DNA of 33,519 bases from Nitrospinaceae bacterium (GTDB taxonomy: Bacteria > Nitrospinota > Nitrospinia > Nitrospinales > Nitrospinaceae). The DNA lies in NCBI GenBank assembly GCA_028278405.1, contig JANQEK010000033.1, positions 1-33,519 on the forward strand, in the 5' to 3' direction. Positions 1 to 33,519 of this stretch are shown piece by piece; within the stretch, counting starts at the first letter, position 1; the number at the start of each line of letters is the position of its first letter. The translations under genes and the position numbers were made by a program. Under the pieces are notes generated by a model that did no database searches, was not told where the DNA came from, and saw only the letters and a list, made by a program, of their open reading frames with translations.

Positions 1-967
<967 letters not shown>

Positions 968-1037
968 TAAAACTGAAAAAATTGTCCTCAAAGTACAATA
1001 AACGTTGGCACCCGCAAAATCATTTGGCACCTTTTAA

Positions 1038-1049
1038 TTTCAAAGAGCT
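1038..1049 (-). promoter_or_regulatory. rRNA leader boxA-like antitermination element
   Basis: On the minus strand the leader carries AGCTCTTTGAAA about 70 bases before the 16S 5' end and just downstream of the promoter. This resembles the boxA of rRNA leaders (TGCTCTTTAACA in E. coli), which recruits NusB/NusE for antitermination. The match is at the core CTCTTT; boxB was not identified. Confidence 0.55.
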
Positions 1050-1067
1050 ATAAAAGCAAAGTCGGGC

Positions 1068-1096
1068 AGCATATACCCACCAATGGGTTTCGTCAA
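1068..1096 (-). promoter_or_regulatory. Sigma-70-type promoter of the rRNA operon
   Basis: On the minus strand there is TTGACG (1091-1096), a 17-base spacer and TATGCT (1068-1073), with a GC-rich discriminator (GCCCGAC) immediately after the -10. An AT-rich tract just upstream (about 1097-1115) looks like an UP element. The predicted start is near 1061, leaving a leader of about 95 bases before the 16S 5' end. Strong -35/-10 elements with a GC-rich discriminator are typical of stringently controlled rRNA promoters. Confidence 0.75.
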
Positions 1097-1115
1097 CTAA
1101 AAAAATATTTAATTG

Positions 1116-1432
1116 AGAAATAGGGGGGATTCGGGGAGACATACCACCGCGTTTCCCCAAAAAATACCGCAAAATGCAAAGAGCTTTGCTTTGGTAATGT
1201 AACAATATAATGATCCGGAACGGGAACGGCAAGGATTTTTTGAAGGTTTTTGAAAAAAATTTGAGGGGTGGCTCTGGAGGATACTCGCCCTTGAATATCA
1301 ATAGTTTGCCCCCAGCCCAGGGACCCGGCAATATTTCTGAATTCTCCACTGGCTTTTCCGGCAGAATCCCATTATCGTACTTCAGTAATATCTTCCCGAG
1401 GTAGAAGAAAAACATTCCCCATTTTGCAATCA
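1116..1432. other. Intergenic region between rRNA promoter and first protein gene
   Basis: About 320 bases between the UP-like tract of the rRNA promoter and the ketopantoate-reductase-family gene. Long open frames cross it on both strands, but their translations are proline- and lysine-rich without recognisable motifs, so I read them as chance. It may hold factor-binding sites for the rRNA promoter and the promoter of the plus-strand gene; I could not identify a convincing -35/-10 pair for the latter. Confidence 0.5.
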
Positions 1433-2449
1433 ATGCCCGATTTGATCCACAAACCGATTCATATTTTAGGCGCCGGCGGGATTGGTGCCGTGCTGGCCTG
1501 GGGCCTGGCGCGGGAGGGGTATTCCGTAGTCCTGGTGGAGGCGCATCCCGGCAAGGTGGCCGAAGGACAAAAGGAAGGCGTCACCGTGGTCGGGTTGGGA
1601 ACGCAGGCGGTTCCCTTTGTCGCTTTCGAGGACTGGACGCCTCCGGATGAGGGTTTCGTTCTGCTATGCACCAAGACCTATGACAATCCGGCGGTGTTTG
1701 ACCGTTTGCCTGACAACACTTTTCTGGTCCCGGTCCAAAACGGATTCGATCCCCAACTGGAGCGACGGGACCATGCCGGGGAGGGGATTGCCTCCTTTGT
1801 ATCGGAATGCGAACGGGACCGCCCGATCACCCGGATCACCCGTCCGGGAAGCCTGCATATCGGGGGACGCCGTTCTATCACTGCCGAGGAGCGAACAGAG
1901 TTGGCTTCGCTGGCTGCGGCACTGGAAAAAGCGAAACTGTTTCCCGTCGAATTTGTAGAGGATGTCCGGCCTTACAAGGCGACCAAGCTGATGTACAATG
2001 CCGCCATCTCGCCCCTGGCAGCGGCAGCCGGTGTGGACAACGGAGAATTGCTGACAGACGGGCTGGCTAAAAAACTCTTCTTCGGTATGCTGCGCGAAAA
2101 TTACGCCATTCTCCAGCACGCCCATATTCCGCTGGCCCGTATCGGGCCGTTTCATCCTGATACGGTTTCTCTTATTTTAAAAACCCCCGGTTTGCCCACG
2201 TTTATGGCTCTGTTTTTTCGTCCTTCTCTGCGCGGCACCTATTGCTCCATGGCCCCCGATATTCCCATCGGCCGCACGGAAATCGAGGCTTATAACGGTC
2301 ACCTGATTCGCCTCGCAGGGGATTTCCCCTGTCCTTTAAACCGGGCGGCATTTGATCTGGTTGAGAAGGTGACGCGTGAAGGTCTGAAACCCGAGCGCAA
2401 ACATTTGCAGTATCTGGCGGATCATTTGCCGGAAGGAGTTCTGTCTTGA
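1433..2449 (+). CDS. Ketopantoate reductase (ApbA/PanE) family NADP-dependent reductase
   Basis: A 338-residue protein with an N-terminal Rossmann fold: GAGGIG at residues 13-18 is the GxGxxG dinucleotide motif directly after the first beta strand. The middle contains the family's helix with PYKATKLMYNAA, which corresponds to the lysine/asparagine active-site region, and the length suits the family. In PanE the reaction is NADPH-dependent reduction of 2-dehydropantoate to pantoate, but many paralogues act on other substrates. I chose ATG 1433 over the in-frame TTG at 1424; neither has a strong ribosome site. The stop overlaps the TTG start of the next gene by four bases, so the two are translationally coupled. 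A role in pantothenate synthesis is therefore not assured, and a lipid or sugar substrate shared with the HpnA-like neighbour is possible. Confidence 0.85.
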   Translation: MPDLIHKPIHILGAGGIGAVLAWGLAREGYSVVLVEAHPGKVAEGQKEGVTVVGLGTQAVPFVAFEDWTPPDEGFVLLCTKTYDNPAVFDRLPDNTFLVPVQNGFDPQLERRDHAGEGIASFVSECERDRPITRITRPGSLHIGGRRSITAEERTELASLAAALEKAKLFPVEFVEDVRPYKATKLMYNAAISPLAAAAGVDNGELLTDGLAKKLFFGMLRENYAILQHAHIPLARIGPFHPDTVSLILKTPGLPTFMALFFRPSLRGTYCSMAPDIPIGRTEIEAYNGHLIRLAGDFPCPLNRAAFDLVEKVTREGLKPERKHLQYLADHLPEGVLS

Positions 2450-3429
2450 TTCTCGTCACCGGCGGCGCCGGTTTTCTGGGTTCCCATCTGGTTACACAGC
2501 TGCTGGATGCGGGACATTCGGTGCGTGTTCTGGAACGGCCGGGAGCTTCGGTCGATCACCTCCCATTGGATCGCATTGAACTGGTCAGCGCCGACATTCG
2601 TGATGAGCCTGCTGTGCGCGAAGCTTCCAAAAATTGCGAGTACGTGTATCACCTCGCCGCAGATGCTAATTTATGGAGACGCGATCGCGGTGAATTCGAC
2701 AAAATCAATCGCCTCGGCACCGTACATGTCATGCGCGCCGCTCTCGACAACGGTGCCAAACGGATTTTGTACACCAGTACGGAGAGCATCCTGGTATCGC
2801 AGAATTCCAATGGTGGCGCCGTTGAGAACCTACGTCTACAGGCCAGCGACATGCTCGGTCCGTATTGCCTCAGCAAATTTCATGCAGAGGAAGAAGTCTT
2901 CCGTATGGTGGAGCAAGGGGCGCCCATCATTATTGTCAGTCCCACCTTGCCCGTCGGTCCCGGTGACCGTGGGAAAACCCCCCCGACGCGTATGTCTCTG
3001 GCTTTTTGCAAAGGAGAACTCCCGGCTTATTTGGATTGCCGGTTCAATCTCATCGACGCCCGGGATGCAGCCGCCGGAATGATTCTGGCAATGCAAAAGG
3101 GGAGGACTGGAATCCGTTATCTATTAGGAGGTGAGAACCTTCGGCTTTCGGATTGGCTGAGTATTTTGGGAAAGGAAACGGGTCAGCCGGTGCCGCGCTG
3201 GAAAGTGCCTTATGCCCTGGCGCTGGTGGTGGCATGGTTCAGTGAACTATGGGCCGATTATGTAACCGGCAAGATGCCGATGGCCACGATCACAGGGGTA
3301 CGCCTGACCCGACGCAATATGTTTTTTGATCACTCGGCCAGCCTGAAGGAACTCGGGCTGCACCCGCGCCCGATCCGCGAAGCCGCACACGATGCCGTTG
3401 CCTGGTACCGGTCGCAAGGATGGCTCTAA
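2446..3429 (+). CDS. hpnA: Hopanoid-associated NAD-dependent sugar epimerase (HpnA-like)
   Basis: An extended short-chain dehydrogenase of 327 residues. GGAGFLG at residues 6-12 is the NAD-binding motif, a YTST segment near residue 109 supplies the catalytic serine/threonine, and Y140-x3-K144 is the catalytic pair. The remembered HpnA pattern is well followed: GPxxKTPP-type loop after the substrate strand, LLGGENL near residue 225, and a C-terminal RRNMFFD segment. HpnA family members sit in hopanoid clusters and probably act on sugars used for hopanoid head groups. The start is TTG 2446, overlapping the upstream stop by four bases, with GGAAGGAG at 2431-2438 as ribosome site. It ends four bases into the convergent phosphatidyltransferase gene. 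No squalene-hopene cyclase is present here, so the hopanoid role is inferred from family only. Confidence 0.8.
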   Translation: MILVTGGAGFLGSHLVTQLLDAGHSVRVLERPGASVDHLPLDRIELVSADIRDEPAVREASKNCEYVYHLAADANLWRRDRGEFDKINRLGTVHVMRAALDNGAKRILYTSTESILVSQNSNGGAVENLRLQASDMLGPYCLSKFHAEEEVFRMVEQGAPIIIVSPTLPVGPGDRGKTPPTRMSLAFCKGELPAYLDCRFNLIDARDAAAGMILAMQKGRTGIRYLLGGENLRLSDWLSILGKETGQPVPRWKVPYALALVVAWFSELWADYVTGKMPMATITGVRLTRRNMFFDHSASLKELGLHPRPIREAAHDAVAWYRSQGWL

Positions 3430-4076
3430 GTTTCCGTTGGTGATTTCAATGTGAAATATTGCCAAACGGCATATATCAAAAACAGCGGCGCGCACACCGC
3501 AGCCGCAATCAGCAAATAAAACATTCCATCGAACCAGGCAAAGATACAAACGAGGAAGAGGGAATCGTCCAGGTCAATGCCATCGGGATAATTAAACGCT
3601 TCGCTGGGGTGACTGCCGCTTTCGTGCAGGCGGAACACGATCCAGAACGTCAATGCGATGGACAGTCCCGACAGCAAACCCATTTTCCACGCCCAGTGAC
3701 CCAGCGCGCTTTCGGTCAGACCGATACCAATTCCGAAAAACAACACCACGTTCACGACCGAGTCGCAGTACAGATCATACCAGTGTCCCCAAACCGATGA
3801 TTTGCCGCTCAACTTTGCCAGCTCACCATCGGCGCGATCCAGCAAAGCTGAAATAGCGAAAAGAATTCCTCCCCAGACCGTCCAAAAATAGTCGCCCATC
3901 GCGAAAGACGCGGCGGCAGCGATGCCGGTTAGCAGGCGCAGTGTCGTTAAATGATTGGGTGTGACGGGTGTGTGGACCAGGGGCCGGATGAGCCAGCGGC
4001 CCACATAGTGGACATAGGTTTTGGGAGGGGGGACATCCTCAGGTAGCTTGCGTTCGGGTTGAGCGGGTGCAGTCAT
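3426..4076 (-). CDS. CDP-alcohol phosphatidyltransferase family membrane protein
   Basis: A 216-residue integral membrane protein. The CDP-alcohol phosphotransferase signature is present in order: D80-x2-D83-G84-x2-A87-K88-x8-G97-x3-D101-x3-D105. These aspartates bind the metals and the CDP-linked donor. The family usually has arginine where this protein has Lys88. An N-terminal TPNHLTTLRLL segment (residues 39-49) precedes the first membrane helix, as is usual in the family, and several hydrophobic helices follow the signature. It starts 11 bases after the ABC exporter stop, so they form an operon. The alcohol acceptor (glycerophosphate, inositol phosphate, serine or other) cannot be told from sequence. 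The context with a lipid exporter and HpnA suggests envelope lipid synthesis. Confidence 0.85.
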   Translation of the reverse strand: MTAPAQPERKLPEDVPPPKTYVHYVGRWLIRPLVHTPVTPNHLTTLRLLTGIAAAASFAMGDYFWTVWGGILFAISALLDRADGELAKLSGKSSVWGHWYDLYCDSVVNVVLFFGIGIGLTESALGHWAWKMGLLSGLSIALTFWIVFRLHESGSHPSEAFNYPDGIDLDDSLFLVCIFAWFDGMFYLLIAAAVCAPLFLIYAVWQYFTLKSPTET

Positions 4077-4087
4077 ATTTTTTGCGT

Positions 4088-5878
4088 TTAGAATCTTTTG
4101 GTGATGGGATTCAAATTGGAGTGTTCGCTTTCTTCAACCGTTTCCAACTCGTGATCGATTTGCAGCGCTTTCAGGTTGTACAGGTATTGATAAAGGCCTT
4201 TGTGGTCCATCAACTCCTGATGAGTGCCGGTTTCCACGATCTGGCCTTTGTCCATCACCAGAATCTTGTCGGCGTTATGGATAGTCGACAGACGATGCGC
4301 GATAACGAAACTGGTCTTGCCCTGCATCAACCGTTCCAACGCTTCTTGAATGAGTTTCTCCGACTCGTTGTCCAGCGATGACGTCGCTTCGTCCAGAATT
4401 AATAGATGCGGATTCTTGAGTATGGCACGGGCGATCGCGATTCTCTGCCGCTGGCCGGCGGACAAACGAATACCTTTTTCGCCGACGATGGTTTGGTAAC
4501 CGTCCGGACATTCCTGAATAAACGGATCCGCATTGGCGGAACGTGCGGCTTCCTTAATTTCATCCAGTGTTGCTTCTTGCTTGGCGAAGCGAATGTTTTC
4601 CTCAATGGTGCCGCCGAACAGCAGGGTCTCCTGCGGCACCAGACCAATTTGCCGCCAGTAGCTCGTCATTTGAACGTCGCGGATGTTCTGGCCATCGACC
4701 AGAATTTCTCCCGCCACTGGATCGTAAAATCGGTGCAGCAGTTGCACCAGGGTTGTCTTGCCGGCGCCACTGGGTCCGACCAGTGCGACCATTTCACCCG
4801 GTTCGACACTGATGTTAAGTCCCTTGAGCACTTCCTGATCTTCCCGGTAATGGAATTTTAAATTTTTGATTTCTACCTTACCGGCGATTGTCTGCATGGG
4901 AGCGGCGTCGGGAGCGTCCTGCACTTCGGGCCGAGTGTCCAGAATTTCAAAAATACGTTCGCTGGCGCCCAGTCCCTCCTGAATGCGTGTGTACAGACGC
5001 GCGAAACTGCCCATAGGGCCGGCGATGATCATGGCATAGAGGATAAACGCGACCATTTCTCCCGGGGTGAGGTTGCCGGCGATGACTTCCCGTCCTCCGT
5101 ACCAGAGCAGAATCAGCGCCGAGAGAAAGGCGATGAAGCCGATCACCGGGCCGAAAAAAGCGGATATCTTGACGCGCTTCTTCGCGCTCTGAAAACTCTC
5201 TTCCACCGCGTCGTCAAAGCGCGTGATTTCCTGTTTCTGACGAACGAAGGATTTGACCAAAGACATGCCGCTGATGTTTTCCTCGATGATGGTTGTGGAA
5301 ACCGCGAGCTTGTCCTGGATTTCCCGCGACAGGTTTTTAAGTTTTTTGCCGAAGGTTTTGGCGAACAGCACCATGATCGGAGCCAGCACCAGAATCATAA
5401 AGGTCAGTTTCCAGTTCATGACGATGACAATGATGACGCCGCCGACGAGGCGGATCGATTGCTGGAGCAGGGTGGCGGGGACGTCGGTGATCACTCCTTC
5501 GATCGTGGTTACGTCGTTGGTCATACGCGACATGACTTCGCCGGTTCGTCGTTTCACAAAAAAACTGGTAGATAGAGTTTGCAGATGGTTGAAGATAATT
5601 TTTCGCAGGTCGGTGATGACGCGTTTCTCGGTAATGTCGTACAGATAATTGTGTGCGGTGGAAAACAGCATCTGCAGGAGGAACAGCAGCGCGATGGTCC
5701 ACGCCATGCGGTTGAGCAGGTCGATATCTTTGTTGACTTCGACCACATCCACCAACTGCTTCACGAACAGGGGAATTGCCAGATTGATCGCCGAAACCAG
5801 GACCAGAAACAAGCTTCCCCAGATGATGGCGGTTCGATATGGAATCAATAATTTGAACAGACGTTTGAAGTTGCGCAT
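4088..5878 (-). CDS. MsbA-type ABC exporter (fused membrane and ATPase domains)
   Basis: A 596-residue half-transporter. Six transmembrane helices occupy roughly residues 1-300. The nucleotide-binding domain follows with Walker A GPSGAGKT near residue 368, the ABC signature LSAGQ near 472, Walker B LLILDEA near 492, the D-loop SSLD and the H-loop histidine near 528. Length and architecture fit homodimeric lipid A/lipid or multidrug exporters (MsbA/BmrA type). I prefer ATG 5878 to the in-frame GTG at 5884; the ribosome site is weak either way. It is the first gene of a two-gene minus-strand operon with the phosphatidyltransferase, and is divergent from the prenyltransferase gene. A TATATT sequence at 5909-5914 (complement) could be its -10 element. 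Lipid flipping is the likely role given the neighbour; the substrate is not proven. Confidence 0.9.
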   Translation of the reverse strand: MRNFKRLFKLLIPYRTAIIWGSLFLVLVSAINLAIPLFVKQLVDVVEVNKDIDLLNRMAWTIALLFLLQMLFSTAHNYLYDITEKRVITDLRKIIFNHLQTLSTSFFVKRRTGEVMSRMTNDVTTIEGVITDVPATLLQQSIRLVGGVIIVIVMNWKLTFMILVLAPIMVLFAKTFGKKLKNLSREIQDKLAVSTTIIEENISGMSLVKSFVRQKQEITRFDDAVEESFQSAKKRVKISAFFGPVIGFIAFLSALILLWYGGREVIAGNLTPGEMVAFILYAMIIAGPMGSFARLYTRIQEGLGASERIFEILDTRPEVQDAPDAAPMQTIAGKVEIKNLKFHYREDQEVLKGLNISVEPGEMVALVGPSGAGKTTLVQLLHRFYDPVAGEILVDGQNIRDVQMTSYWRQIGLVPQETLLFGGTIEENIRFAKQEATLDEIKEAARSANADPFIQECPDGYQTIVGEKGIRLSAGQRQRIAIARAILKNPHLLILDEATSSLDNESEKLIQEALERLMQGKTSFVIAHRLSTIHNADKILVMDKGQIVETGTHQELMDHKGLYQYLYNLKALQIDHELETVEESEHSNLNPITKRF

Positions 5879-5988
5879 AGCCACTCAAAAAAGTAAATGT
5901 CCAAACAATATACAGGGAACCGATGTGACTAAAAAGGAATATTGTGAGTGGGTGCGGTACAATGGATTTTTTTTCAAAAGGAGCGGCG

Positions 5989-6843
5989 TTGATCGGTAAG
6001 CTCAAAATCATATTTTCGGATATCAAGATCCAGCATACGGTGTTCGCTCTGCCGTTCGCGGTGATGAGTGCTTTTCTGGCGACGGAGGGTCTTCCGGAAT
6101 GGGAAACACTCGGGTGGATTCTGCTGGCCATGTTCGGTGCCCGTAACGCTGCGATGGCTTTCAATCGAATGGTTGATGCGAAACTTGATGCACGCAATCC
6201 GCGCACGCAAAACCGGGCCTTGCCGGCAGGGGAGGTGACTCTCGCTCAGTACAGTATGTTCCTGTTAGTCTCTTCGGCGCTGTTGGTCTGGTCGAGTTAC
6301 ATGCTGAACCCGCTGGCGTTTTACCTGTCACCACTGGCACTGGCGATCGTGTTCTTTTATTCGATCACCAAACGTTTCACGGCGTGGTCGCATGTATACC
6401 TGGGGTTCGCATTGGCCTGCGCACCGGTCGGGGCGTGGGTGGCGGTGAAGGCGGAAATCTCTCTGGTGTCTCTGATCCTGGGTGCTGCCGTGGTGTTCTG
6501 GCTGACGGGATTCGACATCATTTATTCCTGTCTGGATGTGGAATCGGATCATAAAAATCAAGTCTATTCCGTACCCAAGCGGTTCGGGGTCGACCGCGCC
6601 CTGAAAATCGCTTACGCGGCCCATGGGATCATGATAGTATTCTTGTTTGGAATGTTGTGGCATCCGGCTCTTGGTGCGCTTTATGTATTGGGTGTTATTG
6701 GTGTTTCCGGGTTGCTGGTTTACGAACATTCACTGGTGAAAAATGATGACCTGTCCAAGGTCAATTTCGCCTTTTTTAATGTGAACGGCATCATCAGTAT
6801 CGGTTTGATGTGTGTCGTTATAGTCGATTGTATTTGGATTTAG
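5989..6843 (+). CDS. mqnP: UbiA-family prenyltransferase, menaquinone (futalosine) pathway MqnP type
   Basis: A 284-residue polytopic membrane protein that would attach the polyprenyl chain to the naphthoquinone precursor. The first Asp-rich motif is N59-R-x2-D63-x3-D67 followed by NPRTQNRALPAG, and the second is DVESDHKNQVYSVPKRFG near residue 195. Both are of the form seen in MqnP/UbiA of futalosine-pathway bacteria. The start is TTG 5989: AAAAGGAG lies five to six bases upstream, and a TACAAT -10-like hexamer at 5958-5963 would put the transcript start after the alternative ATG at 5962. The N-terminal pattern beginning at the TTG also fits the family. It is followed by the ArfA-like gene and mqnE, so it likely shares a transcript with them. 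Confidence 0.88.
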   Translation: MIGKLKIIFSDIKIQHTVFALPFAVMSAFLATEGLPEWETLGWILLAMFGARNAAMAFNRMVDAKLDARNPRTQNRALPAGEVTLAQYSMFLLVSSALLVWSSYMLNPLAFYLSPLALAIVFFYSITKRFTAWSHVYLGFALACAPVGAWVAVKAEISLVSLILGAAVVFWLTGFDIIYSCLDVESDHKNQVYSVPKRFGVDRALKIAYAAHGIMIVFLFGMLWHPALGALYVLGVIGVSGLLVYEHSLVKNDDLSKVNFAFFNVNGIISIGLMCVVIVDCIWI

Positions 6844-6858
6844 AAAGAAGGAACTGCT

Positions 6859-7080
6859 ATGAAAAAAACCATGGGTAAGAAAATCGAGATTATCAAGGAG
6901 AACCCTGTGGCTAAGGCATTGATGGGTCCGAGGTACCGGATGAAGGTGAAGGTTTCCAAAAAAGTCTACCGCAGGACGGAACAGAAGCGTAAAATGCGCG
7001 ATATGCTGAAAAACGAGAGTGGTCCCATGAGGTCATTGATAATCTTCAGTGGGTTGATGGGACCACTCTCGTTTTGCTGA
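6859..7080 (+). CDS. arfA: ArfA-like alternative ribosome-rescue factor with hairpin inside the 3' coding region
   Basis: A 73-residue basic protein. Residues 10-24 (IIKENPVAKALMGPR) match the ArfA N-terminal pattern around IKDNAIEALLHDP, followed by a lysine/arginine-rich middle (about residues 28-46) like the region of E. coli ArfA that enters the empty mRNA channel. The C-terminus (about residues 59-73) is hydrophobic and ends in Cys, as E. coli ArfA does. ArfA recruits RF2 to release peptides from ribosomes stalled on nonstop mRNA when tmRNA is lacking. The last 24 codons overlap a long inverted repeat at 7010-7075 that lies before the stop, as in known arfA genes. AAGAAGGAA just upstream is the ribosome site. 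Similarity is from memory over a short protein, so the hairpin is the main independent support. ArfA is described mainly in beta- and gammaproteobacteria. Confidence 0.72.
   Translation: MKKTMGKKIEIIKENPVAKALMGPRYRMKVKVSKKVYRRTEQKRKMRDMLKNESGPMRSLIIFSGLMGPLSFC
7010..7075 (+). promoter_or_regulatory. Long hairpin inside the arfA-like coding sequence (probable RNase III/termination site)
   Basis: Arms 7010-7028 and 7057-7075 are perfectly complementary over 19 base pairs. Pairing continues in register through the 28-base interior with a few mismatches and G-U pairs, ending with a six-pair stem (7034-7039 with 7046-7051) and a six-base loop. The stop codon TGA is at 7078-7080, after the hairpin. 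In E. coli arfA a hairpin in this position is cut by RNase III, and in some species it acts as a terminator, yielding mRNA without a stop codon whose product is tagged by tmRNA. Four U residues follow the stem, so weak intrinsic termination is also possible. Confidence 0.85.
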
Positions 7081-7099
7081 ATCGTGATAAGGTAACGTA

Positions 7100-8191
7100 A
7101 TGTTTGATTATCTGGATAGCAGATTAAAACCAATGGAAGCCAAGGTAGAGGCGGGAGAACGCCTGTCCTTTGAGGAAGGGGTAACTCTGTTCGAAACATT
7201 CGACCTTCTCGGTGTGGGGCATCTGGCCAATATCCGCCGGGAACAGATGAACGGGAACAACACGTACTTTATCCATAACCGGCACATCAATCCCACCAAT
7301 ATCTGCATTCACAGCTGCCAGTTCTGTGCGTTCGGCGTGAAAGCCGATGCGCCCAACGCCTACGAGAAATCACTGGATGAAATCTTTGCAGATGCCGGCG
7401 CATACCGGGGAGGGGAGGTCAGTGAATTCCATATCGTTGGCGGGCTGCATCCGGACTGGCCGTATCAGTTTTATCTGGATATGGTGAGGGGTCTGAAAGA
7501 CCGGTTTCCGGAGGTTCATATTCAGGCGTTTACTGCGGTGGAGTTGCATTATCTGGCCGAACTGGCCGACAAGCCTTTGCGCGATACGTTGCTGGAATTG
7601 AGAGAGGCGGGACTGGGTTCGATTCCGGGAGGCGGAGCGGAAATTTTTGCCAGCCGGTGCCGGAAGAAAATCTGTAACGATAAAATCACCGGAGAAGAAT
7701 GGCTGGAAGTTCACGAAACAGCGCATGAGGTGGGATTGAAAAGCAACGCCACCATGTTGTACGGCCATTTGGAAACCATCGAAGAACGAGTCGATCATCT
7801 GGTGCGTCTCCGGGGACTGCAGGACCGCACCGGCGGATTTGTTACGTTTATTCCGCTGTCGTTTCACCCCGAAAATACGCCATTGGAATTTTTACCCTCC
7901 ACCAGCGGTCAGTTGGACCTGCGTGCGCTGGCGGTTTCGCGTTTGATGCTGGACAATTTTCCACACGTCAAAGCTTTCTGGATCATGATCACTCCGAAAA
8001 TTGCCCAGATGTCTCTGGCGATGGGAGTCGATGATATGGACGGCACGGTGGTGGAGGAGAAGATCATTCATGCCGCCGGTGCCTGCACCGACCAGATATT
8101 CCACCGACAGACCATTGTCGATATGATTCGAGAAGCGGGCCGGACCCCCATGGAGCGGGATACCTTGTACGAAACCCCCCAACTGGTTTAA
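7100..8191 (+). CDS. mqnE: Aminofutalosine synthase MqnE (radical SAM)
   Basis: A 363-residue radical SAM enzyme. The cluster motif CxxxCxxC is at C69, C73 and C76, within FIHNRHINPTNIC...CQFCAF, which is the MqnE form rather than the MqnC form. GGLHPDWP and IPGGGAEIF segments and the C-terminal EAGRTPMERDTLYE are also typical. It joins the enolpyruvyl product of chorismate to adenosine to make 6-amino-6-deoxyfutalosine, an early step of the futalosine route to menaquinone. It starts 19 bases after the arfA-like stop, so both probably come from the mqnP transcript unless the arfA hairpin terminates it. Termination there would also lower mqnE expression. Confidence 0.93.
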   Translation: MFDYLDSRLKPMEAKVEAGERLSFEEGVTLFETFDLLGVGHLANIRREQMNGNNTYFIHNRHINPTNICIHSCQFCAFGVKADAPNAYEKSLDEIFADAGAYRGGEVSEFHIVGGLHPDWPYQFYLDMVRGLKDRFPEVHIQAFTAVELHYLAELADKPLRDTLLELREAGLGSIPGGGAEIFASRCRKKICNDKITGEEWLEVHETAHEVGLKSNATMLYGHLETIEERVDHLVRLRGLQDRTGGFVTFIPLSFHPENTPLEFLPSTSGQLDLRALAVSRLMLDNFPHVKAFWIMITPKIAQMSLAMGVDDMDGTVVEEKIIHAAGACTDQIFHRQTIVDMIREAGRTPMERDTLYETPQLV

Positions 8192-8269
8192 ATTCAGCAA
8201 TTTCTTGCATCGGGACCAAATTCCCTTATACTTAAATTATGTAGGTACCCAAAAATCTAGGGCTTTTGC

Positions 8270-8298
8270 TTGACTCTTTTACATAGACAGTTTATTTA
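8270..8298 (+). promoter_or_regulatory. Candidate promoter of the cheY-cheX unit
   Basis: TTGACT at 8270-8275 and an AT-rich -10-like TATTTA at 8293-8298 are 17 bases apart in the 250-base gap before cheY. The -35 is good, the -10 poor. The leader downstream carries two short inverted repeats: CAGAA/TTCTG near 8346-8359, and AAGCGAG/CTCGCTT near 8363-8393. These could form hairpins in the 5' untranslated region. Confidence 0.35.
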
Positions 8299-8441
8299 AT
8301 TTATATGGTGTTTGTATCGCTCTTCAGCCGAATGCAAAGGGCTTCAGAATATCTTCTGCATCAAGCGAGTCTGGCTTCTGAACGGGCTCGCTTTAGTTTG
8401 ATTAACTGCTGTGGTTCCCGGTGAAATAAGGAAAGGAAATT

Positions 8442-8828
8442 ATGGGTTACGAAACCAAAAAGGTGATGGTGGTGGATGATTCTTCAGTGATGCGTCAAAT
8501 TATCAAGAATAATTTGAAGCAGCTGGGTTTTGAACATACGAATCTGCTGGATGCTGAAGATGGAGAACAGGCCTTGAAAAAAATCGGTGAAGCGGGAGTG
8601 GATCTGGTGGTCTCGGATTGGAATATGCCGAAAATGACGGGGATTGATCTTTTGAAAGCCGTCCGGTCCGATGGAGACCTGAAGGAACTTCCTTTTCTGA
8701 TGGTCACCTCGGAAGCCGACCGGGACAAAATTATGGAAGCTGTTCAGGCGGGCGTGAATCAGTACATTGTCAAACCATTCAATGCCTCCCAATTGGAAGA
8801 AAAGATCAAAGAAATCTTCCCGGGTTGA
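8442..8828 (+). CDS. cheY: CheY-type single-domain response regulator
   Basis: A 128-residue stand-alone receiver domain. The acidic pair D12-D13 and phosphoacceptor D59 (in SDWNMPKMTG) are present, as are the switch Thr89 and Lys111 (VKPF). The length and the lack of an output domain fit CheY, which carries the signal from CheA to the flagellar switch. A strong ribosome site (AAGGAAAGGAAA) precedes ATG 8442. A CheX-type phosphatase gene follows 63 bases downstream, which suggests that this protein is its substrate. No CheA or receptor is in the window. Confidence 0.92.
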   Translation: MGYETKKVMVVDDSSVMRQIIKNNLKQLGFEHTNLLDAEDGEQALKKIGEAGVDLVVSDWNMPKMTGIDLLKAVRSDGDLKELPFLMVTSEADRDKIMEAVQAGVNQYIVKPFNASQLEEKIKEIFPG

Positions 8829-8891
8829 AGTCTTTACTTTTCTCCCCAACTCTTTGTTGTCTACGCAAGTCAGCTCAGGAAAAGGAAACTG

Positions 8892-9416
8892 ATGACAATA
8901 CCTAAATATTCCAATAAGGCGGTCCTTCCAGAAGAGCTGGTTGACTGCGTTAAATTTTCGATCACCTCCGTATTCCAGAAATCCTTTCAAAACAGTCCTA
9001 CGTTCCAGAAAGAGGATACCCAGACACAGGAAATCGGCGACGGCATTGTGGGTATTATTTCGTATACCGGTGACATCACCTGGATCATGATGATGAGTTT
9101 CCCGAAAGATTGCGCGACCCGTTTGTTTGCCCGGTTTGCGGGATTCGAATTGGATTACGACAGTCCGGATATGGGCGACGTGGTGGGTGAAATGGCTAAT
9201 ATCCTGGCGGGGAATATTGTGGGCTGTCTCCAGGAAAGAGGTATCAAATGCGCCATGTCTTTGCCGACTCTAATTCGCGGGTTCAATGTAGAGCCCATGT
9301 CGCCCCGCGATCTTCCCTCTAGAAAACTGGTCGTTACCATGCCTGAGGGGTTTGTTATTGTCAAAGTTGTGGGCGGCAAACCGGGCGTGTCTTATGGGCA
9401 GGTTCCAGGCTCTTGA
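8892..9416 (+). CDS. cheX: CheX-like chemotaxis phosphatase
   Basis: A 174-residue protein of the CheC/CheX/FliY group. The conserved catalytic E-x2-N is E100-x2-N103 in DVVGEMANILAGNIVG; this element inserts into the CheY active site to speed dephosphorylation. A single such motif fits CheX better than CheC, which usually has two. AGGAAAAGGAAAC provides a ribosome site before ATG 8892. It lies in the same orientation just after cheY, and its stop is 15 bases from the convergent cheB stop. The function follows from the family; the pairing with the adjacent CheY is inferred. Confidence 0.85.
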   Translation: MTIPKYSNKAVLPEELVDCVKFSITSVFQKSFQNSPTFQKEDTQTQEIGDGIVGIISYTGDITWIMMMSFPKDCATRLFARFAGFELDYDSPDMGDVVGEMANILAGNIVGCLQERGIKCAMSLPTLIRGFNVEPMSPRDLPSRKLVVTMPEGFVIVKVVGGKPGVSYGQVPGS

Positions 9417-9431
9417 CTTGGTAGATCGTAT

Positions 9432-10550
9432 TTATTTCGCCTTTTGGCTGGCAACTGAAGCCAACGGCCGGCCGGTTACACTCTTCTGAATGATTTCCTC
9501 ACCGATTTGACCCAGAGGCAGAATTTTATCTGCCAAGTTACCTTTAACGACAAACCCAGGCATTCCCCAGACCACACTCGTGGCTTCATCCTGAACAATC
9601 ACCTGTCCACCGCGGTCCTGAATATGCTGGCATCCATCCGTTCCGTCGTGTCCCATTCCCGTCAGCACAACCGCAAGCGCATTGCGTCCAAAAACCTTGG
9701 CCACTGAACGAAACAGAACATCGGCAGACGGCCGGCAAAAATTCTCCGGAGGGTCCTGGTTGAGAATTGCCACCACGTCATTTTCATGCTGCTCAACCAA
9801 CATATGATAATCACCCGGCGCAATATAGACGTGACCGGGTTCAAGGACGCTGCCGCTTTTGCATTCCTCAACAGTTACCTCCGTTTCAGAATTCAACCGG
9901 TCGGCCAAAAGTTGAGTGAAATAGGGCGGCATATGCTGGGCAATTACTATTGGAATCGAGAAGTTGGCGGAAAAAACAGGTAACAACTTTGCCAGGGCAT
10001 TCGGTCCGCCGGTGGATACGCCGATTGCTACCACGTCTATGCGGTGGAGCGCTTTTTGTTCCTGCGTCTGCCTCAAAGCGTGGTGTTGGGAGACATCCGG
10101 TTTGGGCTTCGGGAGATTGTGCGGAATATCCAGCCCAACGGCTTCACTACACAGGGCTTTGATTTTCAGGATCAGTTCACTTTTTATTCGATCAATGCCT
10201 TGATCCAGGCCGGTGGCAGTAGAAGGTTTGGTCACATAATCGGTCGCTCCTTTGGCAAGAGCGTCCAGTGTGGCGGTGGCACCGCTTTGGGTGAGGGTGC
10301 TGAACATGATGACGGGAAGGTCAGGCCACTCCTCCCGAATTTTAACCAGAGCTTCCAGCCCATTCATCTCCGGCATTTCAACATCCAAAGAAATAATATC
10401 GGGTTTGACCAGAGGAATTTTTTTGATGCAGATACTCCCATTAGCTGCCGTTCCCACCACTTCAATATCGGGATCCTGGTTCAGGGTGTCGGACAGCATT
10501 TTCCGAATAACAACGGAATCATCAGCGACGAGTACTTTGATTTTCGGCAT
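9432..10550 (-). CDS. cheB: CheB protein-glutamate methylesterase/glutamine deamidase
   Basis: A 372-residue two-domain protein. The N-terminal receiver domain has D10-D11, phosphoacceptor D56 (SLDVEMPEMNG) and KP near residue 108. After a linker of about 50 residues rich in Gln and Pro, the C-terminal esterase domain holds the catalytic triad S179 (GVSTGGP), H206 (IAQHMPP) and D302 (GMGHDGTDG). It removes methyl groups from, and deamidates, chemoreceptors when phosphorylated by CheA. It is transcribed towards cheX and has no CheR partner in the window, so the adaptation genes are split across the genome. Confidence 0.95.
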   Translation of the reverse strand: MPKIKVLVADDSVVIRKMLSDTLNQDPDIEVVGTAANGSICIKKIPLVKPDIISLDVEMPEMNGLEALVKIREEWPDLPVIMFSTLTQSGATATLDALAKGATDYVTKPSTATGLDQGIDRIKSELILKIKALCSEAVGLDIPHNLPKPKPDVSQHHALRQTQEQKALHRIDVVAIGVSTGGPNALAKLLPVFSANFSIPIVIAQHMPPYFTQLLADRLNSETEVTVEECKSGSVLEPGHVYIAPGDYHMLVEQHENDVVAILNQDPPENFCRPSADVLFRSVAKVFGRNALAVVLTGMGHDGTDGCQHIQDRGGQVIVQDEATSVVWGMPGFVVKGNLADKILPLGQIGEEIIQKSVTGRPLASVASQKAK

Positions 10551-10972
10551 ATTGTTTGAGGATCTCCGGCCGGTTAATTCGAGAAGAATTTCAATGAATC
10601 ATAAAATTTCAGATGAGTGGGACGCTGAAATCGCTTAGATTTAACGCCTTTAACAAGGGTAACGGAAAATACCCGACTTCTCCAGAAAATATGAATAAAG
10701 CAAAAATGAATCGACCTCCAGCTAGTGGCAGGAAAAATTCTGCTTCATTTTCCAGCAGAAGTTAGAGGCGCTACTTCTTTATTAAGCATTCCCTTGAAAA
10801 TGAACGGCTGCCTCAGTCTTACTCCATTTTCTCATTTAACCCTATTATTTAAGCTTTATTCACTGTCTGCAGGCCAGATTTTCAGAATGGCATGGGAATT
10901 GTATTAGTAAGAGGCTTATGGGATAGGTGAACCCAGCCCTCCGATTCAATGAAGTTCTAATTTAGGATTCCA
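10551..10972. other. Intergenic region between cheB and nirA
   Basis: About 420 bases separating divergent cheB and nirA. Short open frames in it show no recognisable motifs. A sigma-54-like element lies at 10888-10903. No strong hairpins or repeats were seen. Confidence 0.6.
10888..10903 (+). promoter_or_regulatory. Candidate sigma-54 promoter of nirA
   Basis: TGGCATGGGAATTGTA has the -24 GG and the TTG of the -12 block at the right spacing (consensus TGGCAY-N5-TTGCW), but the invariant GC at -12 is GT here. It lies about 70 bases before the nirA start. Nitrogen-regulated sigma-54 control would suit an assimilatory nitrite reductase. No NtrC-like palindrome was recognised upstream. Confidence 0.33.
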
Positions 10973-12577
10973 ATGAACAAAGTTGAGATATTAAAAGCTG
11001 AAAAAAATGTTTTGGATATTAAAAATGATCTCGCTCGCTTTGCCCGTGAAGGATGGGAGTCGATTTCTGAAGATGATGTTCAAAGACTCAAGTGGTACGG
11101 GTTGTTTTTGAGAAAACCCACGCCCGGATTTTTTATGCTTCGGGTTCGCATTCCGAACGGATTTGCAACCGCGGACCAGTTGCGTGTGTTGTCTTTGATG
11201 GCGACGCAATTTGGAAATGAAGTGATCGATATCACCACTCGGCAGCAGTTTCAACTTCGCCACTTGCGTATCGAAAATATAGAGGCGGTTTTTGAAGCAT
11301 TGGATTCGGTGGGCCTGACTTCTTTGCAAACCGGAATCGACAATGTGCGCAATATCATGGGGTGTCCGGTTGCGGGATTGCATCCCAGAGAAATCATCGA
11401 TGCCTCGCCTTGGGTCCGAGCTTTGAATCAGCATATTTTGAACAATCCGGAGTTTGTGAATCTTCCCAGAAAATTCAATGTGGCCATTACTGGATGTCCC
11501 GACAATTGCCTCCATACGGAAACCCAGGACCTGGCGTTGGTTCCTGCAGCTAAAGTTATTGCGGGTAAGGAGCACATCGGATTTAACGTTTTGGCGGGCG
11601 GCAAGCTTGGTTCCGGAGGATACCGGATTGCCACTCCCTTGAACATATTTGTCCATCCGGAGGAAGTAGTTGAGGTGTGTGCGGAAATCATCTTGTTGTT
11701 CCGGGATCACGGTACTCGGGAATCGCGCACTCAAAACCGTCTGGCATTTCTCCTGGATGAATGGGGGGAAGAACGGTTTCGCGAGGAACTGGTTCTGCGT
11801 TTAAAACGTCCACTGGAAAGCGCGGGACAGGATAAACGGCTGAACGAAATTAAAGATCACATGGGAGTGTTCCGGCAAAAGGGTGCCACGATGAACTTCG
11901 TAGGATTGAAAGTAATTGTCGGGCGGATCCAGGCTTCGGAGTTGTATCAGGTTGCAGACCTCGCCGAAAAATTTGGAAAAGGAGAAATCCGGGTTTCTCC
12001 TCACCAGGCTCTGATCATTCCCCACGTGCCTGACAAAGTTCTCGGTGATTTGCTTGAGGAGTCCACTTTGAAAAATTTATTATACGCTCCCTCGGCGATC
12101 CAAAAAAATCTGGTCAGTTGTGTGGGAAAAGATTATTGCCATCTGGCGGCTATCGAGACCAAGGGTCAGGCTGTCGAAGTTGCCCGTAAAGTGGAAGAGC
12201 GGCTTGACTTGGAGAAGGTGGGGCCGATTTCAATGCATTGGTCGGGTTGTCCGGCAGGATGCGGCAACCACTTGGTGGGAGATGTTGGATTTTTGGGAAA
12301 AAAGGCAAAGGTCGATGGGGCTATTGTGGATGCAGTGGATATCTTTGTCGGTGGTCGTGCGGGACCGCATCCCAAGCACGCTGTCAAAATTCTTGAGAAT
12401 GTACCGTGCGATCGGCTCCCGCAGGTTCTCGAAAACATCATTCCCTACCACACCCGAGCCAAAATGCATCCTATCAAGAGAAAACGAAGGAGGACTAAGA
12501 GTTTGAAGACAGTTAAACCTATGACGACGGATCAAAAGACAGTTTCATCCAATAAACCCTTCCTGGCTTGTATTTGA
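10973..12577 (+). CDS. nirA: Ferredoxin-type assimilatory nitrite reductase (siroheme / 4Fe-4S)
   Basis: A 534-residue protein with the duplicated nitrite/sulfite reductase ferredoxin-like half-domains. The siroheme-4Fe-4S ligands are C383-x5-C389 and C426-x3-C430, in SCVGKDYC and SGCPAGCG. The ITTRQQFQLR segment (residues 87-96) and the GCPDNC segment (residues 174-179) are typical of the NirA family. It would reduce nitrite to ammonium in the cytoplasm for biosynthesis. The C-terminal 40 residues are basic and unusual (KRKRRR near residue 500) and end in CI. A ribosome site TTAGGA precedes ATG 10973. The FNT channel gene begins 22 bases after the stop, so import and reduction are coexpressed. 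Sulfite reductase is the alternative, but the channel neighbour favours nitrite. Confidence 0.9.
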   Translation: MNKVEILKAEKNVLDIKNDLARFAREGWESISEDDVQRLKWYGLFLRKPTPGFFMLRVRIPNGFATADQLRVLSLMATQFGNEVIDITTRQQFQLRHLRIENIEAVFEALDSVGLTSLQTGIDNVRNIMGCPVAGLHPREIIDASPWVRALNQHILNNPEFVNLPRKFNVAITGCPDNCLHTETQDLALVPAAKVIAGKEHIGFNVLAGGKLGSGGYRIATPLNIFVHPEEVVEVCAEIILLFRDHGTRESRTQNRLAFLLDEWGEERFREELVLRLKRPLESAGQDKRLNEIKDHMGVFRQKGATMNFVGLKVIVGRIQASELYQVADLAEKFGKGEIRVSPHQALIIPHVPDKVLGDLLEESTLKNLLYAPSAIQKNLVSCVGKDYCHLAAIETKGQAVEVARKVEERLDLEKVGPISMHWSGCPAGCGNHLVGDVGFLGKKAKVDGAIVDAVDIFVGGRAGPHPKHAVKILENVPCDRLPQVLENIIPYHTRAKMHPIKRKRRRTKSLKTVKPMTTDQKTVSSNKPFLACI

Positions 12578-12599
12578 TCCAGGTTGAGACAGAGGGCCT

Positions 12600-13484
12600 A
12601 TGTTTGAAGAAGAAATAAACACAATTGCCGAAACGGCTAAAAATAAAATGCGCTATATGCAATCTTCGCCTGCGGGGTATGGGCTGTTGTCCGCCCTGGC
12701 CGGTATCTATGTCGGGTTCGGGATCATCCTCATTTTTTCCATCGGCGGACCCATTCACGAAGGCGCCGGCCCCTTTCTGAAACTGGTGATGGGGGCTAGC
12801 TTTGGCATTGCGTTGAGCCTGGTGATCTTTGCCGGTTCGGAGTTGTTTACCGGCAACAATATGGTTCTGCTTGTTGGGAGACTCCAAAACAAAATTTCCA
12901 CCGGGTTGGTATTGAAGTCATGGCTTTTGTGTTTTCTGGGAAATTTGATCGGTTCGGTTCTGTTGGCCTGGTTGATGTTTCATGCAGATAGTCTGACCGA
13001 ATCGTCGAAAAACCTGGTCCAGCAAGTCAGCTCGATGAAAATGAATGCCGATGCCAAGGAATTGTTTGTTCGAGGGATCTTGTGTAATTGGCTGGTGTGT
13101 CTGGCAGTGTGGCTGGCCGTGAAGATAAAGAGCGAAGCCGCCAAACTCATCATGATTTTCTGGTGCCTGTTCGCATTTATCAGCAGCGGGTTCGAGCATT
13201 GCGTGGCCAACATGACTTTGCTGAGTATGAGCTTAATGCTTCCCCACGGTGCGGAGATTTCTCTAGTTGGGTTCGGGCACAACCTGACCTGGGTCACGCT
13301 GGGTAATATAGTCGGCGGAGCCCTGTTCGTCGGCATGGCTTATTGGTTTGCTGCTTTAAAGTCTATGAAATCGATGCCCCTCAAAGAAAACCATAGCGGG
13401 TATTCGAGTATCGATGAAATGTCTCAAGGAGAAATTGAAGGTGTGTCCGAGGAAATTGTCAAATCTTCGATCAGCAGCGGATGA
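12600..13484 (+). CDS. nirC: Formate/nitrite transporter (FNT) family channel, NirC type
   Basis: A 294-residue protein with six predicted membrane helices and the FNT signature FAGSELFTGNNM at about residues 80-91. A second GFEHCVANM segment occurs at about residues 197-205, as in FocA/NirC pores. The N-terminal cytoplasmic helix and a C-terminal acidic tail of about 35 residues are present. The gene follows nirA by 22 bases, which makes nitrite the probable substrate; FNT proteins can also carry formate or hydrosulfide. It ends about 50 bases from the convergent TetR gene, with no clear terminator between them. Confidence 0.9.
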   Translation: MFEEEINTIAETAKNKMRYMQSSPAGYGLLSALAGIYVGFGIILIFSIGGPIHEGAGPFLKLVMGASFGIALSLVIFAGSELFTGNNMVLLVGRLQNKISTGLVLKSWLLCFLGNLIGSVLLAWLMFHADSLTESSKNLVQQVSSMKMNADAKELFVRGILCNWLVCLAVWLAVKIKSEAAKLIMIFWCLFAFISSGFEHCVANMTLLSMSLMLPHGAEISLVGFGHNLTWVTLGNIVGGALFVGMAYWFAALKSMKSMPLKENHSGYSSIDEMSQGEIEGVSEEIVKSSISSG

Positions 13485-13531
13485 TCCGAAGTTACGTGGG
13501 AATTAAAAAAATAGGACGGAATTGCTAAGGT

Positions 13532-14104
13532 TCAATTTTTCTTTACATGCTCATCCACGCATCGCCGGGCCATGGTTTTGGCTTGTTGGGCCACCTTGGG
13601 GTTTCCGGAAACCACGGCCATGACGATGGCCCCTTCAAATAACAGGACCAATTCCCTGGCCAGACCTTTTGCATCTCGTGCTCCCGCCTTGGTTGCCAGC
13701 TCTTCCATGTACTCGCCGATCAGGCGAACAAACTCTTCGCAAGACCGCTGAATCGCCTTGTTTTTTTCTGAAAATTCTCCAATGGCTTTGACGGCTAAAC
13801 AGCCGTGGAAGTTGGCTTCACTGAACCATTGTTCTGATACATCGAAAATCACCAGCAATTGCTCGTAAGCGCTGTCCTTGCGGGCTTCCACTTCCCGCAT
13901 TAAGTAATTTCGAAATGTTTCATCATAGTGGCGGATTACCGCCAGAATCAAATCCTCTTTGGATTTGAAATATTTGTAAAGAGTTCGCTTGGAGATTCCC
14001 GACTTCTTCAGGATCGTATCCACTCCTACCGCATGAAACCCGCGGGCGATGAAAAGCTCTCGAGAAGCGTCGATCAATATCTCTCGCTTGGATAAACGGG
14101 TCAT
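13532..14104 (-). CDS. TetR/AcrR-family transcriptional regulator
   Basis: A 190-residue regulator. The N-terminal helix-turn-helix (residues about 10-55) shows the TetR pattern FIARGFHAVGVDTIL...SGISKRTLYKYFKSKEDL. The C-terminal helical domain would bind a ligand; it resembles the TetR subgroup with an FSEANFHGCLAVKAIGEFS-type segment found in YcdC/NemR-like proteins. It is divergent from the YHS-domain gene. A perfect GTAAAC-N6-GTTTAC palindrome in the shared region and a weaker copy next to its own start suggest repression of both genes. The ligand is unknown. Confidence 0.9.
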   Translation of the reverse strand: MTRLSKREILIDASRELFIARGFHAVGVDTILKKSGISKRTLYKYFKSKEDLILAVIRHYDETFRNYLMREVEARKDSAYEQLLVIFDVSEQWFSEANFHGCLAVKAIGEFSEKNKAIQRSCEEFVRLIGEYMEELATKAGARDAKGLARELVLLFEGAIVMAVVSGNPKVAQQAKTMARRCVDEHVKKN

Positions 14105-14117
14105 TTTCCCTCAAATA

Positions 14118-14135
14118 GTAAACTAATCTTTATAC
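14118..14135. promoter_or_regulatory. Degenerate TetR operator-like site near the tetR start
   Basis: GTAAAC-N6-TTATAC repeats the left half-site and spacing of the perfect palindrome at 14270-14287, with two changes in the right half. Its place 14 bases upstream of the TetR start codon would suit autoregulation. Confidence 0.35.
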
Positions 14136-14269
14136 ATACACCAGTCACCAGCCTAACCCAGGAATTCTAAAAATCAAGAGAAAATAACCTTAATTTTAAG
14201 TTATTTTTGAGAACGCACAAAAATTTCGGATTTTCTGTAAGGACCTTTAAGAAGTTTATACTAAGTTTT

Positions 14270-14287
14270 GTAAACAGATCAGTTTAC
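14270..14287. promoter_or_regulatory. Palindromic operator GTAAAC-N6-GTTTAC, probably for the divergent TetR regulator
   Basis: A perfect six-base inverted repeat with a six-base spacer. It overlaps a possible promoter for the YHS gene (TTGTAA at 14269-14274 and TTTAAT at 14293-14298, 18-base spacer), so a bound regulator would block RNA polymerase. The size and symmetry are typical of TetR-family operators. Confidence 0.6.
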
Positions 14288-14339
14288 TCAATTTTAATAA
14301 CCCCTGGGTCTCTCAAAACCCACTCATAAGGAGACAATT

Positions 14340-14792
14340 ATGAAATTGGTAAGAAGTTTTATGCTCATGACCGCACTGTTTCTGATTCCCGGAATGGCGT
14401 TGGCCGGAACCACGGCGAATAGCATGGTGGCTGTTCAAGGATATGACGTGGTGACTTATCAGACTGAAGGCAAACCTCAGCAAGGCAATGGCAATCATCT
14501 GGCAACCTATCACGGTGCTGCCTACATTTTTGTCAATGAAGCGAACAAAAAAATGTTTGAAGCCAACCCCCAGAAATATCTGCCGGCTTATGGCGGTTAC
14601 TGCGCTTATGGCGTAGCTGTGGGCAAAAAGTTTGTGGGTGATCCCGAAGTTTGGGAATTGGTTGATGGGAAGCTTTACCTGAATCTCGACCATAAGATTC
14701 AAGGAATTTGGTCAAAGGATATCCCCGGTCACATCAAAACCGCAGATATGAAATGGAAAAAGATCAAAAACAAAAACCCGGAAGATTTGTAA
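14340..14792 (+). CDS. Secreted YHS-domain protein
   Basis: A 150-residue protein with a signal peptide (positively charged start, hydrophobic core, ALA cleavage site near residue 22). The mature part holds the YHS-type core: GYDVVTYQTEGKP, then YIFVNEANKKMFEANPQKYLPAYGGYCAYGVA, then DPEVWELVDGKLYLNL. YHS domains are thought to bind metal; this exported subfamily has no established enzymatic function. The ribosome site AAGGAGAC precedes ATG 14340. A strong terminator follows, so it is transcribed alone under the TetR palindrome. It is followed by the cytochrome P460 gene, so a link to periplasmic nitrogen-oxide chemistry is possible but inferred. Confidence 0.88.
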   Translation: MKLVRSFMLMTALFLIPGMALAGTTANSMVAVQGYDVVTYQTEGKPQQGNGNHLATYHGAAYIFVNEANKKMFEANPQKYLPAYGGYCAYGVAVGKKFVGDPEVWELVDGKLYLNLDHKIQGIWSKDIPGHIKTADMKWKKIKNKNPEDL

Positions 14793-14810
14793 TCCAAGGG
14801 TGCAACCAGA

Positions 14811-14845
14811 AGGACGGCCTTGCAACGCGCAGGGCCGTCCTTTTT
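14811..14845 (+). terminator. Intrinsic terminator after the YHS gene
   Basis: AGGACGGCC (14811-14819) pairs perfectly with GGCCGTCCT (14833-14841) around a 13-base loop, followed by a run of T residues to 14845. Confidence 0.9.
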
Positions 14846-14883
14846 AAAAACTACTTATAAACATTTTCAGAAAGCTATTTGTG

Positions 14884-15477
14884 ATGAATATTCGTAACGT
14901 ATGTTTGGTTTTAGGATGCGCGTTGATTGCTGTTTTGGCTGTTGCGGCTACAAATCAGAAGGCTCGACCCTTTGCACCCAATGTGAATTTAGAAACCGGT
15001 CAAATCCGGGTTCCAGAAAACTACACCCGATGGCCTACGCTCGGCACCTGGTCACATGCCAAAACGGAAGGGGAGCCTGGAGCGAAGGAGTATCATGTTG
15101 TTTATACCCAACCGGAAACAATCGATTATTATCAAAAGCATGGTCGCTATCCTGATGGGGCAGTGTTGGTTAAGGAACTGATCAATACGAAGACAATGCC
15201 CATGACCACAGGTGAAGCGGTGAGTCATGCAACGACGATCAAAGGTTGGTTTGTTCTGGTTCGTGATACCCAGGGGCGTTTCAAAGAATCAAAGCTGTGG
15301 GGCGATGGCTGGGGCTGGTCGTTTTTCAATGCAGATAATTCTGTCAAAACGGCATCTACAGATTATCAGGTTGATTGTATCGCATGTCACTTGCCCGCGA
15401 GGGAAATGGCTCGTGCCGACGCCGATGAATCTGATAAGTGGATTTACTCGTTCGGGTATCCTGTATTGCGAAAATAA
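14884..15477 (+). CDS. Cytochrome P460 family heme protein
   Basis: A 197-residue exported protein with one heme c site, C165-IAC-H169, near the C-terminus as usual in P460 proteins. The family pattern is followed throughout: YTRWPTLGTW, KEYHVVYTQPETIDYYQKHG, FPDG-like YPDGAVLVKEL, LWGDGWGWSFF and WIYSFGYPVLRK. Lys97 in the VKEL segment aligns with the lysine that cross-links to the heme in Nitrosomonas P460, so hydroxylamine oxidation or nitric oxide chemistry is plausible. I prefer ATG 14884 to the adjacent GTG 14881; the ribosome site is weak. An N-terminal hydrophobic segment (about residues 6-22) is a signal peptide or anchor. The gene lies just after the YHS terminator. Confidence 0.87.
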   Translation: MNIRNVCLVLGCALIAVLAVAATNQKARPFAPNVNLETGQIRVPENYTRWPTLGTWSHAKTEGEPGAKEYHVVYTQPETIDYYQKHGRYPDGAVLVKELINTKTMPMTTGEAVSHATTIKGWFVLVRDTQGRFKESKLWGDGWGWSFFNADNSVKTASTDYQVDCIACHLPAREMARADADESDKWIYSFGYPVLRK

Positions 15478-15516
15478 TAGCAGAGTGATCATTTCAAATT
15501 CCTCTGGATAGTGCTT

Positions 15517-15918
15517 ATGTCAAAGGATAAAAAGGCTGCGGGGCTCGCAAGAATTCGCGTTAAGCGTGCCCACGAACCACCTTCTCCAAGCGATGGTTTC
15601 CGAATTCTGGTAGATCGTTTGTGGCCCCGTGGTCTTTCCAAAGATCGTCTTCAATTAAACTTATGGAGTAAAGATATCGCCCCCTCTCACGAGCTTCGAC
15701 GCTGGTTTGACCACGATCCTCAGAAATGGCGCGAGTTCACAAGGAGATATTTTGTCGAGTTGAATTCCAATCCCATTGCCGTGGAAGCTGTCTTATCCCT
15801 TTTGAAGAGCGAATTCGTAGTTACCTTTGTCTTTGGGTCCAAAGAGGAAAAGATCAATAATGCAGTGGCTCTCAAGATCTACTTCGAATTCCCTGAAAAT
15901 TCCCGTCAGACCAATTAG
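15517..15918 (+). CDS. DUF488 family protein
   Basis: A 133-residue soluble protein with the DUF488 (YeaO-like) hallmarks RIRVKRAHEPP, GFRILVDRLWPRGLSK, WSKDIAPSHELRRWFDHD and WREFTRRYFVEL. The catalytic or ligand role of the family is not settled. I prefer ATG 15517; a GTG lies six bases upstream in frame. The C-terminal strand region has FVVTFVFGSKEEKINNAVALK where the family usually has a TLLY.AKD.E.NHA.VL pattern, so the fold is intact. It lies about 40 bases after the P460 gene and may be cotranscribed with it. Confidence 0.85.
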   Translation: MSKDKKAAGLARIRVKRAHEPPSPSDGFRILVDRLWPRGLSKDRLQLNLWSKDIAPSHELRRWFDHDPQKWREFTRRYFVELNSNPIAVEAVLSLLKSEFVVTFVFGSKEEKINNAVALKIYFEFPENSRQTN

Positions 15919-16025
15919 GGGCTGAAACTATCATCCACTTCATTTTCAAGCGGAGGATTTTCCTTATATTCGGCCTTTCTAGAAGCAGGCGCTGGCCTCG
16001 GTTCATAAATGAATGGTTTTCCCAT
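15915..16025 (-). CDS. Possible 36-residue microprotein, antisense end-to-end with DUF488
   Basis: A short minus-strand frame encodes 36 residues beginning MGKPFIYEPRPAPASRK and ending in an acidic tail (ENEVDDSFSP). AAGGG lies eight bases before its ATG. Its stop overlaps the DUF488 stop by two bases. Composition is proline-rich and hydrophilic, and no family is recognised. Support is the ribosome site, the natural-looking composition and the tail-to-tail packing; chance cannot be excluded at this length. Confidence 0.4.
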   Translation of the reverse strand: MGKPFIYEPRPAPASRKAEYKENPPLENEVDDSFSP

Positions 16026-16071
16026 TGGATTCCCTTAAAATAGGATAGATACAGTTTATTTGGGGAACGTC

Positions 16072-16545
16072 ATGAAAAAAGCGCTCAAAGTGAGTGGTGT
16101 CGACTTCAACAAAAAATACATTTGCTTGGAATGCGGTTGCCAGCGTGACCCGATTCGCGCCAAGCGCGGGTTGTTGTTGATTGAGATTTTCATGTGGCTG
16201 CTGTATATTCTTCCGGGAGTTATTTATTCCATCTGGCGGCGGGTGCGTTCACAAGAAGTCTGCCCGAATTGCCTGAATCCATCAATTGTACTGACGTCTT
16301 CCTCCCGGGCTATGGGGATAAGGCGACTGCTGAAGGGCTTTCCCCAATCCAAAATGACCCATTCGAAGAACCTCAAACCCAATTCCTCCCCGAACCTGGC
16401 TTCCGAAAAGCCGGTTCAGTCTCAAAAACCCAAATCCGGGAAGAAAGATCTGAATCAGATATTGAAATCGGCCAACCGCCGGGGATTAAAACCCAAAGGC
16501 CAACAGGGGCTTATTGATTTTAAATCCCCAGACCAAAACCAGTGA
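16072..16545 (+). CDS. Zinc-ribbon membrane protein of unknown function
   Basis: A 157-residue protein. An N-terminal half zinc ribbon (CLECGC, about residues 18-23) and a second pair CPNC (about 66-69) flank one hydrophobic segment (about residues 34-57, ending in ILPGVIYSIWRRV). This would give a ribbon packed against a membrane hairpin, an arrangement recalling LITAF-like or YqaE-like small membrane proteins. The C-terminal 80 residues are Lys/Ser/Pro-rich and probably disordered. ATG 16072 has GGGGAA upstream and is preferred over the in-frame TTG at 16060. The pentapeptide-repeat gene follows 48 bases later on the same strand. I cannot assign a function. Confidence 0.7.
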   Translation: MKKALKVSGVDFNKKYICLECGCQRDPIRAKRGLLLIEIFMWLLYILPGVIYSIWRRVRSQEVCPNCLNPSIVLTSSSRAMGIRRLLKGFPQSKMTHSKNLKPNSSPNLASEKPVQSQKPKSGKKDLNQILKSANRRGLKPKGQQGLIDFKSPDQNQ

Positions 16546-16593
16546 CCGCTTCTCACGCAATATCTCTCTGAAAAAATACGGACCTGTCTATCC

Positions 16594-17322
16594 ATGGATT
16601 CATCGGAAAAAGATTGGAGTGGTAAAGAACTTATTGGAAAAGATCTCAACGGGCAAAACCTGGTTGAGTTCGATTTCAGTGAAGCCGATCTTACCGAAGC
16701 AAATCTGAACGGGGCCGATTGTTCCCGCGCCATGTTTTACCGGGCCCGTCTCCGGGATGCCCAGGCCGCCAAAGCCTGTTTCCGTGAAGCCGATCTTCAG
16801 GAAGCCAATCTCAGCCAAGCCTTGTTACAAGAGGCGGATTTCACGTTAGTCAATCTGGAGGGGGCCGATTTGCGAGGGGCCGACCTCACTCATGCCGACC
16901 TCAGTCAAGCCAATATGACGGGAATCTACATGAGCGAAGCCACATTCATTGAGGCACGCTTGGTTAAGGCTGATTTGAAAGCCGGAGACCTGCGTCAGGC
17001 GAACCTGTCGGGTGCTGATTTGTCCGGAGCGGACTTACGCTACTCAAACCTGGAGGCGGCCGATCTTACCGGGGCGAAATTGCATGAAACCGATCTTACC
17101 GGGGCGAACCTTTCGCGAGCCAAATTAAAGCAGACCGATCTTCTGGACGCCGATTTCACTGAATGTAATATCGCGGGTGCAGATTTTTCTGATGCCACCC
17201 ATCTCAGTTGCTCGCAGGTAGAAACCACTCTGTTTGAAAAAGACAAGGTGACCTTTCCGGATTCCATCCAGATTACCTGGTTGTCCGAGACCGAATATGA
17301 GTGTCGATGCACGACCGAGTAG
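16594..17322 (+). CDS. Pentapeptide-repeat protein
   Basis: A 242-residue protein made mostly of A(D/N)LxxA-type pentapeptides from about residue 10 to 200, such as GADLRGADLTHADLSQANMT. Such proteins fold as right-handed square beta-helices and often mimic DNA or act as protein scaffolds; the specific role is unknown. There is no signal peptide or membrane segment. The C-terminal 40 residues break the repeat and contain three cysteines. No clear ribosome site precedes ATG 16594, which suggests translation follows from the upstream zinc-ribbon gene or starts leaderless. Confidence 0.88.
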   Translation: MDSSEKDWSGKELIGKDLNGQNLVEFDFSEADLTEANLNGADCSRAMFYRARLRDAQAAKACFREADLQEANLSQALLQEADFTLVNLEGADLRGADLTHADLSQANMTGIYMSEATFIEARLVKADLKAGDLRQANLSGADLSGADLRYSNLEAADLTGAKLHETDLTGANLSRAKLKQTDLLDADFTECNIAGADFSDATHLSCSQVETTLFEKDKVTFPDSIQITWLSETEYECRCTTE

Positions 17323-17671
17323 ACAGGTAGTCCTTTAGCGGATCGCCCTTCAAGCAACTCCCCTTTATCCATTGACTGACCCTCTTCAGCCTATTCCAAA
17401 AAGTCCTGAAAATGTTCTGATAGCCGAATTTTTGTGGCTTTGTGATGTTGATCGTGTGCCCGCCAGGTTTGCCAGAGGGTAGGGCTGACGCCTGCTCTTG
17501 CCAGGCAGGCCGTCGGAACGGCCACGACACCCCTAAATTTACGATTTAAAAGGATTCTCAGCCGAAAAATTTAAGCTTTTTGGACCAAAGAATAATGGAA
17601 ATATTTAAAAAACTTGTTATCCTAAAGTAACACTATTCCTTTTTTAACAATAGCTTGGAGTCTACCCCATC
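17323..17671. other. Intergenic region with GC-rich inverted repeats
   Basis: About 350 bases without a convincing gene. The middle (about 17455-17530) is GC-rich and hairpin-prone: GCCTGC (17490-17495) can pair with GCAGGC (17505-17510), and GGCCGT (17508-17513) pairs with ACGGCC (17518-17523) around a CGGA tetraloop. TTGCCAG occurs twice, 30 bases apart. The flanks are AT-rich; TTGGAC and TATTTA 16 bases apart near 17580-17608 could be the promoter of the next gene. The GC-rich block looks unlike its surroundings and could be a repetitive extragenic element. Confidence 0.5.
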
Positions 17672-19018
17672 ATGCCAGTGGCCCCTGTAAAATCGTCCCA
17701 GCGTCCGAAGCTGATGATTCGTCGCGGGAGAAAAGTGACGGAAGGAGTCGAGGTTCAAGCCGTATTTGCTGACATCCGAAGCGGTCAGTTGAAGCCCAAA
17801 CACGAATTCAGCACAGACGGTGTGAATTGGCGGCGTCTGGACAGCCACCCTCAATTGGCCAGAGTATTTGCCACTGTTCCTGAACCCGAAAAGAAAAAGA
17901 AAGGTCCGTTGATTTTTCTTTTACTGGTCATTGTGGCGGTGGTCGCAGCAGGTTTGTATTTTCATCCCTATCTGGCTTTTTACAATGTTCAAACTGCCGT
18001 GGATAGCCGCGATGTTCAAAAGCTGTCGGAATGGGTCGATTATTCCGGTTTGCAGCAGAATGTTAAGGATCAGTTGGATGTTCAATGGAATGAGATTTCC
18101 GCTTCCCAAATCAATGAGACTCCTTATGCCAAGATGGCCATCCCTGCAGGTAGAGTGCAGGTGGACAAAATGATTGGCGCTCTGGTAACTCCGGAAGCAG
18201 TGATGGGTTTTGCAAAGGGGAAAACCAGTCTGATCGATTCCTGGCAAAACGGAAGTCCTAAGACTCCCGCGGTAGAAGGAGAGGACCCATTTGCGGGTCT
18301 GGGATTCAACATGGAATCCGTCAACAAAGTAATGGACAGTGTGAACGGCGTGTTGTCTCAGGGGGAACTCCATTATTCAGGATTAAACTCATTCGTCGCG
18401 ACGATCAAAGCTGATAGTGGAGAGAGCTTTGATTTTATGTATGAGCGGGATGGGGTAGGCTGGAAATTAAGCGGGATAACCCTGCCTGCAGAGCCGGTTC
18501 GCTCTTCCATCGATAAAATTGCACAGTCCGTTCTCAAGGACGCTAAGGCCAAAGCCCGTAGAGCTGTCAAAAAGGGTAAGAAGGGCAAAGCCACCACAAA
18601 GAGCAAGGTATTAAAGGGTAAGACAAGCAAGAAAAAACCGCCTCAGGTTGCAAAACTCACAAATGAGAAGAAAGCCTATATGGCAAACCTGCAAATTAGA
18701 AATCTTGTAGTCGGAAAGGGAAAAAAATATCGCTTTGGCAGCCCCAATCCCGGCCTGTTTGCTACCTTGTCGAATAAAGGCAATCGGACCTTGAACCAGG
18801 TGGAGATCACAATCTACTTTTACAATCGAAAGGGAGCCATTGTCAGCGAAAAGAAGCTGTACCCTGTGTCGGTATCGAAATATCGCCCCGGGCGTGATAA
18901 CGATCCCTTAAAACCCCAAAAAGCAAAGAAAATTGGATACCTTGTCAAAGAGTTTGCTCCTCCCTCATGGGCCGGAAAGGTGCAGATGAGGGTCACCGAC
19001 ATTACATTCAAGAACTAG
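17672..19018 (+). CDS. Membrane-anchored DUF2939-like protein
   Basis: A 448-residue protein. Residues 1-70 resemble a GYF_2-like domain (strands around IRSGQLKPKHEFSTDGVNWRRL). A single transmembrane helix follows a KKKK stretch at residues 79-97. After it, PYLAFYNVQTAVDSRDVQKLSEWVDY begins a DUF2939-like domain, which continues to about residue 275. A Lys-rich low-complexity linker (about 285-330) leads to a C-terminal beta domain (about 335-448) resembling FxLYD or DUF-type strands. The N-terminus is cytoplasmic and the rest is probably periplasmic. No known function; it may be a sensor-like or stress-related envelope protein. It stands alone. Confidence 0.75.
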   Translation: MPVAPVKSSQRPKLMIRRGRKVTEGVEVQAVFADIRSGQLKPKHEFSTDGVNWRRLDSHPQLARVFATVPEPEKKKKGPLIFLLLVIVAVVAAGLYFHPYLAFYNVQTAVDSRDVQKLSEWVDYSGLQQNVKDQLDVQWNEISASQINETPYAKMAIPAGRVQVDKMIGALVTPEAVMGFAKGKTSLIDSWQNGSPKTPAVEGEDPFAGLGFNMESVNKVMDSVNGVLSQGELHYSGLNSFVATIKADSGESFDFMYERDGVGWKLSGITLPAEPVRSSIDKIAQSVLKDAKAKARRAVKKGKKGKATTKSKVLKGKTSKKKPPQVAKLTNEKKAYMANLQIRNLVVGKGKKYRFGSPNPGLFATLSNKGNRTLNQVEITIYFYNRKGAIVSEKKLYPVSVSKYRPGRDNDPLKPQKAKKIGYLVKEFAPPSWAGKVQMRVTDITFKN

Positions 19019-19115
19019 CAGTCGGCCCTCTTTCCAGTATATATTTTGATACAATAGTCCTAATCATACGATACAGATTTCCTCAATGGGTTTCCGTTGG
19101 GGCGAAAGGAATTTA

Positions 19116-20303
19116 ATGAGTTTGACGGAGCGAAAAATTAAATATTTGGAGCCGGGTAAAGGCCGTCAGATTATTTGGGATAACGGCGGGTTTGGTGTTC
19201 AAGTGACTCCCGATGGAGAAAAAAGTTTTGTCCTGGAATATAAATTCAGTGAAATGACCAAGCTGATTACTCTTGGGACCTATCCGAAGATGAGTCTTGA
19301 TACCGCAAGACAACAGGCTCTGAAAGCCATGGAAATGGTCATGAAGGGGAAGGATCCCGAGGAGAAGGGGATTCCCGAGCCGGAAACAAGCGAGGATGAG
19401 AGTCCTGCAAGTCAAACGCCGACTTTCGATCAGATTAGAGAAAAGGCTACTGAGAAACTGGATCAGTTTAAAGGGAAAGCCTCCGAGCAGTTGGACAAGA
19501 TCAAGTCTTCCGACGCGCTGGATAAATTTAAGGAAAAGGCGACTGCTAAGCTGGATGAAATCAAGCAAAGAGTTGAAAAAAAGGTAACACACCCCCATGC
19601 AGAGGAAAAACCCGGCGGGAAAGTTATACTGCTGGACAAAAAAGCAAGAGTTGCGAAGGAGAAATCGAAACCCAAAAAGGAAAAAGCCAAAGCTCCAGCA
19701 AAAAAAGAAGAGCCGAAAACCCTGAAGGATTCGTTTGGCTACACTCTAAACAAAAATGAGCTCAAGACACTATGGTCCGGTTTGGAAAATTCGGACATGC
19801 CTCCCGCAAATCAGTTGGCCTTAAAACTAATGATAGTCACTGGGCAAAGATACCAAGAGGTTCTTCCAGCGAGGTGGGCGGATTTTGATTTAGTGTCCAA
19901 ATGGTGGACCATACCTGCAGATTTTACCAAGAACGGGAAAAAACATAAGGTCCCGTTAACCAACCTGGCTTCGGATCTTTTGAGAAAGATTAAAGAATTA
20001 TCGGGAATGTCCGGGGTTTTGTTCCCGATTCCAGGTGGTGCGACTCCTATAGAATCCAAGACCTTGTCTGAGGGGCTTCTCCGGGCTCAGGTCCGATTTG
20101 GGTTGAAGTTGTTTACCCTGCAGGATTTACAGGATAGCGTGGTGTGTCAGATGCTCGATAGCGGGGTCACGGAGTCTACCTTGTATAAGCTTTTGAATGA
20201 AGACGAGCCCACCGTGTTTGGACAGGAAGGTGGTAAAGTTAAAGACTCCGATATGCGTAAGGCTCTTGAGAAAATAGAAAAACTCCTGCCTAAGAGTTAT
20301 TAG
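19116..20303 (+). CDS. Tyrosine-recombinase-like protein lacking catalytic residues, with helical insert
   Basis: A 395-residue protein. Residues 1-90 match the P4-type integrase arm-binding domain (LTERKIKYLEPGK, GFGVQVTPDGEKSFVLEYK, TLGTYPKMSLDTARQQA). Residues about 103-156 are an amphipathic helical repeat with recurring KATxKLDxFKxK units, then a Lys-rich stretch. The catalytic-type domain begins near 205. Arg245 (TGQRYQEV) and the KNGKKHKVP lysines remain, but the usual HxxR is Q336-x2-Q339, the LNH histidine is Glu362 and no tyrosine nucleophile is in place. It is therefore probably not an active integrase but a DNA-binding derivative. ATG 19116 has GAAAGGA upstream; an in-frame ATG at 19086 is less likely. 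No tRNA or attachment repeats flank it. Confidence 0.78.
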   Translation: MSLTERKIKYLEPGKGRQIIWDNGGFGVQVTPDGEKSFVLEYKFSEMTKLITLGTYPKMSLDTARQQALKAMEMVMKGKDPEEKGIPEPETSEDESPASQTPTFDQIREKATEKLDQFKGKASEQLDKIKSSDALDKFKEKATAKLDEIKQRVEKKVTHPHAEEKPGGKVILLDKKARVAKEKSKPKKEKAKAPAKKEEPKTLKDSFGYTLNKNELKTLWSGLENSDMPPANQLALKLMIVTGQRYQEVLPARWADFDLVSKWWTIPADFTKNGKKHKVPLTNLASDLLRKIKELSGMSGVLFPIPGGATPIESKTLSEGLLRAQVRFGLKLFTLQDLQDSVVCQMLDSGVTESTLYKLLNEDEPTVFGQEGGKVKDSDMRKALEKIEKLLPKSY

Positions 20304-20335
20304 AACAAGATTGTTTAAATATATTTGAGGAAATT

Positions 20336-20373
20336 AAAAAAGGCTCCTCAGGGTTTTCTGAGAAGCCTTTTTT
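20336..20373. terminator. Bidirectional intrinsic terminator between the integrase-like and LRR genes
   Basis: AAAAAGGCT-C-CTCAG (20336-20351) pairs with CTGAG-A-AGCCTTTTT (20358-20373) around a six-base loop, with one mismatch. A run of A before and T after the core allows termination in both directions; the two genes converge here. Confidence 0.9.
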
Positions 20374-20402
20374 AGTTGGAAAACTACAGAAAAGCTGGCG
20401 GT

Positions 20403-20963
20403 TTATAAGTGACCGCTGGTTTTGACCTGGAAGCCTTCGACCTTATCGAGCAGGAGTTGTTTGAGCTCCATTATCCGGGCGGCTTCCATCAAGGCATTTT
20501 TTCCCTCATCTTTGATCTTGTTAAGACGCATATCGAGACGCGCCAGATTGGTGAATAATGGCAGGAACTTTGCCAGATGTTTCGCGCCCTCGTCCGTGAT
20601 GTTGTTGTCGGATAAGGTCAAGCTGGTGAGGCTGAGCAGATTGTCGGATACCGCCAGATACTTAACGCCTTCGTTACCGATCGCATTGTAAAACAGGTTG
20701 AGCGATTTCAGGTTGACCAGACACTTGGACTGGGCAATGTACTTGGCGCCTCTGGGCCCCATCATGTTGGTGCCCAATTCCAGAGTTTGCAAATCCTGGA
20801 GAAAATCCATATTGGCAATATCCTTTGCGCCGTATTCTTTGAGATACGCAGCGGTCAGGTCGAGAGTTTTCCCGTCCTTGCTGATCTCGGACTTGACCAA
20901 GGCCACGGATTCCTCGAATCCCCGGTTTTGGCCTCTGGCTTCCTTATTTAATGAAGTATCCAT
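20403..20963 (-). CDS. Leucine-rich-repeat protein (ribonuclease-inhibitor type)
   Basis: A 186-residue soluble protein with at least four RI-type leucine-rich repeats of about 28 residues between residues 35 and 170. Each has an LxxLxLxxNxIxxEGAKxLA core, for instance LTSLTLSDNNITDEGAKHLA. There is no signal peptide or membrane segment. These repeats form a curved solenoid for protein binding; eukaryote-like RI repeats occur sporadically in bacteria. The upstream GGAGG is the likely ribosome site, about 12 bases before the ATG. It converges on the integrase-like gene across the shared terminator. The partner is unknown. Confidence 0.88.
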   Translation of the reverse strand: MDTSLNKEARGQNRGFEESVALVKSEISKDGKTLDLTAAYLKEYGAKDIANMDFLQDLQTLELGTNMMGPRGAKYIAQSKCLVNLKSLNLFYNAIGNEGVKYLAVSDNLLSLTSLTLSDNNITDEGAKHLAKFLPLFTNLARLDMRLNKIKDEGKNALMEAARIMELKQLLLDKVEGFQVKTSGHL

Positions 20964-21225
20964 TTAAATCCACATCCTCCATGCATGATTCGTAGGCCCC
21001 ATTCAGTTTTAGAGGGAACCTGTGGGCGGGTTCTGGCCCTGTTTTATTTGATACTCGATCATACCCTCAAACCCCCCTCAAGCTCAAGAAAAACCCGGAT
21101 TCAGGCTATTTTATCGGGCGGAATTTTAAGTATGGGAGCCTATTTTTTGGTTTTCCCGGCAATTCTCTGCTATGATGGCTCCATTGTTACATACGGAACG
21201 ACCCGAAATTGAGGAGTTTTTTCAC
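20964..21225. other. Divergent intergenic region between the LRR and nuoB genes
   Basis: About 260 bases that should contain promoters for both genes. The sequence is mixed and I found no strong palindromes. GAGGAG near 21209-21214 serves nuoB. Confidence 0.5.
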
Positions 21226-21768
21226 ATGTCTGATTTAACCCAGTCCGAGCTGGAAATGAGTCTCGGCAATAATGTAATCGTGACCCAGATGACTCAGGCA
21301 GTCAATTGGGCGAGAAAATATTCCTTCTTTATTTATCCTTTCATTACCGCTTGTTGCGGAATGGAGTTCATGTCGGCTGCTGGTCCGCGTTATGATCTGG
21401 ACCGGTTTGGAGCCGCGTTTCCCCGGTTTTCTCCGCGTCAGGCGGATCTGCTGATGGTTGTGGGAACGATCAGCCACAAGCAGGCTCCGATCCTGGTGAA
21501 AGTGTACAATCAGATGGCAGAGCCGAAATGGGTAGTGGCATACGGAGTTTGTACCGTTTCCGGCGGGTTCTACGACAACTACGCCACGGTTATGGGCATC
21601 GACACCCTCATACCGGTCGACGTTTATATTCCAGGCTGTCCGCCACGTCCTGAAATGGTTATCGATGGTCTGATGAAATTGCAGGACAAGGTTCAACAGG
21701 AAACTCTGGCCGATCACGTCAAAGGCCCGGCACCTGTTACCCCCGCTGAGCGGCTGATCAATATTTAA
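21226..21768 (+). CDS. nuoB: NADH-quinone oxidoreductase subunit B (NuoB), isolated gene
   Basis: A 180-residue protein carrying the N2 iron-sulfur cluster of complex I. Ligand cysteines are C43-C44 (ACCGMEFM), C109 (YGVCTVSGGFYDNY) and C138 (PGCPPRPE), all in place. N2 passes electrons to quinone at the junction of the peripheral and membrane arms. ATG 21226 is preferred to an in-frame ATG at 21172 because GAGGAG precedes it at the right distance and the family starts here. Normally nuoB lies between nuoA and nuoC; here it stands alone with its own terminator. It could be a displaced member of the main complex or part of a second, partial complex. Confidence 0.93.
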   Translation: MSDLTQSELEMSLGNNVIVTQMTQAVNWARKYSFFIYPFITACCGMEFMSAAGPRYDLDRFGAAFPRFSPRQADLLMVVGTISHKQAPILVKVYNQMAEPKWVVAYGVCTVSGGFYDNYATVMGIDTLIPVDVYIPGCPPRPEMVIDGLMKLQDKVQQETLADHVKGPAPVTPAERLINI

Positions 21769-21787
21769 AATTAAAGAATTATCTGCA

Positions 21788-21823
21788 GGCCCCCTCGCAT
21801 CAAAGCGGGGGGGTCTTTTTTTT
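21788..21823 (+). terminator. Strong intrinsic terminator after nuoB
   Basis: An 11-pair GC-rich stem (21788-21798 with 21805-21815, two G-U pairs) with loop ATCAAA and eight T residues to 21823. The convergent lipoprotein gene ends inside it: its stop codon lies in the loop region and its last codons are read from the opposite strand. Confidence 0.93.
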
Positions 21824-22318
21824 GGTCTTGGCTTTATGGGGGCGGATCCCCTGCTTGAAAAAGTAGTCTTCCACAACACCGGTTTTTTCGTTTATCAATA
21901 GCCACAGTTTGTCGAATTTCGTATTGATTTGATCATAAGTAGCGACCATTAAAAAATACATCAGTTCCCGGCTTTCAGAAAAGTAAAAATAATACACACG
22001 GTGGTATTCGGTTATATCGATTTCAGGGGAAAACAAATCGAAAAAAGTATCGGATTCCACAATGGTTGCTCTTCGCGGTACCCGGTACTCTTTATCCGGA
22101 GTGCTGACTTTAGGGATGACCACTATTTCTCCGGGAGCGGAAATGGTGATGGGAGCTCCGAACCATTCCAGCGCTTCTCTTTTAAGGGTCTTCCCCGGTT
22201 TGATTTTTGCCACCCGGCCCGCTTTGATTTCAGTTCCACTGTATTTGAAAAGGGTGATGCAACCCGATAGAAGAAACAAGGAAATCGCCAGAAGAAATCG
22301 AGTTTTCCACCGCTTCAT
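21800..22318 (-). CDS. BamE/SmpA-like lipoprotein, paralogue 2
   Basis: A 172-residue lipoprotein: MKRWKTRFLLAISLFLLSGC gives a lipobox with the acylated cysteine at residue 20. The mature part starts with KIKPGKTLKREALEWFGAPI, the G.T..EV...LG.P-type turn of small outer-membrane BamE/SmpA-like domains. It then has strands ending in KLWLLINEKTGVVEDYFF. It is clearly related to the neighbouring lipoprotein (22321-22821), with the same order of motifs. ATG 22318 has GGGAGG upstream and is two bases after the preceding stop. The last codons lie in the nuoB terminator and code for a basic KAKTKKKTPPL tail. BamE function is not proven; the family only suggests an outer-membrane lipoprotein. Confidence 0.82.
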   Translation of the reverse strand: MKRWKTRFLLAISLFLLSGCITLFKYSGTEIKAGRVAKIKPGKTLKREALEWFGAPITISAPGEIVVIPKVSTPDKEYRVPRRATIVESDTFFDLFSPEIDITEYHRVYYFYFSESRELMYFLMVATYDQINTKFDKLWLLINEKTGVVEDYFFKQGIRPHKAKTKKKTPPL

Positions 22319-22320
22319 GA

Positions 22321-22821
22321 TTATTTTTCCTCCCGTTCCAGAAATACAAAGTCCTCCACTTTTCCGGATTCGCGGTTCACTAAAACCCACAATTCACTGA
22401 ACTGCAGGTTGCCGAAAGTGGCGGGGACACTTATAAAAAAGCCTCCTATTGGAATAGGAAGGCCAAACCCGTTTATATCCTCTCCTTCGTTCAAATAGTA
22501 ATAAACGACATGGTGTTCGGAAACGGGGTGTTTCTCTAAAAACTTTTCAAAGAAAAACGTGGAATCGACTTCACGCATTTTCACTTGTCCGTCTTCCAAG
22601 GAAGGGAGCGCAACCACATCATTTTTCTTGGCGAGAACTTCCGGAGGGCCAAACCACTGTAGAAGATTTCTTTGGGTCGTTTTTCCCGGTTCAATTTTTT
22701 TTACGATGTCCTTTTCCAGGGTCCGGTCATATTGAACCGAACCCCAGACACATCCCCCGACTGGGAGCAGAGCGATCAGCGTCAAGGCAGATAGTTTTTT
22801 GAACCGAGGACTAGATATCAT
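22321..22821 (-). CDS. BamE/SmpA-like lipoprotein, paralogue 1
   Basis: A 166-residue lipoprotein: the signal MISSPRFKKLSALTLIALLP is followed by VGGC as lipobox. Mature motifs are KIEPGKTTQRNLLQWFGPPE, HHVVYYYLNEGE and ELWVLVNRESGKVEDFVF, matching its downstream paralogue in order and spacing, so the two arose by tandem duplication. I chose ATG 22821, which puts the signal peptide at the N-terminus; a longer frame runs to 23025 but overlaps the upstream gene. It overlaps the preceding CsgG-like gene by 11 bases, showing an operon of three lipoprotein genes. Confidence 0.82.
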   Translation of the reverse strand: MISSPRFKKLSALTLIALLPVGGCVWGSVQYDRTLEKDIVKKIEPGKTTQRNLLQWFGPPEVLAKKNDVVALPSLEDGQVKMREVDSTFFFEKFLEKHPVSEHHVVYYYLNEGEDINGFGLPIPIGGFFISVPATFGNLQFSELWVLVNRESGKVEDFVFLEREEK

Positions 22822-23437
22822 TCGAGTCTTTATCCTTGTTGGATGAAGCGCTTGACGGTAATGGTTCAATCCATTTCCCGTCTGCGAGGCCTTTGAGAAC
22901 TCTGAGAAAATCCCTGCCTGCCGCCTCCGTTGCCAGCCGAACGTATTCCTGAAAGTTATCCCAAAGGAAGACCCAGGACGGGTACCCAATAGTGTGTGTG
23001 GCAATACTTTCCCCGGTTTCAACATCGATCAGCTGTAGCGAAAGTTTTACGGGCGATTGCGATATCTTTCTGGCTTCAATGTTTCCTAAAAATACGGCGT
23101 CTGCATCCAGGAGCCGGGCGGCCTGCCGGGCCTCTTCGACGGAAAGGGCTTTCTCAGACATGCTTATTCCATTGCGCATTATTTCGATTTCAGCGTAAGT
23201 GGGGGTCACAATGGTATAACGCTGCTGCTTTTGGAGATAAAATGAAAACCATTCAGGAGAAGTTCTTCGGAATTTTTTGTCCCCGGAAAAAGGGAGGACG
23301 GCAATCTTTTCCCAAGAGGAAGGGGTAAAGCTTTCGTTGAAATCAAAACGTTTTACAGTGACTCCCGGTTTGCTGCTGCAACCGAAAAGAACACATAGAA
23401 ATGCCAGAAACAGACTCCAGCGGACTTTGCTCTGCAC
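22811..23437 (-). CDS. Lipoprotein with CsgG/LpoB-like fold (GNA1162-type)
   Basis: A 208-residue lipoprotein with LFGC lipobox near residue 20. The mature sequence has the pattern of CsgG/LpoB-like periplasmic domains: WEKIAVLPFSGDK, then YTIVTPTYAEIEI, then EEARQAARLLDADAVFLGNIEA, VKLSLQLIDVETGESIAT and a final long helix REFLRVLKGL-like. Such proteins assemble on the inner face of the outer membrane or regulate peptidoglycan synthases. It is the first gene of the three-lipoprotein operon. The C-terminal tail is Ser/Asp/Lys-rich. The specific partner is not evident. Confidence 0.75.
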   Translation of the reverse strand: MQSKVRWSLFLAFLCVLFGCSSKPGVTVKRFDFNESFTPSSWEKIAVLPFSGDKKFRRTSPEWFSFYLQKQQRYTIVTPTYAEIEIMRNGISMSEKALSVEEARQAARLLDADAVFLGNIEARKISQSPVKLSLQLIDVETGESIATHTIGYPSWVFLWDNFQEYVRLATEAAGRDFLRVLKGLADGKWIEPLPSSASSNKDKDSNDI

Positions 23438-23489
23438 TAAAATCTCCTCTTCAAAATCCCCTCTATTTCAGTCTAAGGGATTGGAAAGT

Positions 23490-24776
23490 TTATTGCAAAG
23501 CGGCGAGATTTTTTCTGATGGTTACTATCCACGCGCGGGCAGCTTCCTTTTCTACTGGGGTGAAGCCGGGAAGCTGAATCATGGTTTCAACGCCTTTTAT
23601 TTTTTGATTCACGTATTCCGCAAAGGCTTGCGGGTTGTCGGCGGCAAGTCGTATTTCACCCGCGCCATCCAGGAATCTCTTTTTTAAATAATGAAAGTAC
23701 AAAGCGAGGCGCTGAGACGGATCCTTCGGACCTTTGCCATACTGCAGATGCATTAGAGCTTCTTTACGCCGATCAATAATGTAACCCAGCCGTGTGTTAT
23801 CGTCTTTGTTGAATTGAAGGTCGAATACACCAAACGCCCAGTCCTTTGCTTCTTCACTCACTTTCAATTGTGGAAGAGGGAGGTGTTTGACTGCGGCAAT
23901 TTCCAATAGTAAGGACCGTACTCCGGTGCGGTCGCTCCAGTAGGCTGCTTGTAAGGGGATGTCACGATTCAATCGGCTGACTTCTGCAAGAACGGGTTCC
24001 ATTTTGGCGATGGCCTCCGACAACCTCTGCAGCGTGGCCTCATCAAATTCATTGAGAAACCATTGTGTTTCCCTAGGCACATTCGATTTCTCCCGAATAT
24101 TCCTTTTGAAATATGCATTAAGAATCTGGGTCATGTCCGGTATAAAAAACGCTTCCAGGACTTTTTCAAAATACGGGAAATTCAGGATCAAAAACTGAGG
24201 GTCGGACCGGATATTCAGTCCATAAGCTTCCAGTTCGTTGACGTGGCCCAGGAAGGATTGTGTGAGGTGCAGTGTCTCATGGAGATGGGTTGCTTCTCCG
24301 TAGACTTTAGAGTCGATCAGGATACTTCCGGGAGAAATACGGATAGTGTCGAACGTGGCGTGCGCCAACTGACCGGGTTGGAGCAGAGCATCGGAATAGG
24401 GTTGAATAATGTATTGGCGTAGCGGTACGGGACGGTTTCCGGGTAGGGTTTCCTTCAAGCGGCCCAGCACGCGCTTCATGCGCCCCGCTGCCTTTTGAAC
24501 CAGTTGTTCCGGCTGGTGGCATTTTCCGCAATCGTAATTCTCAAATCCGGGGATCAGGAAGGTTGTGATGCCGGATCCATCCACCGGTTGCCGCGCGACA
24601 TAGTTTTTCAGTGTTCTGCCCGTCAGGCCGGGGTCTTGCTTGGGGAGATGTTGGGAAACCAGGGAATCGAGCTCGCCAAGTCCGATTCGAGGCTCTTCGG
24701 CCAGCAGTTGACCGGACCCTCCCAGCCACAGGGCTATCGTGAGCGTGATCCAGGCCCTCTGTTTGGGCCTGAGCAT
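23490..24776 (-). CDS. Periplasmic protein with one heme c site and an HExxH zinc-protease motif
   Basis: A 428-residue protein with a signal peptide (cleavage near LLA-EE, residue 26). One heme c motif, C83-GKC-H87, lies in an otherwise undefined domain. A zincin motif follows: H166-E167-TL-H170, in EATHLHETLHLTQ, with a glutamate-rich NELEAYG segment at residues 180-186 that can supply the third ligand. The rest (about 190-428) is helical and unfamiliar. It is translated directly after the diheme/ethylbenzene-dehydrogenase-domain gene: the last base of that gene's TGA is the first base of this ATG. The tie suggests a shared periplasmic complex, perhaps a maturation or assembly protease. I know no named family that combines both motifs. 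Confidence 0.72.
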   Translation of the reverse strand: MLRPKQRAWITLTIALWLGGSGQLLAEEPRIGLGELDSLVSQHLPKQDPGLTGRTLKNYVARQPVDGSGITTFLIPGFENYDCGKCHQPEQLVQKAAGRMKRVLGRLKETLPGNRPVPLRQYIIQPYSDALLQPGQLAHATFDTIRISPGSILIDSKVYGEATHLHETLHLTQSFLGHVNELEAYGLNIRSDPQFLILNFPYFEKVLEAFFIPDMTQILNAYFKRNIREKSNVPRETQWFLNEFDEATLQRLSEAIAKMEPVLAEVSRLNRDIPLQAAYWSDRTGVRSLLLEIAAVKHLPLPQLKVSEEAKDWAFGVFDLQFNKDDNTRLGYIIDRRKEALMHLQYGKGPKDPSQRLALYFHYLKKRFLDGAGEIRLAADNPQAFAEYVNQKIKGVETMIQLPGFTPVEKEAARAWIVTIRKNLAALQ

Positions 24777-26560
24777 CAGCCCCCCTTGGCGGTGGACGGT
24801 GCTCGCATAATATTGAGTCTCTGCCAGACGCTGACGACCTTGCGTCCATTGCGGTCTTCTTTTTTACCGTCCCACACGGCAAAGGCGACCAGGAGAGGTT
24901 CCTTTTTATCAAAGATGGCGTCCCACTTCCCGGATACCGCGAAAGTGCGGGTGAACACCACCGTCCATTCCCCGTCTTTCCAGACGCCGGTTCCTTCTAC
25001 ATTCTGGTATTCCCGGGGTTGGGGTGTGATGGAGCCGAATCCCTCCGAGTTCAGTTCCTCCACCGAGTTTTCCTGGGTGGTGCCCAGTTTGGTTACGGGG
25101 TTGGACATGACGCCGCCGAAGATGAGCGCGTCCATATCGACTCCGCCGGTGGAGTATTCGGAATCCTCTGAGGCTTCCAGCGTTTCCTCGAGGCCGGCTT
25201 TCCAGTGCCAGATATTGACCGGCTTCCCGCGGTTACCCATCCCAAAAAACGGTTCGTTGTGACCATGGGTATGCAGGGTGACGTCTCCAAGGGCCAACTG
25301 AACGGCGACGCCGTCGGTGAACACGTCGGCCCGGCCCTCAACAAACCCATCTTTGGACGGGTCCTTCCACTTGAGGCGAACGGCCAGAACTTCGCCGTTG
25401 TTGACAGAAGTGACGTTGATGATTTCAATAGCTCCCCGGCGTGCAGACAGGGGCCGTAAAACCAGATTGGTGGACTTGACGTCTTTCCAGACGGGGCTTT
25501 CGGGATTGGTATCCAGTTCGTAAGGAACGTTGTAGGACATTATATCGGTTTCAAATTCCCCTTTCTGGAAACCCTTTCTGAAATTGGAACGGATATAGTG
25601 CACCAATGCCCAGCGGTCGTTTTCAGAAAGATGAGCGTAGGAATTCATCGGGGTGCCGTCCAGCCCGGTAGAAATTGTCCGGAATATGTCCTTCGGCTCA
25701 TGTCCGGCTTTGTAGTAGTTGGGATTTGTAATGTCATGAACAAACACCGCATGTTTCCAGGCGTCCATCAATGATTCAGCGAGACGTCCGTCACCTCGTC
25801 CGGAAACTCCATGACAGTCCACACATTTATGCTTTACGTATAGTTTCTTGCCCTGGGCGATCAATGTCTTGGAACTGGGAACAGTCTTGATGGACAAACT
25901 TTTCCCCGGAGCTTCGGTACGAAAGCGATCGGAAAAACTCTTGATCAGGTTGACCAGTGCCCAGGTATCTTGTGGAGAGAGAGCATCGCCCCAGGCAGGC
26001 ATCGAAGTTCCCGGCACACCGCGGATAATCGTACGGTACAGGTCCTCATCTTTCGGAAGTGTTCCTGTCGGGGTGGAGCGAAATTTGAAGATACCTTTGC
26101 GAAAATCGCGCGGCCAGGGATACAGATAGTCGGTTGCCGTGCCGCCACCGTTGCCGTCCCGTCCATGACAGTAGACACACATATGAAGGTAAATATTGCG
26201 GCCGCGGTTTAACAAGGCCTGCGCTTTGGATTTTGGTCTCTGCAGATTGCCCATGTCATGCGATCCGCGCTTGAGAAATGGATCGGATCCCATGTCATGA
26301 TTCATATGGCCCATGTCGTGCTGGCTGTGGTCCATACCTTTGGAAGGAGTTTCCTGCATGTACTCAGAGCCGGGTGCGGATTTTTCCCCGAATTCGATCA
26401 TGCCTTCGGGTTTGGCGGGCAGTTTTTCAAGATCGTGCTTATGCTTTTCCTGTCCGTGAGAAAAAACAAGATCGGGGGTACTCCATATCAAGGCGAGGGC
26501 GGCCAACAATACTAAACTGGCAACGCTTCCTCCGAGTGAGAGTTTTATTTTACTGTTCAT
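24776..26560 (-). CDS. Diheme cytochrome c with ethylbenzene-dehydrogenase-type heme domain (NxrC-like)
   Basis: A 594-residue exported protein: an N-terminal hydrophobic signal or anchor (about residues 10-30), then a His/Met-rich linker (about 72-104, repeats of MDHSQHDMGH type). Two cytochrome c domains follow with C128-VYC-H132 and C246-VDC-H250, and likely axial methionines M187 (GTSMPAW) and M305 (GTPMNSY). The C-terminal part (about 355-590) matches ethylbenzene dehydrogenase gamma-type heme-b domains (WKD, DGVAVQLAL, WHWKAG, VVFTRTF, VAFAVWDG). Such domains are gamma subunits of DMSO-reductase-family enzymes, including nitrite oxidoreductase NxrC. It would carry electrons in the periplasm. 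ACGAGGTG is the ribosome site. No molybdoenzyme catalytic subunit lies in the window, so the partner is unknown. Confidence 0.88.
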   Translation of the reverse strand: MNSKIKLSLGGSVASLVLLAALALIWSTPDLVFSHGQEKHKHDLEKLPAKPEGMIEFGEKSAPGSEYMQETPSKGMDHSQHDMGHMNHDMGSDPFLKRGSHDMGNLQRPKSKAQALLNRGRNIYLHMCVYCHGRDGNGGGTATDYLYPWPRDFRKGIFKFRSTPTGTLPKDEDLYRTIIRGVPGTSMPAWGDALSPQDTWALVNLIKSFSDRFRTEAPGKSLSIKTVPSSKTLIAQGKKLYVKHKCVDCHGVSGRGDGRLAESLMDAWKHAVFVHDITNPNYYKAGHEPKDIFRTISTGLDGTPMNSYAHLSENDRWALVHYIRSNFRKGFQKGEFETDIMSYNVPYELDTNPESPVWKDVKSTNLVLRPLSARRGAIEIINVTSVNNGEVLAVRLKWKDPSKDGFVEGRADVFTDGVAVQLALGDVTLHTHGHNEPFFGMGNRGKPVNIWHWKAGLEETLEASEDSEYSTGGVDMDALIFGGVMSNPVTKLGTTQENSVEELNSEGFGSITPQPREYQNVEGTGVWKDGEWTVVFTRTFAVSGKWDAIFDKKEPLLVAFAVWDGKKEDRNGRKVVSVWQRLNIMRAPSTAKGG

Positions 26561-26608
26561 TAAACACCTCGTTAGGGAGAGGGGTTTCCTGCCATGACCC
26601 GTGAGGTT

Positions 26609-27112
26609 TTACCGGGCTTTGCGGACCATTTTGACTCCCTGGTCCAGGTCACCCAAATCTTTTAGATTCCAGTAATCTTCGCGTTGACCCAAACCAAAGT
26701 ACCAGGCATTGTCGAGGTTGCGTTCGGTGCCGGTCCAAAGATAATAGCTGCCGCCCGAGGCAAACACTTCTGGAAGGCCAATGGGGTCACCGTCCTTGCT
26801 TTCAACCGGTCGTTTGGAATCCCACAACTGCTTTAGTTCTTCCAGAGTCGGCAAGCGCCAATCATCATATCCGGCAAACTTTTCAGAATTTTTACCGTCA
26901 ACATATTCCAGAGCCTCATACCAGTTCATCCCCTTTTTCCTGTCATGATAAGAGTCCGTTTTCTGCCACATCAGGCCGGTACGGGAATCTAAAACGGTTC
27001 CCTTTGAATCAACGGAAAATCGTGCCGATTCAGCCCAGGCGGGGAAAACAAGAATTCCAATCAATAAAGAGGGGATTAACCAAAAGCTCCTGAATTTATC
27101 TCGAACTTTCAT
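26609..27112 (-). CDS. DUF1566 (Lcl-type) secreted protein
   Basis: A 167-residue protein with a signal peptide (cleavage near AWAES, residue 27). The mature part has the DUF1566 pattern: TVLDSRTGLMWQKTD, MNWYEALEYVD, YDDWRLPTLEELKQLWD, YLWTGTERNLDNAWYF and a final VRKAR. These domains resemble C-type-lectin-like/formylglycine-type folds and are usually surface or secreted, but the function is unsettled. It lies 48 bases before the NxrC-like gene on the same strand and may share its transcript. Confidence 0.87.
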   Translation of the reverse strand: MKVRDKFRSFWLIPSLLIGILVFPAWAESARFSVDSKGTVLDSRTGLMWQKTDSYHDRKKGMNWYEALEYVDGKNSEKFAGYDDWRLPTLEELKQLWDSKRPVESKDGDPIGLPEVFASGGSYYLWTGTERNLDNAWYFGLGQREDYWNLKDLGDLDQGVKMVRKAR

Positions 27113-27208
27113 AAGAAATAGATTATGGTTTGAATACTCATCTTATTATACTAACCGGAAGACACCAAACCAATTTCTTTTTAATCAGGCATAATTCAAG
27201 AAAATCCC

Positions 27209-27961
27209 ATGAAATTAACGGTTTTAGGCTCAGGCACGGCGGTTCCCAGTCGCCAGCGCAATTCTGCGGGGTATCTGCTGGAGGAGAACGGCCATCGGAT
27301 TCTGGTTGATTTCGGGTACGGTAATGTACATCAATTGCTGGGTTTGGAGATCACTTATCACGATATCGACCGGATTTTTTTCACCCATCCCCATCCGGAC
27401 CATATGTGCGATCTGATTCCATTCCTGTTCGCCTGTAAATATCCACTCGATCCCCGTACTCGGAATTTGCCGGTTGTCGGGGGGCCGGGATTCACAGAAT
27501 ACTTTAACCGCATGATGGAGGCATTCAATCATTGGCTGACCCCGGATTCTTTTGAAGTTCAGGTGATTGAACTGGATGAAGAGGAACGCGAATTCGATGG
27601 GTTGAAAGTGATTCCCGGAAAAGTCCAGCATATTGAAATGAGCCGCGGATTCCGCTTTACCAATGCGGAAGGTAAAACGGTGGTCTTTTCCGGAGACACG
27701 GATTATTGCGCTGGAATTGTGGAGCTGGGACGGGAAGCGGACCTGTTGATTCTTGAATGTTCCACCCCGGACGATATGAAGGTTGTGAAGCACTTAACTC
27801 CCAAATTATGCGGCAGGATAGCGAGAGAGGCGGGGTGCCGGACCCTTTTGCTATCACACTTTTATCCTCCCTGCGAGATGGCCTCGGTGCTGGAGGTTTG
27901 CCAGCGAGAGTTTTCAGGGGAAATCATTTTAGCCAACGATTTGACCGTTGTGGACCTGTAG
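27209..27961 (+). CDS. MBL-fold metallohydrolase (RNase Z-like)
   Basis: A 250-residue soluble metallo-beta-lactamase-fold protein. The metal motif H60-x-H62-x-D64-H65 (FFTHPHPDHMCDL) is intact, with further ligands at QHIEMSRG, FSGDTDYC and LLSHFYPP. Overall pattern (LGSGTAVPSRQRNSAGYLL) resembles the RNase Z/ElaC subgroup, but at 250 residues it lacks the exosite insertion of RNase Z. Hydrolysis of a phosphodiester or related ester is likely; the substrate is unknown. It stands alone, divergent from the DUF1566 gene. Confidence 0.85.
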   Translation: MKLTVLGSGTAVPSRQRNSAGYLLEENGHRILVDFGYGNVHQLLGLEITYHDIDRIFFTHPHPDHMCDLIPFLFACKYPLDPRTRNLPVVGGPGFTEYFNRMMEAFNHWLTPDSFEVQVIELDEEEREFDGLKVIPGKVQHIEMSRGFRFTNAEGKTVVFSGDTDYCAGIVELGREADLLILECSTPDDMKVVKHLTPKLCGRIAREAGCRTLLLSHFYPPCEMASVLEVCQREFSGEIILANDLTVVDL

Positions 27962-28225
27962 CGAGATACCCCTTTTCTACCCCCAATTTAGCCTCAAAAA
28001 TGTCAGTTTCTGACAGAATTTGTCCTTCCGATATTTTGCAAGGTTATCTGAAAACTCCGACTACTTAGAAAAGCGATTTTTCCCTTATTTGTAAGTTGTT
28101 CAAAAATCACTCGTTACCGTCGCAGATGAGGACTCGGAGGGTCTGTGCTCCAAAATTCAGGGTTTTGGAATGGCAATTGCTTTAACTAAGTAACGATTAA
28201 TGAGATTGCTAATAAGGCCAGCTCA

Positions 28226-28570
28226 ATGAAACAGGCGATAAAGTCCGGTTTGCAGATGACGATTCTTGCGGGATTGATTCTGCCGACTTCTGCGTCAGCA
28301 GGGATTCTCAGTAGTCTGGAGGCACAATGCCTGTGTCTTACGGAGCATGCGACTTTGGGTCAACTCATCAGTCTGGGCGTGATGCTGACCTTGGTAACGG
28401 GAATCATTGTGTTGAAGTGGGTGTATCGAAGCGGGTTCGGTCAAGCAACGCAGAAAGAAAAATCAGAAGCAGAGAACTCAGCTGTTCAAATATTGAAGCA
28501 ATTGAAAATTGGAGCACGGTTTTCCAATTGGAGCAATTGCAACCGGTTGGCTGGGCAAAAGATAAAGTAA
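28226..28570 (+). CDS. Small exported or membrane protein of unknown function
   Basis: A 114-residue protein with a typical signal peptide (cleavage near ASA-G, residue 26), a short Cys-containing stretch (QCLCL), one transmembrane helix (about residues 44-66) and a basic C-terminal tail. AAGG lies about 12 bases before the ATG. No family recognised. The 3' end of the frame holds a two-part hairpin: GCAATTG (28498-28504) pairs with CAATTGC (28534-28540), and AATTGGA (28507-28513) with TCCAATT (28523-28529). The 264-base gap upstream has no evident feature besides a possible promoter. The signal peptide supports coding, but the tail may not be functional. Confidence 0.55.
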   Translation: MKQAIKSGLQMTILAGLILPTSASAGILSSLEAQCLCLTEHATLGQLISLGVMLTLVTGIIVLKWVYRSGFGQATQKEKSEAENSAVQILKQLKIGARFSNWSNCNRLAGQKIK

Positions 28571-28614
28571 GCGATACCAGATTTAAAGACGGATAAGTTT
28601 TCATCTCCCCCGAT

Positions 28615-28678
28615 CCAGCTATTCGGGGACGCGGAATTCGAGCGCCGCAATTCCCTGAATAGCTGGCTCACCTTTTTT
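28615..28678 (+). terminator. Large hairpin with downstream T run
   Basis: CCAGCTATTC (28615-28624) pairs with GAATAGCTGG (28657-28666). Pairing continues inward (one G-U, then GGGA with TCCC), and an inner GCGG/CCGC stem lies at 28631-28634 and 28645-28648. T residues at 28673-28678 follow after six bases. It probably ends the transcript of the small membrane-protein gene, though the gap before the T run is longer than ideal. Confidence 0.6.
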
Positions 28679-28736
28679 CTTTAAGACAGTTAATTTTTGA
28701 TAGATACACAGCGCTTTGCATAAGACCTCATTCAAT

Positions 28737-28755
28737 TTGTACAGAAAACGTACAA
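28737..28755. promoter_or_regulatory. Palindrome TTGTAC-N7-GTACAA
   Basis: A perfect six-base inverted repeat with a seven-base spacer; its right arm runs into a TACAAT -10-like hexamer (28751-28756). A further GTAC half-site lies about 20 bases downstream (CTGTACC). This looks like an operator over a promoter pointing right, but the first recognised gene downstream is 750 bases away, so it may serve an RNA. Confidence 0.35.
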
Positions 28756-28967
28756 TGCTTTATTAAAATCTGTACCAATTTTGTTTCAAATGTGGTGCAG
28801 ACAAAAACAGTGGGCCCGTACCCTGGGATGTTCGTCAGAATTCCGGTTTTTTTAGCAGAGGAAACCATTTGTTTTTTAATTAGTTAAATTATGATTTAGA
28901 TTTTTGTACGGAAAACCGACAAAGAAATTTGTTTTGGAATACATATTGCTAAATAAATAGTGTTATC

Positions 28968-29105
28968 CGGGCGCTTCATTCGGCCCGCGCAGTATTTTGC
29001 CAAGGACACAGTAGAAAGAAGATTTTCTTCGTTGGCAAGTTTTCCTCCAAGTAACTTGCCAGATTGGGTACCGGAGTATGCGTTCAGCAGGCCGCATGCT
29101 CCGGT
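28968..29105 (+). ncRNA. Possible structured RNA or mobile-element end: consecutive inverted repeats
   Basis: Four stem-loops follow one another: CGGGC/GCCCG (28968-28987), GAAGA/TCTTC (29018-29030), TGGCAAGTT/AACTTGCCA (29033-29061, nine perfect pairs) and a 13-pair stem (29070-29082 with 29093-29105). The last has one T-G apposition, which pairs as U-G only in plus-strand RNA. A T run at 29135-29140 could mark an end. No known RNA family was recognised; it could also be a folded single-strand recombination site. Confidence 0.35.
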
Positions 29106-29504
29106 TGCCTTTATTGCGGATGTTCCCCCTCCAGTTTTTTCCAATTGATCAAAACATCGTCATCATCTTTATTTGAACAGCATTAACTCAAAACTTGTAT
29201 CTGAAGAGTAAAATCAACTATTCAGTTGAACTCATCATTGTCGGTAAAGAGTGACCCCACTTGTTTCCAGGCTGACAATTTCTGTCGGTCTTTGGGCAGG
29301 CTTTTTTTGTTCTTCTGACCTTCTCAGAAATTTTGAAAAATTTACATCTCTCCTTTTACAAAGAGCTCAAAAATAACAATAACTTATCTAAAAGACACAT
29401 TTACCTTTAGTGTAACTAAATGTTTTTCAATCATTTAGGAACGTGACTTGCTTAATCTTAAGTAGAATTTTTTATGCCTGTTGTGGGCTTATGGAGGAAA
29501 AGTC

Positions 29505-29744
29505 ATGAGTGTTTTTTGGATGGGATTGTCTATATTTGCTGTGATTTTAATCAGCTTTCTTTTTATTTTGGGAGTCACAAAAGGGGTAACTCAGGTGGCC
29601 CAAAGTAATAGAAAGGATGCATTACCTGCGAACTGGGTTGTTCGCCAGGTTTATTCGGGAGATGACTCTTACTGCCATCCCGATCTCAAAAAAATGTCTG
29701 ACCTGCAAGAAGATGAGTTGGTAGAGGGTGCAGAAAACATCTGA
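29505..29744 (+). CDS. Small single-pass membrane protein
   Basis: A 79-residue protein: one N-terminal transmembrane helix (MSVFWMGLSIFAVILISFLFILGV), then a soluble part with ANWVVRQVYSGDDSYCHPDLKKM and an acidic end. TGGAGGAAAAGTC gives a strong ribosome site before ATG 29505, so the longer frame from 29481 is not used. Function unknown. The stop codon lies within a hairpin (29741-29775), and the adjoining 41 bases are tandemly duplicated. Confidence 0.68.
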   Translation: MSVFWMGLSIFAVILISFLFILGVTKGVTQVAQSNRKDALPANWVVRQVYSGDDSYCHPDLKKMSDLQEDELVEGAENI

Positions 29745-29745
29745 C

Positions 29746-29827
29746 AACGGTGGTATCAAAATCCTCCGTTGTCAGGGTGGAAGGAAAACGGTGGTATCAA
29801 AATCCTCCGTTGTCAGGGTGGAAGGAA
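29746..29827. repeat. Tandem duplication of a 41-base hairpin unit
   Basis: Two identical 41-base copies lie head to tail (29746-29786 and 29787-29827). In the first copy, CTGACAACGG (29741-29750) pairs with CCGTTGTCAG (29766-29775) with an inner GG/CC after one mismatch. The second copy keeps only the shorter AACGG/CCGTT stem, because the CTGAC arm lies outside the unit. An eight-pair hairpin GAAGGAAA/TTTCCTTC (29821-29841) follows. The exact identity of the copies indicates a recent duplication. Confidence 0.95.
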
Positions 29828-29906
29828 ATCGGCTTTCCTTCTTGATTGCAATTTACTGAAATACCAGGAATGTGTGTGAGGCAAGGCTCATTGCTTTCTT
29901 CCTGGA

Positions 29907-30050
29907 TCAATCCTCGCTTTTTTTGCGTTTCTGATAGGCCTCGACGATTATCGTCATCAGCTTGAACACCCCAAGAGAGATGAACATTCCGAAGAGCAGC
30001 TGCAATAACGGCGGGAGCTCGCTGGTAAACCAATTATAAATTTCTTCCAT
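29907..30050 (-). CDS. 47-residue single-pass membrane microprotein
   Basis: A minus-strand frame from ATG 30050 encodes MEEIYNWFTSELPPLLQLLF, a hydrophobic helix (about residues 14-37) and a basic tail (YQKRKKSED). GAGGA lies about 13 bases before the start, and the gene begins 20 bases after the Nfu-domain stop on the same strand. The helix with charged, amphipathic ends looks like a genuine small membrane protein. A longer competing frame (29797-30033) has no such structure. Function unknown; coexpression with the Nfu-like gene is likely. Confidence 0.6.
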   Translation of the reverse strand: MEEIYNWFTSELPPLLQLLFGMFISLGVFKLMTIIVEAYQKRKKSED

Positions 30051-30070
30051 TTATTGTACGGTCCTCAGGC

Positions 30071-30340
30071 TCAGTCAAAGGATGCTTGGATTGCTTCAAC
30101 AGCGGAAGGCTGCAGATTGTCCCATTTCGCTTCGGGTTTCTTGGTGACGGTGATGAAATCCGCCATTAAAAACACACTGGCGACGCCTTCCAGTCCGAAC
30201 AGTGCTTTCGCAACCGTTGATTCTTCCGCCTCTTCGGCATTTGCGTAGGTTTTGTGGCCGGATTCAATGGCTTGCCGGTCAATGGTAAATTTCATTGCGT
30301 GCTCGTTGGGCGTAGTACTTACTTGAATATTTACAGCCAT
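30071..30340 (-). CDS. Stand-alone Nfu N-terminal domain protein
   Basis: An 89-residue protein with the Nfu N-domain pattern: IQVSTTPNEHAMKFTID, then ANAEEAEESTVAKALFGLEGVASVFLMADFITVTKK, and a final VEAIQASF. In Nfu/NifU-like proteins this domain precedes the CxxC iron-sulfur scaffold domain, which is absent here. GAGGAG lies eight bases before ATG 30340, so the in-frame start at 30358 is rejected. It may bind partners in iron-sulfur trafficking without holding a cluster. The TM microprotein follows in the same operon. Confidence 0.85.
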   Translation of the reverse strand: MAVNIQVSTTPNEHAMKFTIDRQAIESGHKTYANAEEAEESTVAKALFGLEGVASVFLMADFITVTKKPEAKWDNLQPSAVEAIQASFD

Positions 30341-30404
30341 TCGATTTTCTCCTCGCAATTGAATAAGCTCGCTGGGGGCAGCAACAGGGTTCTACAAAAA
30401 GTAT

Positions 30405-31586
30405 TCAGGCTGGTCGAAAGATACCAAAAGAACTGGTATACCCGTGCAAAAATGTGGTCTGGCCCACCGGCCCGATCTCCCCATTGCAGAAAAACCCACC
30501 TAGCGGGATGTCTCCCATTTTGGTTTTGAACATGTCAGAGTCGTGGTTGGATTGTCCATACAGGTACTCGCCTCGTCCCAGACAGGAGAACAACAAAGCT
30601 CCTTTGGCTTCCCGCCATCCATCTTTGTTCTGGTACCGGGACAACATCACCTTCAAGTCTTCGGAGGACATCACTTTGTCACGCAGATGGAACTGCACCA
30701 ATTGACCTTCTCTCAGCAAAGCGCCAATCGTTAAGGAACCGGTTTCCTGGTCCACTCCCATAAGATTGCGGATGAGAAAATCCCCCTGTCCCGGATCATC
30801 CTTTAACGGGTCCATTTCGATTCCCAAGAAAAGGGAGGTGCGTAACAAACTGCGGTCGTATTCGCTCAAAGTTTCGACCATTTCCTCCAGTTTTTCCAAT
30901 GGAGGCTGACCGTCGACTTCCAACAGTTGGTATTGGTCGCATTTGGTGATGCTCATCGGTTGGCCGATGGGCCGGCAACCCTGAGCGACGATGGTGTCCA
31001 GTTGAATATTACCGGAGAGGGCGACCCCGACAAGGCCTCCGTTATAAATCTTGTCGTCCAGATACAACGCATTTCCGCCCTGAGCCTGGGCGCCGCTGGC
31101 CAAGCCACCCACTTTCGCCGAGCGGGAATAAGCGAAATCCATTCCCGCCAAAAACTCTTCTGCACGGAAGGAAAACGGGTCCGCCAGCACGATGAAGTTT
31201 GGAACTTTCCCTGCGTCAACGCCTAACCATTCCTGCCACACCGAGGGGGCCGTATCCGGATCGGGTAGATCCATGGTATCTGTCTGGATCGTTTGCAGTT
31301 CCACACCCGGTAGATGCGCCGCTGTCAGACTGAAGGCGGGTTTATGCTCGACCTCCTTACCGCCACCGATAATACCACCGCCGGAGCACCCTAGCAGCAA
31401 TCCGACCGGCATGCGGTCTCTCAACAACTGAGGGATTGCCCGGTATTGAGTGCGAAAATGCGGTGATACGAAGATGATCGTTAAATTGGCTTCCTTACCA
31501 TCCAATTGGCGGGTTACTCCCGCCACGGCTTCTTCGACGCACGCTTCAATCGTTTCCTGAGTGGATACACACGAAGCCCATTTCAT
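30405..31586 (-). CDS. FIST-domain protein (FIST N and C domains)
   Basis: A 393-residue soluble protein with FIST_N (about residues 1-200: LTIIFVSPHFRTQYRAIPQLL, LLLGCSGGGIIGGGKE, VGGLASGAQAQGG) and FIST_C (about 215-390: VAQGCRPIGQP, GDFLIRNLMGVD, GALLFSCLGRGEYLYG, PLGGFFCNGEIGPVG). FIST is a predicted small-ligand sensor domain linked to signalling proteins; here there is no attached output. CAGGAG precedes ATG 31586, so the longer frame to 31718 is not used. It lies 44 bases after the protoporphyrinogen oxidase gene on the same strand and may share its transcript. Confidence 0.88.
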   Translation of the reverse strand: MKWASCVSTQETIEACVEEAVAGVTRQLDGKEANLTIIFVSPHFRTQYRAIPQLLRDRMPVGLLLGCSGGGIIGGGKEVEHKPAFSLTAAHLPGVELQTIQTDTMDLPDPDTAPSVWQEWLGVDAGKVPNFIVLADPFSFRAEEFLAGMDFAYSRSAKVGGLASGAQAQGGNALYLDDKIYNGGLVGVALSGNIQLDTIVAQGCRPIGQPMSITKCDQYQLLEVDGQPPLEKLEEMVETLSEYDRSLLRTSLFLGIEMDPLKDDPGQGDFLIRNLMGVDQETGSLTIGALLREGQLVQFHLRDKVMSSEDLKVMLSRYQNKDGWREAKGALLFSCLGRGEYLYGQSNHDSDMFKTKMGDIPLGGFFCNGEIGPVGQTTFLHGYTSSFGIFRPA

Positions 31587-31630
31587 CCATGTCTCCTGTT
31601 TATTATATGAACCATGCACATTAGATGCAT

Positions 31631-33076
31631 TCAAGCGGTTCCAGATTGACTTAATTCCGACTTTACACCCAGAAATTTGAGTGCCGCATCGGCATTCTCG
31701 GTGCCGTTTTTCACACAATCGGGAATTCCAATACCTTTATAGGCTGAACCCGCCAGGTAAAGCCCCTTAAAATCTTCCAACTCTTTTTCAATCTCTGACA
31801 CCAACTGGGGATGGTGAACCCGATACTGTACGTTACCCTTTCTATATTGAAATACTTCGCAAAACAAGGGTTCTTCACGAATTCCCATGATGTCCTGCAA
31901 TTCGTCACGAACCTGCTGTTTGATGGTCTCAGAATCCTGTTCAGCCAAGTGCTCGTTGACTGCTCCCCCGACAAAGGCACGTAGCAGGACACGATCATCC
32001 GGTGCGCGGCCGGGAAATTTTGAGGATACCCAAGTGCAGGCGGTGATCTTCCGTTTTTCAATATGCGGCACCACGAACCCGAAGCCCCGTAAGGGATGCG
32101 CAAAATGGTTGCGGTCGAATCCCAACACCACGGCGGCGGTGGAGACGTAGGGGATCTGGTCCAGCCTCGCAGAAATCCCCGGTGCCCAGTCCTCCATCAA
32201 CCGTGCCGTTCGATTGGCCGGAGTGGATAGAATGACCGCATCGGCTTCCAACGTTTCGCCTGATTTTAGTCCGATATGCCAATTGTTGCCTTTTCTCCGC
32301 AGGGATTCAACCGGGGCTTGAGTACGGAATTGGATATCAGGGGACTGTTCAACCAGTGTTTCTACAATTTCGCTCAACCCGTTTTTCATTGTCAGGAAAA
32401 ACGAAAACGGCTTATAGCCTTTTGGAGTTGGAGGAGCGGTGGCACGTTTTCGCTTCTGAGCCAACATGCCGAGGACCAGAGAGCGGTATTTTTTCTCCAC
32501 CTGCGCAAACATGGGGAAGCTGGCATTGAGGCTCATTTCTTCCGGGTCGCTGGCGTAAATGCCGGACATCAGGGGCTGTGCCATGTGCTCCAGAGCTTCC
32601 GTACCCAGTCTCCGGCGCACGAACGATGCCAGACTTTCGTCGGAATTGCCACGGCGCCGGGGAAGAAACAGGTCCAACCCCATACGAATCTTGCCCGGCC
32701 AGCTGAACAGCCGTGTGGTAACGAACGGCATGAATTTGGTGGGAACCATCAGGCTCAAACCGTCGGGAATAGTGACCATTTTACGGTTCAGGTAGACGAA
32801 CGTTTGCGGATGGTCGGTCTTGGTGCCCATCAGATGGTCGTCGATACCGAGTTTCTTGCACAACTCAACGACCGCCGGTTTCTGGGAAATGAACGAATCG
32901 GGTCCGCGTTCCAGAATAAAGCCGTCCCGGCGAATCGTATGAATTTTCCCGCCAAGACGGTCCGACCCTTCCAGTACGGTGCAAGATACTTGGGCGCCGC
33001 GGTTGATTTCCTCTTGGAGGCGGTAGGCCGCCGCCAGCCCGGCAATGCCGCCGCCGATGACAATGACTTTCTTCAT
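31631..33076 (-). CDS. hemY: Protoporphyrinogen oxidase (HemY type, FAD-dependent)
   Basis: A 481-residue FAD-dependent amine-oxidase-fold protein. GGGIAGLAAAYRL (residues 8-20) is the dinucleotide motif, LEGSDRLGGKIHT and ILERGPDSF follow, and the C-terminus has LYLAGSAYKGIGIPDCVKNG, the FAD/signature segment of HemY (PPO). It oxidises protoporphyrinogen IX or coproporphyrinogen III in the late heme pathway; which of the two cannot be told from sequence. Heme demand fits the cytochromes in this window. No other heme gene is adjacent. Confidence 0.93.
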   Translation of the reverse strand: MKKVIVIGGGIAGLAAAYRLQEEINRGAQVSCTVLEGSDRLGGKIHTIRRDGFILERGPDSFISQKPAVVELCKKLGIDDHLMGTKTDHPQTFVYLNRKMVTIPDGLSLMVPTKFMPFVTTRLFSWPGKIRMGLDLFLPRRRGNSDESLASFVRRRLGTEALEHMAQPLMSGIYASDPEEMSLNASFPMFAQVEKKYRSLVLGMLAQKRKRATAPPTPKGYKPFSFFLTMKNGLSEIVETLVEQSPDIQFRTQAPVESLRRKGNNWHIGLKSGETLEADAVILSTPANRTARLMEDWAPGISARLDQIPYVSTAAVVLGFDRNHFAHPLRGFGFVVPHIEKRKITACTWVSSKFPGRAPDDRVLLRAFVGGAVNEHLAEQDSETIKQQVRDELQDIMGIREEPLFCEVFQYRKGNVQYRVHHPQLVSEIEKELEDFKGLYLAGSAYKGIGIPDCVKNGTENADAALKFLGVKSELSQSGTA

Positions 33077-33191
33077 GCCGGCATTATGACAGGTTTAAAT
33101 GTCTGTCGCAAACAGACGCGCACGATTGGGATACGTCCCGTGAGTTACAGGTGAGAAGAGGGAAGGATGGAGATGGGTTATAATAGATGTA

Positions 33192-33220
33192 TTGATTTTC
33201 GGATGAAAAACCTGTTAAAT
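33192..33220 (+). promoter_or_regulatory. Promoter of the tRNA-Thr gene
   Basis: TTGATT (33192-33197) and TTAAAT (33215-33220) are 17 bases apart with a TG just before the -10 and a GC-rich discriminator (ACCCCG) after it. The start would be near 33227, about 14 bases before the tRNA. Confidence 0.6.
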
Positions 33221-33240
33221 ACCCCGTTCCCGACCGATTC

Positions 33241-33316
<76 letters not shown>

Positions 33317-33392
33317 TATATTGAAATTTCCAGATAGAAGTTTCTACCGGTTAAGCAGGGAAGATTGTATTGTCGATAAAAGGAGGTGAATT

Positions 33393-33519
33393 ATGAGCAA
33401 GGTTGGCGATTACATGAGTACCACCCTTTATACCACCACCCCGGATCAATACGCCTATAAGGCCGTCGATGAAATGTATACTCACAAAGTGAACGCGCTT
33501 CTGGTGGAAGAAAATGGAA
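33393..33519 (+). CDS. CBS-domain protein, 5' part (cut by window edge)
   Basis: The first 42 codons encode MSKVGDYMSTTLYTTTPD, then AVDEMYTHKVNALLVEENG, the pattern of a CBS motif that binds adenosyl nucleotides. AGGAGGTGAATT gives an almost perfect ribosome site. The rest is beyond the right edge, so further domains cannot be seen. It lies about 75 bases after the tRNA. Confidence 0.8.
   Translation, partial: MSKVGDYMSTTLYTTTPDQYAYKAVDEMYTHKVNALLVEENG

What the first reader, a model, noticed from the sequence alone, without database searches (positions are those of the whole stretch)
19116..20303. Domesticated integrase: arm-binding domain kept, catalysis lost, helical repeat inserted
The arm-binding domain and the Arg-I/Lys segments are recognisable, but the HxxR, the second histidine and the tyrosine are replaced. 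A repeat of KATxKLDxFKxK-type units plus a Lys-rich stretch separates the halves. No attachment repeats or cargo are visible. This looks like an integrase turned into a DNA-organising or regulatory protein.
Basis: partly seen in the sequence, partly recalled or inferred. Interest (0 to 1): 0.6.

Follow-up and report, generated by a model that had tools for sequence, protein, structure and literature searches.

The report
Dead phage integrase kept by host
A gene that once let a mobile element insert itself into DNA has lost its cutting chemistry and its core-DNA-gripping domain, gained a repeated helical segment, and has been kept under selection by a group of bacteria (Nitrospinaceae), most likely as a regulatory protein.

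Summary
The ORF 19116-20303 (395 aa) is a P4-type tyrosine integrase: arm domain PF13356 and catalytic-domain fold intact, catalytic set destroyed (window R-K-Q-Q-E-E where active relatives have R-K-H-R-H-Y). It is not a one-off pseudogene. Full-length, stop-free orthologs occur in five further genomes of the same Nitrospinaceae genus, all lacking Arg-II, His-III and Tyr, behind the same gene, with dN/dS about 0.14. The core-binding domain has been replaced by 11/20-residue helical repeats, conserved in all six; the Lys-rich stretch is not. The gene appears to form an operon with a membrane DUF2939 protein; the pair was not found in sister genera. So 'domesticated, catalysis lost' is strongly supported. 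'DNA-organising' is not: arm and catalytic domains have lost most of their net positive charge. The best mechanism is a non-catalytic regulator resembling MrpR, the SPbeta repressor with a dead tyrosine-recombinase fold, but DNA binding is unproven and a protein-binding scaffold is the serious rival. A second dead-integrase lineage (arm lost, core-binding domain kept, H to N, Tyr lost) sits at another conserved locus in a sister family, so such domestication probably happened twice in this phylum.

The parts
17594..17662 (+). Conserved promoter/leader block of the putative DUF2939-pseudointegrase operon
   Evidence: 87-93% identical in six other genomes of the genus, one strong match per genome; matched fraction of the 75 bp upstream 0.85, against 0.64 directly upstream of the pseudointegrase. 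Not unusually high: gene 26612 upstream 0.89
17672..19018 (+). Membrane protein with DUF2939, directly upstream; probable co-transcribed partner
   Evidence: PF11159 E=2.2e-16; full-length orthologs in exactly the same six genomes as the pseudointegrase, only N-terminal domain hits in sister genera; dN/dS 0.10-0.22. Co-transcription is inferred
19104..19110 (+). Shine-Dalgarno-like GAAAGGA, supports ATG at 19116
   Evidence: Conserved with the start codon in six orthologs
19116..20303 (+). Catalytically dead P4-type integrase, 395 aa (whole CDS)
19122..19370 (+). Arm DNA-binding domain (residues 3-85), fold kept, basic residues reduced
   Evidence: PF13356 1.2e-16; 3ju0 Z 14.9, 3jtz Z 13.1; K12->E, R29->Q, R35->E, kept K9 R17 K36 K/R43 K49
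19422..19586 (+). Helical repeat module (residues 103-157) in place of the core-binding domain
   Evidence: Lags 11/20/31, 0 of 2000 shuffles; helices 104-131 and 134-157 at pLDDT about 50-74; PF22022 absent in all six orthologs
19587..19730 (+). Variable, partly Lys-rich linker (residues 158-205)
   Evidence: dN/dS 0.37 (residues 161-205) and indels between orthologs; pLDDT below 50 for most of it
19731..20300 (+). Degenerate tyrosine-recombinase catalytic domain (residues 206-395)
   Evidence: PF00589 1.4e-11; XerA-type 4a8e Z 18.8, rmsd 2.5 over 171 residues
19848..19850 (+). Arg-I codon, R245, invariant
19929..19931 (+). beta-hairpin Lys position, K272; K/I/K/L/K/R among orthologs
20121..20132 (+). 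HxxR motif replaced by Q-D-L-Q (Q336, Q339); Arg-II is Gln in all six
20199..20201 (+). His-III position, E362 (E or Q in all six)
20226..20228 (+). Position of the nucleophilic Tyr in active relatives; E371 here, no Tyr in any ortholog
20332..20377 (.). Probable shared terminator between the pseudointegrase and the convergent LRR gene
   Evidence: Inverted repeat I2, 20 nt arms, 90% complementary, T-rich ends

Best explanation
A P4-type integrase from a former mobile element was captured on the stem of one Nitrospinaceae genus, lost the recombination chemistry and the core-binding domain, gained a short helical repeat, and is now a vertically inherited host protein apparently made from one operon with a DUF2939 membrane protein. 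Most likely it works without cutting DNA: the arm domain, and perhaps the catalytic-fold domain, recognises a DNA site, and the helical module and C-terminal fold join protomers or a partner, so that it acts as a regulator in the way MrpR does for SPbeta. Shown: homology, loss of catalytic residues, core-binding domain replacement, conservation of locus, selection, reduced basic charge. Inferred: co-transcription, DNA binding, partner role, regulation. Confidence is about 0.95 for 'domesticated and catalytically dead' and about 0.45 for the DNA-binding regulator mechanism; the figure below is for the whole statement.
For: Six full-length orthologs without stops, the five others 60-77% identical to the window protein. 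Arg-II, His-III and Tyr lost in all six while 17 of 17 complete comparators are intact. dN/dS: arm 0.10, helical 0.14, catalytic domain 0.12, linker 0.37. Conserved order DUF2939 - pseudointegrase in six genomes, with the LRR gene and nuoB following in five. Two genomes of the sister genus have LRR next to nuoB without the pair. Monophyletic, support 100/100, long stem (1.13), among phylum P4-type integrases. Arm fold and some arm basics (K9, R17, K36, K/R43, K49) kept. A dead YR-fold repressor with a known DNA site exists: MrpR; its structure (8bj6) and the phi3T repressor SroF (9rgl, 9rd5) appear among the fold matches at Z 11-12.
Against: Net charge of the arm domain falls from +4..+12 in active relatives to -2..+2, with R29->Q and K12->E fixed; catalytic domain from a mean of +6.7 to +1.5, which argues against strong DNA binding. 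No binding site was identified: the TTGTTA/TAACAA inverted hexamer in the conserved leader is of a size expected by chance in 69 AT-rich bases (my estimate), and the leader conservation is matched by other genes. No expression or binding data exist.
Confidence: 0.45

Rival explanations
1. Protein-binding scaffold: the integrase fold no longer binds DNA; arm and catalytic domains were reused as interaction surfaces, with the helical module as spacer or oligomeriser, working with the co-encoded DUF2939 membrane protein.
For: Loss of basic charge in both DNA-binding domains; lineage-restricted partner gene with identical distribution; hendecad-like helices.
Against: Both DNA-binding folds and several arm basics are kept under selection; no interaction data.
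Confidence: 0.27
2. Antagonist of mobile elements: occupies arm sites of, or forms dead mixed complexes with, related active integrases and so blocks integration or excision.
For: A related active P4-type integrase (about 40% identity in the catalytic domain) is in the same genome; inactive protomers can affect integrase complexes (general knowledge).
Against: Two genomes at least 95% complete (G007, G009) carry the gene but no other match to it at E<=1e-5; core-binding domain lost; arm basic residues changed.
Confidence: 0.12
3. Nucleoid-organising (chromatin-like) protein.
For: Lys-rich linker and helical module in the window.
Against: Lys-rich stretch absent or replaced in some orthologs, helical module nearly charge-balanced, low net charge of both folded domains.
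Confidence: 0.07
4. Decaying integrase pseudogene without function.
For: Catalytic residues lost; long stem branch.
Against: Open in six genomes with near-saturated synonymous sites, dN/dS about 0.14, conserved locus.
Confidence: 0.03
5. Still an active recombinase using another nucleophile (for example invariant Y357 or Y395).
For: Y357 and Y395 are invariant in the six orthologs.
Against: Arg-II is Gln and His-III is Glu/Gln in all six, Lys and His-II drift; no core-binding domain.
Confidence: 0.02

Closest known systems
MrpR (YopR), master repressor of Bacillus prophage SPbeta (PDB 8A0A, 8bj6; PMC10516654)
   Same: Tyrosine-recombinase fold, most catalytic residues replaced, recombinase function lost, kept for another function; fold match Z 10.8
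   Different: MrpR keeps a core-binding domain and its Tyr, has no arm domain, is phage-borne and has a known DNA site (SPBRE). Here: arm domain kept, core-binding domain replaced by helices, Tyr lost, Arg-I kept, chromosomal in Nitrospinaceae
SroF, repressor of phage phi3T (PDB 9rgl, 9rd5)
   Same: YR-like fold used as a repressor; Z 11-12 to the catalytic-domain model
   Different: Phage protein; match covers the catalytic domain only; nothing beyond the PDB titles was read
P4-type tyrosine integrases (PF13356 arm + PF22022 core-binding + PF00589 catalytic), e.g. HPI and HAI7 integrases (3jtz, 3ju0) and the active copy in this genome (contig C10)
   Same: Arm domain 35-36% identical, rmsd 0.9-1.2; catalytic domain about 40% identical to the resident active copy
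   Different: Catalytic set and Tyr lost, core-binding domain absent, basic charge reduced, no element around it

Membership tests
P4-type tyrosine integrase (active) | N-terminal arm domain PF13356 | tested here: met
   E=1.2e-16; 3ju0 Z 14.9
P4-type tyrosine integrase (active) | Core-binding domain (PF22022) | tested here: not met
   Present in active relatives, absent in all six orthologs
P4-type tyrosine integrase (active) | Catalytic-domain fold PF00589 | tested here: met
   E=1.4e-11; 4a8e Z 18.8
P4-type tyrosine integrase (active) | Catalytic R-K-H-R-H and nucleophilic Tyr | tested here: not met
   R-K-Q-Q-E and no Tyr; Arg-II, His-III and Tyr lost in all six
P4-type tyrosine integrase (active) | Lies in a mobile element with attachment repeats | tested here: not met
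   No long flanking direct repeats, same chromosomal locus in five genomes
MrpR-like dead-YR repressor | YR fold with lost catalytic residues | tested here: met
MrpR-like dead-YR repressor | Core-binding plus catalytic domain layout | tested here: not met
   Core-binding domain absent, arm domain present
MrpR-like dead-YR repressor | Specific DNA binding and repression | not testable with these tools
   Needs EMSA/ChIP
MrpR-like dead-YR repressor | Encoded in an SPbeta-like prophage | tested here: not met
   Chromosomal locus conserved across the genus, surrounded by ordinary chromosomal genes
Apolipoprotein A1/A4/E (PF01442) | Score above Pfam cut-off | tested here: not met
   21.9 bits against cut-off 90; only the repeat period resembles it

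The most novel reading that the evidence does not exclude
An integrase whose arm and catalytic folds have been stripped of DNA-binding charge and reused, with an 11/20-residue helical repeat, as a membrane-coupled signalling or scaffold protein with a DUF2939 partner; and integrase domestication has happened at least twice independently in Nitrospinota by opposite domain losses.
Probability: 0.2. Interest if true: 0.7.

Novelty: new variant of a known kind. Interest (0 to 1): 0.5.

Why it matters
Dead tyrosine recombinases turned into regulators are known from phage repressors such as MrpR, whose authors expected the theme to be wider (PMC10516654). Here is a chromosomal, vertically inherited case with a different architecture (arm domain kept, core-binding domain replaced) plus a second lineage with the opposite loss. 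It gives a way to find more: integrase-annotated genes at fixed loci, without Arg-II and Tyr, under purifying selection. Automatic annotation would probably call such genes integrases, which would mislead counts of mobile elements.

Tried and rejected
Direct repeats or att-like ends around the gene: only short chance-like pairs. Arm-site-like repeats near the resident active integrase, or repeats shared with the conserved leader: none beyond 9-mers. RNA structure in the leader: not more stable than shuffles, z +1.3; no Rfam match there. Conserved leader as evidence of a special site: rejected by the control, other genes are as conserved. Amphipathicity of the helical module: 112 of 2000 shuffles as high, not convincing. 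Second copy of the helical module in the genome: none. Relatives of the dead family in viral contigs: none; phage and plasmid matches are all under 60% identity (about 22-27% in the rows shown), and those rows are annotated as ordinary integrases or carry no annotation. A scan of the bacterial genome collection with the single protein returned only the near relative JAHELC010000019.1, but that scan reaches close relatives only. A structure model from the six orthologs alone was poor, mean pLDDT 51, so the packing of the helices is unknown. One shared origin of the two dead lineages is not rejected by the AU test (p 0.22), but different locus, different domain loss and different substitutions favour two events. 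Paper searches for catalytically dead phage-type integrases turned up only MrpR; only part of the literature is held.

Full report
What is there. The ORF at 19116-20303 (+) encodes 395 residues. Its start is supported by a GAAAGGA-ATG region conserved in all orthologs. Pfam finds the arm DNA-binding domain PF13356 (residues 3-83, E=1.2e-16) and the tyrosine-recombinase domain PF00589 (residues 211-361, E=1.4e-11), with only a weak, sub-threshold apolipoprotein-like match in the middle. PHROGs places it with phage integrases.

Catalytic residues. In an alignment of 27 related proteins, 17 of 17 comparators with a complete catalytic domain have R-K-H-R-H-Y. The window protein has R245, K272, Q336, Q339, E362 and no Tyr. 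Among six orthologs Arg-I is invariant, Lys drifts (K/I/K/L/K/R), His-II drifts (Q/Q/H/G/H/E), Arg-II is Gln in all, His-III is Glu or Gln in all, and Tyr is lost in all.

Not a pseudogene. Full-length orthologs without stops occur in G005, G006, G007 (public contig JAHELC010000019.1, Nitrospinaceae bacterium Ww603), G009 and G010, all of the same genus. A seventh genome (G008, 72% complete) has the operon leader and the first codons of the upstream gene at a contig end. Nei-Gojobori dN/dS is about 0.14 over the whole gene, 0.10 for the arm domain, 0.14 for the helical module, 0.12 for the catalytic domain and 0.37 for the linker; synonymous sites are near saturation, so these are rough. Neighbouring host genes give 0.02 to 0.22.

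Locus. The order DUF2939 protein, pseudointegrase is kept in all six genomes, with the pentapeptide-repeat gene upstream where the contig reaches, and the convergent LRR gene and nuoB next in five genomes. In G006 the LRR gene and nuoB are on another contig and no LRR gene follows within 1.7 kb. In the sister genus (G001, G002) LRR and nuoB are adjacent without the pair. DUF2939 full-length orthologs occur in the same six genomes and were not found elsewhere in the family. The 75 bp upstream of DUF2939 are well conserved (0.85) while those upstream of the pseudointegrase are not (0.64), which suggests one transcript; the control shows that such leader conservation is not exceptional.

Domain change. 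Active relatives carry the core-binding domain PF22022 between arm and catalytic domains; none of the six orthologs does. In its place is a module with self-similarity at lags 11, 20 and 31, above all of 2000 shuffles in each ortholog; G006 has one extra 20-residue unit. AlphaFold gives confident arm and catalytic domains and two helices (104-131, 134-157) of low to middling confidence. The Lys-rich stretch after it is variable and has no confident model.

Fold. The arm domain matches the HAI7 and HPI integrase arm domains (Z 14.9 and 13.1); the catalytic domain matches XerA, Brujita, Tn1549 and lambda integrases (Z about 15-19) and, lower, the phage repressors SroF and YopR/MrpR (Z 11-12).

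Charge. Arm-domain net charge is -2..+2 in the six orthologs and +4..+12 in 18 other P4-type or related integrases; the catalytic domain averages +1.5 against +6.7. Orthologs are not independent samples, so the p-values are not to be taken at face value, but the shift is large and includes fixed changes (K12 to E, R29 to Q, R339 to Q). This weakens the DNA-organising reading and leaves DNA binding open.

Origin. The six form one clade (100/100) on a long stem (1.13) among the P4-type integrases of the phylum. The same genome carries an ordinary active P4-type integrase on another contig.

A second dead lineage. In family f4, genus g12, proteins of about 300-340 aa at a locus beside CBS-domain, ACT-domain and FliG-like genes (names from my reading of the sequences) lack the arm domain, keep the core-binding domain, have N-D-L-R-R for H-D-L-R-R and no Tyr. 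Matches of this type occur in six genomes, one of them partial and with only the N-terminal half seen; dN/dS is 0.15-0.23. The AU test does not exclude a common origin with the window family.

Comparison. MrpR of SPbeta is the closest published case found: YR fold, lost recombinase function, DNA-binding repressor; its authors thought recruitment of recombinases as transcription factors may be more widespread (PMC10516654). The window protein works like it at most; it fails the layout test, having an arm domain and no core-binding domain.

Verdict. A domesticated, catalytically dead P4-type integrase under purifying selection (about 0.95). Function: regulator by DNA binding (about 0.45), protein scaffold (about 0.27), element antagonist (about 0.12), chromatin-like protein (about 0.07).

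Noticed in passing
L036, L038, L039, L040, L042 (G035, G043, G040, G031, G032); partial in G041 (L102): A second dead-integrase lineage: no arm domain, core-binding domain kept, HDLRR to NDLRR, Tyr lost, conserved locus, dN/dS about 0.15-0.23.
   Followed up: partly
window 17672-19018: Lineage-restricted DUF2939 membrane protein with a Lys-rich stretch, directly upstream of the pseudointegrase in all six genomes.
   Followed up: partly
window 20403-20963 (-): Small LRR protein; 25-47 LRR matches per genome across the family, a large expansion.
   Followed up: no
window 24776-26560 (-): Di-haem cytochrome c with an ethylbenzene-dehydrogenase-type haem domain, 82-90% identical across the genus; possibly a nitrite oxidoreductase gamma-like subunit.
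   Followed up: no
window 1-967 (-): The contig begins inside a 16S rRNA gene, as expected for a repeat-broken assembly end.
   Followed up: no
G000 contig C10:34797-35963 (L002, L029): Ordinary, catalytically intact P4-type integrase in the same genome, with phage-like genes nearby by my reading.
   Followed up: partly

Follow-up and report, generated by a model that had tools for sequence, protein, structure and literature searches.

Bacteria of the Nitrospina type oxidise nitrite and are abundant in the sea. A component denoted alt_NxrC was described in the genome of Nitrospina gracilis and proposed to transfer electrons from nitrite oxidoreductase (NXR) to the respiratory chain (PMC3578206). 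In the mitochondrial processing peptidase (MPP)/bc1 system, a zinc-protease fold is active in plants and usually forms inactive core subunits elsewhere (PMC12731061). In Geobacter, OzpA processes OmcZ, and the gene for the protease is next to that of the c-type cytochrome (PMC9473688). As for metal sites, the published motif of M60-like proteins (PF13402) is HEXXHX(8,28)E (PMC3267712). Here we analysed a stretch of DNA of 33,519 nucleotides (the window) from a Nitrospinaceae bacterium whose assembly of 3.16 Mb is 95% complete. One of its genes codes for a protein, hereafter heme-gluzincin, that is best read as an exported mono-heme gluzincin and as the representative of a new protein family, seen in one Nitrospinota order among the sampled genomes.

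Translation of the gene places the CGKCH and HETLH motifs at the residues given in the first-pass annotation, and a single predicted exported protein harbours one CxxCH and one HExxH (Table 1). The glutamates that had been reported at residues 181-183 are found at 181 and 183, residue 182 being a leucine. Export, also proposed at that stage, is supported by a Sec-type signal peptide pattern read from the N-terminal sequence, MLRPKQR-AWITLTIALWLGGSG-QLLA; model confidence is low at residues 20-26.

Table 1. Positions in the window of the heme-gluzincin gene, of its motifs and of the genes upstream of it.
Feature	Position	Strand	Basis
Heme-gluzincin gene	23490..24776	minus	ORF and translation; ATG start, product of 428 aa plus stop
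Signal peptide region, residues 1 to about 26 (predicted)	24699..24776	minus	Charged/hydrophobic/LLA pattern
CGKCH heme c attachment motif, residues 83-87	24516..24530	minus	C83, C86, H87 invariant; between strand 69-75 and helix 89-110 (model)
HETLH zincin motif, residues 166-170	24267..24281	minus	H166, E167, H170 invariant; helix 162-170, high-confidence region of the model
NELEA, residues 180-184, E181 as proposed third zinc ligand	24225..24239	minus	N180, E181, A184 invariant; helix 178-191 (model)
AHATFD, residues 138-143, edge strand	24348..24365	minus	A138, H139, T141, D143 invariant; strands 138-141 and 144-147 (model)
alt-NxrC-type subunit P0002, 594 aa	24776..26560	minus	PF13442, PF00034, PF09459; PDB 6h5l_B, 7b04_C
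Exported Lcl_C-domain protein, first gene of a probable three-gene operon	26609..27112	minus	PF07603; conserved order

Among 42 distinct homologues that share 41-81% identity, C83, C86, H87, H166, E167, H170 and E181 are identical throughout, as are N180, A184 and Y185. Variation of the HExxH motif among orthologues had been set beforehand as a finding that would speak against the annotation, and the motif is invariant in all 42. E183 is kept in 41 of them; the exception, L056, has NELAA, which makes E181 a better candidate than E183 for the third ligand. Conservation is densest in the zinc-site region, with 27 invariant positions among the 80 residues from 127 to 206, and a single position is invariant between residues 367 and 426. 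H43 and H139 are invariant and represent candidate distal heme ligands, while the 42-homologue alignment contains no invariant Met. When the mature sequence was shuffled 20,000 times, HExxH appeared in 1.7% of the trials, CxxCH in 0.01% and both together in none. Of the two lines of sequence evidence, conservation argues more strongly than shuffling that both motifs are real. We regard a gluzincin-type metal site as highly probable, and the same holds for the covalent attachment of a heme.

An AlphaFold2 run on the 42-sequence alignment yielded a model with a mean pLDDT of 92.9 and a pTM of 0.88. In this model, strands 59-65 and 69-75 are followed by the CxxCH loop, a long helix (89-110) and strands 121-124, 138-141 and 144-147, after which come a helix, the two helices with HExxH (162-170) and the Glu (178-191), and further helices. 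The first-pass annotation had named an HExxH lying outside a helix as grounds for rejection; the motif is predicted to be on a helix, with E181 on the next one. Such an order of elements would be anticipated for a zincin, and the heme motif immediately precedes the backing helix. According to the model, the heme site is embedded within the putative protease fold and is not fused on as a cytochrome domain.

Foldseek returned no significant match for the full model, the best hit being an M1 enzyme at E 0.83, and a structural second look had M1 and M61 peptidases among the matches listed, with Z of 6.7-8.2. The domain comprising residues 46-300 was folded alone with a pLDDT of 93.0. Its best Foldseek match was EryP, a zinc metallopeptidase (E 0.02), and the best 50 matches of a structural comparison were all M1-type folds with Z of 7.7-8.6, values to be read with the tool's caution that a Z near 8 can reflect a common arrangement. 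One of these 50, 7edx_B, belongs to TFIID, a complex with an M1-like fold in its TAF2 subunit. Residues 12-255 of the domain model align on PepN 193-430. PepN has HEYFH at 297-301 and its glutamate at position 320, and the HExxH of the domain model (121-125) fits this register. Based on these models, an M1-type zincin fold is likely.

At the sequence level, searches of Pfam, NCBIfam and the PDB with the protein and with the family alignment revealed no relative. No cytochrome family of Pfam or NCBIfam matched, and the resemblance to cytochrome c3 around CxxCH is at chance level (E 1.2 or worse). Membership of the M1 family was considered and rejected, as heme-gluzincin has HExxH-x10-E (x12 to E183) versus the x18 spacing of M1 enzymes and has no GxMEN. 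The latter motif is absent from both the window protein and the family consensus, with AHxTFD at what we infer to be the corresponding place (AHATFD in the window protein). The M1 Pfam profile (PF01433) matched none of the 42 members at E<=1. An hhalign comparison with 31 diverse M1 domains gave E 0.06 with the motif not aligned, and a narrower M1 profile also failed to align. We therefore claim a resemblance of fold to M1 enzymes and not sequence homology. With Peptidase_MA_2 (PF13485), hhalign gave E 0.0076 at a probability of 5% with HExxH in register, compared with E 8e-13 for the control alignment of M1 with the same family; the Pfam search gave no match to it. A literature search for proteins that pair CxxCH with HExxH returned only unrelated papers, and further searches revealed no description of the gene.

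Homologues of heme-gluzincin were found in 55 of 77 Nitrospinota genomes. All 55 belong to the window's order, represented by 64 genomes, and none of the 13 Nitrospinota genomes from other families has one. The nine genomes of the order in which the gene is missing include several incomplete ones. A profile search of 291 genomes recovered the same 55 and no more, leaving about 214 non-Nitrospinota genomes without a match. Similarly, no homologue was detected in 48 genomes from the phyla of G104, G225 and G151, three lineages in which Nxr-like beta subunits occur; these samples are small and overlap slightly with the 291. The total outside the phylum is about 260 genomes, and it is to this sample that the restriction to one order applies. 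No relative was found in plasmid records. Pieces of the gene, 79-84% identical, are in a record titled Nitrospirota bacterium CSMAG_575 (L005 and L006); its contigs correspond to G020, which is placed in the window's genus, and the title looks like a mislabel.

The gene directly upstream, P0002, codes for two cytochrome c domains and an ethylbenzene-dehydrogenase/NxrC heme b domain. It thereby corresponds to the description of alt_NxrC, namely two heme c sites plus an NxrC/EB_dh heme b domain. It matches PDB entries 6h5l_B (E 2.7e-49), deposited as a conserved hypothetical cytochrome protein, and 7b04_C, subunit C of nitrite oxidoreductase (E 1e-25). The main text of the N. gracilis genome paper mentions neither peptidase nor protease, and the linked heme-gluzincin gene thus appears to be undescribed there (PMC3578206). 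The first-pass annotation had taken the two genes to be translationally coupled. The TGA of the cytochrome gene and the ATG of the heme-gluzincin gene overlap by one base (TGATG), which makes this coupling plausible from the sequence. Many members have a spacing of -1 or -4 bases, and in others the two genes are tens to a few hundred bases apart, with start codons often uncertain.

The common gene order is Lcl_C, alt-NxrC and heme-gluzincin, with nuoB downstream and convergent. The synteny of the pair, which had been put forward for verification, is borne out: in 49 of the 55 genomes, with positions tallied by hand, the alt-NxrC-type gene is directly upstream of heme-gluzincin. Linkage is undecidable at contig ends in two further genomes (G022 and G050), and the genes are unlinked in the other four (G007, G008, G010 and G011). 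In these four, alt-NxrC retains its Lcl_C neighbour elsewhere, and heme-gluzincin remains beside nuoB and an LRR gene in G007 and G011. One genome that is 94% complete, G012, has alt-NxrC without detectable heme-gluzincin. Six genomes without heme-gluzincin also have no alt-NxrC orthologue, only paralogues, which missing contigs could explain. Across 29 linked pairs, the pairwise distances of heme-gluzincin correlate with those of alt-NxrC (r = 0.86), a value computed without a control gene that may mainly reflect shared ancestry.

The host genome harbours two paralogues of P0002, at G000:C14:1079-2479 (51% identical) and G000:C14:34683-36041 (44%). A paralogue of roughly 50% identity is nearly universal in the order, mostly on contigs without a heme-gluzincin match. 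On the other side of heme-gluzincin, the NuoB-like gene (21172-21768, plus strand) is convergent with it and 84-97% identical across the order, and no other nuo gene is beside it within the window. Three small lipoprotein-like genes (21800-23437, minus strand) lie between the two. They are present in L001 and L003 and missing at the same place in L004; the mechanical ORFs of neighbours overlap. One of the three genes weakly resembles DUF3280, below the cut-off. Elsewhere in the window, a putative small exported YHS-like protein is encoded next to a gene of the cytochrome P460 family (PF16694; 14340-15477, plus strand). An integrase-type gene (19086-20303, plus strand) combines integrase arm and phage-integrase domains between which lies a long, charged, helical stretch similar to apolipoprotein repeats, and it is kept at the same place in close relatives.

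In our proposal, H166, H170 and E181 would coordinate zinc and E167 would act as general base, within an M1-aminopeptidase-type catalytic domain that is devoid of the N-terminal beta domain of M1 enzymes. C83 and C86 would carry a c-type heme at the start of the backing helix, with H87 as the proximal ligand and H43 or H139 as the candidate distal ligand. Made together with the alt-NxrC cytochrome, heme-gluzincin would act in the periplasm as a zinc peptidase for the processing or quality control of alt-NxrC or its complex, and the heme might dock the enzyme to an electron-transfer partner or report the redox state of that partner. Zinc and heme occupancy, catalysis, substrate and redox role are what we infer. 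In the first-pass annotation the protein was read as a redox-linked or assembly protease for a respiratory complex, an interpretation that our results support in part, as regards the two motifs in one exported protein, their invariance and the linkage to the cytochrome gene. The reading as a whole, an exported mono-heme c gluzincin acting as a zinc peptidase in the service of the alt-NxrC complex, is put forward tentatively. As for its parts, we lean towards an active peptidase, as the invariance of E167 favours catalysis over a structural zinc. A function tied to alt-NxrC is rather probable, and the near-constant pairing of the genes suggests the alt-NxrC complex as a substrate or docking partner. 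With a heme attached inside the catalytic domain, the active site would share its fold with a redox centre, and the heme might gate the activity, dock to the cytochrome or serve as a mere electron carrier. Redox gating of the activity appears unlikely. Similarly unlikely is a heme-gated zinc protease, in which the nitrite-oxidation chain would set the redox state of the covalent heme inside the catalytic fold and thereby control whether the alt-NxrC complex is proteolysed.

The main rival to this proposal is a subunit with a re-used protease scaffold. Heme-gluzincin might belong to the alt-NxrC complex as an accessory subunit with an electron-transfer or structural role, in which the heme carries electrons and the zincin fold is an inactive scaffold with a structural zinc. 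Its near-constant linkage and co-inheritance with the cytochrome gene and its invariant heme motif would fit such a role, for which the inactive core proteins of bc1 (complex III) provide a precedent (PMC12731061). However, inactive scaffolds tend to lose the general base, whereas E167 is invariant (42/42), conservation is centred on the zinc-site region and not on the sequence flanking the heme, and the gene persists unlinked in four genomes. We consider this alternative possible but not probable.

Heme-gluzincin might also be a general periplasmic zinc peptidase involved in peptide turnover or in quality control under oxidative conditions, its proximity to alt-NxrC being inherited gene order. 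This would account for the survival of unlinked copies in G007, G008, G010 and G011, and nuoB and the LRR gene also stay nearby, so that gene order in this region is conserved generally. Yet these two genes are on the other side, with nuoB convergent, whereas alt-NxrC is codirectional and overlaps by 1-4 bases in many genomes. The absence of both heme-gluzincin and the alt-NxrC orthologue from six genomes also argues against a general role, with the proviso of missing contigs, and we find such a role unlikely. Very unlikely is a metal site, with zinc or iron, that catalyses a non-peptidase reaction such as a different hydrolysis or redox chemistry involving the nearby heme. The HExxH-x10-E spacing and the loss of GxMEN do depart from characterised M1 enzymes, and the invariant H139 of the edge strand could add a ligand near the metal, but it is peptidases that usually have HExxH and a Glu arranged on two consecutive helices. 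Finally, HExxH alone does arise in shuffled sequences (1.7%), but the absence of both motifs together from all 20,000 shuffles and their invariance in 42/42 homologues, the most distant at about 41% identity, make it extremely improbable that they are coincidental and bind neither heme nor zinc.

As a conserved and undescribed partner gene of alt-NxrC, which has been proposed for the exit of electrons from NXR, heme-gluzincin provides a concrete new component for study. Should both heme and zinc be bound, a c-type heme would be built into a protease fold, a combination of which no precedent was found in the libraries and literature searched, and a direct link between proteolysis and respiratory redox state would be possible. 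The first-pass annotation had anticipated a new arrangement. This stands for the heme within the protease fold and not for the association of a protease with respiratory systems, since proteases tied to respiratory complexes or cytochromes were already known; the novelty is the embedding of the heme.

Several described systems share part of these features. OzpA and OmcZ resemble our pair in that a protease-like gene adjoins a cytochrome gene, but OzpA is a subtilisin-like serine protease without heme. Plant MPP/bc1 similarly ties a zinc-protease fold to a respiratory complex, but the fold is of the M16 type, has no heme of its own and is on the matrix side of mitochondria. The x10 spacing of heme-gluzincin falls in the HEXXHX(8,28)E range of M60-like gluzincins; these have no heme and other organisms and substrates, and heme-gluzincin does not match PF13402. 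A further likeness is to the M1 catalytic domain (PepN, ERAP1, LTA4H; PF01433), over which residues 57-300 of the model align, with the same predicted order of strands, backing helix, edge strand, HExxH helix and Glu helix. The NE..A around the third ligand also resembles the NEGFA of M1 enzymes. The latter have the x18 spacing, GxMEN and an N-terminal beta domain, all absent from heme-gluzincin, which in turn differs from them by the c-type heme motif in its catalytic domain.
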